A stretch of 64,000 nucleotides of DNA. Source: Clostridia bacterium. GTDB lineage: Bacteria; Bacillota; Clostridia; Christensenellales; Aristaeellaceae. Shown piece by piece: positions 1 through 64,000 of the stretch. The stretch lies in NCBI GenBank assembly GCA_017428385.1, contig JAFRQX010000010.1, positions 170,591 to 234,590 on the forward strand, in the 5' to 3' direction. The notes beneath the pieces were generated by a model. It had not been told where the DNA came from. It ran no database searches and worked only from the letters and a program-made list of their open reading frames with translations. Numbering within the stretch: the stretch's first letter is position 1; each line of letters begins with the position of its first letter. Position numbers and translations under genes: made by a program.

Positions 1-331
1 GCACAAAGTGCTGTTTTTTTCGATTAAATGCGCATTCGCGTAGTATGGGATTCCTCGACTTCGCTCGGAATGACAATAGAGGCGGGGAGCCTATGACTAC
101 AATGTCGCCCAAGCTGAAGCTTTGCTGAAAACCAAATATAATTATGAATTGTTGAGGAGCCATCCGCGATTTAGCGAGGCGAATGACTCCCACGTTACAG
201 CCGTCAAAGATCTGAAAGATCTTTGGTAACGGCGATCACGAAATTATGAATTCTCAATACGCCTGTTATCTGGTATAATAAATGTAGAATGTCCAATCAA
301 TCGGGATCAGAATGACAGGAGGAGAGAGACC
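1..331. other. upstream intergenic region of glgA
   Basis: No complete gene is visible here. The left edge holds the tail of a terminator (T run at about 13-20). A copy of a dispersed repeat lies at 47-75 (ATTCCTCGACTTCGCTCGGAATGACA-like). From 80 to 229 one plus frame stays open without a start codon and ends in TAA; it may be the remnant of a lost gene but resembles nothing I recognise. TATAAT at 274-279 with a poor -35 (TTCTCA, 17 nt upstream) is the likely glgA promoter. Confidence 0.4.
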
Positions 332-1789
332 ATGGCCACTAAACGGAGAATAGCCTTTGTCGGATCCGAATGCTATCCTTTTGTAAAAACGGGCGGTCTG
401 GGAGACGTGATGTATGCTCTGCCCAGGGCACTGGTAACCAGGGACTGCGAGGTGCGAGTCATCCTTCCCCTGTATGCCTGCATCCCTGCGAAATACAAGG
501 AAAAACTGGAGTACAAGGGCTCCTTCATGATGGATCAGACGTCGGACGGGAGAAACTTCTACGTCGGTATCATGGAGCTGGAAATGGACGGAGTCATCTA
601 TGACTTCATCGACAACCGGGAGTTCTTTGACTGGGGCAATCCCTATACGGGACTGTGGGAAGATATTCCCAAGTACTGCTTCTTTGCCAAGGCTTCCCTG
701 GCAATCCTGAATTACCTGGACTGGGCGCCGGATGTAATCCACTGCCACGACTGGCAGGGAAGCCTCGTGCCGCTGTATAAGCGGACGAAGTTCTGGAATT
801 CGCCTGTGGGCAAGGCAAAGACCGTCCTGACGATCCACAACCTCCGGTTCCAGGGTATCTGCAGTATCGAACACCTGAAATACTGGTCCGGCCTGCGGGA
901 TGATCTGTTTGATTATCCGGTGCTGAAGCACAATGAGGATGAGGCCAATATGTTCAAGGGCGGCCTGGCCTTCGCGGACCGGATTACCACCGTCAGCGAG
1001 ACCTACGCCCAGGAGATCCAGACGCCGGCCTTCGGCGAGGGCCTGGATGCCCACCTGCGCTATCACAGCCCGCGGCTGAAGGGTATCGTGAACGGCATTG
1101 ACGTGGAGCAGTGGGATCCCGCGAAGGACGCCCTGCTGGCTGCTCCCTATGACGTGGAAAACGCCGTGGAGCGGAAGAAGGAAAACAAGCGGGCCCTGCA
1201 GGAGAAGCTGGGGCTGACCCAGGATGACCGGAAAATGGTCATCGGCCTGGTTTCCCGCCTGACGGACCAGAAGGGCCTGGACCTGGTGGACGCCATCTTC
1301 CCGCAACTGATTGACGGGAATACGCAGGTGGCGGTGCTTGGCACCGGTGACCCGCGGTACGAAAGCGCCTTCCGCTGGTTTGAGGGACAATACAAGGGCG
1401 ACGTGTGCGCCTATATCAGCTATAACGAAGTCCTGGCCCATGCGATCTACGCCGGTGCGGACGCCTTCCTGGTGCCCAGCCTGTTTGAGCCCTGCGGCCT
1501 GACACAGCTGATCGCCATGCGCTACGGCACGGCACCGATCGTCCGGGAAACCGGCGGCCTGAAGGATACGGTGCAGCCTTTCCGTGGCGACCTGAACGAA
1601 GGCAATGGCTTCACCTTTGACCGCTATGACGCGAACCTGTTGCTGGAGGCCGTGAACCAGGCCAAGACCGTGTTCTTTACTGACCGGGGCGCCTGGGACG
1701 AGATGGTCCGGCGGAACATGCGGAAGGACGTGTCCTGGGAACAGTCGGCAGAGAAATATCTTTCACTTTATGACGAGGTCATTAAGTGA
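332..1789 (+). CDS. glgA: glycogen synthase (ADP-glucose type, GT5)
   Basis: A 485-residue glycosyltransferase that elongates alpha-1,4-glucan chains from ADP-glucose in the cytoplasm. The ADP-glucose-binding signature KTGGLGD lies at residues 19-25, and the C-terminal GT-B half has the retaining-glycosyltransferase segment FEPCGLTQL with its catalytic Glu. Length matches bacterial GlgA. The ATG at 332 follows an AGGAGGAGAG ribosome binding site. No other glg gene adjoins it, so it appears to be monocistronic; the following gene starts 125 bases later behind its own SD. Confidence 0.95.
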   Translation: MATKRRIAFVGSECYPFVKTGGLGDVMYALPRALVTRDCEVRVILPLYACIPAKYKEKLEYKGSFMMDQTSDGRNFYVGIMELEMDGVIYDFIDNREFFDWGNPYTGLWEDIPKYCFFAKASLAILNYLDWAPDVIHCHDWQGSLVPLYKRTKFWNSPVGKAKTVLTIHNLRFQGICSIEHLKYWSGLRDDLFDYPVLKHNEDEANMFKGGLAFADRITTVSETYAQEIQTPAFGEGLDAHLRYHSPRLKGIVNGIDVEQWDPAKDALLAAPYDVENAVERKKENKRALQEKLGLTQDDRKMVIGLVSRLTDQKGLDLVDAIFPQLIDGNTQVAVLGTGDPRYESAFRWFEGQYKGDVCAYISYNEVLAHAIYAGADAFLVPSLFEPCGLTQLIAMRYGTAPIVRETGGLKDTVQPFRGDLNEGNGFTFDRYDANLLLEAVNQAKTVFFTDRGAWDEMVRRNMRKDVSWEQSAEKYLSLYDEVIK

Positions 1790-1890
1790 AAGAATGAATA
1801 ATGAATACTGAAAACTTAAAAATGATATAGTGTTGAGTTTTCAGTGATGAGTGAAGAGTGTAGAGTGAAAAGTGTAGAGTTGCCGACAAG
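1790..1890. repeat. interspersed AT-rich repeat between glgA and rnz
   Basis: The sequence AATGAATACTGAAAACTTAA recurs at about 17524-17545, and related AATTATGAATT strings occur near 140, 240 and 26520. It contains short GTGAAGAGTGTAGAG-type direct repeats. No coding potential is seen; it looks like a dispersed noncoding repeat. Confidence 0.5.
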
Positions 1891-1913
1891 TCGGCATCCG
1901 GAGGAGTTTACCG

Positions 1914-2855
1914 ATGCTTGAGTTTTGCACGCTGGGGACCGGCGGGACACTACCGATTCCCGAGCGGGCGTTATCTTCCCTTTATGTCCGGGTGAACGGG
2001 CGGAGCCTGCTGATTGACTGCGGTGAAGGCACCCAGGTCGGCATCCGCCGTCTCGGCTGGGGATTCCGCTGCCTGGACGGGATGCTGCTGACCCATTACC
2101 ATGGAGATCACTGCACCGGCATCGCGGGCCTGCTGCTGAGCCTGGAAAAGGCAGGAAAGGATGAGCCCTTCCACATCTGGGGCCCCAGGGGGCTGAAACG
2201 TGTGGTGGAAGGCTTGTGCGTCATCGTACCCCAGCTTTCCTTCCCGGTGATGCTGCATGAGCTGCCTGCCGAGGGCGGGAATGTGGAGCTGATCGGCCTG
2301 AAGATCCGGGCGTTCCCGGTGGATCACGGCGGCATTCCCTGCTTCGGCTACCGCATGGCGCTGGACCGGGGCGCGGTCTTTGATCCGGAAAAGGCAAAGG
2401 AACTGAATGTTCCCATGAAGGACTGGAAACGGCTGCAGCAGGGAGAAGCGGTGCATGTGGGATTGAAACGGATCCTGCCCGGAGACGTGACCGGCGCGGC
2501 CCGCAAGGGCATCACGCTGGTGTTCTCCACAGATACCCGCCCCTGTGAAACGCTTGAAAAGAACTGCGCGGACGCGGATCTGCTGATCCTGGAAGGCATG
2601 TATGGCACGGAAGATAAGATGCCCCAGGCCCTGAAGAACCACCATATGCTCTTCCGGGAAGCCGCGGAAATTGCGCAGAAAACAATGCCCGGGGGACTGC
2701 TCCTGACCCACTTCAGCACCAGCCTGGAGGATCCGGAGGAGTACCTGCCGGAAACGAGAACGATTTTTGAAAGGACCTGGGCCGCAAAGGACGGCGAAAC
2801 CGTTGTGATGCGCTACCCGGAAGGCAAGGAAAAAGCATGGATCAGTTTGTCCTGA
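1914..2855 (+). CDS. rnz: ribonuclease Z (tRNase Z, metallo-beta-lactamase fold)
   Basis: A 313-residue zinc phosphodiesterase of the ELAC/RNase Z family, which removes 3' trailers from tRNA precursors. The metal-binding motif HYHGDH is at residues 61-66. Further metal ligands appear as VDHGG, FSTDTRP and the late LLTHFS segment. The start follows GGAGGAGTTTACCG. The 3' end overlaps uvrB by 19 bases, so the two are probably co-transcribed and translationally coupled. Confidence 0.9.
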
Positions 2856-4858
2856 AGGCGCCCTATGCGCCCTCCGGAGACCAGCCCCAGGCCATAGAGG
2901 CGCTGGCGGCAGGAATCCAGGCGGGACTGAAGGATCAGATCCTTCTGGGTGTCACGGGCAGCGGCAAGACCTTCACCATGGCTTCGGTGATTGAAAAAGT
3001 ACAGAAGCCCACCCTGGTCATTGCCCATAACAAGACGCTGGCGGCACAGCTCTGCAGTGAGCTGAAGGCTTTCTTCCCGGACAGCCGGGTGGAATACTTC
3101 GTCAGCTATTATGATTACTATCAGCCGGAAGCGTACATCGCTTCCTCGGATACCTATATCGAAAAAGATGCCTCCATCAATGATGAGATTGACCGCCTGC
3201 GCCACTCGGCCACGGCGGCGCTTCGTGAGCGTAAAGACGTGATCATCGTCGCGTCCGTCAGCTGCATCTATTCCATGGGCGACCCCAGCGAGTACGAGGG
3301 ACAGATGATCTCCCTGCGGCCGGGCATGGAATACAGCCGCACAAAGCTGATCCGGGACCTGATCGACATCCAGTATGAACGCAATGACGTGGAGTTTGAC
3401 CGGGGAACCTTCCGGGTCCGGGGCGACACGATCGAGATCATCCCCGCGGGTGAAAACCAGAAGGCCATCCGGGTGGAACTTTTCGGGGACGAAATTGAGC
3501 GGATCTCCGTTATTGAGGCGGTGAGCGGCCATGCCCTGGCCACCCTGGAGCACGCGGCCCTTTTCCCGGCGACGCACTATGCCACAGACCCTGCCCACAT
3601 GGAGGAGCACATCGGGGATATTGAAAAGGACCTGAAGCAGCGCATTGAGGAGTTTGAATCCCAGGGTAAGCTGCTGGAGGCCCAGCGTATTGCCCAGCGT
3701 ACCCGCTACGATATCGAGATGATGCGGGAGATCGGATACTGCCAGGGCATTGAAAACTATTCCCGGTATTTTGACGGCCGGAAGCCCGGGGACGCACCCT
3801 ATACGCTGCTGGATTACTTTACCGGGGACTTCCTGGTGATGATTGACGAAAGCCATGTGACTGTGCCCCAGATCCGTGCCATGTACAACGGAGACCGGGC
3901 AAGGAAAAATACGCTGGTGGAATACGGATTCCGCCTGCCTTCCGCCTATGACAACCGGCCGCTGCTGTTCAACGAGTTTGAGGAGCGCATCGGCCAGACT
4001 ATCTTTGTATCCGCCACCCCCGGCCCTTATGAGCGGGAGCGGGCACAGCAGGTGGTGGAACAGATCATCCGGCCCACGGGCCTGCTGGATCCGGAGGTGA
4101 TCCTGCGGCCGGCTACCGGCCAGGTGGACGATCTGGTAGGCGAGATCCGGAAGGTGACGGAGAAAGGCGAGCGTGTGCTGGTCACCACACTGACCAAGCG
4201 CATGGCGGAGAGCCTCACCGAGTATCTCAAGGAACTTGATATCAAGGTGAGGTACCTGCACAGCGATATCCAGACCATGGAGCGGATGGAGCTGCTGCGG
4301 GATCTGCGCCTGGGCGAGTATGACGTGCTGGTGGGTATCAACCTGCTGCGGGAAGGCCTGGACCTGCCGGAGGTCGCGCTGGTCGCGATCCTGGACGCGG
4401 ATAAGGAAGGCTTCCTGCGGAGCGAAACCTCCCTGGTGCAGACCATCGGCCGGGCGGCTCGTAACGTGGACGGCCGGGTCATCCTGTACGGCGACCAGCT
4501 GACGGAGAGCATGGCCAAGGCCATGTCGGAAACCAACCGTCGCCGCGCCATCCAGGAGGAATACAACAAGGCCAACGGCATTACACCGGAGAGCGTGCGC
4601 AACGCGATTCGCAGCGTGCTGGAAATCACACGCCGGGTGGAGGAAACCGCTCCCGCGGCGTTGAATGAAGATGAACGTGCTGCCCTGATGCGGAAGATTG
4701 AGGATGAGATGCTCACCGCGGCGAAGGAGCTGGAATTCGAGCGCGCCGCGCAGCTGCGTGACAGGCTGCTCGAGCTCCGGGGTGAAGCGCCCATGAAGGA
4801 CGATAACCAGAGCCGGCGGCACAGACGAAGGGAGAGAACAAGAAAGAGTGAACACTGA
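2837..4858 (+). CDS. uvrB: excinuclease ABC subunit B
   Basis: A 673-residue UvrB, the damage-verification helicase of nucleotide excision repair, which works with UvrA and UvrC. The Walker A motif GVTGSGKT is at about residues 38-45. The beta-hairpin region ([10 protein letters not shown]), the helicase motifs and the C-terminal UVR coiled coil that contacts UvrC ([12 protein letters not shown]) are all present. Length is normal. Its start lies inside rnz, and its last codons overlap a small downstream membrane ORF. uvrA and uvrC are not in this window. Confidence 0.97.
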
Positions 4859-5006
4859 ACATAAATCCGGGAACAAGCGGCTCTGGCTGGGGCCGGTGCT
4901 GCTGGCCGTGCCGTTCCTGGCGGTTATCATTTTCGCGGCGCTACGCCTGGGCCCCACCATCCTGCGGGTCATCAGCGTGCTGATCAAGGGGGCCGTCGTA
5001 TCATGA
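4848..5006 (+). CDS. small single-span membrane protein (52 aa)
   Basis: A short frame starting at GTG (4848), overlapping the end of uvrB by 11 bases and the start of the next membrane protein by 4 bases (ATGA). The product has a charged N-terminus, a hydrophobic stretch at about residues 13-35 and an amphipathic tail. The double overlap in a gene-dense operon is the main evidence that it is translated. A purine-rich AAGGGAGAG precedes it, though spacing is long. Function unknown; a chaperone-like partner of the downstream membrane protein is possible but unsupported. Confidence 0.55.
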
Positions 5007-5845
5007 AAAAGATTATCGCGTGGTTTTTTGCGCTCCTGCTGACCGGCAGCCTGATCCTTTTCGGCGTGTGCCTTGTGGGCCGTCAGGTGATTGCCCCGGC
5101 CATGGGGGACGAAGGGGCTCCCGTCAGCGATTCCCTGATCCGGGAGGAAAAGGATCTGGCCAGGGAACGGATCACCGCCCTGGCAGAGCTTTATGGCTTT
5201 AACCCGGAACCGGTCATTGCCGCTGTGAACGAGGACGTCCTGAAAGACCTGAACAGCCAGGCCTCCCTGTGGTGGAGCAGCGTGCTGCGGGATGGCAAGG
5301 CAGGTCAGGAACTCCACTGGGACACCAAAGAGGTGGAGCAGATCCTCATGGAGGATCCCGCTGTGCAGGAGAATCCGGAGGAAGCGGCGTATTTTGCCTA
5401 CTCTGTATCAGAAGAAATCCATAAGAGCATTGTGAATATGGTGCTGCCCATGCGCCAGCTGGTTTTCAGCCTTGGACTGGAAAAGGCTGAAAAGCGGATT
5501 GACCTGGTCAATATCGTGGAGTTCTTCCTGGGCATGCCATGGGCAGCGCTGGCACTGTCCGCGCTGTTTGCCGGGTTTGCTGCCCTGGCTGACGGCCGGC
5601 CCCTGCGCCGGGTGCTCCGTTACATCGGTTCTGCCCTGGGTGCTGCCGCACTGGTGATGGCTGCAATCGTGGTGCTGTATCTTTGCGCGGGTATCCTCCC
5701 GATGATCCAGGAGGCTTCCGCCGGCCTGACCCTTCAGTATCAGAGCGTGGTCACCGGCTCCCTGCTGCTGACCGCCGGCATTGTGGCGTTGTTTGCGGCA
5801 GGCTGCGTGGTGTGCCTGCTGAAATGCAGGGAGAAGAAAGCATGA
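5003..5845 (+). CDS. integral membrane protein, unknown function
   Basis: A 280-residue protein with an N-terminal signal anchor (about residues 5-30), a soluble extracytoplasmic domain of about 130 residues rich in Glu and Asp, and three more hydrophobic segments near residues 175-195, 205-235 and 250-273. I recognise no family. It overlaps both the preceding 52-residue ORF and the following phosphoesterase by ATGA, so all three are probably translated as one unit. Confidence 0.75.
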   Translation: MKKIIAWFFALLLTGSLILFGVCLVGRQVIAPAMGDEGAPVSDSLIREEKDLARERITALAELYGFNPEPVIAAVNEDVLKDLNSQASLWWSSVLRDGKAGQELHWDTKEVEQILMEDPAVQENPEEAAYFAYSVSEEIHKSIVNMVLPMRQLVFSLGLEKAEKRIDLVNIVEFFLGMPWAALALSALFAGFAALADGRPLRRVLRYIGSALGAAALVMAAIVVLYLCAGILPMIQEASAGLTLQYQSVVTGSLLLTAGIVALFAAGCVVCLLKCREKKA

Positions 5846-6543
5846 AAAGAGTGCTGACCGAATACACCTTCCGCACGGACCGGGTAGACCGGCCGCTGCG
5901 CCTGGCTGTGGCCTCAGACATCCACAGCTCGGCCTTTGACGATGTGCTGGGGGAGTTCGGCCGCTGCGACGCGGTGCTGGTTCCGGGCGATCTGGTGGAT
6001 CGTCACCGGAAGAACAACAGCAATGCCCTGCGGTTCCTGGATGTGGCACCGGATTATGCCCCGGTGTTCCTGTCCGTGGGCAATCACGAGCGGAAGTATA
6101 AACACCGGGAAGAATTCCTGCAGCGGGTACGGGAAAGCCGGGTCACCCTGCTGGACAACCAAAGTACAGCCTTTCACGGCATCCGCCTCGGCGGCCTTTC
6201 CAGCGTCCGGGACGGTGTACCGGACAAGGCCTTCCTGGACCGGTTTGAAAAGGAAGAAGGCTACCGGCTCCTCATGTGCCATCATCCGGAGATGTACCGG
6301 GACTATGTATCCGGACGGGAGATTGACCTGACCCTCTGCGGCCATGCCCACGGCGGCCAGATTCAGATTGCGGGCCGCGGCCTGTACGCGCCGGGGCAGG
6401 GACTGTTTCCGAAGCTCACCCACGGCCTGTATGACGACGGGAAGATGCTTTTGTCCCGGGGGATGACCAACGGCGCCAAACCGCGGATTCCCCGCATCGG
6501 CAACCCCTGTGAACTGATTATCCTGAACATCACCCCCGCGTGA
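5842..6543 (+). CDS. metallophosphoesterase (calcineurin-like, YkuE-type)
   Basis: A 233-residue cytoplasmic calcineurin-like phosphoesterase. The family motifs appear in order: SDIHS, PGDLVD, GNHE, CHHPE and GHAHGGQ, so the dimetal site looks complete. The start chosen (ATG 5842) overlaps the previous stop by ATGA, although the frame stays open further upstream. No N-terminal membrane anchor is present, unlike many YkuE relatives. The substrate cannot be read from sequence; co-translation with an unknown membrane protein suggests an envelope-related role. Confidence 0.85.
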   Translation: MKRVLTEYTFRTDRVDRPLRLAVASDIHSSAFDDVLGEFGRCDAVLVPGDLVDRHRKNNSNALRFLDVAPDYAPVFLSVGNHERKYKHREEFLQRVRESRVTLLDNQSTAFHGIRLGGLSSVRDGVPDKAFLDRFEKEEGYRLLMCHHPEMYRDYVSGREIDLTLCGHAHGGQIQIAGRGLYAPGQGLFPKLTHGLYDDGKMLLSRGMTNGAKPRIPRIGNPCELIILNITPA

Positions 6544-6584
6544 TGTTGTTCCACAGAAGAAAAACACAGAAAGGACGGACAGAC

Positions 6585-6743
6585 ATGGATCAGCAAGACC
6601 TGAAACTGCTTACGGACTGGTTTGACCAGAACCAGGATCACAAGCTGAACTTCATCGAGAAGGAAGCCATCAAGCTGGCAGTGAAAAAAGCCTCTACAGT
6701 CGGCGATCTGCTGAAGACCGCACTTGATCTGCTGAAGAAGTAA
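6585..6743 (+). CDS. small hydrophilic protein (52 aa)
   Basis: A short helical, Lys/Asp/Leu-rich protein with no signal peptide or membrane segment. The ATG at 6585 was chosen because AAAGGACGG lies just upstream; the upstream in-frame Met at 6540 has no SD. It sits between the phosphoesterase and the greA promoter and may be the last gene of the uvrB operon. No family recognised. Confidence 0.6.
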   Translation: MDQQDLKLLTDWFDQNQDHKLNFIEKEAIKLAVKKASTVGDLLKTALDLLKK

Positions 6744-6759
6744 GAAATCCCCCAAAGCG

Positions 6760-6788
6760 TTGACAATTTAAGGGGAAGAAGGTATAAT
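6760..6788 (+). promoter_or_regulatory. sigma-A promoter of greA-lysS
   Basis: Perfect consensus hexamers TTGACA (6760-6765) and TATAAT (6783-6788) with a 17-nt spacer, 86 bases before the greA start codon. The strength fits a housekeeping transcription and translation operon. Confidence 0.9.
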
Positions 6789-6873
6789 GCACTTCATCCT
6801 CAGAAGATCCTGAAACACCTTGTACCGGGAGCGGAAGCAGGGTGTTTCTCTTACTATGAAAGGAGTCTCCATC

Positions 6874-7350
6874 ATGCCTGAAGGAACGATCCTGACCGAA
6901 AGCGGTCTGAAGAAACTGGAAGAGGAACTGGACTATCTTGTTTCCGTCCGCCGGAATGAGATCAGCGAGCAGATTGCCGTTGCCCGCGGATTCGGCGACC
7001 TGAGCGAGAATGCCGAATACGACGAGGCGAAAAAGGAACAGGCCAAGGTCGAGGAGCAGATTACCCGCCTGCAGGCTACCATCCGGACCGCCACCGTTGT
7101 TGCGGATGACGAAATCACCACCGAGAAGGTATCCATCGGTACCGTTGTAAAGGTGAAAGACCTGGATGACGGCGAGACCTATGAATACTCCATCGTCGGT
7201 GCGAACGAAGCGGATCCCCTGGAGAACAAGATCTCCAATGAGAGTCCCGTGGGCGCGGGCCTGATCGGCATGAAGAAGAACCAGACCGCCACCATCGTGA
7301 TCCCCGCCGGTACGCTCCGGTACAAGATCCTGTCCATTCGCAAGGACTAA
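6874..7350 (+). CDS. greA: transcription elongation factor GreA
   Basis: A 158-residue GreA that rescues backtracked RNA polymerase by stimulating transcript cleavage. The N-terminal coiled coil (about residues 1-75) carries the acidic tip around GDLSENAEYDEAK, and the C-terminal FKBP-like domain ends with the usual hydrophobic core. The ATG at 6874 follows AAAGGAG; an upstream in-frame ATG at 6820 has no such signal. lysS follows after 32 bases, as in many Bacillota. Confidence 0.96.
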   Translation: MPEGTILTESGLKKLEEELDYLVSVRRNEISEQIAVARGFGDLSENAEYDEAKKEQAKVEEQITRLQATIRTATVVADDEITTEKVSIGTVVKVKDLDDGETYEYSIVGANEADPLENKISNESPVGAGLIGMKKNQTATIVIPAGTLRYKILSIRKD

Positions 7351-7382
7351 TTTAACGAATACAGAAAAGGAATGAAGCTGAT

Positions 7383-9302
7383 ATGGCAGATATGGAAGTT
7401 CAGAACCTGAACGAACTCCTCCAGATCCGCAGGGACAAGCTGGCGGAACTGCAGGAAGCGGGCAGGGATCCCTTTGTCATCACAAAGTATGACGTGACGC
7501 ATCACAGCAGTGATATCCGGGACAATTATGACGAGCTGGAAGGCAAAGAAGTTGCCATCGCCGGCCGTATGATGTCCAAACGCGTCATGGGTAAAGCTTC
7601 CTTCTGCAACATCCAGGACCTGAAGGGCGGTATCCAGTGCTATGTGGCCCGGGATTCCATCGGTGAAGATCCCTACAAGGACTTCAAGAAGATGGACATT
7701 GGTGATATCGTCGGCCTGAAGGGCACCGTCTTCAAGACCAAGACCGGGGAAATCTCCGTTCATGCCAACGAGCTGACCCTGCTGAGCAAGAGCCTGCAGA
7801 TCCTGCCGGAGAAGTATCACGGCCTCACCAATACCGACATGCGCTACCGCCAGCGGTATGTGGACCTGATCATGAATCCGGAAGTGAAGGACACCTTCGT
7901 CAAACGGTCCAAGATCATCAGCACTATCCGCCGTTTCCTGGACGCCCAGGGCTTCATGGAAGTGGAAACTCCCATGCTGGTCGCCAATGCCGGCGGCGCC
8001 GCGGCCCGTCCCTTCGAAACGCATTTCAACGCGCTGGATGAGGACTTCAAGCTGCGTATCTCCCTGGAGCTGTACCTGAAGCGCCTGATCGTCGGCGGCC
8101 TGGAAAAGGTCTACGAGATCGGCCGCGTTTTCCGGAATGAAGGCCTGGACACCCGCCACAATCCGGAATTTACCCTCATGGAACTGTATCAGGCCTATAC
8201 CGATTATCACGGCATGATGGACCTGACCGAGAATATGTACCGCTACGTGGCCCAGGAGGTGCTGGGTACCACGAAGATCGTGTACAACGGCATCGAGATG
8301 GACCTGGGCAAGCCCTTTGCCCGGATCACCATGGTGGACGCCGTGAAGCAGTACGCCGGTGTGGACTTCAACGAGATTCACACGGTTGAGGAAGCCCGGG
8401 CCGCCGCGAAGGCACACAACGTGGCCTTTGAAGAGCGCCACGGCAAGGGCGATATCCTGAACCTCTTCTTCGAGGAGTTCTGCGAAGAGCATATGGTTCA
8501 GCCCACCTTCGTCATGGATCACCCGATCGAGATTTCTCCCCTGACCAAGATGAAGCCCGGCAATCCGGACTACGTGGAACGCTTCGAGTTCTTCATGAAC
8601 GGCTGGGAAATGGCCAATGCCTATTCCGAGCTGAACGATCCCATTGACCAGCGCCGCCGCTTCGCCAAGCAGGAAGAACAGTTTGCTGCCGGCGACGAGG
8701 AAGCCAACCACACGGATGAAGACTTCCTGAACGCCCTGGAGATTGGTATGCCGCCCACCGGTGGTATCGGCTTCGGTATTGACAGGATGTGCATGCTGCT
8801 GACGGATGCCGCCGCGATCCGTGACGTGCTGCTCTTCCCGACAATGAAGAGCCAGGGCGCTGCGAAGAACGAGGCGAACAACGCTGCCCAGGCTGCCGCC
8901 AAGGAAGCGAAGGAAGCTGAGAAGATCGACTTCTCCAAGGTGGAGATTGAGCCCCTGTTTGCTGATTTCGTCGACTTTGAAACCTTTTCCAAGAGCGATT
9001 TCCGCGCGGTGAAGGTGCTGGCCTGCGAAGCGGTGAAGAAATCCAAGAAGCTGCTCCAGTTCACCCTGGACGATGGCAGCGGCACACCGCGCACCATCCT
9101 CTCCGGCATTCATGCCTTCTATGAACCGGAAGAGCTGGTCGGCAAGACCTGCGTTGCCATTACCAACCTGCCGCCCCGTCCCATGATGGGCATCGAAAGC
9201 TGCGGTATGCTGCTCTCCGCCGTGCATAATGAAGAAGGCGAGGAGAAGCTGCACCTGCTGATGGTGGATCCTCATATCCCGGCCGGCGCCAAGCTCTACT
9301 GA
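7383..9302 (+). CDS. lysS: lysyl-tRNA synthetase (class II) with C-terminal tRNA-binding domain
   Basis: A class IIb LysRS of 639 residues: an N-terminal OB-fold anticodon domain (about 55-150), then a catalytic core with motif 2 ([15 protein letters not shown]) and motif 3 ([10 protein letters not shown]). Canonical LysRS ends near residue 495. Here an Ala/Lys-rich linker (about 485-515) leads to a further domain of about 120 residues resembling the Trbp111/MetRS-C/EMAPII-type OB fold ([22 protein letters not shown]). That domain usually raises general tRNA affinity. No frameshift is seen between the parts, so the fusion looks genuine. Confidence 0.95.
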
Positions 9303-9330
9303 TTATCGAGAACCTGGACAAAAACAGATC

Positions 9331-9369
9331 ACAGCCCCGTTTCCGTCATCGGAAAACGGGGCTGTTTTG
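9331..9369 (+). terminator. Rho-independent terminator after lysS
   Basis: Inverted repeat ACAGCCCCGTTT with AAACGGGGCTGT around a short loop, followed by TTTT. It closes the greA-lysS unit. Confidence 0.8.
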
Positions 9370-9383
9370 AAAGGAAAAGACAA

Positions 9384-9875
9384 TTGGAAAAATCTCTTCA
9401 GATCAGACCTGTCAATGAATCCGACGTGAAGTTCCTGTATCAGCTGATGAACTGTCCGCCTGTGCTTGAAAGGCTGAACGAGGTCCCGACCACCCGGCAG
9501 GACTGGACAGACGCCATCAGCGAGTGGCTGAAGGACGAAGACGAGGAAGACTATATTGTCCTGGCTGGAGGCATCCGGACGGGCTGGCTGGGCATCAACG
9601 GCCTGCTGGGCGGGGACGGCATCGCATACCTGAAGATGGCGGCCTTCCTGCCGGAATACCAGGGAAAGGGATACGGAACCAGCTCCATCCGGGAAGTGCT
9701 GGACAGCCTGAAGCAGAGGGGCATTGAGCAGGTATTCCTGTACACTGACAGCGACAATGCACCTGCCCAGGCCTGCTACCGGAAGTGCGGGTTCAAGGTC
9801 GTTGAATCCCTGACAGAGACCATGTCCAACGGTAAAGAGGTGGACAGGGTGAAAATGGTATCCTGCCTGAAATAA
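9384..9875 (+). CDS. GNAT family N-acetyltransferase
   Basis: A 163-residue GNAT-fold acetyltransferase starting at TTG (9384) behind AAAGGAAAAG. The acetyl-CoA pyrophosphate-binding segment reads YQGKGYGTSS, and the later DSDNAPAQACYRKCGF is the usual strand/helix 5 region. The acceptor substrate is unknown. It starts within 20 bases of the lysS terminator and precedes a small TIGR04076-like gene. Confidence 0.85.
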   Translation: MEKSLQIRPVNESDVKFLYQLMNCPPVLERLNEVPTTRQDWTDAISEWLKDEDEEDYIVLAGGIRTGWLGINGLLGGDGIAYLKMAAFLPEYQGKGYGTSSIREVLDSLKQRGIEQVFLYTDSDNAPAQACYRKCGFKVVESLTETMSNGKEVDRVKMVSCLK

Positions 9876-9905
9876 GGGCAAATACAATACACTTTGGAGG
9901 AAAAT

Positions 9906-10160
9906 ATGAGTTATACAGACCGGAAAGTCAAAGTTACGGTGGTGGAAAGCCACTGCCCGAAATATAAGGTGGGTGACGTCATCTGCTTTGTAGGAAGCGA
10001 GATCGATAAGGAACACAGCGACAGAATCTGCATGGTCGCCATGAACGCACTGTATCCTTTTATTTACGCGTTCCGGCGGGGCGGCAACCTGCGGAACGGC
10101 CCGTATCAGTGTACGGACTGCGGTGAAACAGTCAAGTTCACGGTTGAAAACATGGACTGA
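9906..10160 (+). CDS. TIGR04076-like small protein
   Basis: An 84-residue protein with the pattern KVTVVESHCPKYKVGD near its start, an internal FRRGG segment and a CTDC pair near the C-terminus. This resembles the short TIGR04076 family of unknown function. The ATG at 9906 has GGAGG at 9896-9900. It is followed directly by a bidirectional terminator. A metal or Fe-S role for the cysteines is conceivable but unproven. Confidence 0.65.
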   Translation: MSYTDRKVKVTVVESHCPKYKVGDVICFVGSEIDKEHSDRICMVAMNALYPFIYAFRRGGNLRNGPYQCTDCGETVKFTVENMD

Positions 10161-10166
10161 AAAAAG

Positions 10167-10192
10167 AACCGGCTTCATGATGAAGCCGGTTT
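10167..10192. terminator. bidirectional terminator
   Basis: Perfect hairpin AACCGGCTTCA / TGAAGCCGGTT. On the minus strand it is followed by TCTTTTTT, on the plus strand by TTTG, so it probably ends both convergent genes. Confidence 0.75.
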
Positions 10193-10211
10193 GTTATATG
10201 CGTGTAATTCG

Positions 10212-11333
10212 TCAGCCGTTCTCTTCGCCGGTGATCTCCGGGACGGAGAGGGAAGCGACGGGGACAAAGCCGCGGAACTGGCCGTTGGCGTTTGCTTCAA
10301 TGTAGGCGTATTCGCCCAGGGTTCCCAGCAGCGTGACCTCGGTGCCTTCCGAAAGGACGGCAATGGATTCGCCAGAGAAGAGCGGGTCATCCGTTACCGC
10401 AGCGGTCTGCAGCACGGTGCGGACGTTGCCGACCAGCGTCAGCGGGGCAACCTCCGCTTTCTTCGGCAGGGCCTTGGACTGGATATAACCGATGCGGTAA
10501 TGAGTGGAGTCAATCGCATACTGGATCATGATCCAGCCGTTCTGCTCGCCGAAAACCTGAATCCAGTCGTTGGTGGAAACGGATGCCTTTCCGTTTGCGC
10601 CGCGCAGGTAATTTTCACCCGGGCCGGAATAGACTTCGTACTTCTTGCCGCCGGTGAACTTGATCACTTCCGCGGTCAGCGTTCCGCCCGGGAGCGTGGG
10701 CGCAATGGTCAGTTTGTTCCGCGCTTCCTTCAGCGTGCCGGGCAGACTGCTCAGGTTCACATACCGCAGATCCGTCTGCACGGTGCCGTAGGCGCTGCCC
10801 TGGTACTCTTCGGCATCCTGGCCGCCGTAGTAGGCGAGCCGGTTTTCAGAGGCAGCGATGGTAACCCAGGCGACTTCATCGCGGAATTTCCACAGCTGCC
10901 AGGTGCCGTTTTTCTTCTTCGTGTAATAGGCCCGCTTTTCAAAGCTGTGGATGTCTGAATCAACGTTATAGGGGTGCTCATAATTCTGGATGAGGACGAT
11001 GCCGTCTTTTTCCCAATCGCTTTCAACGGTCACCAGCCCGGTGCCCTGAGGAACAGCCTTGCTGGTCTTGGCATAAATGGACCAGCCGCTGCCCTTCGGA
11101 TTCAGGACGTACAGGATGTTGGTTCCGTTGGCTGCCTGCATGACGACAAAGGCGCAGCCGGAATGCTCCAGGCAGCTTGTTGCCGTGTAGCCGGAAAGGG
11201 CTTCCTTTTTCAGGGCTTCATGGATCTGATCAGGGATGGTTACCTGATCCGTGGCGCTATAGCCGTCCGCGAACGCTGCCGCGGCCGAGATCAGCAGGAT
11301 TGAAGCCAGCATAACTGCAAGAAACCGCTTCAT
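10212..11333 (-). CDS. secreted protein with C-terminal SH3-like domains
   Basis: A 373-residue exported protein. A classic signal peptide (MKRF then a Leu/Ala-rich core, ending AAAAFADG) is followed by about 190 residues of unknown fold containing a Trp-rich stretch. Near residues 210-280 an SH3_3-like region has YEVYSGPGENY and GWIMIQY, and a second weaker copy follows near the C-terminus. Bacterial SH3 domains usually bind cell wall. The ATG at 11333 was preferred because GGAGG lies 8 nt upstream of it. Confidence 0.75.
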   Translation of the reverse strand: MKRFLAVMLASILLISAAAAFADGYSATDQVTIPDQIHEALKKEALSGYTATSCLEHSGCAFVVMQAANGTNILYVLNPKGSGWSIYAKTSKAVPQGTGLVTVESDWEKDGIVLIQNYEHPYNVDSDIHSFEKRAYYTKKKNGTWQLWKFRDEVAWVTIAASENRLAYYGGQDAEEYQGSAYGTVQTDLRYVNLSSLPGTLKEARNKLTIAPTLPGGTLTAEVIKFTGGKKYEVYSGPGENYLRGANGKASVSTNDWIQVFGEQNGWIMIQYAIDSTHYRIGYIQSKALPKKAEVAPLTLVGNVRTVLQTAAVTDDPLFSGESIAVLSEGTEVTLLGTLGEYAYIEANANGQFRGFVPVASLSVPEITGEENG

Positions 11334-11661
11334 AACATATTCCTCCATTTTTCCTTATCTTCATCTTATCATGTGCTGCAGTGAAATGAAAGCCTTCACT
11401 ATATCGTACGAAACAGTGGAGGCTTTCCTTCCATCTGTCCAAAAATGATTTTTTGATGACAGAACGGAAACATGCAAAACTTGTATAAATACCTTCCAAC
11501 TTGACATCAGCCGCGGCGAAAAACGCATGATATAATTGTGCCAGAACAATTTGTATTCTGTATGCAGTCGTCATAAGGGGCAGTTTTCTTCGCGGCGGGA
11601 GCTGACTGGACCAGTGTTTCTTTTTCGGCAGATGACAATTGAAAAAGGAGGAATCATAAGC

Positions 11662-12327
11662 ATGAACAGAGGCACAAAAGCAGGGTGTGTTTTTCTTTGC
11701 ACAGTGTTGACAGTTGTTTTTTGCTTTGCCTGTACTGGAGGGATTGCGGAGCAGGCCGGCGGTGACCTGCTCCTGGTGATTGACATGCAGAATGCCTATA
11801 CGGCGGAAGGCCCCTGGACTTGTCCCAACATGGGCAGGGCGACGGAACAGATCATCGCCCTGATTGAATCCGGCCGGTTTGCGGAGATTGTTTTCACCCG
11901 TTTTGACGCGCCGCAGGATCCTGTCGGCACCTGGAAAGACTATAACGTTATTAACCAGGAAGTCAATGAGGATGAATGGATGAATGAGATGGTTCCCCAG
12001 ATGGCGCCCTACCTGGAGCAGTATCCCGTCTACTCCAAGTCCACATACTCATCCATGACCGTTCCGGAAATCCGGGCTGCGGCGGAACAGTGTATAGCGC
12101 GCGGCGGCTCGGTGGTGCTCACGGGGGTTGTGAGTGAGTGCTGCGTCCTGTCCACTGCCTTTGAGGCGATTGATCTGGGCTGTCCCGTAGTTTATATCAC
12201 CGATGCCTGCGCCGGCTGCAGTGATGACCTGGAGGCAGCGGTTGTCAGCGTGCTGGCAGGGCTGGACTATGTGCAGACCACAATCCTGGATACCGCCGGA
12301 TACCTGGAAAAGGCGGCGGCTGAATAA
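11662..12327 (+). CDS. exported isochorismatase-like cysteine hydrolase
   Basis: A 221-residue isochorismatase/nicotinamidase-fold hydrolase. The catalytic triad is visible as Asp in LLVIDMQNAY, Lys in YSKSTYSS and Cys in GVVSECCVLS. Unusually for this normally cytoplasmic family, an N-terminal hydrophobic segment (about residues 8-26, ending FACTGGIAEQ) looks like a signal peptide, possibly a lipoprotein-type one with an imperfect lipobox. The ATG at 11662 has AAGGAGG upstream. The substrate is unknown; an amide scavenger outside the membrane is possible. Confidence 0.8.
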   Translation: MNRGTKAGCVFLCTVLTVVFCFACTGGIAEQAGGDLLLVIDMQNAYTAEGPWTCPNMGRATEQIIALIESGRFAEIVFTRFDAPQDPVGTWKDYNVINQEVNEDEWMNEMVPQMAPYLEQYPVYSKSTYSSMTVPEIRAAAEQCIARGGSVVLTGVVSECCVLSTAFEAIDLGCPVVYITDACAGCSDDLEAAVVSVLAGLDYVQTTILDTAGYLEKAAAE

Positions 12328-12368
12328 GATCACGTGATGTTTGCCCCTGATGACGTTTCCTGCCGGAG

Positions 12369-12393
12369 CCGGCCTGTAAAGGCCGGTTTTTTT
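12369..12393 (+). terminator. Rho-independent terminator
   Basis: CCGGCCT / AGGCCGG stem with a 4-base loop followed by seven T residues, downstream of the exported cysteine hydrolase. Confidence 0.85.
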
Positions 12394-12414
12394 ATGGAAA
12401 CAACCAGAAAAGGG

Positions 12415-12468
12415 TTGACAGAAAATAAGTAATATGTTACATATATTATAAACATGTAACATATTACA
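12415..12468 (+). promoter_or_regulatory. promoter and palindromic operator of the MarR operon
   Basis: TTGACA lies at 12415-12420. A perfect 12-bp inverted repeat GTAATATGTTAC (12429-12440) / GTAACATATTAC (12457-12468) begins 8 nt after it and covers the expected -10 zone (TACATA or TATATT). This is the expected form of an autoregulatory MarR site. Confidence 0.65.
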
Positions 12469-12496
12469 TGCTTCAAAAAGAAGGTGAGAAGATCAG

Positions 12497-12967
12497 ATGA
12501 ATTATGATGAAGCGATGGGTATGGGTAAGGTAGAGTTCGGTAAGATGCCGCCGCAGGCGTTCCTGCTGGGTCTCCTGAGCGCTTTCGACAACCGGTATCA
12601 GGCTTCTGCGGATAATTTCATGAAGGAGATCACCTGGAAGCAGTTTTTTGCCATCATCTGCATCAAGCTGTGCAGGGAAGCACCTACGCTGAATGATCTT
12701 GCGGACGTCATGGGCAGCTCCCATCAGAATGTGAAGCAGATCCTGTTGAAGCTGGAGCGCAAGGGCTTTGTATCAATGACAACGGACGGGAAGGACCGGC
12801 GGAAGCAGCGGATTGTGCTCACGGAACAGTGCCGCGAGTTCTGTGAGAAAAATGACGCGCCCAGCCAGGAGATCATCGGCTGTATCTTTGAGGGCATCGA
12901 TGAAGACAAACTGAGGATTACCATAGAAACCATCATGACTATGGAAAGGAATGTGAGCAAGCTATGA
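12497..12967 (+). CDS. MarR family transcriptional regulator
   Basis: A 156-residue winged-helix regulator. The recognition region is TLNDLADVMGSSHQNVKQIL, followed by a wing with LERKGFVSMTTDGKDRRKQRI, typical of MarR. The start follows AAGGTGAG. It overlaps the flavodoxin gene by ATGA, and a palindromic site lies in its promoter. I infer that it represses its own operon and responds to a redox or small-molecule signal. Confidence 0.88.
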   Translation: MNYDEAMGMGKVEFGKMPPQAFLLGLLSAFDNRYQASADNFMKEITWKQFFAIICIKLCREAPTLNDLADVMGSSHQNVKQILLKLERKGFVSMTTDGKDRRKQRIVLTEQCREFCEKNDAPSQEIIGCIFEGIDEDKLRITIETIMTMERNVSKL

Positions 12968-13512
12968 AAACAGTTGTGATTTACACGTCTCAGACAGGCT
13001 TTACGAAGCGGTATGCCGAATGGATCGCGAAAAGAATGAATGCGGATATCCTGGATCTGAAGGAGGCGAAGAAGAAACCGGACAGCTTCTTTGATGGATA
13101 TGATGCCATCGTCTACGGCGGCTGGTGCATGGCCGGGAAAGTGGCAAAGTGCGGCTGGTTCCTGGGCAAGGTTTCCGCCTGGCAGGGGAAGCGCCTGGCC
13201 ATTTTCGCAGTGGGCTGCAGTCCGGACGGTACCCCGGAGGTGGCGGCAGCTATGAAGCAGCTGCTGACGGATGAACAGCGGAAGTATATCAAAGCATTCT
13301 ACTGCCAGGGCGGTATTAACTATGACCGGATGAGCTTCCCTTACAGGATGGCCATGAAAATGTTCGCCGGTTCCCTGAAGAATAAGAAGAATGCCACAGC
13401 CAAGGATAAGGAAATGGGAGAATTCATTGCGCAGAACCATGACCTGGCGGATATCCGGTTTATTGAACCGGTGGTTGCTTACCTGGAAGAAAAAAAGAAC
13501 CCGGCTTCGTAA
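12964..13512 (+). CDS. flavodoxin-domain protein
   Basis: A 182-residue protein with a flavodoxin fold, probably binding FMN. The phosphate-binding loop is YTSQTGFTKRYAE at residues 7-19, with VYGGWCMAGK and a FAVGCSPDG region lining the flavin site. It resembles the HemG/flavodoxin_5 type more than electron-transfer flavodoxins. Co-translation with the MarR regulator suggests a role in redox or quinone stress. Confidence 0.8.
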   Translation: MKTVVIYTSQTGFTKRYAEWIAKRMNADILDLKEAKKKPDSFFDGYDAIVYGGWCMAGKVAKCGWFLGKVSAWQGKRLAIFAVGCSPDGTPEVAAAMKQLLTDEQRKYIKAFYCQGGINYDRMSFPYRMAMKMFAGSLKNKKNATAKDKEMGEFIAQNHDLADIRFIEPVVAYLEEKKNPAS

Positions 13513-13526
13513 GAAGGCGGGTTTTA
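13498..13526 (+). terminator. terminator overlapping the flavodoxin stop codon
   Basis: AACCCGGCTTC / GAAGGCGGGTT imperfect hairpin followed by TTTAT. Its 5' arm contains the last codons of the flavodoxin gene. Confidence 0.65.
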
Positions 13527-13566
13527 TATTGGCGGTGATCTGTCAGGGACAACTCAACGCAAAGAT

Positions 13567-13598
13567 GGCATTCATGCAGGTACCGATGCATGAATGCC
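13567..13598. repeat. perfect 12-bp inverted repeat
   Basis: GGCATTCATGCA (13567-13578) and TGCATGAATGCC (13587-13598) flank an 8-base loop. There is no T run on either side, so a classical terminator is unlikely. It lies between the convergent flavodoxin and XRE genes. Confidence 0.5.
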
Positions 13599-13650
13599 TG
13601 TATGTTCAAGAGGGAAGGCCTCCTTCTTACATGGAAGGGAGACTGAAGCG

Positions 13651-13842
13651 TCAGGCGCCGACAAGCTCGGAACGCTTGACCTTGAAGTAATCGGCAATGT
13701 CGTCAATCAGCTCCTCATCCGGAACGGAAAACCCGTGTTCCCAATTGGCCACGGTGCCGCGCATCAGACCGAAGATTTCATCCAGCGCAGCTTCACTCAA
13801 ATTGCGGGACTGCCTTAATTCCCTGATCTTCTCGGCAAACAT
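13651..13842 (-). CDS. small XRE-family HTH protein
   Basis: A 63-residue helix-turn-helix protein consisting of little more than the DNA-binding domain (FAEKIRELRQSRNLSEAALD, then RGTVANWEHG). The ATG at 13842 was chosen because AGGAGG lies just upstream; the open frame continues further 5' without an SD. The target is unknown. It is divergent from tag. Confidence 0.75.
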   Translation of the reverse strand: MFAEKIRELRQSRNLSEAALDEIFGLMRGTVANWEHGFSVPDEELIDDIADYFKVKRSELVGA

Positions 13843-14078
13843 TCTCTTACCTCCTGTCATGGTTTGACTTTCTCTGATCTTTTGATTAAAGCATAATTCT
13901 CTTTTGTGAAAACGCAGTGAACTGATTGTGAAATCAGTGAACATACTATATGAACGAATGGAGAGACAAAAACCTTCCCGGGGTATCTGCAGATCTTCAT
14001 GACGAGTCTTTTCCTGCCGGGAAAAGCATGATATGATAACAAAAAACTGCCGGAAAGAATGATCATGGAGGACAAAGG

Positions 14079-14681
14079 ATGGGAAACTGCGAATGGGGAT
14101 TCACCTTTGAGGCAATGAGGGTTTACCATGATACAGAATGGGGCGTGCCGGTGCATGACGACAGGAAAATGTTTGAGCACCTGATGATGGAGGCCATGCA
14201 GTGCGGCCTGTCCTGGTCCCTGATGCTGAAAAAACGGGAGATTTTCCGTTCCTGCTTTGACGGGTTTGATTATGACAGGATCGCAGCTTATGACGAAACG
14301 GACGTGGAACGCATCCTGAACACGGAGGGCATGATCCGCTCCCGCCAGAAGATCCTGGCAGTGATCAATAATGCCCGGTGCTTTCAGAAGATCCGCTCGG
14401 AGCATGGCAGCTTCTGTGACTGGCTGTGGAGCCATACCGGCGGAAAGACGGTTCTGTATATCGGCCATGAAAGCAAGGGTATTCCGGCACGCAACGGCCT
14501 GTCTGACGATATTGCGAAGGAACTGAAGAAATACGGCTTCAAGTATATGGGCAGCATAACCGTATATGCCCATCTGCAGGCTTGCGGCATCGTGAATGAT
14601 CATGATCAAAACTGCCCCTGCTATCAGCGGATCAACGCGGCCAATCCCACCGTGCGGAAACGACGGGACCGGGAGAAATAA
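14079..14681 (+). CDS. tag: DNA-3-methyladenine glycosylase I
   Basis: A 200-residue Tag glycosylase of base-excision repair, which removes 3-methyladenine. Visible features are the N-terminal CEWG, YHDTEWGVPVHDDRKMFEHL, the helix-hairpin-helix region and a C-terminal zinc site. The zinc ligands are Cys near residue 4, HLQACGIVNDH and CPC. The start follows GGAGGACAAAGG. Alkylation-repair partners are not adjacent. Confidence 0.93.
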   Translation: MGNCEWGFTFEAMRVYHDTEWGVPVHDDRKMFEHLMMEAMQCGLSWSLMLKKREIFRSCFDGFDYDRIAAYDETDVERILNTEGMIRSRQKILAVINNARCFQKIRSEHGSFCDWLWSHTGGKTVLYIGHESKGIPARNGLSDDIAKELKKYGFKYMGSITVYAHLQACGIVNDHDQNCPCYQRINAANPTVRKRRDREK

Positions 14682-14734
14682 TGCGCAATACTTCATGGGG
14701 AAGATCATGAATGCCGAAGGGAAACATATATGAA

Positions 14735-14769
14735 AAGGGAGACTGCTGCGGAAACAGTCTCCCTTGTTT
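14735..14769. terminator. bidirectional terminator between tag and the GGDEF gene
   Basis: AAGGGAGACTG / CAGTCTCCCTT hairpin with a T-rich tail on the plus strand (GTTTTT) and TTTTCAT on the minus strand, between convergent genes. Confidence 0.75.
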
Positions 14770-15975
14770 TTACATTGCCTTCAGGGCACCCTTGCGGTCG
14801 TACATCCGCTGGTCGGCCCGCTCAAACACACGGCGGTAGCTGTTGTCCTGGCCGGGACGGAAGATGGCAAGCCCGCTGGCCACCACAGCCTTTCCGGAGT
14901 GCATGTTCATCTCCACATGGGTTTCAAAAGCGGAGATCAGGATCTTCCGGTTCCGGTAATCCTCACCCTCCAGCAGGGCCACAAACTCATCTCCGCCGAT
15001 GCGGTATACGGGGCTGTGCTGGAACTGCCTGCAGATCATCCTGCACGCTTCCTGGATGTAACGGTCGCCGGCTTCATGGCCCTGGGTGTCGTTTACCTGC
15101 TTGAGCCCGTTCATGTCAAACACGACCACGCCGAACTCCCGGATACTGCCTTCGGCAATCCGCTCATCCAGGTGTTTCTCTGTTTCAACATAGGCGTGGG
15201 TGTTTTTCACACCGGTCAGAGAATCTGTATAGGCCAGGTGCCTGGCGGAGCCGAGCTCCAGCTTCTGGCGCTGCTCCCGGGCCAGCATTTCCTCCAGTTC
15301 CCGCCGGCGGTCTTCTTTCATGTCGCCCACAACGAAGGTATGCAGGATGCAGACGCTCAGCAGACAGCCCATGGAATACATGGGAAGCAGGGGATAGAGG
15401 ATCTGGAGTGATACCATCACGGTCATCGTGAGTCCGAAGGATCCGATGGCCTTGTAATGGCGTTTGATCACTTTTTCAGCCTTGTGGGCAACAACGAATA
15501 CATACACTGAGGTGGACAGGAACATCAGCACCTGAAGCCCCAGCAGGATGCTGCGCATCATGCCTCCGTGATAGTTGCCCGCGGGATCAAACCAGAACAT
15601 CAGTGGTGCGAATATGTTCAGGAACAGCACCAGGGCAACCAGTACCAGGAACATCCATCCCGCAATGGAAAGCAGCTGCATCAGCTTGCCGTTCAGCTTC
15701 AGGTAGAGGAACACATACCGGGTCCACATGAAAACGGTGGCGGCCATAGCCAGGAAATAAAATACCGTATCCGCGGTTGTAAGCGTGACAAGACGGGCAT
15801 CATAGAAGATGCCCCAGAGAATATCAGCTATGTAAAACAGAATCACTGCCAGGATCATGCCGCGGTAGGAATCCGCGGCGGGGGTGCCCTTCTGGTAGTG
15901 AGCATTTCGGATTACGTCGTAGTTAACAATTACGTGAACAAGCAGGGCCAGCAGGCCGGTCGTCGAGTAGGACAT
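14770..15975 (-). CDS. membrane-bound diguanylate cyclase (GGDEF)
   Basis: A 401-residue protein with six or seven predicted membrane helices (about residues 5-220), a short coiled coil (EDRRRELEEMLAREQRQKLE), then a GGDEF domain (about 245-400). The active-site signature RIGGDEF is intact, as are DSLTGVKN and FDMNGLKQVND, so it should make c-di-GMP. An inhibitory RxxD site is not obvious. The 7-TM sensor-like part suggests a membrane-sensed signal. Confidence 0.92.
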   Translation of the reverse strand: MSYSTTGLLALLVHVIVNYDVIRNAHYQKGTPAADSYRGMILAVILFYIADILWGIFYDARLVTLTTADTVFYFLAMAATVFMWTRYVFLYLKLNGKLMQLLSIAGWMFLVLVALVLFLNIFAPLMFWFDPAGNYHGGMMRSILLGLQVLMFLSTSVYVFVVAHKAEKVIKRHYKAIGSFGLTMTVMVSLQILYPLLPMYSMGCLLSVCILHTFVVGDMKEDRRRELEEMLAREQRQKLELGSARHLAYTDSLTGVKNTHAYVETEKHLDERIAEGSIREFGVVVFDMNGLKQVNDTQGHEAGDRYIQEACRMICRQFQHSPVYRIGGDEFVALLEGEDYRNRKILISAFETHVEMNMHSGKAVVASGLAIFRPGQDNSYRRVFERADQRMYDRKGALKAM

Positions 15976-16208
15976 TAAAGCAACTTCCTGACTATTTATT
16001 CAAAAGTTTCAGTCAATCGCCGGGACGAAAATGACCCGGAGAAAACGATTGCACCAAAACTGTCAGAATCGGTCTATCACATGTGCCGGATATTACATCC
16101 GTAACCGGGATGCTTTCTGACATGTCACTATTATACCATATCAGGCGTAAATCCAAAAGCCTTATGTACATACATTTCAACGGTTTCAGCGTTTTTTTAC
16201 AGAATTGT
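15976..16208. other. intergenic region upstream of the GGDEF gene
   Basis: Noncoding. It should contain the minus-strand promoter of the GGDEF gene, but no convincing consensus pair is seen. A dyad around 16085-16111 (CCGGAT..ATCC, CCGTAACCGGGATG) is weak. Confidence 0.4.
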
Positions 16209-16246
16209 AAAAACCTGCGGAGTTCAGCTGAACAACGCAGGTTTTT
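16209..16246 (-). terminator. terminator of the PatB-type aminotransferase gene
   Basis: AAACCTGCG / CGCAGGTTT hairpin with an internal GTTCAGCTGAAC dyad. The minus-strand side ends in TTTTTACA, just downstream of the aminotransferase stop. Confidence 0.75.
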
Positions 16247-16271
16247 ATTGATTTTGGATTTGGCCTAAAGA

Positions 16272-17477
16272 TCAGGTTCGGAACACGTACTGCTTCAGGC
16301 GGTTAAAGGCTTCCTGCACCTTTTGCAGGGGAAGAGCCAGGTTCATCCGGATGCTCCAGGGACCGTTGAACAGCCAGCCGGGCTGCCAGGCGATGCCCAC
16401 GTCAGTTCCCTGAACCAGCAGTTCATCAATGGTCAGGTTATGGGCTTTGCACCATTCCTCACAGTCCAGGAAGAGCATATAGGTGCCCTCCGGTTTCATG
16501 AGTGTTACGCCCGGGAAGTAATTCCGGATAAAGTCACAGGCGAAGTTGATGTTACCGCTCAGGGTCTCACGGAGCTCATCCACCCATTCCTCACCCTCGG
16601 GACCGTAGGCACCGAGGAGCGCGTGCATGGAAAGGACGTTCATATTGTTGTAGTCGCTCATGGTGGACGCCTTGGCCTGTCGATCCCGGAGCCAGTCGTT
16701 ATAAATGATGTGGTAGCTGCCTACCAGGCCGGCCAGGTTGAAGGTCTTGGAGGGGGCGTAGAAGGCGGCTGTGTGGTTCCGGGCATATTCGGAGACGGAC
16801 TGAACCGGAGTGTGCTTATGCCCGTTGAGGGTCAGGTCGGACCAGATTTCATCCGAGACCACCCATACGTCATACTTCTCGAAGATCTCCATGGCCTTCC
16901 GGATTTCCTCCGGCTCCCAGACCCGGCCGCAGGGATTGTGGGGAGCACAGAAAATGGCCGCGTGGATTTTGTTCTCCACGATTTTCTTTTCCATGTCCTC
17001 ATAGTCCATCCGCCAGATGCCGTCCGCATCCTTGACCAGCGGGTTGTGCACCAGCCGGTAACCGTTATACTGCAGGGCATGGGTGAAACCGATATAGTGG
17101 GGCGTCTGGATCAGCACTGGATCTCCGCGGGAACAGAGTACATTCAGGGTGGAGATGACACCACCCAGCACGCCGTTTTCATAGCCGATATGTTTCTTTT
17201 CCAGGCCGGTAACGCCGTTACGTTTTTCCTGCCAGCGGATAATGGACTGGTAGTATTCATCTGAAATATTGAAGTATCCGAAGGCCGGGTGCTGCACCCG
17301 GCGGATAATCTCCTCCTGAATCGCGGGGCAGGTGGCAAAGTTCATGTCCGCCACCCACATGGGGATGGCGTCAAAGCCTTCCTTCGGCGCGCCGGGGGCG
17401 CCTTCGTGGCCTATATCGTCCAGGGCAATGGCGTTTGTTCCGCGGCGGTCCGGCATGGTGGTGAAATCGTATTTCAT
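16272..17477 (-). CDS. MalY/PatB family PLP aminotransferase (probable cystathionine beta-lyase)
   Basis: A 401-residue fold-type I PLP enzyme. The Schiff-base Lys is K244 in APSKTFNLAG; APHNPCGRVW and VVSDEIWSDL hold the cofactor. The N-terminal AIPMWVADMNFATCPAI and the overall length match the MalY/PatB group of C-S lyases (cystathionine or cysteine beta-elimination) better than ordinary aminotransferases. The start has GGAGGATC upstream. It is a single gene with its own terminator. Confidence 0.9.
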   Translation of the reverse strand: MKYDFTTMPDRRGTNAIALDDIGHEGAPGAPKEGFDAIPMWVADMNFATCPAIQEEIIRRVQHPAFGYFNISDEYYQSIIRWQEKRNGVTGLEKKHIGYENGVLGGVISTLNVLCSRGDPVLIQTPHYIGFTHALQYNGYRLVHNPLVKDADGIWRMDYEDMEKKIVENKIHAAIFCAPHNPCGRVWEPEEIRKAMEIFEKYDVWVVSDEIWSDLTLNGHKHTPVQSVSEYARNHTAAFYAPSKTFNLAGLVGSYHIIYNDWLRDRQAKASTMSDYNNMNVLSMHALLGAYGPEGEEWVDELRETLSGNINFACDFIRNYFPGVTLMKPEGTYMLFLDCEEWCKAHNLTIDELLVQGTDVGIAWQPGWLFNGPWSIRMNLALPLQKVQEAFNRLKQYVFRT

Positions 17478-17627
17478 GAAAGATCCTCCAAAAAAACTGA
17501 TGCTATAAAGATTATAGCATCAGTGAATGAATACTGAAAACTTAAAACTTAAAAAGAATAATGATATCTGGTTGTGAAACGGCTTTTGCAGGCAAAGGAA
17601 ACCGCCCGCGGGTGCGGACGGAAAGTG

Positions 17628-18092
17628 TCAGGTGTTTTCACGCATTTTCCGGTTCAGGTCGTTGACACCTTTGCGCATGCGGGTGTACTCCGCAATCCAG
17701 ATAGCCGCATAGATAGCCAGGAAGATGCCGATGTAGGTCAGGAATCCGGTGAAGCTGTGCTTCATCCACTGCATGAAGTAAGCGATCGGCAAGGTGATGA
17801 GAGCAACCACCAGCAGGTGAACCACGGTCATCTTCGTCAGGCTCCAGTCTGTTTCCCAGATTACGGTCGCGCCTGCGAAGACCGCGCCGTACAGCAGGGA
17901 ACAGATAAACTGGATCAGCACGGCGTTGATTTCGGAGCCGCAGTCCTCAATCAGTGCGGGGACAACCGCATAGTAGTGTCCGTCTCCCTTGCACAGGGAA
18001 ATGATAATGGTAATCGCGGTGCTGATCAGCAGACCGATGGGCATGCCGACCAGGGCGCGCCGCAGCGCTTTATTCCAGAGCTGTTTATTCAT
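17628..18092 (-). CDS. DUF3021 membrane protein
   Basis: A 154-residue protein with four hydrophobic segments and the compact layout of DUF3021 proteins, which are regularly encoded beside LytTR regulators. It overlaps the upstream LytTR gene by ATGA. In known pairs the membrane protein is thought to modulate the regulator. A GC-rich hairpin near 17600-17622 may terminate the operon. Confidence 0.8.
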   Translation of the reverse strand: MNKQLWNKALRRALVGMPIGLLISTAITIIISLCKGDGHYYAVVPALIEDCGSEINAVLIQFICSLLYGAVFAGATVIWETDWSLTKMTVVHLLVVALITLPIAYFMQWMKHSFTGFLTYIGIFLAIYAAIWIAEYTRMRKGVNDLNRKMRENT

Positions 18093-18529
18093 ATGCCCAA
18101 TACCTCCTTGATTTTTGATACATATCGTCTTGAAACATAGGTTTTACTGCCGTCGGCCAGGGTAACGCAGATCGTGCCGGCAAAGCTCAAATCAAAGCTC
18201 CTGACCTTCTTCAGATTGATGATTTCTGAGTTGGAAATCCGCACAAAGCGTGAGGGCTTCAGCCGCTCCTCAGCTTCGTACAGGCGAAGCCGGAGCATGT
18301 ATTCACCCGCGGGCAGCACGGCGTATACTTTGCCGTTTGCAGCATAGATTCTAAGGATATCCTTTTCATCCAGAACGGTGACGGTGTCCTCGCGGAAACC
18401 GGCGATCATCTTTGGCTCGGATTCGGACAATGCCTGTACCAGGGCATTGACTTCCTCCGTGAGTTCGTTTGCCATGACAATCACCTTTGGTTCTGTGACC
18501 GATGGATCGATTCTGACTTCAACCTGCAC
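18089..18529 (-). CDS. LytTR family DNA-binding regulator
   Basis: A 146-residue protein: an N-terminal region of about 45 residues, then a LytTR domain (about 50-146) with RFVRISNSEIINLKKV and VTLADGSKTYVSRRYV. I chose GTG at 18529 because AAGGAG sits 8 nt upstream; the frame remains open 88 codons further 5', through a repeat array, without an SD. There is no receiver domain. It forms a membrane-linked regulator pair with the DUF3021 protein. Confidence 0.85.
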   Translation of the reverse strand: MQVEVRIDPSVTEPKVIVMANELTEEVNALVQALSESEPKMIAGFREDTVTVLDEKDILRIYAANGKVYAVLPAGEYMLRLRLYEAEERLKPSRFVRISNSEIINLKKVRSFDLSFAGTICVTLADGSKTYVSRRYVSKIKEVLGI

Positions 18530-18628
18530 TTTTCTGACTCCTTTCTCCCGGGTGATTGCATTATATGAAAAAAGAGGGATGGTTTTCCACTGTTTTGCGA
18601 CAAGTGGTCGAAAAGGAAATATAAACGG

Positions 18629-18734
18629 ATGAAATATCGCTTCGCGATGTGAAATATGTGACTTCGTCAAATGTGAAATATTGAGCCTGGGGCTCAATGT
18701 GAAATATCCGTGCTTACGCCCGGATGTGAAAGTA
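18629..18734. repeat. tandem array of ATGTGAAATAT units separated by mini-hairpins
   Basis: Five copies of (ATG)TGAAAtat-type units (at about 18629, 18647, 18670, 18696 and 18723) alternate with four different small stem-loops: ATCGC-TTC-GCGAT, GTGAC-TTC-GTCA, TTGAGCC-TGG-GGCTCAA, and an ATCCG..CGGAT stem. The stems differ but the units do not. It lies between the divergent LytTR and YhhN genes. Confidence 0.75.
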
Positions 18735-18821
18735 TGTTTTGCCTTGCCTCTGTAAGGGGATGGGTGATATGATACTGAAAGACAGAAAGACAATCAAAAG
18801 AATATACAGGAGGATTTGACG

Positions 18822-19487
18822 ATGATGTATGCGCTGATCCCGGTATGCCTGTGCCTGATGGTGATGTTTCTGAGCAAGGAAAGCCGGAAGGAATATATAC
18901 CCGCAGTGATCCTGAAAGGGTTGGCTTCCGCCTGCTTTGTGGTACTTGGTTTCATGCTCTCTGACGGGACAAAAACCGCACAGCTGATTACCACCGGCCT
19001 GCTGCTGGGCGCCATCGCGGACGTGCTGCTGAATCTCCGCCTGGTTATTCCGGAAAAAGGACAGCCCATCTTCCTGATCGGTATCCTGGTTTTCCTCAGC
19101 GGGCACATCCTGTACTTGATCGCCGTAATGCGGGGCGCGGCACACTGGTGGATCTGCCTGATCGCTGCGGTGATCCTCACGGCCTTGCTGATGATGTGGA
19201 TCTTCAAACAAATCTCAGCGAAGAAGGCGTTCAAGATCTTCGGCGTGGTGTGTATCGGCGCCATTGTGCTGCTGAACTGCGTGGCCATCGGTAACCTGAT
19301 TGTTTCACCCTCCGCTTTTACTGCTGTGTTCGCGGCCGGAGCCATCCTGTTCCTGCTCAGCGATATTGTCCTGATCCTGAACACTTTCGGGAAGGAAACA
19401 AAGCAGAGCCTGCGGGTAACGAACATCAGCCTGTATTATGCCGGGCAGATCCTGATCGCCCTGAGCCTGATGTTCCTGAACAAATAA
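18822..19487 (+). CDS. YhhN/TMEM86 family membrane protein (lysoplasmalogenase-like)
   Basis: A 221-residue multi-pass protein (about 8 helices) with the conserved polar membrane motifs of the YhhN family: LGAIADVLLNL, FLLSDIVLILN and YYAGQILIALS. Eukaryotic members are lysoplasmalogenases; bacterial function is less certain. AGGAGG at 18810-18815 supports ATG 18822 or 18825. A terminator follows 5 bases after the stop. Confidence 0.82.
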   Translation: MMYALIPVCLCLMVMFLSKESRKEYIPAVILKGLASACFVVLGFMLSDGTKTAQLITTGLLLGAIADVLLNLRLVIPEKGQPIFLIGILVFLSGHILYLIAVMRGAAHWWICLIAAVILTALLMMWIFKQISAKKAFKIFGVVCIGAIVLLNCVAIGNLIVSPSAFTAVFAAGAILFLLSDIVLILNTFGKETKQSLRVTNISLYYAGQILIALSLMFLNK

Positions 19488-19492
19488 GCAGA

Positions 19493-19522
19493 AAAGCGTG
19501 GCTGTAAAAGTCACGCTTTTTT
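19493..19522 (+). terminator. terminator after the YhhN gene
   Basis: AAAGCGTG / CACGCTTT hairpin followed by six T residues. Confidence 0.8.
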
Positions 19523-19575
19523 GCTGGGAAGAAATGGATGCTGTATCCCGTTTCAATAAACGGAGGTGGCTGACA

Positions 19576-21024
19576 ATGAAAACCACAAAACAGAAACGTC
19601 TCTTTATGCTTGTGCCGGTATGGCTGCTGCTCTTTGGACTGCTTCTGTGGGCAGGGACAGCGTCAGCCGGCTGGAATGATTTCCGTGTATCGACGGAAGG
19701 AAAAGGAATAACCGTTTACAGTTCTTCCTCCGGTTCCTCGAAAGCCGGTATCCTGTATAACGGTTATGGCAATGGCCTTTCCCTGGAATCAACTAATGGG
19801 AGATATGAATGTGATCTGACTTTGGACTATTCTGTCTGGGTGAACCAGGAGAAGGCGGAAAGCCTGATTCCCCAATGGACGGATAAGATGGAAAATGATG
19901 AATATGAAGCTCTTATGGAGAACTGGGAGAAAAATCGTCCCTGTAATATGTTCATGGTTGAGGTTGTAAAGGATGATACGCCTGTTTACAGCTCTCCCGG
20001 GCATAAGCATGTTACGGTCCGCCATAAAAAAGGAACGCTTCTCCTTGTCTGCGGAGAATTCGGAAATGATTACTATGTGGAAGAACGGGCAGACGGCTTT
20101 GTCGCCAAAGACGCTGTTCGTAAGGTTTCAGACCTGAAGGCTGATCAGATCAACAATGCGTATGAAGATGACAGCCTGCCCGTACAGACGCTTTATGCGT
20201 CTGAAACGGAACCGGTTTATAAGGTTGCTTCCGCGGGTGCATATGGCGATGATTCAAATGTTTTCTGCTATACGAGCAACCAGAAAGTCAGGGTGCTGTG
20301 CGACCTGGGCGACTGGGTCCAGCTGTCCGGCGGCGGTTTTGTGGAAAAACGCTTCCTGGATCCGGAGGGAGCACATTCCTATCCGACGGCCTGGGTCAAA
20401 TGCGATGGGGCACTGGATCGGCTGAACCTGAGATGGTGCGCGAATACGGATTATACGGCGGAAGTGAAACTATGTTCCGGCGTTCCAGTCCACGTGATTA
20501 CTCAAACGGAAAAATGGGCAGTGGTTTTTGTTACCGGACCGAATGGCGGATACAATGAGACAGGCTGCGTTATGAAGGAGTATCTGTCTTTTAACGGCAA
20601 GGATATCGAATACAGCGGTATCACCCAGGTGCGGTTAAAAGAGAATGTGAACGCCCGCTTTTCAAATTACGGGGATTATTCGGAGCTGCCTGCCGGAACA
20701 CTGTTGAATGTGATAGGTGTTTTCCCTTCCAGCAGCAGTCATTCGGATTCGACAGAACACTATCTGTGTGAAACGGAAGACGGCCGCTATATTGAGATAC
20801 AGGAAAGCGGTGTGCTGGAACCTGTGAATACGGAAACCGGCATTTTTGCCAAGGTCAGTTCCGCAGTCCGGATGCGGACGGAACCCGATCCGGAAGCTAA
20901 GGTGCTGCACCAGGTGAAAGCGAAGACAAAGGTGGAAGTCCTCCTGCGCGGGGAGATCTGGACAATCGTGAAATATAAGAACGAAATCGGCTATATGATG
21001 AGCCGTTACCTGAGCTTCCCGTAA
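19576..21024 (+). CDS. secreted multi-SH3-domain protein
   Basis: A 482-residue exported protein. The signal peptide ends near TASAGWND (about residue 27). Several bacterial SH3-like repeats follow: around residues 120-180 (DTPVYSSPG, YYVEERADGF), 210-265, 275-335, 350-420 and 430-482 (VRMRTEPDPEAKVLHQV, GYMMSRYLSF). The repeats suggest cell-wall or carbohydrate binding. No catalytic domain is seen. The ATG at 19576 has GGAGGT upstream; an in-frame upstream ATG overlaps the terminator. Confidence 0.82.
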   Translation: MKTTKQKRLFMLVPVWLLLFGLLLWAGTASAGWNDFRVSTEGKGITVYSSSSGSSKAGILYNGYGNGLSLESTNGRYECDLTLDYSVWVNQEKAESLIPQWTDKMENDEYEALMENWEKNRPCNMFMVEVVKDDTPVYSSPGHKHVTVRHKKGTLLLVCGEFGNDYYVEERADGFVAKDAVRKVSDLKADQINNAYEDDSLPVQTLYASETEPVYKVASAGAYGDDSNVFCYTSNQKVRVLCDLGDWVQLSGGGFVEKRFLDPEGAHSYPTAWVKCDGALDRLNLRWCANTDYTAEVKLCSGVPVHVITQTEKWAVVFVTGPNGGYNETGCVMKEYLSFNGKDIEYSGITQVRLKENVNARFSNYGDYSELPAGTLLNVIGVFPSSSSHSDSTEHYLCETEDGRYIEIQESGVLEPVNTETGIFAKVSSAVRMRTEPDPEAKVLHQVKAKTKVEVLLRGEIWTIVKYKNEIGYMMSRYLSFP

Positions 21025-21068
21025 GGGCGGATTCCACATCAGGAAGATTTTATCGGTTTCATTCGTTA

Positions 21069-21097
21069 AGTTGACAGGACATCCTGTCAGCTTTTTT
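21069..21097 (+). terminator. terminator with TGACAGGA/TCCTGTCA stem
   Basis: GTTGACAGGA / TCCTGTCAGC hairpin followed by TTTTTT. Its stem resembles the dispersed TGACAG palindromes found elsewhere in the window. Confidence 0.8.
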
Positions 21098-21131
21098 CGT
21101 GTGACAACTTTTTTGAATAAGGAGAGCATAT

Positions 21132-21575
21132 ATGAAAGAGAAGAAGCTCTTTATCGCCATGATTGCGTTATGTGCACTGATCATCGTCGGCTGGGTTTAC
21201 GTTGGCGTCATTGCGCCCTATATCTCATGCCGCCGGGCGGAGAAAGCCATCGAGGCCATAAAGCTGCCGGAAGACGCGGTTGTGTTCCTCAAAACCCGGG
21301 CGGAGCAGTCCGAAGTCAACTGGGAGCATGTGCGGGGCGAAAAGGTGGTTTTCTGCGAAAACGGAACGGAATACGTCAGGCTGTTTGTTGAGGGAAACAA
21401 TGATCCGGAAAAGCTGAAATATATCCGCATATGGTCCATGGATACCCCGGACGATATGAGCATCTACGGATATGACCGCATGGGATCAAGTCCCGTGGAT
21501 AAGGAAACCCAGAAAAAGATGCTGCTTGACGGGATGGACAAATACGTCAAGATCCTGTACCAGTATCCATACTGA
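21132..21575 (+). CDS. membrane-anchored small protein, unknown function
   Basis: A 147-residue protein with one N-terminal transmembrane helix (about residues 6-28) and an extracytoplasmic domain rich in acidic residues. It is flanked on both sides by terminators with nearly the same TGACAG stem, so it is a single-gene unit. The SD AAGGAGAG precedes the ATG. An 11-nt stretch covering this SD is identical to the complement of the short sRNA-like element at 60872-60947. No family recognised. Confidence 0.7.
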   Translation: MKEKKLFIAMIALCALIIVGWVYVGVIAPYISCRRAEKAIEAIKLPEDAVVFLKTRAEQSEVNWEHVRGEKVVFCENGTEYVRLFVEGNNDPEKLKYIRIWSMDTPDDMSIYGYDRMGSSPVDKETQKKMLLDGMDKYVKILYQYPY

Positions 21576-21581
21576 TTCCCA

Positions 21582-21612
21582 AAGCTGACAGATCATTCTG
21601 TCAGCTTTTTTC
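21582..21612 (+). terminator. Rho-independent terminator
   Basis: AAAGCTGACAGA / TCTGTCAGCTTTTTT hairpin and T run directly after the 147-residue gene. Confidence 0.85.
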
Positions 21613-21634
21613 AGGAAAAATCCGGAACAGGTGT

Positions 21635-21664
21635 TGCAGGGAGCAGGCTGTTTGTACTATTATC
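21635..21664 (+). promoter_or_regulatory. candidate promoter of the MFS leader transcript
   Basis: TTGCAG (21635-21640) and TATTAT (21659-21664) with an 18-nt spacer. This places transcription start about 95 bases before the putative leader peptide. Moderate match only. Confidence 0.4.
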
Positions 21665-21766
21665 TGACTGTACTGTTCGGTATTGAAACGTATGAAGTAT
21701 ATCTGAAGTAGTGTGTGAAAGCGAAAAAAGCTTTTAATGTAAATGCAAAGGAAAGGTGAAGGGGAA

Positions 21767-21805
21767 ATGTTTCTGGCCGTTGTCTCAGCTCCATGCAGGG
21801 TTTGA
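21767..21805 (+). CDS. putative 12-residue leader peptide of the MFS gene
   Basis: The frame MFLAVVSAPCRV has a good SD (AAAGGTGA, 7 nt upstream of ATG). Its last codons run into the 5' arm of the first of two RNA hairpins before the exporter. Short hydrophobic leader peptides with this layout precede drug-inducible resistance genes (erm, cat, mef types). Translation is inferred, not shown. Confidence 0.45.
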   Translation: MFLAVVSAPCRV

Positions 21806-21877
21806 GGGACTGTATGGAGGATTAATATAAGCCTCAGACTTTGCTTCTAAAAAACAATAAGCAAAATAGGAGCAAAG
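21789..21877 (+). promoter_or_regulatory. two-hairpin leader that sequesters the MFS ribosome binding site
   Basis: Hairpin 1: CTCCATGCAG (21789-21798) pairs with CTGTATGGAG (21810-21819). Hairpin 2: CTTTGCTTCT (21839-21848) pairs over 10 bp (one G-U) with AGGAGCAAAG (21868-21877), which contains the SD AGGAG of the exporter gene. Hairpin 2 should keep translation low; a ribosome on the leader ORF would disrupt hairpin 1. No T run follows, so this fits translational rather than transcriptional attenuation. Confidence 0.55.
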
Positions 21878-21881
21878 AAAA

Positions 21882-23177
21882 ATGAAATTCGATAAAAACA
21901 AATCTGAAAGTAAAAGTTTAAAAGATTTCCTGATTCTGTGGAGCACACAGAGTCTGTCCCAGCTTGGCAGTGCCATGACTTCGTTTGCCCTGACCCTGTG
22001 GCTGTATGAAACCACCGGATCGGCCCTGAAGACGGCAGCACTGACCATCTGCTCATATGCGCCTTACGTCATTATGAGCATTTTTGCGGGTGCCCTGACG
22101 GACAAGTTTGACAAGAAGAAAACCATGCTTGTCTGCGATCTGCTGGCGGCGCTGTGTACTGTCACGGTGCTGGTGCTGTATCTGACCGACAGTCTTGCGA
22201 TATGGCACCTTTATGCGATCAACGCCTTCTCAGGCCTGATGAACACGGTGCAGCAGCCGGCCTCGGAAGTGGCCACCACTCTCCTGATTCCGAAGGAACA
22301 GTATCAGCGGGCCAGCGGACTGCATTCCATGTCCCGATCCATGATCTCTATCCTGAATCCGCTGTTCGCGACGGCACTGTACGGACTGGCCGGACTGAAG
22401 CTGGTGATTGCGGTCGACCTGGCCAGCTTTGCGGTTGCCTTCCTGGCGCTTCTGTTCCTGATCCGGATTCCGGAGGTGCCTGTCACACAGAAAGAGCGCA
22501 TGTCGGTGCTGGTGAAGGAGGGCATTGCATATCTGAAGCGTACGCCGATGATCCTGACCATGATCCTGTTCATGTCCGGGGTTAACCTGGTGGCATCCGC
22601 CTTTGACGCCGCGCTGCCCGGCTATGTGATCCCGAATCCCCGGGGCGGCACGTCCATGCTGGGTATCGTGACCTCCTTTTCAGGGATTGCCATGGTGCTC
22701 GGAAGCCTGCTGGTCTCCGTGCTTCCCAGGCCGAAAAACCGCATGCGGGTTGTTTATGTGACGATGCTGATTTCCCTGAGCGTGGAAAACTTCCTGCTGG
22801 CCTTCTGCCGGATCCCATGGATCTGGTGCCTGAGCCAGGTAATCGGATGGATCCTTGTACCGGTGATGAGCGCAAACTATGACGTAATCTTCCGGAGCAC
22901 GGTGCCAGTGGAATTGCAGGGACGGGTATACGCCTGCAGGAATTCACTGCAGTTTTTTACCATCCCCATCGGGATGCTGCTGGGCGGCTGGATGGTGGAC
23001 AGTGTTTTTGAACCTTTCATGGCCAGCCATGAAACCGTGGAGGCCCTGACTTTCCTGTTTGGAACGGGAAAGGGATCGGGAGCCGCGGTGGTTATGTTTG
23101 TGCTGGGCGTGGCGGGAACAATTCACTGCCTTGTCTGGGGGCACCGGATGAAACAATTCCATTACAGCGACAAATAA
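21882..23177 (+). CDS. MFS exporter (DHA3/MFS_3 type, macrolide-efflux-like)
   Basis: A 431-residue major facilitator with 12 predicted helices. The N-terminal WSTQSLSQLGSAMTSFALTLW, the motif-A loop GALTDKFDKKK and NTVQQPASEVATTLLIPKEQ resemble the MFS_3 group that includes Mef macrolide pumps and many uncharacterised drug exporters. The SD AGGAG at 21868 is buried in a predicted hairpin, and a leader peptide lies upstream, so drug-inducible expression is likely. The substrate is unknown. Confidence 0.88.
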   Translation: MKFDKNKSESKSLKDFLILWSTQSLSQLGSAMTSFALTLWLYETTGSALKTAALTICSYAPYVIMSIFAGALTDKFDKKKTMLVCDLLAALCTVTVLVLYLTDSLAIWHLYAINAFSGLMNTVQQPASEVATTLLIPKEQYQRASGLHSMSRSMISILNPLFATALYGLAGLKLVIAVDLASFAVAFLALLFLIRIPEVPVTQKERMSVLVKEGIAYLKRTPMILTMILFMSGVNLVASAFDAALPGYVIPNPRGGTSMLGIVTSFSGIAMVLGSLLVSVLPRPKNRMRVVYVTMLISLSVENFLLAFCRIPWIWCLSQVIGWILVPVMSANYDVIFRSTVPVELQGRVYACRNSLQFFTIPIGMLLGGWMVDSVFEPFMASHETVEALTFLFGTGKGSGAAVVMFVLGVAGTIHCLVWGHRMKQFHYSDK

Positions 23178-23179
23178 AA

Positions 23180-23220
23180 AAAGGAGCCTGCGGGAAATGT
23201 TTCCCGCAGGCGTTTTCTTT
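23180..23220. terminator. bidirectional terminator
   Basis: Strong stem GCCTGCGGGAAA / TTTCCCGCAGGC. T residues follow it on the plus strand (GTTTTCTTT) and on the minus strand (complement of the A run at 23176-23182). Confidence 0.9.
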
Positions 23221-23222
23221 GC

Positions 23223-23477
23223 TCAGAAAGTCCGACGGCAGGTAAGGGCGCTGTTTGCGGCCCAGCTCATGCAGCGGGCCTGATGAAGCCGCTCTTCACT
23301 CTCGTTCCGGGTGTGGTTCCAGCGGGTTTCGGAACCGGCCTGGAGACGGCTGCGGAGAAAGGCACCGATCTTTGCCATGAGGTTGGAGATGCTGCTCCGG
23401 CGGGCATTCCGGCGGCTTCCTTCGAGTCCTATCATCTTCACGGTGCTGTTGCTCATCGTAGTCATGGCCATCATCAT
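23223..23477 (-). CDS. small very basic protein (84 aa), hypothetical
   Basis: An 84-residue, Arg/Ser-rich frame with no recognised domain. Support comes from an ideal SD (GGAGGAAACG before ATG ATG ATG at 23477) and from the strong bidirectional terminator that begins right after its stop. The start could be any of the first Met codons. The composition could also come from a shifted frame, so coding status needs expression data. Confidence 0.45.
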   Translation of the reverse strand: MMMAMTTMSNSTVKMIGLEGSRRNARRSSISNLMAKIGAFLRSRLQAGSETRWNHTRNESEERLHQARCMSWAANSALTCRRTF

Positions 23478-23604
23478 CGTTTCCTCCGTTCGCTTGATCT
23501 GATATCATGATAAACGGCCTGGTATGGAGAATGAACACCCAGTTCGTATAAAATGAAAAATGATTTTTCTACAAAACGTAGAATAGGCGGCGTGAATGTG
23601 ACAG

Positions 23605-23633
23605 CAGGGCTGTCCCTTTGTCACATGTGTATT
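23605..23633. repeat. GTGACAG-type palindromic repeat
   Basis: GTGACAG..GGGCTGTCCC..TTGTCAC, one of a family of intergenic palindromes with GTGACA/TGTCAC ends (others near 30099, 36518, 40220 and 46650). Confidence 0.55.
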
Positions 23634-23647
23634 GTGGAATGCTATTA

Positions 23648-23702
23648 TTTACACCATTGTTACAGGATGGTGATGACACTGAAACACGGTACCTGATACA
23701 AT
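23648..23702 (+). promoter_or_regulatory. TTTACACC(A/G)TTGTTAC element and promoter
   Basis: The 16-bp imperfect palindrome TTTACACCATTGTTAC (23648-23663) lies 33 nt upstream of a -10 TACAAT (23697-23702). The -35 is weak (ATGACA). The same element, at exactly the same distance, precedes the LRR gene at 56446. It is probably an activator site. Confidence 0.6.
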
Positions 23703-23732
23703 GGAAACTGCAGGAAGGGGAGGTGACCCGCT

Positions 23733-24041
23733 ATGAGTGAGAACAGGGGCAGGAGCAATTTCGCCCTCATGGACGAAATGGAAGAAAACGAGATGCTGGA
23801 AAGCCGCGGGACGGGATATATTGAGCGTTGGACAAAGCCCCGGGCATACCAGGGCCGCGTATATGAGCTGCTGCGCAAGGTGGGGCTGACGCCGATGCTG
23901 GCGATGGGACTGGTCATGCTGATCCCGTGCCTGTTTCTTCCTCCGGTCTTCCTTGCGGCCTTCGGCTTTGGCGGGGTGCTCCTCGTGTTTGGAATATTTG
24001 AAAAGATCATCCTTGACAGGTCTGAGAAAAGGAAGAAATAA
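23733..24041 (+). CDS. small membrane protein, unknown function
   Basis: A 102-residue protein with a hydrophilic N-terminal half (Glu/Arg-rich) and two C-terminal hydrophobic segments (about 50-70 and 72-92), ending in a Lys/Arg tail. The SD GGGGAGGTGA precedes ATG. It is preceded by the TTTACACC element shared with the LRR and rhomboid genes, which suggests a common envelope-related regulon. Confidence 0.7.
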   Translation: MSENRGRSNFALMDEMEENEMLESRGTGYIERWTKPRAYQGRVYELLRKVGLTPMLAMGLVMLIPCLFLPPVFLAAFGFGGVLLVFGIFEKIILDRSEKRKK

Positions 24042-24064
24042 TGGATTTTCCTCCTGAACATAAA

Positions 24065-24097
24065 ACGATCCGGCAGCAGATGCCGGATCGTCTTTTT
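24065..24097. terminator. bidirectional terminator
   Basis: ACGATCCGGCA / TGCCGGATCGT stem with TTTTT on the plus side and TTTTA on the minus side, between convergent genes. Confidence 0.85.
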
Positions 24098-24115
24098 GTA
24101 CAACCGGAACGGAGC

Positions 24116-24652
24116 TTATCTCCGGACCGTTTTTTCGAAAAGCTTTCTCAGTCCCATGGGATAGAGCAGCAGGATGGCAACCACTGCGCCAAAGCCGGCC
24201 TGGAGGATCTCAAAGGGAAGCTTCAGGATGGCGTATTCAGGCGTGGAGTAGACATAGGCCCGGCCCAGGGTATAGCCAACGGTCATGATGATGGCTCCGA
24301 CGGTGACGCCGATGACGGAAGAAGCAGCCTGCTTCCTGAACAGCACCTTGCGGGAGATCAGGGAGACCACCACGGCCTGCAGGCCATGGGTAACCAGGGA
24401 GACAAACATGGGCGCCGGATAGAAGAAGAAATCGCCCAGGAAGGAGCCGACGCCGCCAACCAGGAACGCGGCGAAGGGATCCAGCAGCACGGCGGCCGTG
24501 TTGATGACCACGTCACAGAAATACAGGTGTCCGCCCGGCACCGGAATGCTGAAAATGCTCAGCGAAAGAATGATATTCATGCCCATGAAGAGGGCGGTCA
24601 TGGTCAGCCAGATGAGGGAGCCCCTGCGGATGGAATAAGCTGCGGTCGTCAT
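24116..24652 (-). CDS. ECF transporter S component
   Basis: A 178-residue six-helix membrane protein resembling substrate-binding S components of energy-coupling factor transporters (PF12822/PF07155 type). Typical are the early NIILSLSIFSIPVPGG segment and a central LDPFAAFLVGGVGSFLGDFFF. These proteins bind vitamins or cofactor precursors and share an EcfAAT module encoded elsewhere. The ATG at 24652 follows GGAGGTACTCAAC; the longer frame lacks an SD. No riboswitch is recognisable upstream, so the substrate is unknown. Confidence 0.82.
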   Translation of the reverse strand: MTTAAYSIRRGSLIWLTMTALFMGMNIILSLSIFSIPVPGGHLYFCDVVINTAAVLLDPFAAFLVGGVGSFLGDFFFYPAPMFVSLVTHGLQAVVVSLISRKVLFRKQAASSVIGVTVGAIIMTVGYTLGRAYVYSTPEYAILKLPFEILQAGFGAVVAILLLYPMGLRKLFEKTVRR

Positions 24653-24760
24653 GTTGAGTACCTCCTTCAACCCTTGCTCGTGTTGGTGAGGAGTATAGAC
24701 GGAAAGTGGTACTATGAAAAGTGCCAGAATCACACAAAAACATAAGACCAGATTAAGCAA

Positions 24761-24799
24761 AACAAAAGAACCGTCTCCAGCAAGACAAGGAGACGGTTC
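24761..24799 (-). terminator. terminator of pyruvate kinase
   Basis: GAACCGTCTCC / GGAGACGGTTC stem followed on the minus strand by TTTTGTTTTG. Confidence 0.85.
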
Positions 24800-24819
24800 G
24801 AAGGGAATACTGTTCAGTT

Positions 24820-26238
24820 TCAGCTGATGCACTCCACCTTGATGGTATTGGTGTTGCCGGGATCACCGTTGATCTGGCCGCCGGTCAGCACCACGTTGTC
24901 GCCGGGTTCCAGGGTGAAGATTTCACGGGCGATCTTCAGGTCCTGCCAGAACATGACGTCCATGGAGGAGTAGCTTTCCGTCAGCACCGGAGTGACACCC
25001 CAGGACAGGTTCAGCTTCCGCCAGACCCGCTCATTGGTGGTGGTGCCGATGATATCCACCGGGCAGCGGAAACGGGAAACCATGCGTGCCGTACGGCCGG
25101 AAATGGAGTTGACCACGATGGCCTTCGCCTTCACGTCTACGGCCATGGAGCAGATGGCGTGGGAAACGGAGTCCAGGTTGCTGTTAATGGAGAACTCCAT
25201 GGTGCGGAAGCGCTTGGCATAGTTGATGCCGGCTTCGGTGAACTGGGCTGTTTCAGCCATGGTCTGCACGGCCTGAACCGGGAATTTGCCCGCGGCGGTT
25301 TCACCGCTGAGCATGATGGCGGAAGAACCGTCATAGACGGCGTTAGCCACGTCGGAGATTTCCGCACGGGTGGGGCGGGGATTCTGGATCATGCTTTCCA
25401 GCATTTCCGTAGCGGTGATGACCCGCTTGCCCAGCATGCGGCACTTGCTGATCAGGTACTTCTGCAGGGCGGGAACCTCCATAAAGGGGATTTCCACGCC
25501 CAGGTCGCCGCGGGCCACCATGATGCCGTCCGCGACCTCGCAGATTTCCTCCACGTTATCCACACCGCTGCGGTTTTCAATCTTGGCGATGATGTCAATG
25601 TCCTTGCCGCCGTTCGCGTTCAGCAGGTCACGCATGGCCTGCACGTCGGACCTGGAGGAAACGAAGGAGGCGGCGACGAAGTCCACGCCGTTTTCAATAC
25701 CGAAGAGCAGATCCTTCTTGTCCTGCTCGGACAGGAAATCCTGCTTCAGCACTTTGCCGGGGAAGTTCATGCTCTTCCGGTCAGACAGGACGCCGCCGTT
25801 CTGCACACGGCAGATGACGTCGTTTCCCTTGACCTCTTCCACCTTCATGATGACCAGTCCGTTGTTGATCAGCACAGTATCTCCGGGGAAGAGTTCATTC
25901 GTCAGGTTGGCGTAGGTTACAGCAACCCGGGTTTCATCTCCCAGGATATCCTCCGTGGTCAGTGTGAACAGATCTCCATCATGGAGCGTCACAGGACCGT
26001 TCGCGAAGGTCTTGATTCTGTATTCCGGTCCCTTTGTGTCCAGCATGATGGCGATAGGCAGGTTCAGCTTTTCCCGCACAGAGCGGATCAGCTGAATGCG
26101 CCGCAGGTGCTCCTCATAGGATCCGTGGGAAAAGTTCAGCCGGGCAACGTTCATACCCGCCTGACACATGGCGGTGAGGGTTTCTTCATTCTCACTCGCC
26201 GGGCCGATGGTACAGATGATTTTGGTTTTTCTAAGCAT
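24820..26238 (-). CDS. pyk: pyruvate kinase
   Basis: A 472-residue glycolytic enzyme converting phosphoenolpyruvate and ADP to pyruvate and ATP. It has KTKIICTIGPAS at the N-terminus, the catalytic segment IAKIENRSGVDN with its essential Lys, MVARGDLGVEIP, and ATEMLESM for metal and substrate binding. It lacks the extra C-terminal PEP-utiliser domain found in Bacillus enzymes. The ATG at 26238 has GGAGGAATATC upstream. It is monocistronic with its own terminator. Confidence 0.96.
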   Translation of the reverse strand: MLRKTKIICTIGPASENEETLTAMCQAGMNVARLNFSHGSYEEHLRRIQLIRSVREKLNLPIAIMLDTKGPEYRIKTFANGPVTLHDGDLFTLTTEDILGDETRVAVTYANLTNELFPGDTVLINNGLVIMKVEEVKGNDVICRVQNGGVLSDRKSMNFPGKVLKQDFLSEQDKKDLLFGIENGVDFVAASFVSSRSDVQAMRDLLNANGGKDIDIIAKIENRSGVDNVEEICEVADGIMVARGDLGVEIPFMEVPALQKYLISKCRMLGKRVITATEMLESMIQNPRPTRAEISDVANAVYDGSSAIMLSGETAAGKFPVQAVQTMAETAQFTEAGINYAKRFRTMEFSINSNLDSVSHAICSMAVDVKAKAIVVNSISGRTARMVSRFRCPVDIIGTTTNERVWRKLNLSWGVTPVLTESYSSMDVMFWQDLKIAREIFTLEPGDNVVLTGGQINGDPGNTNTIKVECIS

Positions 26239-26262
26239 GATATTCCTCCAGGATAAAGTCAA

Positions 26263-26536
26263 AAACAGAAAACAGTATCTGCGGTACTGCAGACACTGTT
26301 ATTATAGTTGTTTTATTCGTTGCAGGCAACTGTGAAAAATGTTTCAAAACAAGCCATTAACCACAATTCACAATTGATTTTATTCTTTACATAATGATGT
26401 TCCTTTGAATTGAAGATTTACTTCCCCGGAGGAGATCTTTCGACGCGCCCGCAAGCGGGCTCGCTCAAGATGACAATGTGGGAGTATGGGATAACTCATA
26501 GCGTGTTGCGCACTATAATCCTGAATTATGAATTAA
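26263..26536. repeat. intergenic region with dispersed repeats
   Basis: Upstream of pyk. At 26427-26495 it holds a copy of the GGAGATC(C/T)TTCGAC..CTCA(G/A)GATGACA family also present at 63354, 63405 and 63757. This copy has an internal GCGCCCGCAAGCGGGC-type hairpin. AATTATGAATTAA-like strings flank it. No gene seen. Confidence 0.6.
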
Positions 26537-26562
26537 ACGGACACTGGATAACCAGTGTCCGT
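26537..26562 (-). terminator. hairpin downstream of the XRE/DUF2975 operon
   Basis: Perfect ACGGACACTGG / CCAGTGTCCGT stem just after the stop of the 299-residue gene. The minus-strand tail is TTTAATT, a modest terminator. Confidence 0.6.
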
Positions 26563-26566
26563 TCGC

Positions 26567-27466
26567 TTACCATTTAGGCCAGATTATCTCATGCCCTTCC
26601 GCCACGCAGATCCCGTCTTCACGGGCGAGCTTAACGGTAAAGGATTCATCCTTTTTTCCGCAGATTTCCCGGATGGGATCGCCGCCGTCGGTTTCCGTCT
26701 CAATGACAATGTATTCAGCCAGGGGACGGGGAGATATAGTCTCCGGAACGCTGCGGGGATCATATTCATCGGAGTGGATCAGCTCGTGGTCAGCGTTGTA
26801 CTGGTAAATGCTGACCTTCACAGGCTTATCGGTTAACAGCATTTTGACTTCCACACGCATGGAACGGGTGAAGGTTTTCAATCCTTCTGTCCAGCTCAGG
26901 TCCTGTGTTTTGTGGGTGGATACGGAAGAGCAGAGCCCCAGACTCGGCGCCATGCCGGAGGCAGCCCTGACGGCATAGACGTCGCCGTCCGCGGTCTGGT
27001 AGATTGGATTGAAAAAGAACAGGTAGTCATCCTTTCCGCGGGCCAGGTAGAGGGTGCCGATGAGGCTTTCTTCGGTGACGTTATCGTTTGTCTGTGAAAG
27101 ATAATGCTGAATGTCCGATACGGCACCGTCTGATATAGTGGTTGAGGTGTTTACGCCGTTTTCACCCTTGGCATCGGCAATCATGAACGGGAATCCGTCA
27201 ATGCCTTCGAAAACGTATTCCACTTCCGTGTACGGTTCTTCCTCGCCGTCCATCTCAATGGCACCCGGCTTTTCAACCCGGGTGGCCGGATAGTGGTAAT
27301 CCTCTGCCTGATCCAGGCTGTCACGGGTGATCAGGAAGCCGATCAGCCGGTCGCTGTTTTTCACCTGGATACCGGTGGATAAATTGATCACGCCGGTTAT
27401 GCCCAGGATAAAGGCTGCCGCCAGGATGCAGCAGGCAAGAATAATGATATATTTCTTAGTCTTCAT
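26567..27466 (-). CDS. membrane-anchored extracytoplasmic protein, unknown function
   Basis: A 299-residue protein with one N-terminal transmembrane segment (about residues 7-29) and a large outside domain rich in acidic and aromatic residues. No family recognised. The ATG at 27466 has GGAGGACGACG upstream and overlaps the stop of the XRE gene by 11 bases. It is therefore the last gene of a DUF2975-XRE-anchored protein operon under the palindromic promoter at 28679. Confidence 0.75.
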   Translation of the reverse strand: MKTKKYIIILACCILAAAFILGITGVINLSTGIQVKNSDRLIGFLITRDSLDQAEDYHYPATRVEKPGAIEMDGEEEPYTEVEYVFEGIDGFPFMIADAKGENGVNTSTTISDGAVSDIQHYLSQTNDNVTEESLIGTLYLARGKDDYLFFFNPIYQTADGDVYAVRAASGMAPSLGLCSSVSTHKTQDLSWTEGLKTFTRSMRVEVKMLLTDKPVKVSIYQYNADHELIHSDEYDPRSVPETISPRPLAEYIVIETETDGGDPIREICGKKDESFTVKLAREDGICVAEGHEIIWPKW

Positions 27467-27683
27467 CGTCGTCCTCCAGAACTCCGTCAAACTTCAGGAT
27501 ATCACCCACGTCGCATTGCAGGTAATAACAGATCTTGTTGATGGTGCCGAACCGGATGCCCTTTGCCTTTCCGCTGCGCAGAATGGACAGATTGGCTTCC
27601 GTGATTCCGATCAGCCCGCACAGCTCTTTGGAAGTCATGCCGCGGGCTTTCAGCACGTCTTCCAGACATACCCGGATTGCCAT
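27456..27683 (-). CDS. XRE-family regulator (YozG-like, HTH_26)
   Basis: A 75-residue Cro/C1-type repressor with HTH DVLKARGMTSKELCGLIGIT and ANLSILRSGKAKGIRF, and an acidic tail. Small regulators of this type sit beside DUF2975 membrane proteins, as in the YoaS-YozG pair of Bacillus. It probably binds the palindrome in the operon promoter. Confidence 0.88.
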   Translation of the reverse strand: MAIRVCLEDVLKARGMTSKELCGLIGITEANLSILRSGKAKGIRFGTINKICYYLQCDVGDILKFDGVLEDDDED

Positions 27684-27700
27684 AGGACTCCTCCCTCCGG

Positions 27701-28654
27701 TCAGATAAACAGGCTGTTGTCATCCCGCAGCTGTTTATTTTCTATCAGCAGGCGGGAAAGCAGCAGGATAACAAGGACAAAGAACAGATCCGTGATCGGA
27801 AGGTTCACTTCCGTGCTGACGTTGGACAGCTTCGGCAGCAGGAGAACCTGCGCGATGTACAGCAGGGCGGTAAGCCCGCTGGTAATGGCCAGGGAGATGC
27901 AGCTCAGGCGGCTGAGCTTTCCGGCGGCGTCTGTAAGGCCCTCCTGCGCTTCTGTGGCGGCTGTTTCCAGCAGGGCAAGCATACGCAGGCTGACCAGGAT
28001 ATCCAGCACAAGGGGAACCATCACCGCTGCCAGGTTCAGCAGGCCATGGATGAATTCTGCCGCGGTGACCTGGGTTCCGGCAGGCGTCAGGATTCCGACC
28101 ACCAGGCTGATCACCAGCTGTGCGGTGAAATACATGCACAGCACACACAGGATGTTCCGCAGGTAGCGGAAGAGCTGCTCCCGGTTGCCGTTCCGGAACA
28201 GGCGGATCAGCCTCAGCACAATGAACAGGATAAGCACTGTCCATACGGAGAGGGAAAGGAATACCCGGAGCGCCCGCTCGTAGCTTTCAATGCCGCCCGG
28301 AATCTTGCCGTAGAACATGCCGGGATTCAGGATGCCGTAGAGGGCTACCGGCAGCATCAGGGCCAGTACAAAAAGGGCGATTCTTTCCGCCAGGGTGTCC
28401 CGGCCACGGGGATAGCGCAGGGCGAATACCAGCGGGATCAGGGCGGAAAGCGCGATCAGGAGCATTGCAATCCCGTTGCCGACAGTGCCGGTGAGTGAAA
28501 GGGATCTCATCCCGAGGGCGATCTGCTCCAGCGGGAAAGAGAGCAGGGAAGAAAAGAGGGTCGGGATCATCAGCGTCAGCAGGGACAGCGCAGCCAGCAG
28601 TATTCCTTCCGCGATCAGGATCCGGATCAGCGTTTTTCGTTTCAAAAGATTCAC
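27701..28654 (-). CDS. DUF2975 family membrane protein (YoaS-like)
   Basis: A 317-residue protein with about eight hydrophobic segments. The C-terminal LSRLLIENKQLRDDNSLFI matches the conserved ending of DUF2975 proteins. Most such proteins are near 160-200 residues, so this one appears extended, possibly by an N-terminal membrane unit. It is the first gene of the operon, 17 bases before the XRE gene. Function unknown; modulation of the XRE regulator is suggested by the constant pairing. Confidence 0.78.
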   Translation of the reverse strand: MNLLKRKTLIRILIAEGILLAALSLLTLMIPTLFSSLLSFPLEQIALGMRSLSLTGTVGNGIAMLLIALSALIPLVFALRYPRGRDTLAERIALFVLALMLPVALYGILNPGMFYGKIPGGIESYERALRVFLSLSVWTVLILFIVLRLIRLFRNGNREQLFRYLRNILCVLCMYFTAQLVISLVVGILTPAGTQVTAAEFIHGLLNLAAVMVPLVLDILVSLRMLALLETAATEAQEGLTDAAGKLSRLSCISLAITSGLTALLYIAQVLLLPKLSNVSTEVNLPITDLFFVLVILLLSRLLIENKQLRDDNSLFI

Positions 28655-28678
28655 CCCGTTTGCAGAAATTATTGTTTT

Positions 28679-28715
28679 ACGATAATCATAATAACACAGA
28701 ATTATCGTTTGTCAA
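28679..28715 (-). promoter_or_regulatory. promoter with embedded operator of the DUF2975-XRE operon
   Basis: On the minus strand TTGACA (28715-28710) and TATTAT (28693-28688) are 16 nt apart. A perfect inverted repeat ACGATAAT (28708-28701) / ATTATCGT (28686-28679) spans the spacer and the -10. Binding would block RNA polymerase, fitting autorepression by the XRE protein. Confidence 0.7.
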
Positions 28716-28870
28716 TAATTTGCAAAAAAGTTTTTAGTTTTTTTTGTGGATAAGACAACGATGGAAAAATAGCCCTGTGTATCTTTCTGATGTGGTCCTG
28801 TATTCATCTTCTGAAGTCAGGCAAAATAATAAAAAAGAAACATCCTGATATACGAAAGGAGGAGAACAGG

Positions 28871-29128
28871 ATGCGTAAGGGACTTTGGGAAACGTATAAT
28901 GCAGGGCAGGACGAAGAAAGGGTAAGAGCAGCCAGGTGTCCGGAATGCGGCAGTAACGAAATTGTTGAAGGTGATCTGATGGCAATGGAGGGCGTGGGCT
29001 TTGTTCCTGTGGTTCAGGATACAGTGGTTCCCAGGGGCTGCGGGATACGGGCACTGGCCTGCAGGAAGTGCGGAGCTGTGTTCGGTCTGCGGCTGAACGA
29101 CAGGAAGCATCTGATTGCTGAAGAATAA
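28871..29128 (+). CDS. small zinc-ribbon protein
   Basis: An 85-residue protein with two Cys pairs, CPEC (about residues 25-28) and CRKC (about 68-71), forming a likely zinc ribbon. The SD AAAGGAGGAG precedes ATG 28871. It has no membrane segment. A bidirectional terminator follows. Function unknown. Confidence 0.75.
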   Translation: MRKGLWETYNAGQDEERVRAARCPECGSNEIVEGDLMAMEGVGFVPVVQDTVVPRGCGIRALACRKCGAVFGLRLNDRKHLIAEE

Positions 29129-29129
29129 A

Positions 29130-29166
29130 AAAGTTGACAGGAGAGCTGTCACTCTTGTCAACTTTG
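29130..29166. terminator. bidirectional terminator
   Basis: AAGTTGACA / TGTCAACTT stem with GAGAGCTGTCACTC between, an A run before and TTT after. It separates convergent genes and belongs to the TTGACA/TGTCAA-ended palindrome family. Confidence 0.75.
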
Positions 29167-29173
29167 GCTGGCC

Positions 29174-29845
29174 TTATTTCAGCGCCTGGAGGGATTCCTT
29201 CAGTTCATCAAGATCCTGCAGGGCGGTTTGAATGAATTGTTGCTGCTCGCCTCCTGAAGTGATTCTGGCCAGGACGATTTCCCGGGAGGAATAGAGGGAG
29301 GGCAGGGATTCTGCGATATCCCTTGCTTCCTGCCGGCGGTCCAGATCCAACAGGCAGTAACATTTGGCCATCTTTGCCTGCATAGTACGGCCAGTTTCAC
29401 CGCAGTCCAGGAAGATCGTTTTATCCGCCCAGAAGATGGCCTCTTCCAGCAGGCGGATGCGTTCTGCCCCGGTGCATTCCTGGGCGTATTGCCGGGCTGA
29501 CCAGCTCATGAAGTGGTTCACAGAAACGGACAACTTCCATTGATTCATGGAGGATTTCAGCCGGGTATAGGCTTCCTGCGCTTTCCCGGCATCAACCAGG
29601 GTGCGGATTTCCTTGCCGAGATTCCTGACGTCCTGCAGACGCTGCGCAGCATCGTGCATCAGCAGGGAATCCACCGATACCTGGAAATAGTCCGCCAGCA
29701 GGGGCAGGAGGGAAATATCCGGCATGGAAGCGCCGTTCTCCCATTTGCTCACGGTCTGGGCGGAAACATTGAGGCATTCAGCCAGGGCTTCCTGGGTCAG
29801 GTTCTTCTCCTTCCGGAGCTTTCTGAGATTGCTGCCAAAGTTCAT
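29174..29845 (-). CDS. XRE-family regulator with C-terminal helical domain
   Basis: A 223-residue regulator with an N-terminal HTH (about residues 5-60: LRKLRKEKNLTQEALAECLN, SAQTVSKWENGASMPD) and a C-terminal helical, TPR-like region of about 150 residues. The ATG at 29845 has AAAGGAG upstream. The C-terminal part may bind a ligand or peptide; no partner is adjacent. Confidence 0.85.
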   Translation of the reverse strand: MNFGSNLRKLRKEKNLTQEALAECLNVSAQTVSKWENGASMPDISLLPLLADYFQVSVDSLLMHDAAQRLQDVRNLGKEIRTLVDAGKAQEAYTRLKSSMNQWKLSVSVNHFMSWSARQYAQECTGAERIRLLEEAIFWADKTIFLDCGETGRTMQAKMAKCYCLLDLDRRQEARDIAESLPSLYSSREIVLARITSGGEQQQFIQTALQDLDELKESLQALK

Positions 29846-30098
29846 GGTCAGCTCCTTTCCGGCAAGCGGTTTGCTGCCTGCCTTCGCGTTGTTCTCCTGC
29901 AGGATACCCTGTGAGCCGGGGAAACAGAATACAGTGTTTCGCAACCTGTCTCCACCGGCAGTTGAATTATAGCATTGAAGGAAAAGAGACGAACAGTCAT
30001 AAATCCAGGAAAATAGTTTTCTTGTAAAGATATGTTTGCATTATTTGCAATGATGGTATAGAATAATGACAGAAGATCAAGTAAAAACGTATCAATTG

Positions 30099-30123
30099 GT
30101 GACAGAAGCTTTCTTTCTGTCAC
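30099..30123. repeat. GTGACAGAA/TTCTGTCAC palindrome
   Basis: Inverted repeat GTGACAGAA / TTCTGTCAC around GCTTTC, just upstream of the methyltransferase gene. It is a member of the dispersed GTGACAG family. Confidence 0.55.
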
Positions 30124-30145
30124 TAAAAAACGACGGGTGATGTTA

Positions 30146-30781
30146 ATGTATTGGGATGAGATATGGGAAGCAACAGACCAGAGGCGGCTCACGGCTTATG
30201 TGAAAAAGTGTGATCTGACGCCGGATGCGGTGATCAGGTACCTGCACAAGCGCGGAGCAGTTTCTGTATGCGATGCCGGATGCGGCTGCGGGGTATTCTC
30301 CCTGAAACTGGCCGCGAACGGTTTTTCCGTATCCGGCTTTGATATTTCCGCAAAGGCAGCGGGGATCGCCTCGGATCTGCTGAAAAAGAAAGGGTATTAC
30401 GGGGAGTTCCGGGCGGCGACAGTGACGGAAACCGGATATCCGGATCATGCCTTTGACGCGGTGGTATCCATGGACGTGCTGGATCATATGCCGCTGCAGG
30501 AAGCAAAGAAGGCCGTGCAGGAGCTTTGCCGGATTACCCGGCCGGGCGGCTGCGTGATCGCGTCGGTGGACGGGCCGGATGAGGAGTATGAATCGGAGCC
30601 CCATACCGTGAATGAGGACGGGGACTGTCTCTATACGGACGGAAAATGGAAAGGGAGAGTTCACCATCCTTATACCCCGGAGGAACTGGGGGAAATGACC
30701 GGCAAGCCTTATGTGATGCTGGAGGATCCGGATGATAAGAAGGGCCAGTATACGCTGGTGATCCGGAACTGGGAAAGCTGA
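30146..30781 (+). CDS. class I SAM-dependent methyltransferase
   Basis: A 211-residue Rossmann methyltransferase. The SAM-binding motif I is VCDAGCGCGVFSLKLA; the acidic residue of strand 2 is in GFDISAKAA, and AVVSMDVLDHMP is motif IV. ATG 30146 was chosen because GGGTGA lies 5 nt upstream; GTG 30137 and ATG 30140 are alternatives. The acceptor molecule is unknown. It ends in its own terminator. Confidence 0.85.
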   Translation: MYWDEIWEATDQRRLTAYVKKCDLTPDAVIRYLHKRGAVSVCDAGCGCGVFSLKLAANGFSVSGFDISAKAAGIASDLLKKKGYYGEFRAATVTETGYPDHAFDAVVSMDVLDHMPLQEAKKAVQELCRITRPGGCVIASVDGPDEEYESEPHTVNEDGDCLYTDGKWKGRVHHPYTPEELGEMTGKPYVMLEDPDDKKGQYTLVIRNWES

Positions 30782-30802
30782 TCAAAAAACATGACAAAAA
30801 AT

Positions 30803-30828
30803 AGGAATGCTTCGGCATTCCTTTTTTC
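30803..30828 (+). terminator. terminator after the methyltransferase
   Basis: AGGAATGC-TTCG-GCATTCCT hairpin with a stable tetraloop followed by six T residues. Confidence 0.88.
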
Positions 30829-30856
30829 TTGCGTTTTTTGATTCCTCTGCTATAAT
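30829..30856 (+). promoter_or_regulatory. promoter of the MATE gene
   Basis: TTGCGT (30829-30834) and TATAAT (30851-30856) with a 16-nt spacer, directly after the preceding terminator. Confidence 0.65.
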
Positions 30857-30888
30857 GGGTGTCCACATGAAAGGGAGGAGGGGATTCT

Positions 30889-32244
30889 GTGGCTCGGCTG
30901 GATCTGGATATGACCGAAGGAAATATCTGGAAGCATATGCTGCAATTCTCGATTCCCATGGCCATCGGACTGCTCTTCCAACAACTGTACAATACGGTGG
31001 ATACCCTGGTGGTGGGCCAGTTCGTCGGGCAGGAAGCCCAGGCGGCGGTCGGCTCCACGGGACCGATTATCAATACGATTGTGGGTTTCTGCGCGGGCCT
31101 GGCCACCGGCGCTTCGGTGGTAATCTCCCAGCGGTACGGCGCCCATGACGATGAAGGCCTGGGCAAGGCCGTGCATACGACGGTGGCCCTGACATTCGTG
31201 GTCAGCCTGCTGGCCACGGTTTTCGGTTTGATGATTATTGATCCTATGCTCCGCTTCATGCAGACGCCGGAGGATGTGATGCCGGAAAGCTCCTGCTATC
31301 TGACGATCTACTTCGCCGGCGTCTCCGGGGTACTGTTCTACAACCTGGGGAGTGGTATCCTGCGCGCGGTGGGAGATTCCCGCAGGCCACTGATTTTCCT
31401 GATTATTTCCGCCCTGCTGAACACGGTGCTGGACCTGCTGTTTGTGCTGGCCTTCGGCATGGGTGTGGACGGCGTGGCCTATGCCACGGTGCTTTCCCAG
31501 ATCTTATCCGCCCTGCTGATCATGTTCACCCTGACGAAAGAGAAGGGGAACTACGGCATCCGCTGGAAGAAACTCTGCGTGGACAAGCGGTCCCTGTCAA
31601 TGATCCTGAAGATCGGCCTGCCCAGCAGCATCCAGGCAGCGGTGACCTCTTTCTCCAACGTATTCGTTCAGTCCTATATCAACCAGTTTGGTTCCGCCTG
31701 CATGGCAGGCTATGGCGTGTACGGCAAGATTGACGCCTTCGCCCTGATCCCGGTGCAGAGCATCAGCATGTCCTCCACCACCTTTGTGGGTCAGAACTGG
31801 GGCGCGAAGAAGATCACGCGGGCCCGGGAGGGCGTGCGGACAGCCACGGTGATGAGCCTTGTCTCCACCGCGGTGCTGGGCCTGATGGTATTCCTGCTGG
31901 CCCGGCCGCTGATGAATTTCTTCTCCCCAGAGGAAGAAGTGATTGATTACGGCATCCGCTTTATCCGGATTGTGACGCCGTTCTATATCGCCATCTGCTT
32001 TAACCAGATCTATGCGGGCGCCCTGCGGGGTGTGGGGGATGCCACCATGCCCACGGTGATTATGCTGGCTTCCTTTGTGGTATTCCGGCAGATTTACCTG
32101 GCGGTAACGAAGGCGCTGGGCGCCGGATTCCTGGCGGTGGCGCTGGCCTATCCTGTGGGATGGATCCTCTGTTCCACGCTGCTGATTATCCGGTATTCAC
32201 GGAGCGTGCTGGTAAGGCCGAAGCCGGAGACGGCAGAGGAATAA
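30889..32244 (+). CDS. MATE family efflux transporter
   Basis: A 451-residue multidrug and toxin extrusion antiporter with 12 predicted helices in two similar halves. QLYNTVDTLVVGQFVG in the first half and CMAGYGVYGKIDAFALIP in the second are typical of MATE proteins of the DinF/NorM type in Clostridia. The start is GTG 30889 with GGGAGGAGGGG upstream. It is driven by its own promoter. The substrate is unknown. Confidence 0.92.
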   Translation: MARLDLDMTEGNIWKHMLQFSIPMAIGLLFQQLYNTVDTLVVGQFVGQEAQAAVGSTGPIINTIVGFCAGLATGASVVISQRYGAHDDEGLGKAVHTTVALTFVVSLLATVFGLMIIDPMLRFMQTPEDVMPESSCYLTIYFAGVSGVLFYNLGSGILRAVGDSRRPLIFLIISALLNTVLDLLFVLAFGMGVDGVAYATVLSQILSALLIMFTLTKEKGNYGIRWKKLCVDKRSLSMILKIGLPSSIQAAVTSFSNVFVQSYINQFGSACMAGYGVYGKIDAFALIPVQSISMSSTTFVGQNWGAKKITRAREGVRTATVMSLVSTAVLGLMVFLLARPLMNFFSPEEEVIDYGIRFIRIVTPFYIAICFNQIYAGALRGVGDATMPTVIMLASFVVFRQIYLAVTKALGAGFLAVALAYPVGWILCSTLLIIRYSRSVLVRPKPETAEE

Positions 32245-32263
32245 AAAAGAATGAGATTCCTTG

Positions 32264-32292
32264 TTGACGAATGATGCAGAATTTGATATTAT
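32264..32292 (+). promoter_or_regulatory. promoter of the candidate small RNA
   Basis: TTGACG (32264-32269), 17-nt spacer, TATTAT (32287-32292). No coding sequence follows before the terminator at 32384. Confidence 0.7.
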
Positions 32293-32297
32293 ATTGA

Positions 32298-32418
32298 AGG
32301 TTAGTTGATGCTAACTGCCAAGCGGTATCAATTGGGAAAAGCCAGCCCGAATGATATACCATGAACATACCTCCAAAGAAACGGGATGCTGCCGAAAGGC
32401 AGCATCCTGTTTTCTTGA
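32298..32418 (+). ncRNA. candidate small RNA with anti-SD segment (about 120 nt)
   Basis: A stretch between the MATE gene and a convergent gene has its own promoter and ends in a strong terminator. Predicted folds: GTTAG-TTGATG-CTAAC, then a longer stem from GGTATCA with TGATATACC enclosing ATTGGG..CCCGAAT, then an unpaired AACATACCTCCAAAG, then the terminator stem. The unpaired ACCTCC is complementary to a Shine-Dalgarno sequence, and the reverse complement reads GGAGG-7 nt-ATG. No known RNA family recognised. Confidence 0.55.
32384..32416. terminator. bidirectional terminator
   Basis: GGATGCTGCC / GGCAGCATCC stem with a GAAA loop; TGTTTTCTT on the plus side and CGTTTCTTT on the minus side. 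Confidence 0.85.
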
Positions 32419-32431
32419 ATTTTTATGCGTA

Positions 32432-33922
32432 TCAGCCGTAGGTGTTTTCAAAGTGGGATTCACAGGCTTTCTCCAGTGCTTCTACGATGATCCGCAGGGC
32501 TTTGATCCGGGCGTAATGCTTGTCGTTGGACTCGATGATGAACCAGGGAGCGTTCTCCGTACTGGTCTTCTGCAGCATTTCGTCCACCGCGGTTTCATAC
32601 TGGGGCCACTTTTCCCGGTTCCGCCAGTCTTCCTCGGTGATTTTCCACTGCTTCTCCGGTGTGTTCTGCCGCTCGTTGAACCGGGCAAGCTGGGTGTCCT
32701 GGTCAATGTGAATCCAGAACTTGAGCAGTACGGCGCCCCAGTCGGTCAGCTGGCGCTCAAACTCGTTGATTTCGTTATAGGCTCGCTTCCAGTCCTTCTC
32801 GGCACAGAAGCCTTCCAGCCGTTCCACCATGACCCGGCCGTACCAGGTGCGGTCGAAAATGCAGATGTGCCCGGTGCGGGGCAGGCGGGTCCAGAAGCGC
32901 CAGAGGTACTGGCGGTTCAGCTCATGAGGTTCGGGAGAGGCAATGGGATGTACATCAAAGCCCCGGGGATCCAGCGGATAGGCTACCCGGCGAATGTTTC
33001 CTCCCTTGCCGGCGGCATCCCAGCCCTCATAGCAGAGGATCACGGGGATCTTCTTCCGGTAGATGATATTGTGCAGCTCGCTCAGTCGCTTCTGCAGCTT
33101 TTTCAGTTCTTTCTTGTATTCCTCTTCCTCAATGGTGGGAGAAAGGTCTACCTCGGAAAGCTTCGGCATCTTCAGCAGGGGAAATTCTTCCTCAAAGGGT
33201 TCGCCGGTATAGCGGCCTTTTTCCAGCGCCTTGTCGATCTTTTCCACCAGCAGCTTCATAGCGTCACGGACGGCTGCCTTTTTCTTCGTACCGTCCAGAA
33301 TGTGCCACTTCACTGTTTCATCAGTCTTTTCCATGAAGTCATCATAGGCCTTCAGGAACTGCTTGTACTCCCGGTGCTGCCACAGGTCGTCCGGGGTGAC
33401 CCGCCACTCGGTATCCGCGCTTTCCGTCAGGGCGTTCAGACGCTCAAACTGCTCCTTCTTATCGATGTGCAGGAAGATCTTCAGCACCAGGTAGCCGCCG
33501 TCCCGCAGCTGACGCTCAAACTCGTTCACAGCCCGGACACGGCGCTTATATTCCTCCTTGGAAATCTCCAGCCGCAGCTGCTTCCGCACCACGTTCTCCA
33601 TCCAGCCGGAATCCAGGAAGATGAGCTTGCCATTTTCCGGGATCGCGGAGGCGTAGGGGTACAGGAAAGGATACCGGGATTCACTTTCCGGAATCACGGC
33701 TGGGGAAACCACATTATAGAAGCGGGGATCGATCTCGCTGATAATCTCCTTGATGAGGCTGCCTTTGCCGGCTGCGGCCCAGCCTTCGATCAGTACCAGC
33801 ACCGGCAGCTTTTTCTCCCGCAGCAGCTGCTGGGTGGCAATCAGACGGGCGCGGAGTTCTTTGATTTCCGTATTGAGGGTATCTTTATCCTCTGGCTTGT
33901 ATTTTTCAAAATCCTGAAGCAT
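32432..33922 (-). CDS. polyphosphate:AMP phosphotransferase (tandem PPK2 domains)
   Basis: A 496-residue protein with two PPK2 kinase domains. Each has a Walker-A-like motif: EGWAAAGKGSLIKE at about residues 46-59 and EGWDAAGKGGNIRR near 300. Each has a lid region with DSGW or DRTWYGRV. Two-domain PPK2 enzymes phosphorylate AMP to ADP using polyphosphate. The ATG at 33922 has AAGGAGG upstream and a good promoter at 33980-34008. It may supply nucleotides during phosphate or energy stress. Confidence 0.9.
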   Translation of the reverse strand: MLQDFEKYKPEDKDTLNTEIKELRARLIATQQLLREKKLPVLVLIEGWAAAGKGSLIKEIISEIDPRFYNVVSPAVIPESESRYPFLYPYASAIPENGKLIFLDSGWMENVVRKQLRLEISKEEYKRRVRAVNEFERQLRDGGYLVLKIFLHIDKKEQFERLNALTESADTEWRVTPDDLWQHREYKQFLKAYDDFMEKTDETVKWHILDGTKKKAAVRDAMKLLVEKIDKALEKGRYTGEPFEEEFPLLKMPKLSEVDLSPTIEEEEYKKELKKLQKRLSELHNIIYRKKIPVILCYEGWDAAGKGGNIRRVAYPLDPRGFDVHPIASPEPHELNRQYLWRFWTRLPRTGHICIFDRTWYGRVMVERLEGFCAEKDWKRAYNEINEFERQLTDWGAVLLKFWIHIDQDTQLARFNERQNTPEKQWKITEEDWRNREKWPQYETAVDEMLQKTSTENAPWFIIESNDKHYARIKALRIIVEALEKACESHFENTYG

Positions 33923-33979
33923 AAATAAGGACCTCCTTCTGTCCACAGGGGGTAAATGTGCAGTTTTGCTGGTGAGGAT

Positions 33980-34008
33980 ATTATAGCGGATTTGGAGTTG
34001 TGTTTCAA
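33980..34008 (-). promoter_or_regulatory. promoter of the PPK2 gene
   Basis: On the minus strand TTGAAA (34008-34003), 17-nt spacer, TATAAT (33985-33980). Confidence 0.75.
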
Positions 34009-34022
34009 CTGACAGAAAGTTC

Positions 34023-34051
34023 TTGACTTAAAGCTTGCTCTAAGCTATATC
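34023..34051 (+). promoter_or_regulatory. promoter of the GH3 gene
   Basis: TTGACT (34023-34028), 17-nt spacer, TATATC (34046-34051), 46 bases before the start codon. The spacer contains AAGCTTGCTCTAAGCT, a partial dyad. Confidence 0.65.
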
Positions 34052-34096
34052 ATAGGCAAGGTGTTGTAAACGTTTTATATTTTCGGGAGGATCTGT

Positions 34097-36502
34097 ATGG
34101 AAAAGTGGATTCGCGCGCGTTATCTGCCCGGCATTCCTTTGGGAGAAGACGGGAAACGGGTAACCGCAGGGAAAGAACATATCGCCCTTTCCCGCAGGGC
34201 AGCGGGGGAGGGCATGGTGCTGCTCAAGAACGAGGGGGTACTGCCGCTGCGGCATGGCTGCAAAGTGGCGCTCTTCGGCAAAGCATCCGCGGACTACGTC
34301 AAGGGAGGCGGCGGCAGCGGCGACGTGACCGTGGCCTACGTCCGGGACATGTTTGACGGAATGATCGAAGTGATCGGCGAAGAAGCCGTTTATCCGGGCA
34401 CCATGAAGTATTACCGGAATTATGTGGCCGCCCAATACGAGGATCACTGGGAACCCGGCATGGTGGCGGAACCGCCGGTGCCGGATGTCCTGCTTAAGGA
34501 AGCCCGGGAGTTCACGGATACCGCCATTATCTCCATCAGCCGCTTCTCCGGCGAGGACTGGGACCGGAAGTCTGACCGGGCGAAGATCACCCGGAAGGAT
34601 CCGGTGACCGGCGACGCCGTCAGCATGAGCGACGTGCTCTTTGAACGGGGGGATTTCTATCTTTCCGACGCAGAACGTATCATGGTGGAAACCGTCAGCG
34701 AAGCCTTTGACAAGGTCATCGTTGTGCTGAATACCGGAGGCATGATGGAAACTGCCTGCTTCCGGAACAATCCCCGGATCCAGGGCCTGCTGCTGGCCTT
34801 CCAGGGCGGTATGGAGGGCGCCTGCGCCGCGGCGGAACTGCTGACAGGCGTGACGACGCCTTCCGGCAAACTGCCGGACACCCTGGCGGAAGAACTGGAT
34901 GATTATCCCGGCTGCATTGATTTCTATGACAGTGACACCTTTGTGAACTATACCGAAGATATCTACGTCGGCTACCGGTACTTTGAGACGATTGCCGGGA
35001 CGGCGGAGAAGGTGGTTTATCCCTTCGGATTCGGCCTCAGTTATACCCGCTTCTCCCTGACGGAGCAGACTGTGAACTTCACAGAGGACGAGGCCGAAAT
35101 CCGGGTGAAGGTGACCAATGAAGGCGGCTGCCCGGGACGGGAGATTGTGCAGGTTTACTTCAGCGCACCCCAGGGCCTGCTGGGCAAGCCGGCGAAGGAA
35201 CTGGCCGGATACCGGAAGACGAAGCTGCTGGCTCCCGGCGAGGCGGAAGAGATTGTGATCCGCTTCCCGCTGTCCCAGATGGCCAGCTATGACGACCTGG
35301 GCAAAGTAGCCCGCTCCGCACGCGTGCTGGAGAAGGGCGAATACCGGTTCTTTATCGGCACCAGCGTCCGGGACGGAGCCTGGGCGGAGGAAACTTGGAA
35401 ACTCGCGGAGGACCGCGTGACAGAGCAGCTGACAGCCCGCATGGTGCCCACGAACCTGGAGAAGCGCCTTCAGGCGGACGGCAGCTATGAGGAGTTACCC
35501 ACCGGCCCCTGCAATGATTTCAACTATACCGCCCTGGAACCCATGACACCGGAAGTGATCTTCGCTAATCCGGAAACCCGGGCGATTCCGCGGATCAGCC
35601 ACATGGGGCCCAAGGACGGCATGAAGCTGAAGGATGTGGCGGAAGGGAAGATGACCCTGGAAGCCTTTGTGTCCGCACTGCCGGCAGAAGACCTGGCAGC
35701 CCTGCTGGGCGGTCAGCCCAATGTGGGCCTGGCGAACACCTTTGGTTACGGCAACAACCCGGTTTACGGCATTCCCAATATCATGACAGCGGACGGCCCT
35801 GCGGGAATCCGCTTCCATAAGCATATCGGCGTGACCACAACCGCCTTCCCCTGCTCTACGCTGCTGGCTGCCTCCTGGGATCCGGAACTGTGCGGCGAAG
35901 TGGGTGTTGCGGTGGCGCAGGAAGCCAAGGAGAACAACATTATGGTCTGGCTGGCACCCGGTGTGAACATCCACCGGAACCCGCTGTGCGGCCGGAACTT
36001 TGAGTATTATTCCGAGGATCCGCTGCTGGCAGGCAAGCAGGCCGCAGGCCTGGTCCGGGGCGTGCAGAGCCAGCATATCGCGGCAACCCCGAAGCACTTT
36101 GCCCTGAACAACAAGGAAACCAACCGCCGCAACTGCGACGCCCGGGTTTCCGAGCGGGCTATCCGGGAAATCTACCTGCGGCAGTTTGAGATCGTGGTGA
36201 AGGAGTCTCATCCCTGGTCCCTCATGTCCAGCTACAACATCGTGAACGGCCACCGGGCCAGTGAGTATAAGGATATGCTGACCGGCATCCTCCGCGAGGA
36301 GTGGGGCTTTGACGGCATGGTGACCACCGACTGGTGGACCCTGGGCGAGCACTACAAGGAAGTGGCGGCCGGCAACGATATGAAGATGGCCACCGGTTTC
36401 CCGGAGAGACTGCTGGAGGCGCTGGAGAAGGGTGTGCTCACGCGGGAGGAAATGGAAAAAGCCGCAGTGAACGTTCTGCGGCTGATCCTGAGGATTGATT
36501 AA
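34097..36502 (+). CDS. glycoside hydrolase family 3 beta-glucosidase, permuted domain order
   Basis: An 801-residue cytoplasmic GH3 enzyme without a signal peptide. The order is reversed relative to most GH3 proteins: the C-terminal alpha/beta sandwich domain comes first (about residues 25-310, GEGMVLLKNEGVLPL), then an Fn3-like domain (about 325-440), then the TIM-barrel catalytic domain (about 530-801). The nucleophile is D745 in GMVTTDWW; the barrel also shows KHFALNNKETNR. Permuted GH3 enzymes are known from Ruminococcus and Butyrivibrio. It likely cleaves beta-glucosides taken up from plant polymers. Confidence 0.92.
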   Translation: MEKWIRARYLPGIPLGEDGKRVTAGKEHIALSRRAAGEGMVLLKNEGVLPLRHGCKVALFGKASADYVKGGGGSGDVTVAYVRDMFDGMIEVIGEEAVYPGTMKYYRNYVAAQYEDHWEPGMVAEPPVPDVLLKEAREFTDTAIISISRFSGEDWDRKSDRAKITRKDPVTGDAVSMSDVLFERGDFYLSDAERIMVETVSEAFDKVIVVLNTGGMMETACFRNNPRIQGLLLAFQGGMEGACAAAELLTGVTTPSGKLPDTLAEELDDYPGCIDFYDSDTFVNYTEDIYVGYRYFETIAGTAEKVVYPFGFGLSYTRFSLTEQTVNFTEDEAEIRVKVTNEGGCPGREIVQVYFSAPQGLLGKPAKELAGYRKTKLLAPGEAEEIVIRFPLSQMASYDDLGKVARSARVLEKGEYRFFIGTSVRDGAWAEETWKLAEDRVTEQLTARMVPTNLEKRLQADGSYEELPTGPCNDFNYTALEPMTPEVIFANPETRAIPRISHMGPKDGMKLKDVAEGKMTLEAFVSALPAEDLAALLGGQPNVGLANTFGYGNNPVYGIPNIMTADGPAGIRFHKHIGVTTTAFPCSTLLAASWDPELCGEVGVAVAQEAKENNIMVWLAPGVNIHRNPLCGRNFEYYSEDPLLAGKQAAGLVRGVQSQHIAATPKHFALNNKETNRRNCDARVSERAIREIYLRQFEIVVKESHPWSLMSSYNIVNGHRASEYKDMLTGILREEWGFDGMVTTDWWTLGEHYKEVAAGNDMKMATGFPERLLEALEKGVLTREEMEKAAVNVLRLILRID

Positions 36503-36517
36503 AACAACAATACAGGA

Positions 36518-36552
36518 TGTGACAGGGGGACAGACCCTCTGTCACATTTTTT
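36518..36552 (+). terminator. TGTGACAG palindrome acting as terminator
   Basis: TGTGACAG..CTCTGTCACA hairpin with internal GGGGGACAGACCC, followed by six T residues, 16 bases after the GH3 stop. It belongs to the dispersed GTGACAG family. Confidence 0.65.
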
Positions 36553-36589
36553 CAAAATCGTGACAAAGGTTCAGTCCCCGCAGTCACCT

Positions 36590-36940
36590 TTAATCTCTTT
36601 GAAATCCGTGGTAGCGGGTGCCCTGATGACTGAGCCTGCCGTGATCGGATTCGGAGAGCATGCCATACTCGGTACCTTTCACGGGGAGCTCCAGCCGCTC
36701 ACCGTTTTCCAGCTGGAAGGTCACGTAGTAGTTGGTATGGGCATGCTCGTGGCCCCATACTTCTGTTCTTTTCGCTACCACCGTCGCGTTCTCTGTCACG
36801 TCCGGTGAATTGTTGTTTCGGCTCCACTGCGAGGCGCCCTTGGCGATAGCGTAAATGAGGCTGCCGATGAAAAGCACGACAATTAATGTGCCGAAAGCAT
36901 CAAAAGCGCCGGTTCCGTGTGTGTAAAGCATGCTGTTCAT
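36590..36940 (-). CDS. DUF2500 family membrane protein
   Basis: A 116-residue protein with one N-terminal transmembrane segment (about residues 12-34). The conserved tail includes ATVVAKRTEVWG, YYVTFQLENGERLELPVKG, EYGMLSESDHG and LSHQGTRYHGF, which define DUF2500. It is likely an anchored outside beta domain of unknown role. AGGGAG precedes the ATG at 36940. Confidence 0.87.
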   Translation of the reverse strand: MNSMLYTHGTGAFDAFGTLIVVLFIGSLIYAIAKGASQWSRNNNSPDVTENATVVAKRTEVWGHEHAHTNYYVTFQLENGERLELPVKGTEYGMLSESDHGRLSHQGTRYHGFQRD

Positions 36941-37040
36941 CTGCAGGTACTCCCTTCATCATAACAGTGTTTTGCTGTAAGTATAATACATGGAAAAGGC
37001 CTGGAATAAAAGGAATTGTTTGGAAAAATAGAGCGGGTTA

Positions 37041-37070
37041 TTGTACGAAAAACATAAATTATGATATACT
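37041..37070 (+). promoter_or_regulatory. promoter of the GNAT gene
   Basis: TTGTAC (37041-37046), 18-nt spacer, TATACT (37065-37070). Confidence 0.6.
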
Positions 37071-37136
37071 TTGTTTGACGGCAAGGGAGTCAGATTTGAT
37101 TCCTTTGTCTTTTTGTTACCGGAGGAATGAATTTTA

Positions 37137-37595
37137 ATGGCACTGAGATTCACATGGACTGACGGAAATGACAAGGTTTTCAGGGATTTTTACCTGATCA
37201 CGGAAGCGTATTACAGCCGGATTGTCGGCGGGGAGGAGAACCGGCGGCAGTTTATTCCGTACAACCTGTCTTCCGCGGTGGAGGATGTGCTTCTGGTTTA
37301 TCAGAATAATGTTCCGGCGGCCTGCGCCGGGCTGAAACGGTATTCAGATACGGACGCGGAGGTCAAGCGGGTCTGGGTGGATCCGACTTACAGGGGACAC
37401 CGGATTGCTACCCTGATGATGGCAATCCTTGAAGATAAGGCAAAAGCAAAGGGCTACAGGCGGACGGTGCTGCAGACCCGGGAGATTATGACAGACGCCG
37501 TCAGGCTGTACACAAAACTGGGATACCAGAGAATTGACAACTACCCTCCGTATGACAAGCTGGAGGGCGCGGTATGCTTCGCGAAGGAGCTTTGA
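37137..37595 (+). CDS. GNAT family N-acetyltransferase
   Basis: A 152-residue acetyltransferase. VKRVWVDPTYRGHRIATLMM is the acetyl-CoA site, with the RGHRIA form of the Q/RxxGxG/A motif, and VRLYTKLGYQRIDNYPPY is typical of the GNAT C-terminus. The start has GGAGGAATGAATTTTA upstream. It lies 23 bases before the PPDK_N-like gene and is probably in one operon with it. Substrate unknown. Confidence 0.87.
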   Translation: MALRFTWTDGNDKVFRDFYLITEAYYSRIVGGEENRRQFIPYNLSSAVEDVLLVYQNNVPAACAGLKRYSDTDAEVKRVWVDPTYRGHRIATLMMAILEDKAKAKGYRRTVLQTREIMTDAVRLYTKLGYQRIDNYPPYDKLEGAVCFAKEL

Positions 37596-37618
37596 GCTGA
37601 CAGGGAGGAGGCTTCCTC

Positions 37619-40195
37619 ATGGCTGCGTTTGACCGGGTGCTTTCGGGTATTCCCGCGCTGGATCAGGTGCTGGACAATATCCGGATGGGGGACAATGTGG
37701 TCTGGCGTGTGTCAGACCTGGATGAATTCCGCCGTTTCGCGCTTCCCTTTGTGGAACAGGCGAAAAAAGACAGGCGGAACATCATCTATTTCCGGTTCGC
37801 CAGCCATCCGGAGCTGGTGCCGGAGTGCCCGGAGGTGAAGCGGATCTGTGTGCCGCTGTCCCACCGGTTTGAAACCTTCACCGTGGAGATCCACAAGGCG
37901 ATTGAGCAGGAAGGCCGGGACGCTTTCTATGTGTTTGACTGTCTTTCGGAGCTGCAGACCGCCTGGGCCACGGACATGATGATGGGCAACTTCTTCCGGG
38001 TGACCTGTCCCTTCCTGTTCATCCTGGACACGGTGGCCTTTTTCCCGATCATCCGGGGCAGGCATTCCTTCAACGCGATTACCAAGATCATGAATACCAC
38101 CCAGTTGTTCCTGGATGTGTATTCTGACGCGGAGCGGGAAGCAGTCTATATCCGCCCGCAGAAGGTGTGGAACCGGAATTCCGATACCATGTTCCTGCCG
38201 CACCTGTACCGCCCGGCGGAAGGGACAATCAAGCCCATCCAGGACGGCGTGCAGACCAGCCGGTTTTATCAGGTGATGGATGGTTACCAGCGCACGCTGG
38301 AGGAACAGTATGCGGATTCCTGGGACCGTTTTTTCAACCGTGCCAAAGTCCTGCACGAGAGCAGGATGCCCGTGAGCGAAGAGTGCAGCCGGATGTGCAA
38401 TATCATGATGACCCGGGATGAGCGGCTGCGGGTGCTGGTCAAGAAACATTTTAAACCGGAGGATTACTTCCGGGTCCGGGACCACATGGTGGGTACCGGC
38501 ATGGTGGGCGGCAAGACCTGCGGCATGCTGCTGGCCCGGGCCATCATCCGGAACCTGGCGCCGGATATCAACGCGGTGCTGGAACCTCATGATTCCTTCT
38601 ACGTCGGTTCCGACGTGTTCTATACCTACATTGTGGACAATGACTTCTGGGACATCCGGGTCCGGCAGCGGACGGAGGAAGGGTATTTCACCCTGGCCGG
38701 GGAACTGGCGGAGCGGCTGCGGAGCGGGCATTTTTCCCGGGAAATTGAGGAGCAGTTTACCCATATCCTGGAATACTACGGGCAGGATCCCTACATCGTC
38801 CGCTCCAGCAGTATCCTGGAGGACGGTTTTGACAATGCCTTCGCGGGCAAATATGAATCCGTGTTCTGCGCCAACCGGGGTACCCCGGAAGAACGGCTGG
38901 AAGAGTTTGAGAACGCCGTGCGGACAGTATACGCCAGCTCCGCGGGGCTTTCCGCCCTGGACTACCGGAAACGCCGGGGACTGGATAAGCGGGATGAGCA
39001 GATGGCCCTGCTGGTGATGCGGGTTTCCGGATCCGCTTACGGCTCCTACTATATGCCCTGCGCTGCGGGTGTAGGCTACTCCTTCAGCCCCTACAAGTTC
39101 CTGAATGATATTGATTCCTCCGCCGGCATGCTGCGGCTGGTGGCAGGCCTGGGAACCTCCGCCGTGGACCGGACAGAGGGATCCTATCCGCGGCTTGTCA
39201 GCCTGGATAAGCCGGAGGTAACCAACTTCACCACCGTGGCGGAAAAGCACCAGTTTTCCCAACGGAAGGCGGAGGTTGTGGACCTGAAGACCCGGAGCCT
39301 GAACAGGGTGCCCCTGGATGACCTGGAGCCGGTGCTCCCGGCCTATGTGAAGAACCAGGTGCTGGAGCATGACACGGAAGCGGAGGCTTCACTGCATGAG
39401 CGAGGCATCTGGCGGAATATCTGTTTCATCTCCTGTCTGGGCCTGGTCCGGAACCGGGAGATGATGGAGCGGATGCAGCGGATGATGCACCTGATCCAGA
39501 AGGAATACAGCGAGCCGGTGGACATTGAGTTCACGATCAACGTATCGGAAAGCCGGGAGTATATGATTAACCTGCTGCAGTGCCGGCCACTGCAGGTGTT
39601 CAAGGACGGCGGCGGCGTCACCGTGCCGGAAAACGTGCACGCGGAGGATATACTGCTGGAAACGCGGCATGCTTCCATGGGCCTGTCCAGGGAAGTGAAG
39701 TTGGATCGGATTGTTTATGTGGATCCGGTGAAATACTACCAGCTGCCCTATAACGAAAAAACGGCGATCGCAGCCCTGATCGGCCGGATCAACTGGAAAT
39801 ACCGGGATACCGGAATGCATATGATGCTACTGGTGCCCGGACGGATCGGCACTTCCTCACCGGAACTGGGCGTGCCAACGGCTTTCTCGGATATCAGCGG
39901 GTTTGACGCTGTATGCGAGATTGCGGAAAGCCGGGCGGGGTACAATCCGGAACTGTCCTATGGCAGCCACATCTTCCAGGACTTGGTGGAGGCGCAGATC
40001 CTCTATACTGCGGTCTTCCCGGGAGAGCGGACCATCCACTTTCGGCCGGAGCTTTTGCGGCAGGTGCCGAACCTGATCGGGGAGATTCCCGGCGGGGAGG
40101 AGAAGCGGGAAGTGGTCTGCCTGGCGGACGTCAGCGCCCTGGACTGCCGGCTGTATCATGACTTGACGAATGAGCATATCCTGCTGAAGTTCTGA
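37619..40195 (+). CDS. KaiC-like domain fused to a PEP/pyruvate-binding (PPDK_N) ATP-grasp domain
   Basis: An 858-residue protein. Residues 5-230 look like a RecA/KaiC core (SGIPALDQVLDNIRMGDNVVW, later FYVFDCLSEL and FLFILDTVAFF), but the Walker A Lys is missing: VSDLDEFRR sits where GxxGxGKT is expected. Residues 290-660 carry the ATP-grasp of PEP synthase/PPDK: GGKTCGMLLARAI, VRSSSILEDGFDNAFAGKYES and LLQCRPLQ. The swivelling His domain and the PEP-binding barrel are absent. It therefore cannot be a complete PEP synthase; a phosphotransfer or signalling role is likely. Confidence 0.75.
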   Translation: MAAFDRVLSGIPALDQVLDNIRMGDNVVWRVSDLDEFRRFALPFVEQAKKDRRNIIYFRFASHPELVPECPEVKRICVPLSHRFETFTVEIHKAIEQEGRDAFYVFDCLSELQTAWATDMMMGNFFRVTCPFLFILDTVAFFPIIRGRHSFNAITKIMNTTQLFLDVYSDAEREAVYIRPQKVWNRNSDTMFLPHLYRPAEGTIKPIQDGVQTSRFYQVMDGYQRTLEEQYADSWDRFFNRAKVLHESRMPVSEECSRMCNIMMTRDERLRVLVKKHFKPEDYFRVRDHMVGTGMVGGKTCGMLLARAIIRNLAPDINAVLEPHDSFYVGSDVFYTYIVDNDFWDIRVRQRTEEGYFTLAGELAERLRSGHFSREIEEQFTHILEYYGQDPYIVRSSSILEDGFDNAFAGKYESVFCANRGTPEERLEEFENAVRTVYASSAGLSALDYRKRRGLDKRDEQMALLVMRVSGSAYGSYYMPCAAGVGYSFSPYKFLNDIDSSAGMLRLVAGLGTSAVDRTEGSYPRLVSLDKPEVTNFTTVAEKHQFSQRKAEVVDLKTRSLNRVPLDDLEPVLPAYVKNQVLEHDTEAEASLHERGIWRNICFISCLGLVRNREMMERMQRMMHLIQKEYSEPVDIEFTINVSESREYMINLLQCRPLQVFKDGGGVTVPENVHAEDILLETRHASMGLSREVKLDRIVYVDPVKYYQLPYNEKTAIAALIGRINWKYRDTGMHMMLLVPGRIGTSSPELGVPTAFSDISGFDAVCEIAESRAGYNPELSYGSHIFQDLVEAQILYTAVFPGERTIHFRPELLRQVPNLIGEIPGGEEKREVVCLADVSALDCRLYHDLTNEHILLKF

Positions 40196-40219
40196 ACAAA
40201 AAGAAATAGATAATCTTTG

Positions 40220-40250
40220 ATGTGACAGAGGGACAATCCCACTGTCACAT
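40220..40250. repeat. ATGTGACAG/CTGTCACAT palindrome
   Basis: ATGTGACAG..GGGACAATCCC..CTGTCACAT, closely similar to 36518-36546, 25 bases after a stop codon. No T run, so its function is unclear. Confidence 0.6.
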
Positions 40251-40343
40251 CCTTTACCGGCTACTTTTTTTCTGTTGTTTCGGGGTGTGAGATGGTATAA
40301 TGATGCCGTTTCTGAGACCGTTGAAAGACCACAGGAGAACTAT

Positions 40344-41273
40344 ATGACGATATACATTGACGCGGATGCCTGCCCGGTAACCAGGATTGCCGAACGCATT
40401 GCGAAAGAGCACGGCATCCCGGTAACCCTGTTGTGCGACACCAATCATCTGCTGACGTCAGATTACAGCACGGTCCGGACCATCGGGGCCGGGGCGGACG
40501 CCGTGGACCTGGCGCTGATCAACCTGTGCCGACAGGGAGATATCGTGATCACCCAGGATTACGGGGTGGCGGCGCTGGCACTGGGGAAGGGCGCGAAGGC
40601 CATCCACCAGAGCGGTATGCGTTATACGGATGACAATATTGACCGCCTGCTGATGGAGCGGCACCTGGCCAGGAAGGCCCGGCAGAGTGGAAAGCATCAC
40701 CTGAAGGGCCCGGCCAAGCGCACGGAGGAGGATGACCGGCGCTTTGCGGAGAGCTTTGAAAAGCTGATCCGGGAAAGTGAATATGTGTGCCGGATTGCGA
40801 ACCGGGAAGAGATGGAGCGGAAATGGGACGCGGAAATTGAGCGTAATGCGGAGGACCGGGAAAACTGGATCGTCTGGAAGGCAATGGCTGTCAAAAACGC
40901 GGAGGACGGAGCCAGCATCCCGTATTACGGATTCCTGGGAGAGAAGATCATCTGCGAGGCTACAGCGGTTCTGAAACCGGAATATGTGCAGAACGGCGAA
41001 GGACTGGCGGATGAGCATACAGCCTATCTGTGCGCCTTCCGGACAAACGAGCCTTACCGGGGACGGGGCTATTTCTCGGCGCTCATGCAGTTTATGCTGG
41101 AGGACCTCCGGCTGAAGGGATATACGAAGGTGACGGTGGGTGTGGAGCCGGAGGAGGAAACCAACCGGCGGATCTATGACCACTGGGGATTCAGCGAGCT
41201 GATCAAACGCTCGCAGGAAAGCTATCCCGACGGGACGGAGATCGAAGTGGAATACTACGGAAAAAAACTGTAA
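40344..41273 (+). CDS. YaiI/YqxD (DUF188) domain fused to a GNAT acetyltransferase
   Basis: A 309-residue protein in two parts. Residues 1-145 match the YaiI/YqxD family, a PIN-like fold of unknown function: IYIDADACPV, ALINLCRQGDIVITQDYGVAALAL and GMRYTDDNIDRLLMERHLARKAR. Residues 165-309 are a GNAT domain with NEPYRGRGYFSALM and RRIYDHWGFSEL. YaiI proteins normally end near residue 150, so the fusion is unusual. The ATG at 40344 has CAGGAG upstream. Confidence 0.85.
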   Translation: MTIYIDADACPVTRIAERIAKEHGIPVTLLCDTNHLLTSDYSTVRTIGAGADAVDLALINLCRQGDIVITQDYGVAALALGKGAKAIHQSGMRYTDDNIDRLLMERHLARKARQSGKHHLKGPAKRTEEDDRRFAESFEKLIRESEYVCRIANREEMERKWDAEIERNAEDRENWIVWKAMAVKNAEDGASIPYYGFLGEKIICEATAVLKPEYVQNGEGLADEHTAYLCAFRTNEPYRGRGYFSALMQFMLEDLRLKGYTKVTVGVEPEEETNRRIYDHWGFSELIKRSQESYPDGTEIEVEYYGKKL

Positions 41274-41278
41274 AAAAG

Positions 41279-41305
41279 TTGTCGGCAGATACGTCCCCCT
41301 GACAA
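41279..41305. repeat. TTGTC..CAGATACGTCCCC..GACAA repeat, copy 1
   Basis: TTGTCGG / CTGACAA stem around CAGATACGTCCCC. A near-identical copy lies at 46697-46723. Confidence 0.65.
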
Positions 41306-41388
41306 TATTGATTATTTTTTTGATTTTTCCCAACCTTTTTCATATTGATGTGTCTGTATAGGTGAAAGCTTTCAGAAAGGAGGATCTC

Positions 41389-42993
41389 ATGAGGAAACAG
41401 GAAGCGGAAAAAATCCTGGAATCCTGGCTGAATCCGGTGCTCGGATTTGCGCTGAAGCGGTGCAAAACTCCGGAAGACGCCGAGGATCTTTCCCAGGAGA
41501 TCATCCTGCGGGTTTACAGAGCGTTGCTTCTGCGTGACGACGTGGAGGACGTGAGTAAATTCATCTGGACTGTGGCGCACAACGCCCTGTGCAACTACTA
41601 CCGGAGCGCATCAAGGAACATGATCGGCATTCCGGTGGAAGTCCTGGCGGATCTCCCGGCCGAATCCGCAGAAGACGCGGAAGAGGACGTGGAGACGGTG
41701 GAGCGCCTGAAGAAGGAGATTGCCTATCTGTCCGGACTGCAGCGGAAGATCGTGATCGCCTATTACATCGACCACAAAAAGCAGGAACAGATTGCCCGGG
41801 AGTTCGGTATTCCCGTCGGAACTGTGAAATGGCATCTGTTCGAGGCGAAGAAAGAGCTGAAGAAAGGAATGGGAAAAATGAGAGAAGCAAGCAACCTGAA
41901 ATATAATCCCGTCCGGTTTGTAACCCGGGGAATTACCGGGAGTCTTGGACGGAAAGATGTATATGATATGTTCGGCAGCCCGCTGGTGCAGAATCTCTGC
42001 TACGCGGTACGGGATACCTGGAAAACCGTGAATGAGATTGCGGATGACCTGGGCGTTTCCCCGGTTTACCTGGAGGACGAGGCTGCCCGTCTGGAGGAGT
42101 TTGGCTTCCTGAAAAAGAAGGGCGATAAGTACCTGGCGGACTTCCTGCTGGAGGAGCCGAATTTGGACTTCCTGCGGCTGGAAAATGATACTTACAAGGC
42201 TGCGGCGGATCTGTTTGCTGATGAACTTTATACCCGGCTGACGGAGAGCGGCGTCCTGGATTCTCCGTCTATTACCGGCAGATGGAAGATGGATAAAAAC
42301 TTCCTGCTGTGGGCGCTGATTCCCTATATTGCGGCCTGCTCCGGAGACAGCGTCCGGGAGATGAAGATTTCCTTTGAGGAAGCCGCAACGGTCCGGAAGG
42401 ACGGCGGAACCAACATCTTTCACGCGCAGGTCCGGGAAGCAGTGCCGGAAGAATATGAGGCGATGAACGGCTGGTTCGGTCCCTGCTGGAACGGGGACGG
42501 GAAACACATTCTGTGGCAGGTGGGCAGCGAATGGTCAGATAACCTGCAGGAACGGGCAATGAACTATCAGGAAGACGCGGCGAAAATCCTTGCCCTGTAT
42601 GAAAGGGAACAACAGGATAAGCTTTCTGTGGATGAGTATGCCTGGCTGGCCCAGATGGGACAGATTGTCCTGGACAGTGAGGACCGGGCGCAATGGCAGA
42701 TCGTGGTGCTGGACAATCAGCAAATCCGGGAGGAACTGCTGGCCGTCGGCACAAAGATCCGGGAAGAAAAAGCAGCGGAATTCAGGAAACTGAAGGAGAC
42801 GTATACCCAGGCTGCCCTGAAGAACCTGCCCTCCCAGATGCGGAAGATGAAAGAGTTTGAATTGCAGTTCCTGTTCAACTCGGACGGCCGGTTTGTGTAC
42901 TACTGCCTGAAGAAACTGGTGAACAGCGGGAAACTGACGCCTCCGCCGGAGGAACAGAAGAAGGCTATGTCCACGCTGATTATGCCTGCGTGA
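41389..42993 (+). CDS. ECF-type sigma factor with long C-terminal extension
   Basis: A 534-residue protein. Residues 5-75 contain sigma region 2 (RCKTPEDAEDLSQEIILRVY, VSKFIWTVAHNALCNYYRS) and residues 100-155 region 4 (LSGLQRKIVIAYYIDHKKQE, IAREFGIPVGTVKWHLFEAK). A further 375 residues follow. They start with a likely winged helix (VNEIADDLGVSPVYLEDEA, ARLEEFGFLKKKGDKY) and then an unrecognised region. Typical ECF factors are near 180 residues, so the extension probably senses a ligand or interacts with a partner. No anti-sigma gene is adjacent. Confidence 0.85.
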   Translation: MRKQEAEKILESWLNPVLGFALKRCKTPEDAEDLSQEIILRVYRALLLRDDVEDVSKFIWTVAHNALCNYYRSASRNMIGIPVEVLADLPAESAEDAEEDVETVERLKKEIAYLSGLQRKIVIAYYIDHKKQEQIAREFGIPVGTVKWHLFEAKKELKKGMGKMREASNLKYNPVRFVTRGITGSLGRKDVYDMFGSPLVQNLCYAVRDTWKTVNEIADDLGVSPVYLEDEAARLEEFGFLKKKGDKYLADFLLEEPNLDFLRLENDTYKAAADLFADELYTRLTESGVLDSPSITGRWKMDKNFLLWALIPYIAACSGDSVREMKISFEEAATVRKDGGTNIFHAQVREAVPEEYEAMNGWFGPCWNGDGKHILWQVGSEWSDNLQERAMNYQEDAAKILALYEREQQDKLSVDEYAWLAQMGQIVLDSEDRAQWQIVVLDNQQIREELLAVGTKIREEKAAEFRKLKETYTQAALKNLPSQMRKMKEFELQFLFNSDGRFVYYCLKKLVNSGKLTPPPEEQKKAMSTLIMPA

Positions 42994-43011
42994 AAAAACT
43001 GCAAAAAAGTG

Positions 43012-43041
43012 TTGACACAGGGTAAGGCCCCGTAGTATAGT
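43012..43041 (+). promoter_or_regulatory. strong promoter of the 35-residue peptide transcript
   Basis: TTGACA (43012-43017), 18-nt spacer, TATAGT (43036-43041), starting 19 bases after the sigma factor stop. Confidence 0.75.
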
Positions 43042-43076
43042 CTGTCCAATATATTCAGAAAGGAGCTCTCCTCAGG

Positions 43077-43184
43077 ATGAAGTACGGATACATCGCTCTG
43101 GCTCTGCTGCTTGCGAACACGCTGAAGCTTGTCCGTGCTATTCTGCTGTGCCCGTACAGAGATAAGAGGAGAGTCACCTGGTAA
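43077..43184 (+). CDS. 35-residue hydrophobic peptide with basic tail
   Basis: The frame starts MKYGYIALALLLANTL and ends with a Lys/Arg-rich tail (YRDKRRVTW): one short membrane helix plus a charged end. It has its own promoter and terminator, making a transcript of about 190 nt. GGAG is present, but 12-13 nt from the ATG and within a GGAGCTCTCC dyad, so translation may be weak or controlled. The layout resembles type I toxin peptides or small membrane regulators; neither is proven. Confidence 0.5.
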   Translation: MKYGYIALALLLANTLKLVRAILLCPYRDKRRVTW

Positions 43185-43200
43185 TATTTTATCAGTTAAC

Positions 43201-43238
43201 AAGCCGCTTATCTCTTATCAGATAAGCGGCTTTATTTT
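43201..43238 (+). terminator. terminator of the peptide transcript
   Basis: AAGCCGCTTATCT / AGATAAGCGGCTT, a perfect 13-bp stem, followed by TATTTTAT. Confidence 0.85.
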
Positions 43239-43262
43239 ATCTATCCAAAGGAGGAGAGAAAA

Positions 43263-44081
43263 ATGACAGACTTCGACAGGGTAAAAGAGTACTACAGGTT
43301 CTTTGATGAAAAGAACCGGCTGGTGAACAGTGGCAGTGGCAAGCTGGAGTTTTTGATGAGCATGGAAATGCTGAAACGCTGGCTGCCCGAGAAAGGATCG
43401 ATCCTTGATCTGGGCGGCGGCGCCGGCGCATATTCCTTCCCGCTGGCAGCGGAAGGGTATAAGGTGTTCCTGGCAGACCTGTCGGAGGAACTGATTCAAC
43501 AGGCGGAGGAGCAGAACAGGGAGGTTGAGCATCCTGTGATCTGCAATGTGGTGAATGCCATCGACCTGAGTCTGTATAATGACGGCCAGTTTGACGCTGT
43601 CCTCGTGATGGGTCCTCTGTATCATCTGCTGGAGGCATCCGAGCGGGATCAGTGCATCGCCGAGGTCAACCGGGTGTTAAAGCCGGGTGGAATCGTATTT
43701 GCAACTTTCCTGCCTTATCTGTCCGGAAGCATCGGCGTGGTGGACCGGTTCTTCAACCATCCGAACCAGGTGGATGCGGATACCATCAAAGAAGTTTTCC
43801 GTTCCGGTAAGTTCAACAACCTGTCCACTGCAGGCTTCCAGGAAGGTTACTATCCAACCTCGGAGGAGATCGAGGAGCTGTTCAAAAACCACGGGTTCAG
43901 TAAACAGCAGATCCGTTCCATCCGCGGTTTCGGCTGGGGCAGGGAAGAGCGGTTCTTCCGGGCACAGGAGCAGGCTCCGGATATGTTTGAGATCATGATC
44001 GGCATGATCAACGAAACCGCTGAAAATAAGGCAATTGTTGAAACCTGCGGCCACGCGGCATACGTCGGGAAGAAGGCGTAA
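43263..44081 (+). CDS. class I SAM-dependent methyltransferase
   Basis: A 272-residue Rossmann methyltransferase with motif I ILDLGGGAGAYSFPLA, VFLADLSEELIQQAEEQ, FDAVLVMGPLYHL (motif IV) and VLKPGGIVFATFLPY. It resembles the UbiE/COQ5-like methyltransferase_11 group of Clostridia. The acceptor is unknown. AAAGGAGGAG precedes the ATG. The small membrane-anchored gene at 44158 follows. Confidence 0.88.
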   Translation: MTDFDRVKEYYRFFDEKNRLVNSGSGKLEFLMSMEMLKRWLPEKGSILDLGGGAGAYSFPLAAEGYKVFLADLSEELIQQAEEQNREVEHPVICNVVNAIDLSLYNDGQFDAVLVMGPLYHLLEASERDQCIAEVNRVLKPGGIVFATFLPYLSGSIGVVDRFFNHPNQVDADTIKEVFRSGKFNNLSTAGFQEGYYPTSEEIEELFKNHGFSKQQIRSIRGFGWGREERFFRAQEQAPDMFEIMIGMINETAENKAIVETCGHAAYVGKKA

Positions 44082-44157
44082 GGTGTTTCCGGGGATGGTT
44101 TTGGCCAGGTGATTCGTTCTATATTCAGTATCCCATATGAATCTCTGGAGGTGAAAT

Positions 44158-44373
44158 ATGAAAGTACTGAAACTCATAGGTGGATATATAGCACTGGCCG
44201 GCTTCTTCATCTTTGTGGACCAGTCAGGCATCGGAATTAAGAAAAACGTGAATGCCGTAAAGAAGTGGGCGGCCGGGGAGACCGGGAAGCTGCACTTTAT
44301 CCAGTACTGGAAAGAACAGGCAAAGCTGAAGGAACGCGATGAGCAGCCGTATGAAAACGGCAGCGAAGAGTAA
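44158..44373 (+). CDS. small membrane-anchored protein (71 aa)
   Basis: A 71-residue protein with an N-terminal hydrophobic helix (about residues 5-22) and a highly charged Lys/Glu-rich tail. The SD CTGGAGGTGAAAT is excellent. A terminator follows. No family recognised. Confidence 0.7.
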   Translation: MKVLKLIGGYIALAGFFIFVDQSGIGIKKNVNAVKKWAAGETGKLHFIQYWKEQAKLKERDEQPYENGSEE

Positions 44374-44379
44374 AAAAAC

Positions 44380-44411
44380 GGCGGCGGGGAGCTGAACTCC
44401 CTGCCGCTTTA
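44380..44411 (+). terminator. Rho-independent terminator
   Basis: GCGGCGGGGAG / CTCCCTGCCGC imperfect hairpin followed by TTTATTAT. Confidence 0.65.
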
Positions 44412-44428
44412 TTATGTTTCCGTGAAGA

Positions 44429-45124
44429 TTACGCCCTGAACTCCCGGATGGAACCGAAGAGAAGTGTCAGTTTATCGATATCTTTTTCCGTATGGAAGTG
44501 TCCGGCGTACCAGTGCCTGTAAGTCAGGCGGTCCTCAATGCTGTCCAGCCAGATCTCCGTGGTTTTGTCCACCACGCGCTGGTCAATGAAAGTGAGGAAT
44601 ACCTCCGTAGGAACGTACTTGAGCGGTGTGGTGTGGGACAGCACCGCGTCCACCTGCCAGTTCCGGGCGGCCAGGGTGTTTTCCACCTTCTGCTTGATGG
44701 CAGGGGAGGGCTGCTCATCCGCCCACCAGTTCCAGCCGTTGGCCAGGCGATAGAACTTGTCCACGCTGTAGGCGCCGCCGATGACCACGGTCCGGATGCC
44801 GTCCAGATCGTAGACCTCGCCGTCCATGGCAAAAAGCAGGTTCGGATAGGCGGCTTCCACGTAGATTTTGCCGCCGTGCCAGTCGGTAACACGGTAGGAG
44901 GGCAGGGTGGCCGGACGCATCTCATGATTGCCGTGGATGGAGAAGACAGTGATCGGCAATTCGGATACGTTATGCTTGTTGTTCGCGTCACGCTGGCCGC
45001 CGAAGAAGTTGAAGCCCGCGTCGCCCAGGATGATCATAATATCCTCCCGGGTGGTTTCAAAGCGCTGGCAGAACGCAAACAGGCGGCTGAAGTCACCGTG
45101 CGTATCCCCGGTAATATAAATCAT
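44429..45124 (-). CDS. metallophosphoesterase
   Basis: A 231-residue calcineurin-like phosphoesterase with motifs YITGDTHGD, IILGDAGFNF, IHGNHE, SHTTP and WYAGHFH. The metal ligands are complete. Such stand-alone enzymes can act on nucleotides or phosphoproteins; the substrate is unknown. The ATG at 45124 was selected because AAAGGAGAAG precedes it. Confidence 0.88.
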   Translation of the reverse strand: MIYITGDTHGDFSRLFAFCQRFETTREDIMIILGDAGFNFFGGQRDANNKHNVSELPITVFSIHGNHEMRPATLPSYRVTDWHGGKIYVEAAYPNLLFAMDGEVYDLDGIRTVVIGGAYSVDKFYRLANGWNWWADEQPSPAIKQKVENTLAARNWQVDAVLSHTTPLKYVPTEVFLTFIDQRVVDKTTEIWLDSIEDRLTYRHWYAGHFHTEKDIDKLTLLFGSIREFRA

Positions 45125-45234
45125 CTTCTCCTTTACCCCTTTTCTGCGGCTGTGCTGAATGCCTGATAATCCCTGTAAAGAGTATACCATGAAAGCGGAA
45201 AACTGTCCCGGTTATGGGAAATCCGGCAAGAAAA

Positions 45235-45259
45235 AAACGGACCCTGATCCGGTCCGTTT
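45235..45259 (-). terminator. terminator of the HAD phosphatase gene
   Basis: AAACGGACC / GGTCCGTTT stem followed by TTTTTCTTG on the minus strand. Confidence 0.8.
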
Positions 45260-45265
45260 ATATGT

Positions 45266-45961
45266 TCAGCTTTGGAGGATGTCCAGTACCTCGTGGAGGT
45301 CGGAGATGGTGTAGTCGATATCGTATCCGGGCCTGGCAGGGAGATTGTCCGGGTTATACCAGCAGGTTCGGATGCCGACGTTGTTGCCGCCGCGGATATC
45401 GCTGGTGAGGGAGTCTCCAACGATCAGGATTTTTGACAGATCCGCAGGCTGAATGGACTCAAACACCGCGTCGAAGAAAGCAATGTTGGGCTTCTCAGCG
45501 CCGACGCCCTCAGAGAGGAAAGCACCGTCCAGCAGGCTGCCCAGACCGGAATTGGTCAGTTTTTTGTTCTGGGCGGCTACGGTTCCGTTGGTGACGGCAT
45601 ACTGCTTTACTTTGCCCCGGAGGGAGCGGACGATGTTGATACTGTCATCCCGGAAGACGATGGTATCGCCCAGGGCCAGCTGGTACCGGTCATTGAATGC
45701 CGGGGCCAGGGAGGCGGGAACGCCGACCTCAGTGAAGAACTGTTCAAAACGGCCCACAAGGATCTGGGGCTTGGTGAGCTCGTTCCGCTCCAGCCGCTCC
45801 CAGAAGATCTCATTGATTCCTGAATATTGCTTCACCATCTCATCCGTGCATTCGCCAAGGGAAAACTCACGGAACAGGGCCTGGACGGCAGCCTTTTCGG
45901 CGGCTTTGAAATCAAGTAGGGTGCCGTCCACATCCCAGAGGATTGTCGTGAAATTCATCAT
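45266..45961 (-). CDS. HAD-family phosphatase (YjjG-type nucleotidase)
   Basis: A 231-residue HAD hydrolase. Motif I is ILWDVDGTLLDF, motif II AVTNGTVAAQ, the motif III Lys lies in EKPNIAFF and motif IV is IVGDSLTSDIRGGNNVGI. Length and the alpha-helical cap match the YjjG/YfnB group, which dephosphorylates (often non-canonical) nucleoside monophosphates. It starts 7 bases after the upstream methyltransferase stop, so the two form an operon. Confidence 0.88.
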   Translation of the reverse strand: MMNFTTILWDVDGTLLDFKAAEKAAVQALFREFSLGECTDEMVKQYSGINEIFWERLERNELTKPQILVGRFEQFFTEVGVPASLAPAFNDRYQLALGDTIVFRDDSINIVRSLRGKVKQYAVTNGTVAAQNKKLTNSGLGSLLDGAFLSEGVGAEKPNIAFFDAVFESIQPADLSKILIVGDSLTSDIRGGNNVGIRTCWYNPDNLPARPGYDIDYTISDLHEVLDILQS

Positions 45962-45968
45962 ACGGACC

Positions 45969-46571
45969 TCATTCGGCCTTCTCAGCGATACAGAACATGT
46001 TGACCCAGCTCTCATCCTGGCGTTCGGGACGGGCGTCATGGGTCAGCCACATGTCCGTGATCCGGAAACCGCCGACTTCATCTGTCAGGGCGCGGAGGGA
46101 TTCCTCCGTGAAGTCGGAAAAGAGCCTGCCGTTTTTCTCCCGCTCTTCCGTACCGTATTTGAAGGAGGCATAGAAGACGCCGCCGGGCTTCAGGGCACGG
46201 TGGATGCGGCGGAAGATGTCGGGAAGGTCCGCTTTGCATACGTGCAGCAGGGAAGCACAGGCCCAGACCGCGTCAAAGGCATCCGCATAGTCCAGTTCCT
46301 CAAAGAACATATGCCGGACGGGGCAGCCGACGCGCTTCTGGGTGAAATCGCACAGTTCCTTGCAGCCGTCCACGGCCAGCACCTGATAGCCGTTCTGGGT
46401 GAAATAAAAAGAGGCTTTGCCGGCGCCGCAGCCGAGATCCAGAATGTGCCCGCCAGGAACAACCTGCTCCAGGAAACGGCGGTAATGCGCGGTCATATCC
46501 ACGTCCGCGGTGCGGGCGATAAACTCTTCAGTGTGATTCTGATACCATTTCAGGGAGTCGTTCTGGTTCAT
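45969..46571 (-). CDS. class I SAM-dependent methyltransferase
   Basis: A 200-residue methyltransferase: HILDLGCGAGKASFYF (motif I), VLAVDGCKELCDF, FDAVWACASLLHV (motif IV) and ALKPGGVFYASF. It is similar to tellurite-resistance/TehB-like methyltransferases. The ATG at 46571 has AGGAGAAC upstream. Co-transcribed with the HAD nucleotidase. Confidence 0.87.
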   Translation of the reverse strand: MNQNDSLKWYQNHTEEFIARTADVDMTAHYRRFLEQVVPGGHILDLGCGAGKASFYFTQNGYQVLAVDGCKELCDFTQKRVGCPVRHMFFEELDYADAFDAVWACASLLHVCKADLPDIFRRIHRALKPGGVFYASFKYGTEEREKNGRLFSDFTEESLRALTDEVGGFRITDMWLTHDARPERQDESWVNMFCIAEKAE

Positions 46572-46649
46572 TGTTTGTTCTCCTGATAGTTGTTGATGAA
46601 GTGCGTACCGGGAAATGATAGCACAGGACAGACAGGAAAGTAAATAAAA

Positions 46650-46676
46650 CCGTGACAGAAGAACCACCTGTCACGG
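46650..46676. repeat. CCGTGACAG/CTGTCACGG palindrome
   Basis: Perfect 9-bp inverted repeat around an 9-base loop, upstream of the methyltransferase gene; a member of the GTGACAG family. Confidence 0.6.
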
Positions 46677-46696
46677 AAGTTAAACTGCAGGAAAAG

Positions 46697-46723
46697 TTGT
46701 CAACAGATACGTCCCCTTGACAA
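46697..46723. repeat. TTGTC..CAGATACGTCCCC..GACAA repeat, copy 2
   Basis: Perfect TTGTCAA / TTGACAA stem around CAGATACGTCCCC, the same loop as at 41279-41305, 3 bases beyond the AmrS stop. Confidence 0.65.
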
Positions 46724-46726
46724 TCT

Positions 46727-47587
46727 TTATACATTTCCCGGATAGACGTAGAGCAGGTGCTTCTGTGCGGCCTGGACGAGGGAATAGAGGCTGTTGATGT
46801 CGGTGGGGTTCCTGTCCATCATGTGATGGCGGGGGAAGAAGCGGGAAACATGCAGGGGGATTTCCCGGCCCTGCTTTCCGCCCTGGACGTTCTTCAGGCC
46901 GGCGACCCATTCGGCGAGGGCGGTCATTTCATCCACATTGTCATTTTCTCCTGGAACGATGAGGGTGGTCAGCTCTACATGACAGCGCTTCACGGCTTCC
47001 TGGATAAAGTTCATGACCGTCTGCCGGTCTCCGCCGAGCACCTCTTTGTAATACCGGTCTGTAAACCCTTTCAGGTCGATATTCATTGCGTCAATATAGG
47101 GAAGAAGCTGGTTCAGGATATCCAGGTTCGCGGTACCATTGGTGACCATGACGTTGAGCATGCGGTTTTTGCGTACCAGCTTCGCGGTATCCCGGACGTA
47201 TTCCCAGCAGACCAGCGGCTCGTTATAGGTATAGGCCACGCCGATGTTTTTGCTGGGTACATAGTAGGTGGCCAGGTCGGCCAGCCGCTCCGGGGACATG
47301 CATTCCGTCTGGACGGTGAAATCCTGATTGCCTTCCCGCTGGGCGATTTCATGATTCTGGCAGAAGGGGCAGCGGAGATTGCAGCCCAGGCCGCCTACGG
47401 ACAGGATCATCTTGCCCGGGTGAAACTGCTTCAAAGGTTTTTTTTCGATAGGATCAAGGGCCAGAGAGGAAATCCGGCCGTAATACAGCGGTTCTACCCG
47501 GCCGTTGACAGCGGTTCTCGCGCCGCAGGGGCCGGTCTGTCCGTCGTGCAGTTCGCAGTGCCTGAAACATACGTTGCAGAAAGCCAT
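46727..47587 (-). CDS. amrS: AmmeMemoRadiSam system radical SAM enzyme
   Basis: A 286-residue radical SAM protein. The 4Fe-4S motif CNLRCPFC has its cysteines at residues 69, 73 and 76. Further Cys residues precede it (CNVCFRHC at 4-11 and PCGAR), as in the PflA-like AmrS family. VTNGTANLDILNQLLPYIDAMNIDLKGF is typical, shown here only as the start of the barrel centre. It lies 17 bases after the Memo-AMMECR1 gene. The three-part system is widely conserved, but its reaction is not established. Confidence 0.9.
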   Translation of the reverse strand: MAFCNVCFRHCELHDGQTGPCGARTAVNGRVEPLYYGRISSLALDPIEKKPLKQFHPGKMILSVGGLGCNLRCPFCQNHEIAQREGNQDFTVQTECMSPERLADLATYYVPSKNIGVAYTYNEPLVCWEYVRDTAKLVRKNRMLNVMVTNGTANLDILNQLLPYIDAMNIDLKGFTDRYYKEVLGGDRQTVMNFIQEAVKRCHVELTTLIVPGENDNVDEMTALAEWVAGLKNVQGGKQGREIPLHVSRFFPRHHMMDRNPTDINSLYSLVQAAQKHLLYVYPGNV

Positions 47588-47604
47588 CTCTCAATACCGT
47601 CCTG

Positions 47605-48990
47605 TCAATAATGCCTTACCACTTCAAAACGCTCCAGCGTAACAGGTTCATTCTCCCGGATGCCGCCCTTGCGCCGGGCGATATCCACCTGCTCCTCCAC
47701 GGTGTCCACACCATCCAGGTCCGGCAGCAGGAGGCCGCGCCTGGAACCGCAGCTGACGATGACGCCGTAGCGGCGGACGTCCAGCTCTGCCATGCTGCTG
47801 ATTTTCTCCGGTGCGGAAAGGACGTCCACATTGATTTCCAGCCACTTCAGCTCCTCCGGTCCGATGGGATCAAACCGGGGATCCCGGGTGGAGGCACTGA
47901 CGGCGTTGCTGATAATCTCCCTGGCGATGTTCTCCCGGGTCGGCAGGAAGGTGCCGATGCAGCCCCGGAGCTTGCCCTCCTTATGGATAGAAACAAACAC
48001 ACCGGCCTGCTTCTGCTTCATTTCGTCTGTAGCCCAGTCCGGAATATCCGGCGTTGTCCGCTCCAACACGTAGGATTCCACGGTTTCCCGGGCCAGGCGG
48101 ACAAAGGGATCTTCTGCCTCATGGCGCTTGTGGAGCTTTTCTTCCTGCACAGCCCGGTACTGGTCCAGAAAGTGCCGGCTTTCATCCGGCTCCGCGGGAT
48201 GGAAGGAGCAGATGCCGTAGCCGACGCCGGTCACATCCTCATGGGAATACACCTTGGCTTCCACAGCCAGCCCGTCCAGCGCGCCGGCCATGATCACAAA
48301 GGAACGGTGGCCGCATTCAGCCGCCTTATCGCAGAAGTTTTCCTCAAACTCCAGCATTTCGCCGAAGGCAGCCCGTCCGGCTACGTCCATGATCCGCCGG
48401 TCATATTCAGGCCCTTCCCTGGTAAAGCCATAGGGGCCGTAGATTTGCAGTTTATGGGACAGGTCTCCGCTGGCGATGAGGACTACCTTGCGGCCGGTTT
48501 GTTCAACAGCTTGGCGGAGCATCATTCCGAAGGTATAGTGATCCGCCAGGGAAAGACCGGATAGCCCGATTCGCACCAGGCGGTAATCTGTGTATTGCTG
48601 GTCCACAAAGTAGAGGGGCACCATGGTGCCGTGATCCAGGTGCTTGTCCCGTTCTCCCAGGGTGCCGGCGGGGAAGTTTTCCGCCTTGGCGATAGCACAG
48701 AGAGCCTTCACCAGCTCCGTATCATACTGCTTGCGGAAGGAAACCTCCGGCGCCCGGAAGTTCCCGAAATCTCCGGAGGCGTGATCACCGGGAGAGATAT
48801 GGAAATAATCGGTATACAGCACGCTGTGCGGACTGGTTACGATGATGGTTTCCGGCTTGATTTCAGCAATTTCCGCGGCGACAGCCTGATAGGCCTGAAT
48901 GGTTTTCAGAACCTGGTTTTCGCTCCCTCTGCCCACCTGGGGAACGATCATCGGGGGATGGGGAACCATATAGGAAGCAGCGATGGACAT
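47605..48990 (-). CDS. Memo-AMMECR1 fusion (AmmeMemoRadiSam proteins B and A)
   Basis: A 461-residue two-domain protein. Residues 1-275 are a Memo/LigB-type domain (class III extradiol dioxygenase fold) with likely metal or substrate His at VPHPPMI, SPHS, DKHLDHGT and SGDLSH. Residues 290-461 are an AMMECR1 domain (GVFVSIHKEGKLRGCIGT, DVLSAPE). In many genomes these are separate genes. Adjacent amrS completes the system. A role in modifying an unknown molecule is inferred only from association. The start has GGAGG upstream. Confidence 0.92.
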   Translation of the reverse strand: MSIAASYMVPHPPMIVPQVGRGSENQVLKTIQAYQAVAAEIAEIKPETIIVTSPHSVLYTDYFHISPGDHASGDFGNFRAPEVSFRKQYDTELVKALCAIAKAENFPAGTLGERDKHLDHGTMVPLYFVDQQYTDYRLVRIGLSGLSLADHYTFGMMLRQAVEQTGRKVVLIASGDLSHKLQIYGPYGFTREGPEYDRRIMDVAGRAAFGEMLEFEENFCDKAAECGHRSFVIMAGALDGLAVEAKVYSHEDVTGVGYGICSFHPAEPDESRHFLDQYRAVQEEKLHKRHEAEDPFVRLARETVESYVLERTTPDIPDWATDEMKQKQAGVFVSIHKEGKLRGCIGTFLPTRENIAREIISNAVSASTRDPRFDPIGPEELKWLEINVDVLSAPEKISSMAELDVRRYGVIVSCGSRRGLLLPDLDGVDTVEEQVDIARRKGGIRENEPVTLERFEVVRHY

Positions 48991-49149
48991 AGGGGATGCC
49001 TCCTTTTCCGCCTTTTGCTTATGTATGAATCTGTGGGGTGAAAAAAATACATCCCTGAATACTTCTACAGGAAAACCCCAGTTACCTGCCGGGGAAATGA
49101 AAAAACAGGGCGATTACTGAAAAAAGCTTCAGGTTTTGAGTCGTGAACA

Positions 49150-49186
49150 GAAAAAAGGGAACGATCATCATTTTGGATCGTTCCCC
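49150..49186 (-). terminator. terminator of the 118-residue membrane protein gene
   Basis: GGGAACGATC / GATCGTTCCC stem followed on the minus strand by TTTTTTCTG. Confidence 0.85.
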
Positions 49187-49207
49187 TGGTATAGCTGCCG
49201 GCTTTTG

Positions 49208-49564
49208 TCAGCCGCTGCAGCTGCGAGCCTGAACCGTGACGAAGTCGTTCTTTTCTTCCTCTTCATCCGCGGCGGCGCTTTCCCGATTTTTCCTGTTTCT
49301 GTTATACCAGAGCAGGCCGATTGCCATGCCGATGGCAAGGCTTTTCATTCTGAACAGATTGCCAAGGACAACAGGTGCGATGTCAACCATCAGGCCGAAC
49401 ACAGGGATGATAATGAATACTACGGAGACAATCAACGCTGCGACTGCGGCGAGGATAATCCATCCGCCCATCATCAAAGCGAGCAGGCCGGCCAGAAAGC
49501 CGCCAATTGATCCTCTGTGTCCATGCATGCGGCCACGAGGACCCATGTTGTTCATCCAGATCAT
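49208..49564 (-). CDS. small membrane protein, unknown function
   Basis: A 118-residue protein with a Gly/His/Arg-rich N-terminus, two hydrophobic segments (about 20-60, 65-85) and an acidic tail ending in RSCSG. AGGAGGATCC precedes the ATG. It has a strong terminator and is a single-gene unit. No family recognised. Confidence 0.68.
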   Translation of the reverse strand: MIWMNNMGPRGRMHGHRGSIGGFLAGLLALMMGGWIILAAVAALIVSVVFIIIPVFGLMVDIAPVVLGNLFRMKSLAIGMAIGLLWYNRNRKNRESAAADEEEEKNDFVTVQARSCSG

Positions 49565-49734
49565 TTTATGGATCCTCCTTTACATCATTCGGCAGGGGTG
49601 ATTCCCTTACCGTGATCCAAGGATAACATGGGACAGCCACCCGATACAGAACGAAAAGGGACGAATAACCGCGCTTATTTTTCCAAATGAAAACGGACAA
49701 AATGTCCCGGATGTCCATAACAGCGTCCGCTTTT

Positions 49735-50508
49735 TTACTGCTGGTCAGGCAGCTCATCGGCAAACTTGTTTGCAGAGAGAACAATCAGCTTCTGGAAGCC
49801 ATCATCCTGCAATATGTTGCTGTACATTTCCATTACCGCCTGGGCAACAGCGGCATTCTCTATAAGATTCAAGCCGGGTTCATAGGGAATGGTGTTCCTG
49901 TCGCTGAGGTCAAACAGCGGTTCTTCTGCATCACAATAATTTAAGCTGCATATACACTCAATTTCTTCAGAAGGCATTGTCAGATGAGCCTTGATCCGCC
50001 CATCTTCGAGTTTTTCATAGCGGAAAACCAACTGGCCGTAATTGTACGTGCCAGGAGTTAAAGCCGGAGTAGTTTCGGCACTGAACAGGGGCTTTAAAAG
50101 CTCCGGCAAGGCAGGCACTTTTTCAGGGTCAATACTTGGAATATAGGTCTTAAATAGTTTTGCTAAGAATACTCGCGGGGGACATTCATCACCGCGGAAA
50201 AAGACCCTTTCACTGCAATTGGACAGCGTCAGGCTGCCGTTTCCGTCCGGAAGTTCTTCCGCCCAGAGTGCCAGCAAATCCTGTCCGTTCCGCTCCATAC
50301 TGAGTGAAAGCTGTACCTGATCAAATTGATCCGTGGTAAGAAGACGATAATGTGCGGAAGGCATATCAATGCGTTCATTATTGACGATAAAAACCAGCTC
50401 GTCAAAATCCATAGCAAAGCCGCAGGTATATTGAACAGGGCTTTCAGCCAGTGCGGCCTGCGCGCACAGAAGGATCAGAACCAATATGCATGCGAGAAAT
50501 CGTTTCAT
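49735..50508 (-). CDS. secreted protein, unknown function
   Basis: A 257-residue protein with a clear signal peptide (MKRFLACILVLILLCAQAAL, cleaved near ALAES) and a mature part of about 235 residues with no recognised domain. AAAAGGAG precedes the ATG. It is divergent from the CDF transporter gene. Confidence 0.72.
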   Translation of the reverse strand: MKRFLACILVLILLCAQAALAESPVQYTCGFAMDFDELVFIVNNERIDMPSAHYRLLTTDQFDQVQLSLSMERNGQDLLALWAEELPDGNGSLTLSNCSERVFFRGDECPPRVFLAKLFKTYIPSIDPEKVPALPELLKPLFSAETTPALTPGTYNYGQLVFRYEKLEDGRIKAHLTMPSEEIECICSLNYCDAEEPLFDLSDRNTIPYEPGLNLIENAAVAQAVMEMYSNILQDDGFQKLIVLSANKFADELPDQQ

Positions 50509-50640
50509 TTCCTAACTCCTTTTAAACAACGAGATTTGCAGTCGCTTATCAGATTGTATCATGGATAAACCACTGATGATACAGGAATGATAATGTTTTT
50601 TGGAATGGTACAAATTGGAAAGTGCCCACTATGGTTCTAC

Positions 50641-50668
50641 TTGTTATTTCCCTGTTTTGTCGTATAAT
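50641..50668 (+). promoter_or_regulatory. promoter of the CDF-GNAT-PNPOx-barstar gene run
   Basis: TTGTTA (50641-50646), 16-nt spacer, TATAAT (50663-50668), 35 bases before the transporter start codon. Confidence 0.65.
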
Positions 50669-50702
50669 GACTTTAATGCTCCAGACACAGGAGGTCTGAA
50701 CA

Positions 50703-51848
50703 ATGAATAAGACATCCATCCAGACAGAAGAGAGCGCCCAGGAAGTTTCCCGGGAAAAGATTATCGTCAGGACCAGTATCATCGGTATTATCGCCAATGT
50801 GCTGCTGGCAGCGTTCAAGGCGGCGGTAGGCCTGCTGAGTCATTCCATCGCTGTCATCCTGGACGCGGTGAACAATATTTCTGACGCAGGCAGCTCCGTG
50901 ATTACCATCGTCGGCGCGAAGCTGGCGGGCCGGGAGCCGGACAAGAAGCATCCCTTCGGCTACGGCCGGATTGAATACCTGAGCGCCATGGTCATCTCCG
51001 TGATTGTGCTGTACGCCGGCGTGACCTCTCTGGTGGAATCCATCAAAAAGATTATCAATCCGGAAGCTCCGGATTATTCTGCTGTTTCCCTGATCATCAT
51101 CGGCGTGGCTGTGCTGGTGAAGTTCTTCCTGGGCCGGTATGTGAAGGCCACGGGCGAGAAGGTGAACAGCGACTCCCTGATTAACTCCGGCGAGGACGCC
51201 CGGCTGGACGCGGTTATCTCTGCCTCCACGCTGGTGGCTGCCGCCATCTTCCTGATTTTCCATATCTCCCTTGAAGCCTGGCTGGGCGCCCTGATCTCCC
51301 TGGTGATCATCAAATCCGGTGTGGAGATGCTGAAGGACACCATCTCCCGGATCCTGGGCGAAGGCAACGATCCGGAACTGGCCAAGGGCATCAAGCAGAC
51401 AGTCCGGAGCTTCCCGGATGTGCAGGGAGCCTACGACCTGGTGCTGCACAATTATGGTCCGGAAGCCTTGAACGGCTCCATCCACATCGAGATTCCGGAT
51501 ACCTATTCCGCGGACAAGCTGGATGCCCTGATCCGGGATATTGAGGAAACCGTCTATAAAAAGCATAATGTGATCCTGACTGCTGTGGGCGTCTACTCCA
51601 TGAACACAAAGGATTCCTTTATCACTGAAACCCGGAAAAAGGTGCAGAGTATCGTGCTGGATCACGAACACGTGAAGGGTATGCACGGCTTCTACCTGGA
51701 CCGGGAGAACAAGCATATGCGCTTTGACGTGGTGATCAGCTTTGACGCCCAGGACCGTACCGCGGTCTGGCAGCAGATTGTGGCGGACGTACAGGAAGCC
51801 TTCCCGGATTATGAACTCCGTATTGCCATGGACCTGGACTTCTCGTAA
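50703..51848 (+). CDS. cation diffusion facilitator transporter
   Basis: A 381-residue CDF family metal/proton antiporter: six helices (about residues 20-225), HPFGYGRIEYLS between helices 2 and 3, and a cytoplasmic C-terminal domain of about 150 residues. The site-A motif is DAVNNISDAGSS and the second pair is in GEDARLDAVIS. The DAVNN-D form occurs in Mn/Fe-type CDF members, but the metal is uncertain. It starts a tight four-gene run. Confidence 0.9.
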   Translation: MNKTSIQTEESAQEVSREKIIVRTSIIGIIANVLLAAFKAAVGLLSHSIAVILDAVNNISDAGSSVITIVGAKLAGREPDKKHPFGYGRIEYLSAMVISVIVLYAGVTSLVESIKKIINPEAPDYSAVSLIIIGVAVLVKFFLGRYVKATGEKVNSDSLINSGEDARLDAVISASTLVAAAIFLIFHISLEAWLGALISLVIIKSGVEMLKDTISRILGEGNDPELAKGIKQTVRSFPDVQGAYDLVLHNYGPEALNGSIHIEIPDTYSADKLDALIRDIEETVYKKHNVILTAVGVYSMNTKDSFITETRKKVQSIVLDHEHVKGMHGFYLDRENKHMRFDVVISFDAQDRTAVWQQIVADVQEAFPDYELRIAMDLDFS

Positions 51849-51863
51849 AAAGGGATATAAGAG

Positions 51864-52358
51864 ATGAATTACACGATCAGAAAGATGACGAGGGACGACT
51901 GCGACGCAGTCGCCCATGTCATATCCGCCTCCTGGAAGGAAACCTACCGGGGGATTGTGCCGGAGGAAGAACTGAACCGGACGGATGAGCAGACAATCGC
52001 GGAGAACAGCCGGAAGAATTTTCCGGAGGACAACCACCAGTTTGTGCTGGAAGCGGACGGCGCCATCGCGGGCTACATGAATGTGGGCCTGACAGATGAG
52101 AAGGAATATGAGCGCTGCGGGGAAATCCATGCTGTCTATCTCCTGAAGGAGTTCAAGGGCAAAGGCTTCGGCCGGAAGATGGTTGAGGCCGGTATCGCCG
52201 AACTGAAGGCCATGGGCTGCGATAAGATGGTGATCGGCTGCCTGGCTGGCAATCCCTCCAACAGCTTCTACGAGCATATCGGCGGAAAACTGATCAAAAC
52301 CAGGATCTACGAACGGCTTCAGATGCCGGAGAACGTATACTTCTTTGAAAGGATCTGA
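51864..52358 (+). CDS. GNAT family N-acetyltransferase
   Basis: A 164-residue acetyltransferase with EFKGKGFGRKMVEAGI as the acetyl-CoA site, and NPSNSFYEHIGGKL near the end. It follows the CDF gene by 15 bases and precedes the PNPOx-fold gene by 4. Substrate unknown. Confidence 0.88.
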   Translation: MNYTIRKMTRDDCDAVAHVISASWKETYRGIVPEEELNRTDEQTIAENSRKNFPEDNHQFVLEADGAIAGYMNVGLTDEKEYERCGEIHAVYLLKEFKGKGFGRKMVEAGIAELKAMGCDKMVIGCLAGNPSNSFYEHIGGKLIKTRIYERLQMPENVYFFERI

Positions 52359-52362
52359 ACAG

Positions 52363-52782
52363 ATGGATCTGAAAGAGATTGAGCACTTTGTAGGAAAACA
52401 GGATGTGAGCTTCGTCTGCTCCGTGGATGATGACGGTTTCCCGAACGTTAAGGCCATGCTGAAGCCCCGGAAATGGAACGGCCTGAAGGAGTTCTGGTTC
52501 TCCACCAACACCTCTTCCATGCGGGTCCGGCAGTACCAGGAGAACCCCAAAGCCAGCATCTACTTTTATCACAAGGGACTGATCCGCTATGAGGGCGTGA
52601 TGCTCAAGGGCACCATGGAGGTGCTTACGGACCAGGAGACAAAGGACATGATCTGGCGGAAAGGGGACAGCGTCTTCTACAAGAAGGGCGTGACCGATCC
52701 GGATTACTGTGTTCTGAAGTTCACCGCGGAAAGCGGAAGGTACTACAAGGACCTGAAGACAGAAAGCTTCAGTGTGGAGTAA
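52363..52782 (+). CDS. pyridoxamine 5'-phosphate oxidase-fold protein
   Basis: A 139-residue split-barrel flavin-binding protein of the PNPOx-like group: FVCSVDDDGFPNVKAML, FWFSTNTSSMRVRQYQENPK and ASIYFYHKG. It is likely an FMN- or F420-type reductase or heme-binding relative; true PdxH residues are not evident. The ATG at 52363 follows AAGGATCTGAACAG. It lies in the CDF operon. Confidence 0.85.
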   Translation: MDLKEIEHFVGKQDVSFVCSVDDDGFPNVKAMLKPRKWNGLKEFWFSTNTSSMRVRQYQENPKASIYFYHKGLIRYEGVMLKGTMEVLTDQETKDMIWRKGDSVFYKKGVTDPDYCVLKFTAESGRYYKDLKTESFSVE

Positions 52783-52803
52783 AACCGACAAAACGGAGAT
52801 CGT

Positions 52804-53706
52804 ATGAACAGGCAGATGGTGGCAGAACAGGTCAGGAAGACACTGACCATCCTGAGGGAAAAGAATCAGGATGGCAAACTGTCATATTTTGTTCGTAAAT
52901 ACATCAAACAGCTGAATAATCTGGAAGGTGCCGGAAAGGTTCATAACTACCTGAAAGGCACTACAAATACGTTTTACAAAAAAGCCAGACCTTCAGGGGA
53001 AAACCGTCTGATTGCCCTTGGCTGGGAAGCAAATGAGACGGAAAATTTGATGACTCTGTTTGTGACAGACAAGCAGAGCGTAATCAAAAAGATCAGGAAA
53101 GTACTGAAAGTGCTCCGGGAAAAGAATAAGGACGGAGCCTACACGGAGTATATCAGGAAATATGAAGCGCAGATAGACGAACTGGAGCATGCGGATTTCA
53201 TTCATAATCATATCCGCGGCATATATTATGAACTGTATCATAATCATACAGAGCTGTATGAGGGCGGGAGCGATCCGTTTCTGCATGAATTAGCCGATGC
53301 GGAGGACGCGCTGAATGTGTACCTGAATCTGCATCCGGAAGCAGGAAATGCATACGGTGAGGTTCCCGAAAAGGATCTGCGAACTATGCTGGTTACGGTG
53401 GATGGATCGAAAATACACAGCTATGAGGATTTCGTCAGCGTCATGCAGAAGGAACTGCAGTTTCCCCGGGACTGTGAGGGCATGGTGGATCGCTATCTGG
53501 ACTGGATCAGGGATCTGTCCTGGTTTGATTATGACCGCTATGTTTTCACCATACGGAATGCCCGGCAGATGCTACAGAACAACGAGCATGAAGCAAAAGA
53601 ATTAATAGAGGACTTTTACGAGATCATTATTCCGTACTGGGATTATCAATATAAGCATTGCGATGCCTGGGAAATACGGAAGGATATCATTCTGAACCTG
53701 GAATGA
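52804..53706 (+). CDS. barstar-domain protein with duplicated helical N-terminus
   Basis: A 300-residue protein. Residues 7-60 and 97-150 are two copies of a helical repeat (VRKTLTILREKNQDGKLSYF and IRKVLKVLREKNKDGAYTEY). Residues 195-290 resemble barstar (MLVTVDGSKIHSYEDFVSVM, MVDRYLDWIRDLSW). Barstar binds and blocks barnase-type RNases, so this may be an immunity protein, but no RNase is encoded nearby. AT content rises here compared with its neighbours. CGGAG precedes the ATG. Confidence 0.7.
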   Translation: MNRQMVAEQVRKTLTILREKNQDGKLSYFVRKYIKQLNNLEGAGKVHNYLKGTTNTFYKKARPSGENRLIALGWEANETENLMTLFVTDKQSVIKKIRKVLKVLREKNKDGAYTEYIRKYEAQIDELEHADFIHNHIRGIYYELYHNHTELYEGGSDPFLHELADAEDALNVYLNLHPEAGNAYGEVPEKDLRTMLVTVDGSKIHSYEDFVSVMQKELQFPRDCEGMVDRYLDWIRDLSWFDYDRYVFTIRNARQMLQNNEHEAKELIEDFYEIIIPYWDYQYKHCDAWEIRKDIILNLE

Positions 53707-53740
53707 CACAGAAACAGACCAGGCAGGACAGCAAAACGAA

Positions 53741-53768
53741 AAGAGCAGTGCCGCATAGCACTGCTCTT
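53741..53768. terminator. hairpin between convergent genes
   Basis: Perfect AAGAGCAGTGC / GCACTGCTCTT stem; T runs are weak on both sides. Confidence 0.55.
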
Positions 53769-53782
53769 GCTGTTTGGTGATT

Positions 53783-56233
53783 TTACTCCATGCAATCCGG
53801 AATGAAGACCGGGGTGGGTTCCGGGTCTGGTTGAGTGGCATTGGGATCTTTTTTCGGTGCAGGTCCAAGGGACCTGAAGGGCAGATCCAGCTTTTCTGCG
53901 TAGATCTGCGCTGTACTACCCTCATATCCGCAGAGGCGAGCATAGGGAGATTCGTCAATGATATTGAAATTGTAGTCCTCGTTGATTTTTGATTCGTCCA
54001 GGCGGAGGTTTGCGTCCGAATTCAGGATGACAACCTCCTTCAGGTTGGGACAGTCTGCAAAGGCAAACGCATCAATGCTCCGTACACTGGCCGGAACGGT
54101 GACGTTTTCCAGGGCATCTGCCCAGGTGAAGCACATCCAGCCAATGGATTCCACTCCCTCCGGGAACTCAATTGTTTTTATATATTGGTTATTCTGGAAC
54201 GCATAATGACCGATGATTCGGATGCCCTCGGCAAAGTCTTCTTTTCCCAGGACTTTCGTTTCCTTTGCACTGGGATAATAAAGCAAAGTGTTTGATAAGT
54301 CATATAAAACGCCATCGATGGACTGACAAGACGGGTGACCGGGGACAACGGTGATCTCTTTCAGGAAGTTCATGCTGGAGAAACCAAGACCGGAAGACAC
54401 TCTGTTCAGCGAAGCAGGAAGCTCAATCGATGTCAGTTTGGCTCCGTCGAAGGCAGAAACGTTGAAATCTGTTGTGCCTTCCGGAATTGAATATTGACCA
54501 CCGGCATTTTTCGCGTCCGGATAATACAGCAGGGTTTTCCTGTCGGCGCTGAAGAGTACGCCGTCTACGACAACGAAGTTTTTGTTGCCTTGAGCGACTT
54601 TGAACCGCTTGAGGGATGGAAGCAAATTGAAGGCCTGCGCTTCATCGATCCTTACAAGGGAAGCGGGCAGGGTGATGTCAGCAAGATTCGGACAATCGAA
54701 GAAGCAGTAGCACTGGATCTCTTTCAGGGTTTCAGGAAGGATGATCTTTTTCGCATCGCACCCGTCGAATGCCCATTCGCCCAGTACTTCGATGCCGTCT
54801 GGTATGACGACTGTTTCATCATGGCCGGTGTAACGGTACAGGGTTTTATCCTGTATTTCAAAAACTCCGGTTGTTTTCGTTTCAGGCTCGGCTGGGACGG
54901 GAACGTCCGCTTCTTCAGGCTCGGAGGGGAACGAATTATCTGCCTCTTCCACCTCATCGGTTATCATAAGATCATCTGTATCGGTGTGGAGCACGATTAT
55001 ATCGGGTTCCGGGATTTCGCTGTCCACAGAGGCCTGCGTACTGCTGTTATCGGCTGCAGTCAGCTTGACTGCCTCAGTGCCGGCGGCTTCTGTGTTGTTG
55101 TCCAGAACTTCAAAGTCAAGACCCCATCTGTCCGCATAAGAGCGCACAGTACTTTTTTCGGGTCCGCAGAGCACGAGGCCGCTCCTGGCTCTGGTGAAGA
55201 TGTCATCTCCGGTGTTATTGGAATCGGTATCCGGGAAGGTAACACTTGCACCCCGGAAGGTGACGCGCTCCAGTTTCTTGCAGTCGTTGAAGATATAGCC
55301 GGAGACATAGGATAAGGAAGACGGGAAAGTTACACTCCGCAGGGAGCGGGCGCCTTGGAAAGCCATCCAGTCAACGCTGAGAACACCGTCCGGGAATTCG
55401 ATTGACTTCAGGTTCTGGTTTCCCCGGAAGGCGAATGCACCGATACCGGTAATACCTTTGGGAAAGGAATCCTTATCCAGTTCAGATCCTTCTTTCCAGG
55501 CAGGATACAGCATCAGCGTTCCGGAACGGTCATATAATACGCCATCCGCTGAATAATAAAGAGGGTTGCCTTCAGCAACGGAGATCTTCAGCAAGCCGGA
55601 AATGCCGTCAAAGTCACCACCTCCGTTATACAGCGTGGTCAGGGTGGAGGGAAGCTCGATGGAGGTCAGCTCGGCGCTGGCAAAGGCAGTATATCCAAGT
55701 TCTTCCGTTCCCTCCGGAATGGCGTACCGGCCGCCATAGTTTTTCCCGGCCGGGTAATAAAGCAGCTTTTTTTCGTCGATGGTAAAAAGCACACCGTCTA
55801 CGGATTTATAGTACGGATTCCCTTCCGCTACGTTGATGGCCTGGAGTTTCCAGTTATTATAGAAAACCTGTGCCTGTGAAATCTTGTAGTCATGGGAGTC
55901 GTCACTGGAATATTCCAGAATCGTCAGGGAAGCGGGCAGGGTGATTTCCTCCAGTTCTGTGCAGTCAAAGAATGCATAGTTCTGGATTTCTTCCAGGGTT
56001 TCAGGCAGGATCACTTTAGTCACGGCGCTGCTGTCAAAAGCCCATTCGTTAATTACCGTGATCCCGTCCGGAACGGTGACTACACCGCCATTCCCTGTAT
56101 ATTTTACCAGGGTGGTTCCTTCAATTTCAAAATCGCTGTCTGCGCTTGCCGCGGATACAGCAAAACAGAGCATACATGCAAGCAGTATGCAGATGAACAA
56201 GGTAAAGTGTTTACATCCAGGCTGACGGTCCAT
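53783..56233 (-). CDS. large secreted leucine-rich-repeat protein (BspA/LRR_5 type)
   Basis: An 816-residue exported protein. The signal peptide runs to about residue 32 (AVSAASADS). Two similar LRR_5 blocks follow (about 35-370 and 445-790), each with units like IELPSTLTTL, LEEITLPASLT and IEFPDGVLSVDWMAFQGA. A Pro/Glu/Val-rich linker separates them (about 400-440, EPEEADVPVPAEPET). The internal duplication suggests tandem fusion of an ancestral LRR protein. BspA-type proteins mediate adhesion or surface binding. No cell-wall anchor motif is seen. Confidence 0.88.
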   Translation of the reverse strand: MDRQPGCKHFTLFICILLACMLCFAVSAASADSDFEIEGTTLVKYTGNGGVVTVPDGITVINEWAFDSSAVTKVILPETLEEIQNYAFFDCTELEEITLPASLTILEYSSDDSHDYKISQAQVFYNNWKLQAINVAEGNPYYKSVDGVLFTIDEKKLLYYPAGKNYGGRYAIPEGTEELGYTAFASAELTSIELPSTLTTLYNGGGDFDGISGLLKISVAEGNPLYYSADGVLYDRSGTLMLYPAWKEGSELDKDSFPKGITGIGAFAFRGNQNLKSIEFPDGVLSVDWMAFQGARSLRSVTFPSSLSYVSGYIFNDCKKLERVTFRGASVTFPDTDSNNTGDDIFTRARSGLVLCGPEKSTVRSYADRWGLDFEVLDNNTEAAGTEAVKLTAADNSSTQASVDSEIPEPDIIVLHTDTDDLMITDEVEEADNSFPSEPEEADVPVPAEPETKTTGVFEIQDKTLYRYTGHDETVVIPDGIEVLGEWAFDGCDAKKIILPETLKEIQCYCFFDCPNLADITLPASLVRIDEAQAFNLLPSLKRFKVAQGNKNFVVVDGVLFSADRKTLLYYPDAKNAGGQYSIPEGTTDFNVSAFDGAKLTSIELPASLNRVSSGLGFSSMNFLKEITVVPGHPSCQSIDGVLYDLSNTLLYYPSAKETKVLGKEDFAEGIRIIGHYAFQNNQYIKTIEFPEGVESIGWMCFTWADALENVTVPASVRSIDAFAFADCPNLKEVVILNSDANLRLDESKINEDYNFNIIDESPYARLCGYEGSTAQIYAEKLDLPFRSLGPAPKKDPNATQPDPEPTPVFIPDCME

Positions 56234-56320
56234 TCCGGCACATCCTTTCTGTGTTTCCTAAAGCCCTACATTATATATAGACGCAGAAAAATCCTTTTTT
56301 TGTTCACGTACGAAAAAAAG

Positions 56321-56375
56321 TTTACACCGTTGTTACATCACTGTGAAAACAAGGTAACAGCAGGCATGGTATATT
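56321..56375 (+). promoter_or_regulatory. TTTACACC(A/G)TTGTTAC element and promoter of the LRR gene
   Basis: TTTACACCGTTGTTAC (56321-56336) lies 33 nt upstream of a -10 TATATT (56370-56375), the same distance as at 23648. A shared GTGANNAC begins 7 nt after the element in both. No good -35 is present, which favours an activator. Confidence 0.6.
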
Positions 56376-56445
56376 CTCATCAGGAACAAGGCGGGCCGGT
56401 GCACAGCCCGCAGGCTAAACGAAAGGGAAAAGGGGTTTAACTGAA

Positions 56446-57501
56446 ATGAAGAAGTGTCTGAGCATGATCCTGGCGGTACTGCTGCTGTGCGGGGGAATCC
56501 TGAGCGGATCCCTGGCGGAAGGTGAGTTTGAATATACGGCCAAGGGAAAGAACGCGGAAATTACCGTGATTAACGGAACGGGCGAAATTGAGGTCCCGGC
56601 GGAACTGGACGGGAAAAAGGTTACATCCATAGGCATGTATGTTTTTAACGGAAACACCACTGTGAAGAAAGTGACTCTGCCGGAAGGCCTGCAGAAGATT
56701 GAACGCTCGGCTTTCGCCAACAATGATAAACTGAAGGAGCTTAATATTCCGGACAGCGTGACCTCCATTGGGAACGGAGCTTTCTCCTCCTGCTCCGCAC
56801 TGGAGACCGTTGAAATCTCTCCTTATCACAAAACCTACGGCATCTGCAACAAACAGCTGTTCCTGAAAAAGAACATGACCCTCCTCCGGTGCTATGGAAA
56901 TGAGAACGGCACCTGTGAAGTTTTCTGGGGCATCAAATCCATCGGGGAAGAAGCATTCAATGGCAGCAAAGTGCGCGCCGTTATCCTGCCGGATTCCGTG
57001 ACGGCAATCGGCGCCTGCGCCTTTATCAGCTGCGGAAACCTGAAGAATATCTTTATCCCCGACAGCGTGAAGTCCATCGGCATCCAGGCTTTCTGCTTCT
57101 GCGAATCCCTGGAGAGCATCTCAATTCCCGCCGGCGTGATCAGGATTGAACCCGGCATATTCAATTACTGCGGAAAGCTGACCGATATCCAGGTTGATCC
57201 TGCCAACAAAAAGTATGAGGCACAGGGCATGCTCCTGATCGATAAAACCAGGAAGACAGTCGTCAGCGCCACCAGCGCACTCAAGGGAACGGTTGAGATT
57301 CCGGACGGCATCAAGGAGATCGATAACAGCGCCTTCCAGGGATGCAGCGATGTAAAGGAAATGATCATTCCCGACAGCGTGAAGAAGATCGGCGTCGGCG
57401 CTTTCTCGAATTGTCCGACGCTGGTGGTCAAGGGCCATGCCGGTTCCGGTGCCCAGAAGTACTGTGAGCAGAACAATATCAGATTCGAAGTCATCGAATA
57501 A
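56446..57501 (+). CDS. secreted leucine-rich-repeat protein (LRR_5)
   Basis: A 351-residue exported protein: signal peptide MKKCLSMILAVLLLCGGI (cleaved near SLAEG), then about ten LRR_5 units such as VTLPEGLQKIERSAFANN and IIPDSVKKIGVGAFSNC. Its initiation region (AAAGGGAAAAGGGG, 10 nt, ATGAAGAA) is complementary in register to the small RNA at 61947-62082. Its promoter carries the TTTACACC element. It is paralogous to the next gene; they share nearly identical signal peptides. Confidence 0.9.
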   Translation: MKKCLSMILAVLLLCGGILSGSLAEGEFEYTAKGKNAEITVINGTGEIEVPAELDGKKVTSIGMYVFNGNTTVKKVTLPEGLQKIERSAFANNDKLKELNIPDSVTSIGNGAFSSCSALETVEISPYHKTYGICNKQLFLKKNMTLLRCYGNENGTCEVFWGIKSIGEEAFNGSKVRAVILPDSVTAIGACAFISCGNLKNIFIPDSVKSIGIQAFCFCESLESISIPAGVIRIEPGIFNYCGKLTDIQVDPANKKYEAQGMLLIDKTRKTVVSATSALKGTVEIPDGIKEIDNSAFQGCSDVKEMIIPDSVKKIGVGAFSNCPTLVVKGHAGSGAQKYCEQNNIRFEVIE

Positions 57502-57572
57502 TCATTTGACTAACATTAAAAGAAAGCCGGCCGGAATGAGACGGCAGGAAAAAGGAAAGGAAGTTTACTTCA

Positions 57573-58661
57573 ATGAAAAAGTGTCTGAGCATGATCCTGG
57601 CGGTACTGCTGCTGTGCGGAGGAATCATTGCATGTTCCATCGCGGAAGAGCAGGATCTGTATGAATATACGGTAAACGGTAAAAACGTGGTCATCACCGG
57701 TGTGAAAGATAAGGAGATCAAAAAGGCCGAGGTTCCGGCTGAAATTGACGGCAAAAAAGTGACCGCCATCGGGTCGTATGCCTTTGACAGCTGTACAGAA
57801 CTGAAGTCTGTGGTCCTTCCCGAAGGTCTGCAGAAGATTGAATACTGTGCGTTTTCAAACTGCGTGGAACTGGAATCTATCAATATTCCGGACAGCCTGA
57901 CAACCATTGGAGGCGAGGCGTTCGCGGCCTGCTTTAAGCTGGAAAACGTTGAGATTTCTCCTTATCATAAGGTCTTCGGGGTGAACAGTGACATCCTCTT
58001 CCGGAAAAAGGACATGACCCTGATCAAGTACCTGGGCCAGGTGGAAGAGGACGCACGGATCATTAAGAACGAATACGATGTATTCTGGGGCATGAAAACT
58101 ATCGCGAATGATGCATTCAATGCCAGCAAGCTGACGGCTATTAATCTGCCGGCAACAATCCAGGATATCGAAAGCTGTGCCTTTGTGTCCTGCTATTACC
58201 TGAAAGAAATGGTGATTCCCGAAGGCGTGAAGAGCCTTGGATCCCAGGTGTTCATGTATGATATCTCGCTGGAATCCGTTACTATCCCGTCTACTGTGAC
58301 GAAGATCGGCAACGGCATCTTCTGCTACTGCGAAAACCTGAAGGAAATCAACGTTTCTCCGAAGAATCGCAGCTTTGAGACGAAAGACCTGCTTCTGATT
58401 GAAAAGAAATCCCAGAAGATCATCAGCGTTTCTCCCGCCATTGAAGGCGCGTTCACCATCCCGGATGGTATCAAGGCCATTGACGGCGTTGCTTTCCAGG
58501 GCTGTAAGAAGATTACCGAACTGACCATTCCGGACAGTGTGAAGCAGATTGATTCCAGCGCTTTCTGGAACTGCGAACAGGTTATCATCAAGAGTCATGC
58601 AGGTTCGGTGGCCCAGAAGTTCTGCGAAGAGAACAACCTGAAGTTCGAAGTCATCGAATAA
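57573..58661 (+). CDS. secreted leucine-rich-repeat protein (LRR_5), paralogue
   Basis: A 362-residue paralogue of the preceding gene with the same signal peptide start (MKKCLSMILAVLLLCGGI) and LRR_5 units such as VVLPEGLQKIEYCAFSNC and LTIPDSVKQIDSSAFWNC. Both genes share a C-terminal KFCEENNLKFEVIE/QKYCEQNNIRFEVIE cap. The SD GGAAAGGAAG precedes the ATG. It arose by tandem duplication and is likely co-transcribed with the upstream copy. Confidence 0.9.
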   Translation: MKKCLSMILAVLLLCGGIIACSIAEEQDLYEYTVNGKNVVITGVKDKEIKKAEVPAEIDGKKVTAIGSYAFDSCTELKSVVLPEGLQKIEYCAFSNCVELESINIPDSLTTIGGEAFAACFKLENVEISPYHKVFGVNSDILFRKKDMTLIKYLGQVEEDARIIKNEYDVFWGMKTIANDAFNASKLTAINLPATIQDIESCAFVSCYYLKEMVIPEGVKSLGSQVFMYDISLESVTIPSTVTKIGNGIFCYCENLKEINVSPKNRSFETKDLLLIEKKSQKIISVSPAIEGAFTIPDGIKAIDGVAFQGCKKITELTIPDSVKQIDSSAFWNCEQVIIKSHAGSVAQKFCEENNLKFEVIE

Positions 58662-58697
58662 GCAATATCACAAAACAGAAAACAAAAATCAATAACA

Positions 58698-58846
58698 GTA
58701 AAAATCGAGCGGCACCGGAAACCGGTGCCGCTCTTTGTGGGGGAAGGGGATAGGGAAAAAGGGAAATGTATGAAGAAACATCCTGCCGAATTCCGCCGGC
58801 AGTATTGGGATAGGCTGGATCAGGGCCGGCCGTTGTCCCTGTTGAC
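58698..58846 (-). ncRNA. csRNA-like small RNA, copy 1
   Basis: A predicted minus-strand RNA of about 148 nt. From the 5' end: CAGGG..AACGGCCG..CCCTG hairpin, variable stem CTGCCGG/CCGGCAG-like, the conserved core GATGTTTCTTCATAC, the C/U-rich stretch UUCCCUUUUUCCCUAUCCCC, then terminator stem GAGCGGCACCGG / CCGGTGCCGCTC and TTTTT. The core is the complement of AUGAAGAAAC and the C/U tract the complement of an SD. No target for this copy found in the window. Confidence 0.72.
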
Positions 58847-58852
58847 AAGCAC

Positions 58853-58886
58853 AGTATATCCCGAGAACCTTAAGTGAAGCTTAAAG
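58853..58886 (-). promoter_or_regulatory. CiaR-box-like direct repeat and -10 of sRNA copy 1
   Basis: On the minus strand TTTAAG-CTTCA-CTTAAG (58885-58869), 10 nt, then TATACT (58858-58853). The 11-bp period and the absence of a -35 fit an OmpR/PhoB-type activator; sequence and spacing match the streptococcal CiaR box NTTAAG-N5-WTTAAG except for one base. Confidence 0.75.
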
Positions 58887-58936
58887 GTAAAAAGAAAAAC
58901 AAAAAGGGTCCTGGAAAAAACGGGAAACAGCAAACT

Positions 58937-59230
58937 TTAATGCGGTCCGGAGGTGCAGTAGGTGCGGATATCCACGGTGTAATCTGAAACCACCCAGCTT
59001 TTACTGCAGTAATCGCAGGTATCCGTTCCGGTTATCTTCCAGAACTCATGGATATGGGTATGCGGCCCATGATTATACTGACAGAACCCGCAGTAAACCG
59101 GAGCGTCCTTTTTTTGCCAATGTTCCCTGTAGGTACACTTCTTATGAGTACAGGCCAGCGCAGCAAAACATACTGATACAGCAGACAGTGCCAAGCCCGC
59201 AGCAAGGATAAACGCCAGCAGCTTTTTCAT
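58937..59230 (-). CDS. secreted Cys/His-rich microprotein 1
   Basis: A 97-residue exported protein with a signal peptide (MKKLLAFILAAGLALS.., cleaved near CFAAL). The mature part of about 72 residues has CTHKKC, CGFC, several His (HGPHTHIHEF) and CDYC, a likely zinc-ribbon-like fold. It is paralogous to the next three genes. Its SD-to-ATG region (AGGAGAATAA, 4 nt, ATG) matches, in register, the complement of the small RNA at 60622-60755. Confidence 0.8.
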   Translation of the reverse strand: MKKLLAFILAAGLALSAVSVCFAALACTHKKCTYREHWQKKDAPVYCGFCQYNHGPHTHIHEFWKITGTDTCDYCSKSWVVSDYTVDIRTYCTSGPH

Positions 59231-59342
59231 GGTATTATTCTCCTGTCAATGAAGAATTGGAATGATCCGCACCAGGCGAATCATTCCATAAAAACATTAT
59301 GAATTTGCTGTTGAGATGCTTCTTGTAAACAAATGGGGTGGT

Positions 59343-59693
59343 TTAGTTCATATAGGTTGTCTGTTCGTGGATCTTTTCACCGCAGACACCGCAAAGGTCA
59401 TATTCATAGAGCAGGTGCGGGGTGAGCCACTGAGTACGATGCTTCAGGTTGCAGTGATTCTGATAGGTTGTGGTGGTTTCCCAGTAGAGCGAATGGCAGC
59501 TTGAGCAGTAGATCTGCTTGGAGGTGACGATTTTGTGCTGACTGCTGCCTGCACTAGTAATGGTTTTCTGCGTATCAACGACTCCTGCGGAGTATTTTCC
59601 GCAGCGGCTGCAACGCATGTTTCCTGCAAAACACAGGCTGGCGACAGAAAGAACCAGGACCAGGACGAGACACAATGCGATAACCTTTTTCAT
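59343..59693 (-). CDS. secreted Cys-rich microprotein 2
   Basis: A 116-residue exported protein: signal peptide MKKVIALCLVLVLVLSVASL, then three CxxC pairs (CSRC, CSSC, CGVC), which could make a treble-clef or two zinc sites. AAGGAGG precedes the ATG. A hairpin GGAATGAT/ATCATTCC at 59259-59287 lies downstream. No family recognised. Confidence 0.8.
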   Translation of the reverse strand: MKKVIALCLVLVLVLSVASLCFAGNMRCSRCGKYSAGVVDTQKTITSAGSSQHKIVTSKQIYCSSCHSLYWETTTTYQNHCNLKHRTQWLTPHLLYEYDLCGVCGEKIHEQTTYMN

Positions 59694-59800
59694 GATACGA
59701 TCCTCCTTTTTTTTATCAGAACGATCCGTTGCAGACGGACCGTTTCTTACCGGGAAAGCAGACAGCAGTCAGAAAGCTGACAGTAGACAATCAGCTATTC

Positions 59801-60082
59801 TTAACGAGCGCACGGGCAGGTCACACTGAGGGTAACTGTTTTTGTCGTGGTATAGCTTTCGTGACAGTTCGGGCATGCATACACCGTGATGATATCCTTA
59901 CAGCTCTTAGTGTGCGCATGCCAGTTGGTGTTGTTCGCACACATTGTCCAGATGGGCGTGGTGTAATACTTCGTGGTCTGATAAACCATTGTGAAATAAT
60001 GGTTTGCGCACGCAGCCAAAGCCGTTACCGCAATGGAGCAGATCAGAACCAGAGCACAGATGAGAGCCACAGACTTTTTCAT
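59801..60082 (-). CDS. secreted Cys/His-rich microprotein 3
   Basis: A 93-residue exported protein: signal peptide MKKSVALICALVLICSIAVT ending near ALAAC. The mature chain has ACANHYF, CANN..WHAHTKSC, then YACPNCHESYT and a terminal CPC. It aligns over its whole length with microprotein 4 (AC-x-H, CPxC, YT, CPC). AAGGAGGGG precedes the ATG. Confidence 0.82.
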   Translation of the reverse strand: MKKSVALICALVLICSIAVTALAACANHYFTMVYQTTKYYTTPIWTMCANNTNWHAHTKSCKDIITVYACPNCHESYTTTKTVTLSVTCPCAR

Positions 60083-60171
60083 GGAATACCCCTCCTTAAA
60101 ATATAAATGATTTAACCCGGTTTGCAGGAAACCGGAAAAGAGACAACAATCAGAAAACAGTCAGCAAATAA

Positions 60172-60456
60172 TCAGGGCTGGCAAGGGCAGCTCTGGTTGA
60201 TAAACGTCTTGACGATCTTGGTATAAGTGTCACCGCACTTCGGGCAGTAGTACACATACACCTTATCTTCATAGTTCAGAAAATGAGGGTGGACATACTG
60301 GTTATACTCACAAGTCGTCATGCAGTAGGGAACGGAAGAAGTACCGGCAACGGTCTCGTGAACCAGGATATACGAATGAGTGCATGCAGCCAGGGCGACT
60401 GCCGCGATGGAACAAACCAGAACAGCTGCCAGAAGGAAAGCCAGGAACCTTTTCAT
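60172..60456 (-). CDS. secreted Cys/His-rich microprotein 4
   Basis: A 94-residue exported protein: signal peptide MKRFLAFLLAAVLVCSIAAV ending ALAAC, then THSY, CMTTC, VHPHF, YYCPKCGDTYT and a terminal CPC. It is a paralogue of microprotein 3. The ATG at 60456 follows GGGAGGG; the open frame extends 45 codons upstream without an SD. Confidence 0.82.
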   Translation of the reverse strand: MKRFLAFLLAAVLVCSIAAVALAACTHSYILVHETVAGTSSVPYCMTTCEYNQYVHPHFLNYEDKVYVYYCPKCGDTYTKIVKTFINQSCPCQP

Positions 60457-60621
60457 TAACAGACCCTCCCAATGAATTATTAAGTTATTGCCGACAACGC
60501 ACAGAGCATACACAAAAAAACACATCAAAACTACCCAACCTGCACAACTGGTCGGTTTATCTGCATCATTGGAAGAGAATTGATCAAACAAAATGAAAAA
60601 TTGCTCATTCTTTGTGATGGC

Positions 60622-60755
60622 ATAAAGAAAAGACAGCGTCGCAGCGCTGTCTGAAAGAGGAGAATAAGAGTATGAAGAAACATCCTCTGCCGGGGCCCTG
60701 GACCGGCAGGAAGATGGTATTCACTAGATCAGGGTCGGCCGTTTCCCCTGTGAAC
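60622..60755 (-). ncRNA. csRNA-like small RNA, copy 2
   Basis: A predicted minus-strand RNA of about 133 nt with the same plan as copy 1: CAGGG..AACGGCCG..CCCTG hairpin, variable CTGCCGGTCC..GGCAG stem, GATGTTTCTTCATAC, the C/U-rich CTCTTATTCTCCTCTTTC, terminator AGACAGCG / CGCTGTCT and TTTTCTTT. The unpaired part is complementary to AGGAGAATAA-4 nt-ATG, as found before microprotein 1. Confidence 0.74.
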
Positions 60756-60761
60756 AACTGT

Positions 60762-60794
60762 AATATAATGGGTGAACCTTAAATGAGTCTTAAC
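60762..60794 (-). promoter_or_regulatory. CiaR-box-like direct repeat and -10 of sRNA copy 2
   Basis: Minus strand GTTAAG-ACTCA-TTTAAG (60794-60778), 10 nt, TATATT (60767-60762). This fits NTTAAG-N5-WTTAAG without mismatch. Confidence 0.78.
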
Positions 60795-60816
60795 AAAACA
60801 ATACAAATTAAAAAAC

Positions 60817-60861
60817 GGGTTCAATTTGATCAAATCCCCCCAAAATGACCAAATTGAACCC
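60817..60861. repeat. 12-bp inverted repeat upstream of sRNA copy 2
   Basis: GGGTTCAATTTG (60817-60828) / CAAATTGAACCC (60850-60861). It includes the 13-mer TTCAATTTGATCA, found again at 62165-62177 upstream of sRNA copy 3. It may be a second regulatory site. Confidence 0.55.
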
Positions 60862-60871
60862 CTGAATGATG

Positions 60872-60947
60872 AAATTGAAAAGAGGCGGTGTCCCTGAACA
60901 CTGCCTCCCATACATAAGAAGGAGAGCATGAAGAAACTCCCTGCTTG
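60872..60947 (-). ncRNA. truncated csRNA-like small RNA (variant 4)
   Basis: About 75 nt on the minus strand: a -10 TATACT (60960-60955), then GCAGGGAG-TTTCTTCATGC, the C/U-rich CTCTCCTTCTT, and terminator GAGGCAGTGT / ACACCGCCTC with TTTTC. It shares the core TTTCTTCAT and the anti-SD stretch with the full copies but lacks the 5' hairpin and the TTAAG boxes. Its complement AAGGAGAGCAT also occurs at the SD of the gene at 21132. Confidence 0.5.
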
Positions 60948-61070
60948 CAGTTACAGTATAGACAAAAAATGATCATTTACTATCTATCCTGCATAAGTGG
61001 TCAGAAAAACTGCAAAACTGGTAAAAGCGGGAGTAAAAATACTCCAACGTGTTACAAGTATTGCTGCGGC

Positions 61071-61130
61071 GTAACAATGGTGTAAAATCCCGCCAAACCT
61101 GTTGTTTTCGACCTTTTCTCATGATATATT
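61071..61130 (+). promoter_or_regulatory. rhomboid promoter with inverted TTTACACC element
   Basis: GTAACAATGGTGTAAA (61071-61086) is the exact reverse complement of the element at 23648. Downstream TTGTTT (61102-61107), 17 nt, TATATT (61125-61130) form a promoter 40 bases before the rhomboid start. Confidence 0.6.
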
Positions 61131-61169
61131 GCAAACGGATCCGGACAATAAATACAACAGGAGACGAGT

Positions 61170-61883
61170 ATGGCTGGTTCAGTAATCATCACTTGTAAGA
61201 AATGCGGCATGCCGCTGAAGAAGGGTACCAAGGTTTGCTCCTACTGCAGGCAGGATACCGGTTATCTCATTAACCGTGCCCCAAAGGAAAAGAAGACAGG
61301 CATCCGGATCCTGGGACACACTATCCGGCTTCCCTGGGTCACCCTGATCCTGGTAATCCTGAATGCTGTTGCAGGCATCTACAAGCTGGCCGGAGGAGAA
61401 TCTGACGTACTCCGGAACTTCGGTATGTACCAGGGCGCCCTCCAGCACGGAGAGTATGGCCGGATCATCCTGAGCAGCTTCCTGCACCTGAGCTTCCCGC
61501 ACTTCATCAGTAACATGTATGCCTTGCTGACCTACGGCTTCGTATTCGAAAACCGCATCGGCAGATGGAAGTATCTGGCTGTCTATCTGGTTTCCATGAT
61601 CGGTTCCGCCCTGCTCATCAACTTTGTGGGCGGTAACAGCCTCCATGCCGGTGCCAGCGGCGCCATCTGGGGCCTGATGGCAGCCAACCTCATCTACTGC
61701 ATCTTTACCCGAAGGAAGTTTCTTTATATGCTCTATGCCCTCCACGCGGTTATCGGCAATGTCCTTTACACCTTCTCCTCCAATGTCAGCTGGCAGGGCC
61801 ACTTCGGCGGAGCCATCGCCGGAGTACTCATCGCCCTCCTGCTCTTTGCCAAGGAGAGGAAAGAGAGCAAACCAATATTCTGA
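61170..61883 (+). CDS. rhomboid family intramembrane serine protease with N-terminal zinc ribbon
   Basis: A 237-residue protein. Residues 9-27 hold a zinc ribbon (CKKCGMPLKKGTKVCSYC), followed by a linker and six transmembrane helices. The catalytic dyad is Ser163 in GASGAIWGL and His211 in GHFGGAIAG; the oxyanion region HFISNMYAL is also present. Rhomboids cleave transmembrane segments of substrates. The neighbourhood of exported proteins and csRNA-like genes suggests an envelope role. Confidence 0.93.
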   Translation: MAGSVIITCKKCGMPLKKGTKVCSYCRQDTGYLINRAPKEKKTGIRILGHTIRLPWVTLILVILNAVAGIYKLAGGESDVLRNFGMYQGALQHGEYGRIILSSFLHLSFPHFISNMYALLTYGFVFENRIGRWKYLAVYLVSMIGSALLINFVGGNSLHAGASGAIWGLMAANLIYCIFTRRKFLYMLYALHAVIGNVLYTFSSNVSWQGHFGGAIAGVLIALLLFAKERKESKPIF

Positions 61884-61917
61884 AATGAACACCCGACATC
61901 AAAACAACAGACACACC

Positions 61918-61944
61918 ATCCCGGCAAACAGCCGGGATTTTTTA
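61918..61944 (+). terminator. terminator after the rhomboid gene
   Basis: ATCCCGGC / GCCGGGAT hairpin followed by TTTTTT. Confidence 0.85.
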
Positions 61945-61946
61945 TG

Positions 61947-62082
61947 TAAAAAAAGTAGGCAGCGAAGCCGCTGCCTAAAGGGAAAAGGGGAAGGGGAAGT
62001 ATGAAGAAACATCACACCGGCGGAAACAAAACCGGAAGTGATGGAATCCGCTAGACCAGGGTCGGCCGTTTGCCCTGTTGAC
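61947..62082 (-). ncRNA. csRNA-like small RNA, copy 3
   Basis: A predicted minus-strand RNA of about 135 nt: CAGGG..AACGGCCG..CCCTG hairpin, a variable middle stem (ACTTCCGGTTTTG..CCGGTGTG), the core GATGTTTCTTCATAC, the C/U-rich UUCCCCUUCCCCUUUUCCC, then terminator AGGCAGCG-AAGC-CGCTGCCT with TTTTTTT. The C/U tract and core pair in register with the initiation region of the LRR gene at 56446. Confidence 0.76.
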
Positions 62083-62088
62083 GGGGAT

Positions 62089-62121
62089 AATATAACCCAG
62101 GTTTCTTAAATGTACCTTAAG
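62089..62121 (-). promoter_or_regulatory. CiaR-box-like direct repeat and -10 of sRNA copy 3
   Basis: Minus strand CTTAAG-GTACA-TTTAAG (62121-62105), 10 nt, TATATT (62094-62089). It matches NTTAAG-N5-WTTAAG without mismatch, and spacing is identical to copies 1 and 2. Confidence 0.78.
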
Positions 62122-62164
62122 GTGAATGTATTCATTTTTTGAGCATAAGAAGATGAATTTGAGT

Positions 62165-62223
62165 TTCAATTTGATCATTTTACTTTCAATATAGTCAATT
62201 TAAAACAAAATGACTATATTGAA
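62165..62223. repeat. TTCAAT-type repeats and 13-bp inverted repeat upstream of sRNA copy 3
   Basis: TTCAATTTGATCA (62165-62177) repeats the 13-mer at 60820-60832. TTCAATATAGTCA (62185-62197) / TGACTATATTGAA (62211-62223) is a perfect inverted repeat. They lie between sRNA copy 3 and the zinc-ribbon gene and could serve either. Confidence 0.55.
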
Positions 62224-62322
62224 TTGACTTTTGATGCAATTGCCGATATTGTTACTCGACACGCACTTACTCAACAGCTATAATATCACCAACATGTTCA
62301 CATCTTACCCAGGAGGCCAGCC

Positions 62323-62907
62323 ATGAAAAAATGTACAGCCTGTGGCGCGACGTTTGACGATACCAGCAAATTCTGCCCTTACTGCGGAACGGAGTATGGG
62401 GCGGAGGAACGCCCTGACGGAAACAGCGAGGGAACTGGCACGCAACCGCAGCAGCCGAAGAAGGAAAAGAAGATAATAAACAATGCACAAGGGATGATGC
62501 TTTGGCATAAGATTGTATTGTTCCTTGTGGGGATACGGGCTGTACGCTGCCTGATCAGGGGCCTTTCCATACTGAGAGGCTATGTTGACGCAGATGTGCC
62601 TGAAAGTATGGTTCCCGTGAGGAATCTGTTCCTTGGTATTGGAATCGAGAATATAGCCATTGGAGTATTCGCAGTGATCTGCTTATACCGACTGGGAAAG
62701 TATATGAGAAGCGGTCCCGGGTCTGTGAAGATTCTGTATGGGATGAGCATTGCAGGCGCTTTGATCCTTACGATGTGGACGGTTTCCATATCACCTGATG
62801 CCGATCTGTCGAAAGCGGGATTGGCTGATTCTTTCCTGTTTGATGTTTTGATGCTGGTTATCAACAGCATATACTACAGTAAACACCAGGATGTATTTGT
62901 GAATTGA
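62323..62907 (+). CDS. zinc-ribbon membrane protein, unknown function
   Basis: A 194-residue protein with an N-terminal zinc ribbon (CTACGATFDDTSKFCPYCG, residues 4-22), a Pro/Gln/Lys-rich linker, then four hydrophobic segments (about residues 60-185). The SD CAGGAGG precedes the ATG. This zinc ribbon-plus-membrane layout resembles the rhomboid nearby, but no protease motif is present. Confidence 0.75.
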   Translation: MKKCTACGATFDDTSKFCPYCGTEYGAEERPDGNSEGTGTQPQQPKKEKKIINNAQGMMLWHKIVLFLVGIRAVRCLIRGLSILRGYVDADVPESMVPVRNLFLGIGIENIAIGVFAVICLYRLGKYMRSGPGSVKILYGMSIAGALILTMWTVSISPDADLSKAGLADSFLFDVLMLVINSIYYSKHQDVFVN

Positions 62908-62921
62908 AAGGATAAATAACC

Positions 62922-63242
62922 ATGGTTGGAAAGTATAAAGTGATTACCCTTTGCGGGAGTACCCGTTTCAAGGATGAATTCATGGAAGCCCAGAAGCGGC
63001 TGACGCTCGAAGGGAATATTGTCATCAGCGTAGGAATGTTCGGACATTCTGGGGACAATGAAGTCTGGACAGAAGGCACCAAGGAAATGCTGGATGATAT
63101 GCATAAGCGGAAGATCGACATGGCGGATGAGATCTATGTGATTAACGTCGGGGGATATATCGGAAGCAGTACCAGGTCGGAGATAGAATATGCCAAGAAG
63201 ACGGGAAAAAAGGTGGGGTATTTGGAAGATCCAAATACCTAA
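62922..63242 (+). CDS. nucleoside 2-deoxyribosyltransferase-like small protein
   Basis: A 106-residue protein with TLCGSTRFKDEFMEAQKRL at the N-terminus and MADEIYVINVGGYIGSSTRSEIEYAKKTGKKVGY at the C-terminal half (quoted here as two conserved blocks, with catalytic-type Glu in SEIEYA). This resembles the nucleoside 2-deoxyribosyltransferase-like superfamily. The substrate is unknown. It starts 14 bases after the zinc-ribbon gene. Confidence 0.7.
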   Translation: MVGKYKVITLCGSTRFKDEFMEAQKRLTLEGNIVISVGMFGHSGDNEVWTEGTKEMLDDMHKRKIDMADEIYVINVGGYIGSSTRSEIEYAKKTGKKVGYLEDPNT

Positions 63243-63480
63243 TGAATACTAGATCCTTCGGCTGCGCTCCCTTTGTACCCCTTGCTCAGGATGACATTTC
63301 ACAAGGAAAGGAAAGTCGGGAAAAATCCCTTCCTTTCCCAATGCGGCTGCGGCGGAGGAGATCCTTCGACACGCTATGCTTGCTCAGGATGACATCCGCA
63401 CGGCGGGGGAGATCTCTCCACGCGGCAGCAGGCTGCCTTGGTCGAGATGACAGGGTGGATGCTGCGGCGGGGCGTTTTTG
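63243..63480. repeat. three tandem copies of the GGAGATC..GATGACA repeat
   Basis: Copies at about 63249-63298, 63354-63395 and 63405-63455 share GATC(C/T)TTCG or GATCTCTCC starts and (CAGGATGACA or GAGATGACA) ends, with different central hairpins. The same family occurs at 26427 and 63757. No gene seen; short frames here follow the repeats. Confidence 0.6.
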
Positions 63481-64000
63481 ATACTTCACTATAATTCCAT
63501 AAAAATCACTTGAACGGTATCCTTGCCATGTGATAATGTTAGTATGTGAAGCGACTGTGGGCAGAAAGTGATAATTCTCTAAATTGTATAGTAACGTATA
63601 GTAACGTGTAGTTGCGTATAGTGGTTTTGCGTGATAGCATTAAGATGCGAAGTGACTGTGGACAGAAAGTGTCTGCAGTTTTTTTATGCCTGCGGCACTG
63701 AGTAAGGGATTCCTCCATTTTGCTGACGCTACAGTCGGAATGACAATATCGCTGCGGCGAGGAGATCCATTCGACGCGGCCTGCGGCCTTGCTCAGGATG
63801 ACACCATGCAGGTTAAGATGTTCCTTGCAACGGGAGCAAAGTATGATTCGGGAAAATGACGTAAAGTGCTCCCTTTGTCAAGGACAAATTAAATTTTCGA
63901 GGGCAATCAAAAATGCCGGTAACGAATGGATGGAAATTAGAGGCCGGGGGCTAGCCCCCGGGGCTGCCAAACAGGGAGAGGGTAAATGCCTGTCTGGAGA
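63481..64000. repeat. gene-free tail with direct and palindromic repeats
   Basis: A roughly 41-bp unit (GTGATAATGTT.. at 63530 and GTGATAGCATT.. at 63631) is repeated 101 bases apart and ends AGAAAGTG in both. Between them four 10-bp units of the type GTATAGTAAC run from 63586 to 63625. A further GATGACA repeat pair lies at 63705-63808. At 63945-63960 CGGGGGCTAGCCCCCG is a perfect palindrome. No convincing CDS. Confidence 0.55.

Follow-up and report, generated by a model that had tools for sequence, protein, structure and literature searches.

Predicted small-RNA units on the minus strand

Three similar units on the minus strand of the window (the whole stretch of clostridial DNA analysed, 64,000 nucleotides long, from a 3.32-Mb genome, G000) raise the question of whether small RNAs controlled as those of the streptococcal CiaR regulator occur in a distant lineage and, if so, whether by transfer or by convergence. 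We call the three boxed units U1 to U3 and a short extra unit U4; their features are the following.

58698..58886, minus: U1, sRNA gene predicted from sequence, promoter to terminator
58869..58885, minus: U1 box TTTAAG-CTTCA-CTTAAG; a like box precedes the regulator gene described below
58853..58858, minus: U1 -10 TATACT, 10 nt past the box
58821..58841, minus: U1 5' hairpin CAGGG/CCCTG with AACGGCCG loop
58768..58782, minus: U1 core GATGTTTCTTCATAC, predicted anti-start-site seed
58700..58733, minus: U1 Rho-independent terminator, hairpin of -24.9 kcal/mol and T run
60622..60794, minus: U2, sRNA gene predicted from sequence
60778..60794, minus: U2 box GTTAAG-ACTCA-TTTAAG
60762..60767, minus: U2 -10 TATATT
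60730..60750, minus: U2 5' hairpin with AACGGCCG loop
60670..60684, minus: U2 core GATGTTTCTTCATAC
60622..60652, minus: U2 terminator
61947..62121, minus: U3, sRNA gene predicted from sequence
62105..62121, minus: U3 box CTTAAG-GTACA-TTTAAG
62089..62094, minus: U3 -10 TATATT
62057..62077, minus: U3 5' hairpin with AACGGCCG loop
61999..62013, minus: U3 core GATGTTTCTTCATAC
61948..61977, minus: U3 terminator, GGCAGCGGCTTCGCTGCC and T run, read from sequence, then folded
60880..60960, minus: U4, short fourth unit with -10-like TATACT, seed GTTTCTTCAT, C/U tract and terminator-like hairpin

In all three boxed units a direct repeat NTTAAG-N5-YTTAAG lies on the minus strand exactly 10 nt before the -10, followed by the CAGGG/CCCTG hairpin with its AACGGCCG loop, the invariant core, a C/U tract and a terminator particular to each unit; the earlier note had described them in this way, and its account held for content and position alike. 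A search with the hairpin CAGGGNNAACGGCCGRCCCTG returned three mismatch-free matches and five further ones, each with three mismatches. The core is identical across U1 to U3 and across all nine copies of G000, G022 and G035. Fold z-scores were -3.19 for U1 and -4.27 for U3, and -1.65 for U2, which alone is not significant; the seed region of U3 is unpaired in the fold, and those of U1 and U2 lie partly inside weak hairpins. U4 has neither box nor 5' hairpin, and counterparts of it are also present in G022 and G035. U2 sits upstream of a minus-strand gene.

A role of U1 or U3 as leader of a downstream gene was rejected, as both run into convergent plus-strand genes. The units could also be read on the other strand, as small genes (ATG AAG AAA CAT...) with a Shine-Dalgarno (SD) sequence and only incidental minus-strand signals, since in each of them a purine-rich tract precedes ATGAAGAAACATC and an open frame of 17-36 codons. 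Yet these frames vary in sequence and length (35, 36 and 17 aa; 18 aa in U2 of G022 after a frameshift), changes fall on the three codon positions 8, 11 and 12 times without favouring the third (six comparisons of 115 nt, extending past the stop in U3), and the promoters and terminators stand on the minus strand. We therefore rejected this reading, which is scarcely credible. Judged from their sequences, U1 to U3 are homologous predicted small-RNA genes.

The family in related genomes

The covariance-model search that the earlier note had called for covered one genus (45 genomes) and a 200-genome sample of the order. Clear relatives were found in 12 of the 45 genomes, and the order sample gave the genome itself, one weak boxless match and nothing else. 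A model match in another family of the order (L134) was set aside, as were, by eye, six model matches in four genomes (L027-L030, L036, L037). The R2 search of the genus listed 56 matches, 15 of which were R1 copies; among the 41 others, the 28 inspected comprised nine members, 16 non-members and three broken or decayed copies left out of the membership (L140 and L234 in G033, L238 in G012), and the 13 outside this inspection had E-values of 0.02-0.07. The R1 matches in G033 (E 3e-4) and G003 (E 0.007) have E-values close to those of rejected matches, and were accepted because box, -10, hairpins and terminator are present. The box of the G063 copy is altered (CTTTAG-ATTCA-GTTAAG); it was missed by the script search and read by eye.

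By pair counts on the RNA copies, 91.7% of cells are paired, versus 28-49% after sliding. Three of the 13 pairs are altered on both sides, a number that a +1 slide likewise gives, and two measures of the pair test were little or no better than shuffles (further pair types 298/500, covariation score 31/500). In each of the 16 copies a script picked out a hairpin followed by a T-rich tail, a tally made without a shuffled control; in G001, and for U3 of three genomes, the hairpin that the script ranked best was not the first one. The earlier note had set conservation of plus-strand frames against that of boxes, hairpins and terminators, and it is the latter that the homologues preserve, some of the boxes in altered form. 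The whole window had no Rfam match at gathering score, and a scan of 10 loci to E 0.5 gave three matches below that score, none over an RNA unit; a known Rfam family was rejected on these scans as the identity of the units.

Conservation within the family bears on which part of the RNA matters. The RNAs might act mainly through the AACGGCCG loop, by protein binding or loop-loop kissing, with the C/U tract secondary: CGGCCG is self-complementary, and the loop is the best-preserved part of distant copies and keeps CGGCCG in type B, whereas the AUG-complementary core is less well preserved, being lost or altered in G001, G003, G015, G068 and the type-B copies. Against this stand the invariance of the 15-nt core across the nine closest copies and the RNA-like units of G007 (L085), G016 and G068, which are without the AACGGCCG loop but retain C/U tract and terminator, those of G007 and G016 also carrying the AUG-complementary core. 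We regard a mainly loop-based action as unlikely.

The box and the regulator-kinase operon

The earlier note had also proposed a genome-wide search for more boxes and for a CiaR-like regulator, and this led to four places, one of them a regulator-kinase operon. The full pattern TTAAGN5YTTAAGN10TATANT has three matches in the genome, which are U1 to U3, and none when reversed. The looser TTAAG-N6-TTAAG has five matches at four distinct places (one site is readable on both strands), namely U1, U2, U3 and the promoter of an OmpR-type regulator-kinase operon on another contig; its reversed pattern has eight. The box is thus exclusive in place, not over-represented in number: of five genomes, four have fewer raw matches than the reversed control gives, and one has the same number. 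G035 has it at the same four places and G022 at the same places plus one exported-protein gene; G001 has two (one RNA, one membrane-protein gene) and G007 three (at the regulator, at an RNA-like unit and at an exported protein). With the -10 added, there are 18 sites in the 45 genomes versus four for the reversed pattern, and on such counts against reversed controls we rejected chance as the source of the boxes. The distance from box to -10 is 9-10 nt in 25 of 26 promoters, which were hand-chosen and include four originally found with the spacing in the search pattern.

The regulator gene (G000, contig C11, 4744-5415) encodes Response_reg and Trans_reg_C domains, and the adjoining kinase HisKA and HATPase_c, Pfam showing no sensor domain in the latter; the two frames overlap by 4 nt. 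It is thus an OmpR-type regulator with an adjacent histidine kinase gene, as CiaR is, and none among the matches listed for it (120 of 5949 proteins) bears the name CiaR. Close orthologues (at least 81% identity) occur in eight of the 45 genomes, all eight preceded by a box, C[AT]TAAG-N5-CTTAAG or CTTAAG-N5-TTTAAG, that ends 45-74 nt ahead of the matched gene start. The RNA family is present in all eight of these genomes versus four of the 37 others (Fisher p 2.3e-6, uncorrected for kinship; about 6e-6 when the decayed G012 copy is counted). The operon that shares its box with the RNAs is likely to encode the regulator of U1 to U3.

Another OmpR-type regulator, or several, might use the boxes instead, the operon found being merely a further target. 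G033 and G016 carry the RNAs and their best regulator match is without a box, and looser boxes precede regulators of 46-49% identity in G068, G014, G064, G003, G019 and G027 (six of the 22 distant regulators scored, without a shuffled control). The four perfect boxes in G000 and in G035, however, are exactly the RNAs and this operon, and the box is preserved ahead of every close orthologue, so that we hold control by other regulators to be improbable. The regulator encoded here, rather than a paralogue, would bind the boxes of U1 to U3 and of its own operon, and would activate the promoters of the three units.

Predicted targets and likeness to known systems

The core is antisense to AUG-AAG-AAA, and the complement of the U1 to U4 seeds reads as an SD-like stretch plus ATG. 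An SD followed by ATGAAGAAAC occurs 29 times in G000 versus once in the control, and 24 of the 25 such genes read have a signal-peptide-like start, versus 56 of 262 sampled genes (Fisher 5.5e-14), an enrichment that arises in part because Met-Lys-Lys starts alone produce it. Pairing energies were compared with those of 20 mononucleotide-shuffled seeds at the start sites of the 56 exported-type and 206 other sampled genes. For exported-type genes, the seeds of U1 (-18.0 vs -18.8) and U3 (-16.8 vs -16.8) were no better than shuffled ones, and for the other genes they were worse (-17.6 vs -19.0 and -15.9 vs -16.8); the seeds of U2 and U4 beat shuffled seeds in both sets (exported-type: -17.3 vs -15.2 and -16.9 vs -13.9). 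Exported genes show a weak excess over the others (p 0.30, 0.14, 0.04 and 0.01 for U1 to U4), and average energies weakly back the idea of such targets.

Taken together, we consider it probable that a family of boxed small RNAs and an OmpR-type regulator form a circuit of independent origin, with anti-start-site RNAs directed at exported-protein messages. The RNAs would be transcribed and would act in trans; the C/U tract and the CAU-containing core would pair with the SD and start codon and thereby block translation of messages starting AUG-AAG-AAA, most of which seem to code for exported proteins, the presumed main targets.

The closest parallel, according to sections of PMC3091779 and PMC8317062, is with the csRNAs (Ccn sRNAs) of CiaRH: several related intergenic RNAs with a terminator (predicted at 51-202 nt), an NTTAAG-N5-TTTAAG direct repeat 10 nt before the -10, stretches complementary to SD and AUG, which in csRNAs lie in unpaired regions, and feedback on the ciaRH operon, with which the box before the clostridial regulator gene compares, its effect being predicted. 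U1, U2 and U3 all conform to the published rule for finding csRNA genes, which takes a pair of TTTAAG motifs 5 apart, each allowed one mismatch but keeping its G, then 10 nt to a TATAAT with two mismatches, and a terminator within 250, in an intergenic region (PMC3091779). Streptococci are reported to be without Hfq, which was likewise not found in any of six clostridial genomes checked. The conserved 5' hairpin with the AACGGCCG loop belongs to the clostridial units and is unmentioned for csRNAs in the sections available; the clostridial core also reaches codons 2-3 (AAG AAA), unlike csRNAs, and the host is a clostridium.

Box, spacing and anti-start-site logic are all alike, as would be expected of a true CiaRH/csRNA system transferred from streptococci. 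The streptococcal nonamer and recognition helix, however, are not matched. The helix of CiaR, VVEVYVSKVRKKL, varies by V/I changes only (PMC3091779, Table 1), and streptococcal CiaR proteins are described as at least 80% identical over their full length; the clostridial helix TVWVHISGLRKKL, aligned by eye and without gaps, is identical at 7 of 13 positions and differs at six. The nonamer [A/C]UCCUAAA[A/C], or a close variant, is given as conserved in all but four csRNAs, and the best matches in U1 to U4 have two mismatches (U1) or three (U2, U3, U4). Neither did the Rfam search of the window point to a known family, and CiaRH is described as apparently absent from bacteria outside Streptococcus (PMC3091779, section 5; PMC8186281). 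Since the helix agrees at only seven positions, the nonamer is absent and the RNAs occur in one genus only of those searched, convergence is more likely than transfer, which we consider very improbable. Of the earlier note's claim, the CiaR/csRNA-type logic in a distant lineage thus stood, through the gene rule and the boxed regulator-kinase operon, and its option of transfer was not supported; on the features tested, the predicted units are not csRNA members by descent.

LhrC of Listeria, in the portion of PMC4132741 available, shares multiple RNA copies under a two-component system, LisRK, and CU-rich sites by which the RNAs bind a surface-protein message. It differs in that LisR is reported to have no known consensus, the responsive region lying upstream of -53, and in that LhrC was originally identified through its binding to Hfq and has three redundant CU-rich motifs; the likeness is by description only. 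The clostridial circuit would work like CiaRH/csRNA, resembles LisRK/LhrC and most likely has an origin of its own.

We tentatively suggest, with rather less confidence than for the circuit itself, a brake on secretion, in which a seed antisense to SD-AUG-Lys-Lys would let one stress signal lower the translation of much of the secretome, its box, spacing and anti-start-site logic being the same as in CiaRH/csRNA and separately evolved. A separate lineage that joins the same operator, -10 spacing, sibling RNAs and anti-start-site logic to a different helix, and has no csRNA nonamer, would clearly exemplify convergence in regulatory design, for a system that in print is apparently confined to Streptococcus (PMC3091779, PMC8186281). 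It would also offer a general and testable rule, by which RNAs could pick out exported proteins through their Met-Lys-Lys start, and provide a defined circuit for a clostridial genus that we judge to be little studied.

Predicted minus-strand small-RNA units

The earlier note had proposed three small-RNA genes on the minus strand, and on re-reading the window sequence all of their elements are present; a fourth, short unit lies among them:

58698-58886, minus strand: U1, predicted small-RNA gene, -10 element TATACT
60622-60794, minus strand: U2, predicted small-RNA gene, -10 element TATATT
61947-62121, minus strand: U3, predicted small-RNA gene, -10 element TATATT
60880-60960, minus strand: U4, short unit without a box

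In each of U1-U3, a paired direct repeat (the box, NTTAAG-N5-YTTAAG) is spaced exactly 10 nt from the -10 element, and the unit comprises a 5' hairpin (CAGGG/CCCTG with AACGGCCG), a second, variable stem, then GATGTTTCTTCATAC and a C/U tract; each unit has its own terminator. A strict pattern of box plus -10 element matched three times in the 3.32-Mb genome (G000), always at these units, versus 0 in the reversed control, and the hairpin pattern gave three zero-mismatch matches in this genome. U4 shares the GTTTCTTCAT seed (the predicted anti-start-site stretch) with U1-U3 and also has a C/U tract and a hairpin resembling a terminator; because seed and hairpin occur here without a box and are kept in G022 and G035, two genomes of the genus, U4 may be a sibling that does not depend on the box. 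Between U1 and U2 (58937-60455, minus strand) lies a cluster of four small proteins that carry cysteines, look exported and start with MKK/MKR.

Opposite each seed, the plus strand carries an SD-like sequence and then ATG AAG AAA CAT, a resemblance to start sites that we attribute to the RNAs being antisense to them. The alternative raised in the earlier note, that homologues keep these plus-strand frames as genes, was rejected: the frames differ in length (35, 36 and 17 codons), G022 has a frameshift in one of them, and between-genome changes do not favour the third codon position (8, 11 and 12 at positions one to three in six comparisons).

The box and its candidate regulator

Counted without any -10 requirement in five genomes (G000, G022, G035, G001 and G007), TTAAG-N6-TTAAG occupies four distinct places in G000. 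Three are U1, U2 and U3; the fourth lies on contig C11, its end 46 nt upstream of an OmpR-type response-regulator gene (C11:4744-5415), and the frames of this gene and of a histidine kinase overlap. The genome-wide search suggested by the earlier note thus yielded one box-bearing regulator-kinase pair. G035 has the box at the same four places, as does G022 with one exported-protein gene in addition; it lies at one RNA and one membrane-protein gene in G001, and at the regulator, one RNA-like unit lacking the 5' hairpin and one exported protein in G007 ("exported" being, for box-bearing genes, a by-eye judgement of N-termini). We read the G001 membrane protein as a putative membrane-fusion protein; in Pfam, residues 1-120 of a relative in G010 gave a weak, below cut-off match to Biotin_lipoyl_2 and nothing else.

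Numerically, the box is not enriched over the reversed pattern in these five genomes (5, 6, 5, 3 and 3 matches on both strands, versus 8, 6, 11, 10 and 9, in the order listed). All its places there have a -10-like sequence downstream and belong to the RNA, regulator, and exported- or membrane-protein gene set, and with the -10 element in the pattern the 45 genomes of the genus hold 18 sites versus 4 in the control. Close regulator orthologues (81-100% identical to the G007 query) occur in 8 of the 45 genomes, all eight with the box. A looser box (7-8 of 10 half-site letters) was scored, without a shuffled control and with uncertain starts at a few truncated loci, at 6 of 22 more distant regulators (L053, L055, L058, L062, L063 and L069, 46-49% identical). 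The OmpR-type regulator on C11 is, from these sequence associations, the likely driver of the RNA family.

Upstream of the regulator gene (L094, upstream of 4744 in G000) runs a series of short AGAGTG(A/T)-type direct repeats. Three exported-protein genes from different genomes (L013, L080, L225) have a similar 5' leader, ATGATATCGAGCRGCGRAAGCGTAAGACCGGATATC, downstream of the box; an inverted pair of GATATC in it suggests that the leader is structured, and Rfam gave no match in the three loci (to E 0.5).

The predicted RNA family and its structure

A covariance model of U1-U3 without the promoter (R1), built as the earlier note had proposed and run over the 45 genomes, found relatives within the genus: three copies each in G000, G022 and G035, and diverged copies in G063, G001, G015 (two), G033 and G003, all with a box-type repeat upstream, its half-sites altered in some. 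A second model (R2) added a type B with similar flanks and boxes of NATAAG-N5-GATAAG or looser (G000, G022, G035, G007, G001 and G004), as well as a single G016 copy and two from G068. By inspection, 12 of the 45 genomes hold clear members, leaving out a decayed-looking copy in G012 (L238). Among 200 genomes sampled from the order and searched with Infernal's stricter filters, matches at E 0.001 came only from the own genome and G057, the latter weak (1.8e-4) and with no box seen; a scan of named genomes, from which near relatives were possibly left out, gave one record, Clostridia bacterium from sheep duodenum.

Box and -10 element are 9-10 nt apart in 25 of 26 hand-picked promoters and 13 nt in one; four of these promoters had been located with patterns that already require the spacing, and the list omits U1-U3 of G022 and G035, five type-B copies, G016, the distant regulators and, in G015 and G068, the second copy. 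Some type-B RNAs have two further repeats in 11-bp phase upstream of the box (in L141, ATTCAT-N5-ATTCAC-N5-CATAAG-N5-GATAAG), which look as if further regulator dimers bind there.

Fourteen copies were aligned with MAFFT (A4), and a consensus structure was written by hand from the alignment. In it 91.7% of cells pair, versus 28-49% when slid, a percentage reached by 3 of 500 shuffles; changes on both sides occur in 3 of 13 pairs (reached by 14/500, and a +1 slide likewise gives 3), while the covariation score and the number of pair types were reached by 31/500 and 298/500. RNAalifold, unaided, recovered seven of these pairs, and its covariation term was small. The A4 tests lend moderate support to a conserved RNA structure. 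By eye, the 5' stem varies (CAGGG/CCCTG, GGGGG/CCCCC, GGGAG/CTCCC) around an unchanged loop and is shifted by one base in a way missed by the alignment. Hairpins resembling terminators, differing in sequence between units, were found in 16 of 16 copies, a count made without a shuffled control.

Predicted targets and likeness to CiaRH/csRNA

The target pattern GGAG-N3-11-ATGAAGAAAC matched 29 times in the own genome, versus once in the control. Two matches fall on the strand antisense to U2 and U4; 26 of the remaining 27 were fetched and 25 gave a frame of at least 25 codons, 24 of them with a strongly hydrophobic, signal-peptide-like stretch after MKK (the exception, L200, has a weaker one). 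As background, a simple script called 262 genes of at least 100 codons in ~344 kb (the window and 14 stretches), and 56 of them pass the same crude hydrophobicity measure; the excess follows in part from the Met-Lys-Lys starts. By eye, 11 of the 27 have a letter-identical stretch in both G022 and G035. These numbers fit predicted RNAs acting on exported-protein messages. Over all sampled start sites, pairing energies told little: those of the U1 and U3 seeds were no better than shuffled and those of U2 and U4 better, with a weak preference for exported over other genes; the U2 complement has natural start-site spacing (GGAG-N9-ATG). Hfq was not found in any of six genomes, by a search whose control was positive in 5 of 14 known genomes.

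The CiaRH two-component system and its csRNAs are, according to excerpts of two papers (PMC3091779, PMC8186281), apparently absent from bacteria other than streptococci; the published csRNA search rule includes ten nucleotides from box to -10 element (excerpt of PMC3091779), and the comparison also drew on excerpts of PMC4132741, PMC11478796, PMC8317062 and PMC4295557. U1-U3 agree with this rule, spacing included, whereas the recognition helix of the clostridial regulator matches that of CiaR at 7 of 13 positions and the units do not have the csRNA nonamer. The csRNA-like logic put forward in the earlier note therefore stands as to the search rule: judged by its sequence features, the clostridial circuit would work in the manner of CiaRH/csRNA, while by the features tested it does not belong to that family by descent. 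In the literature searched, mostly titles and the starts of abstracts, no such system was described for Clostridia, in line with the earlier note.

We thus read these loci as a conserved, box-linked family of predicted RNA genes whose regulator has likely been identified; the RNAs would be antisense to start sites and driven by the box-linked regulator. The interest of the system lies in its likely convergent evolution with CiaRH/csRNA and in the testable control of the secretome that it would provide.
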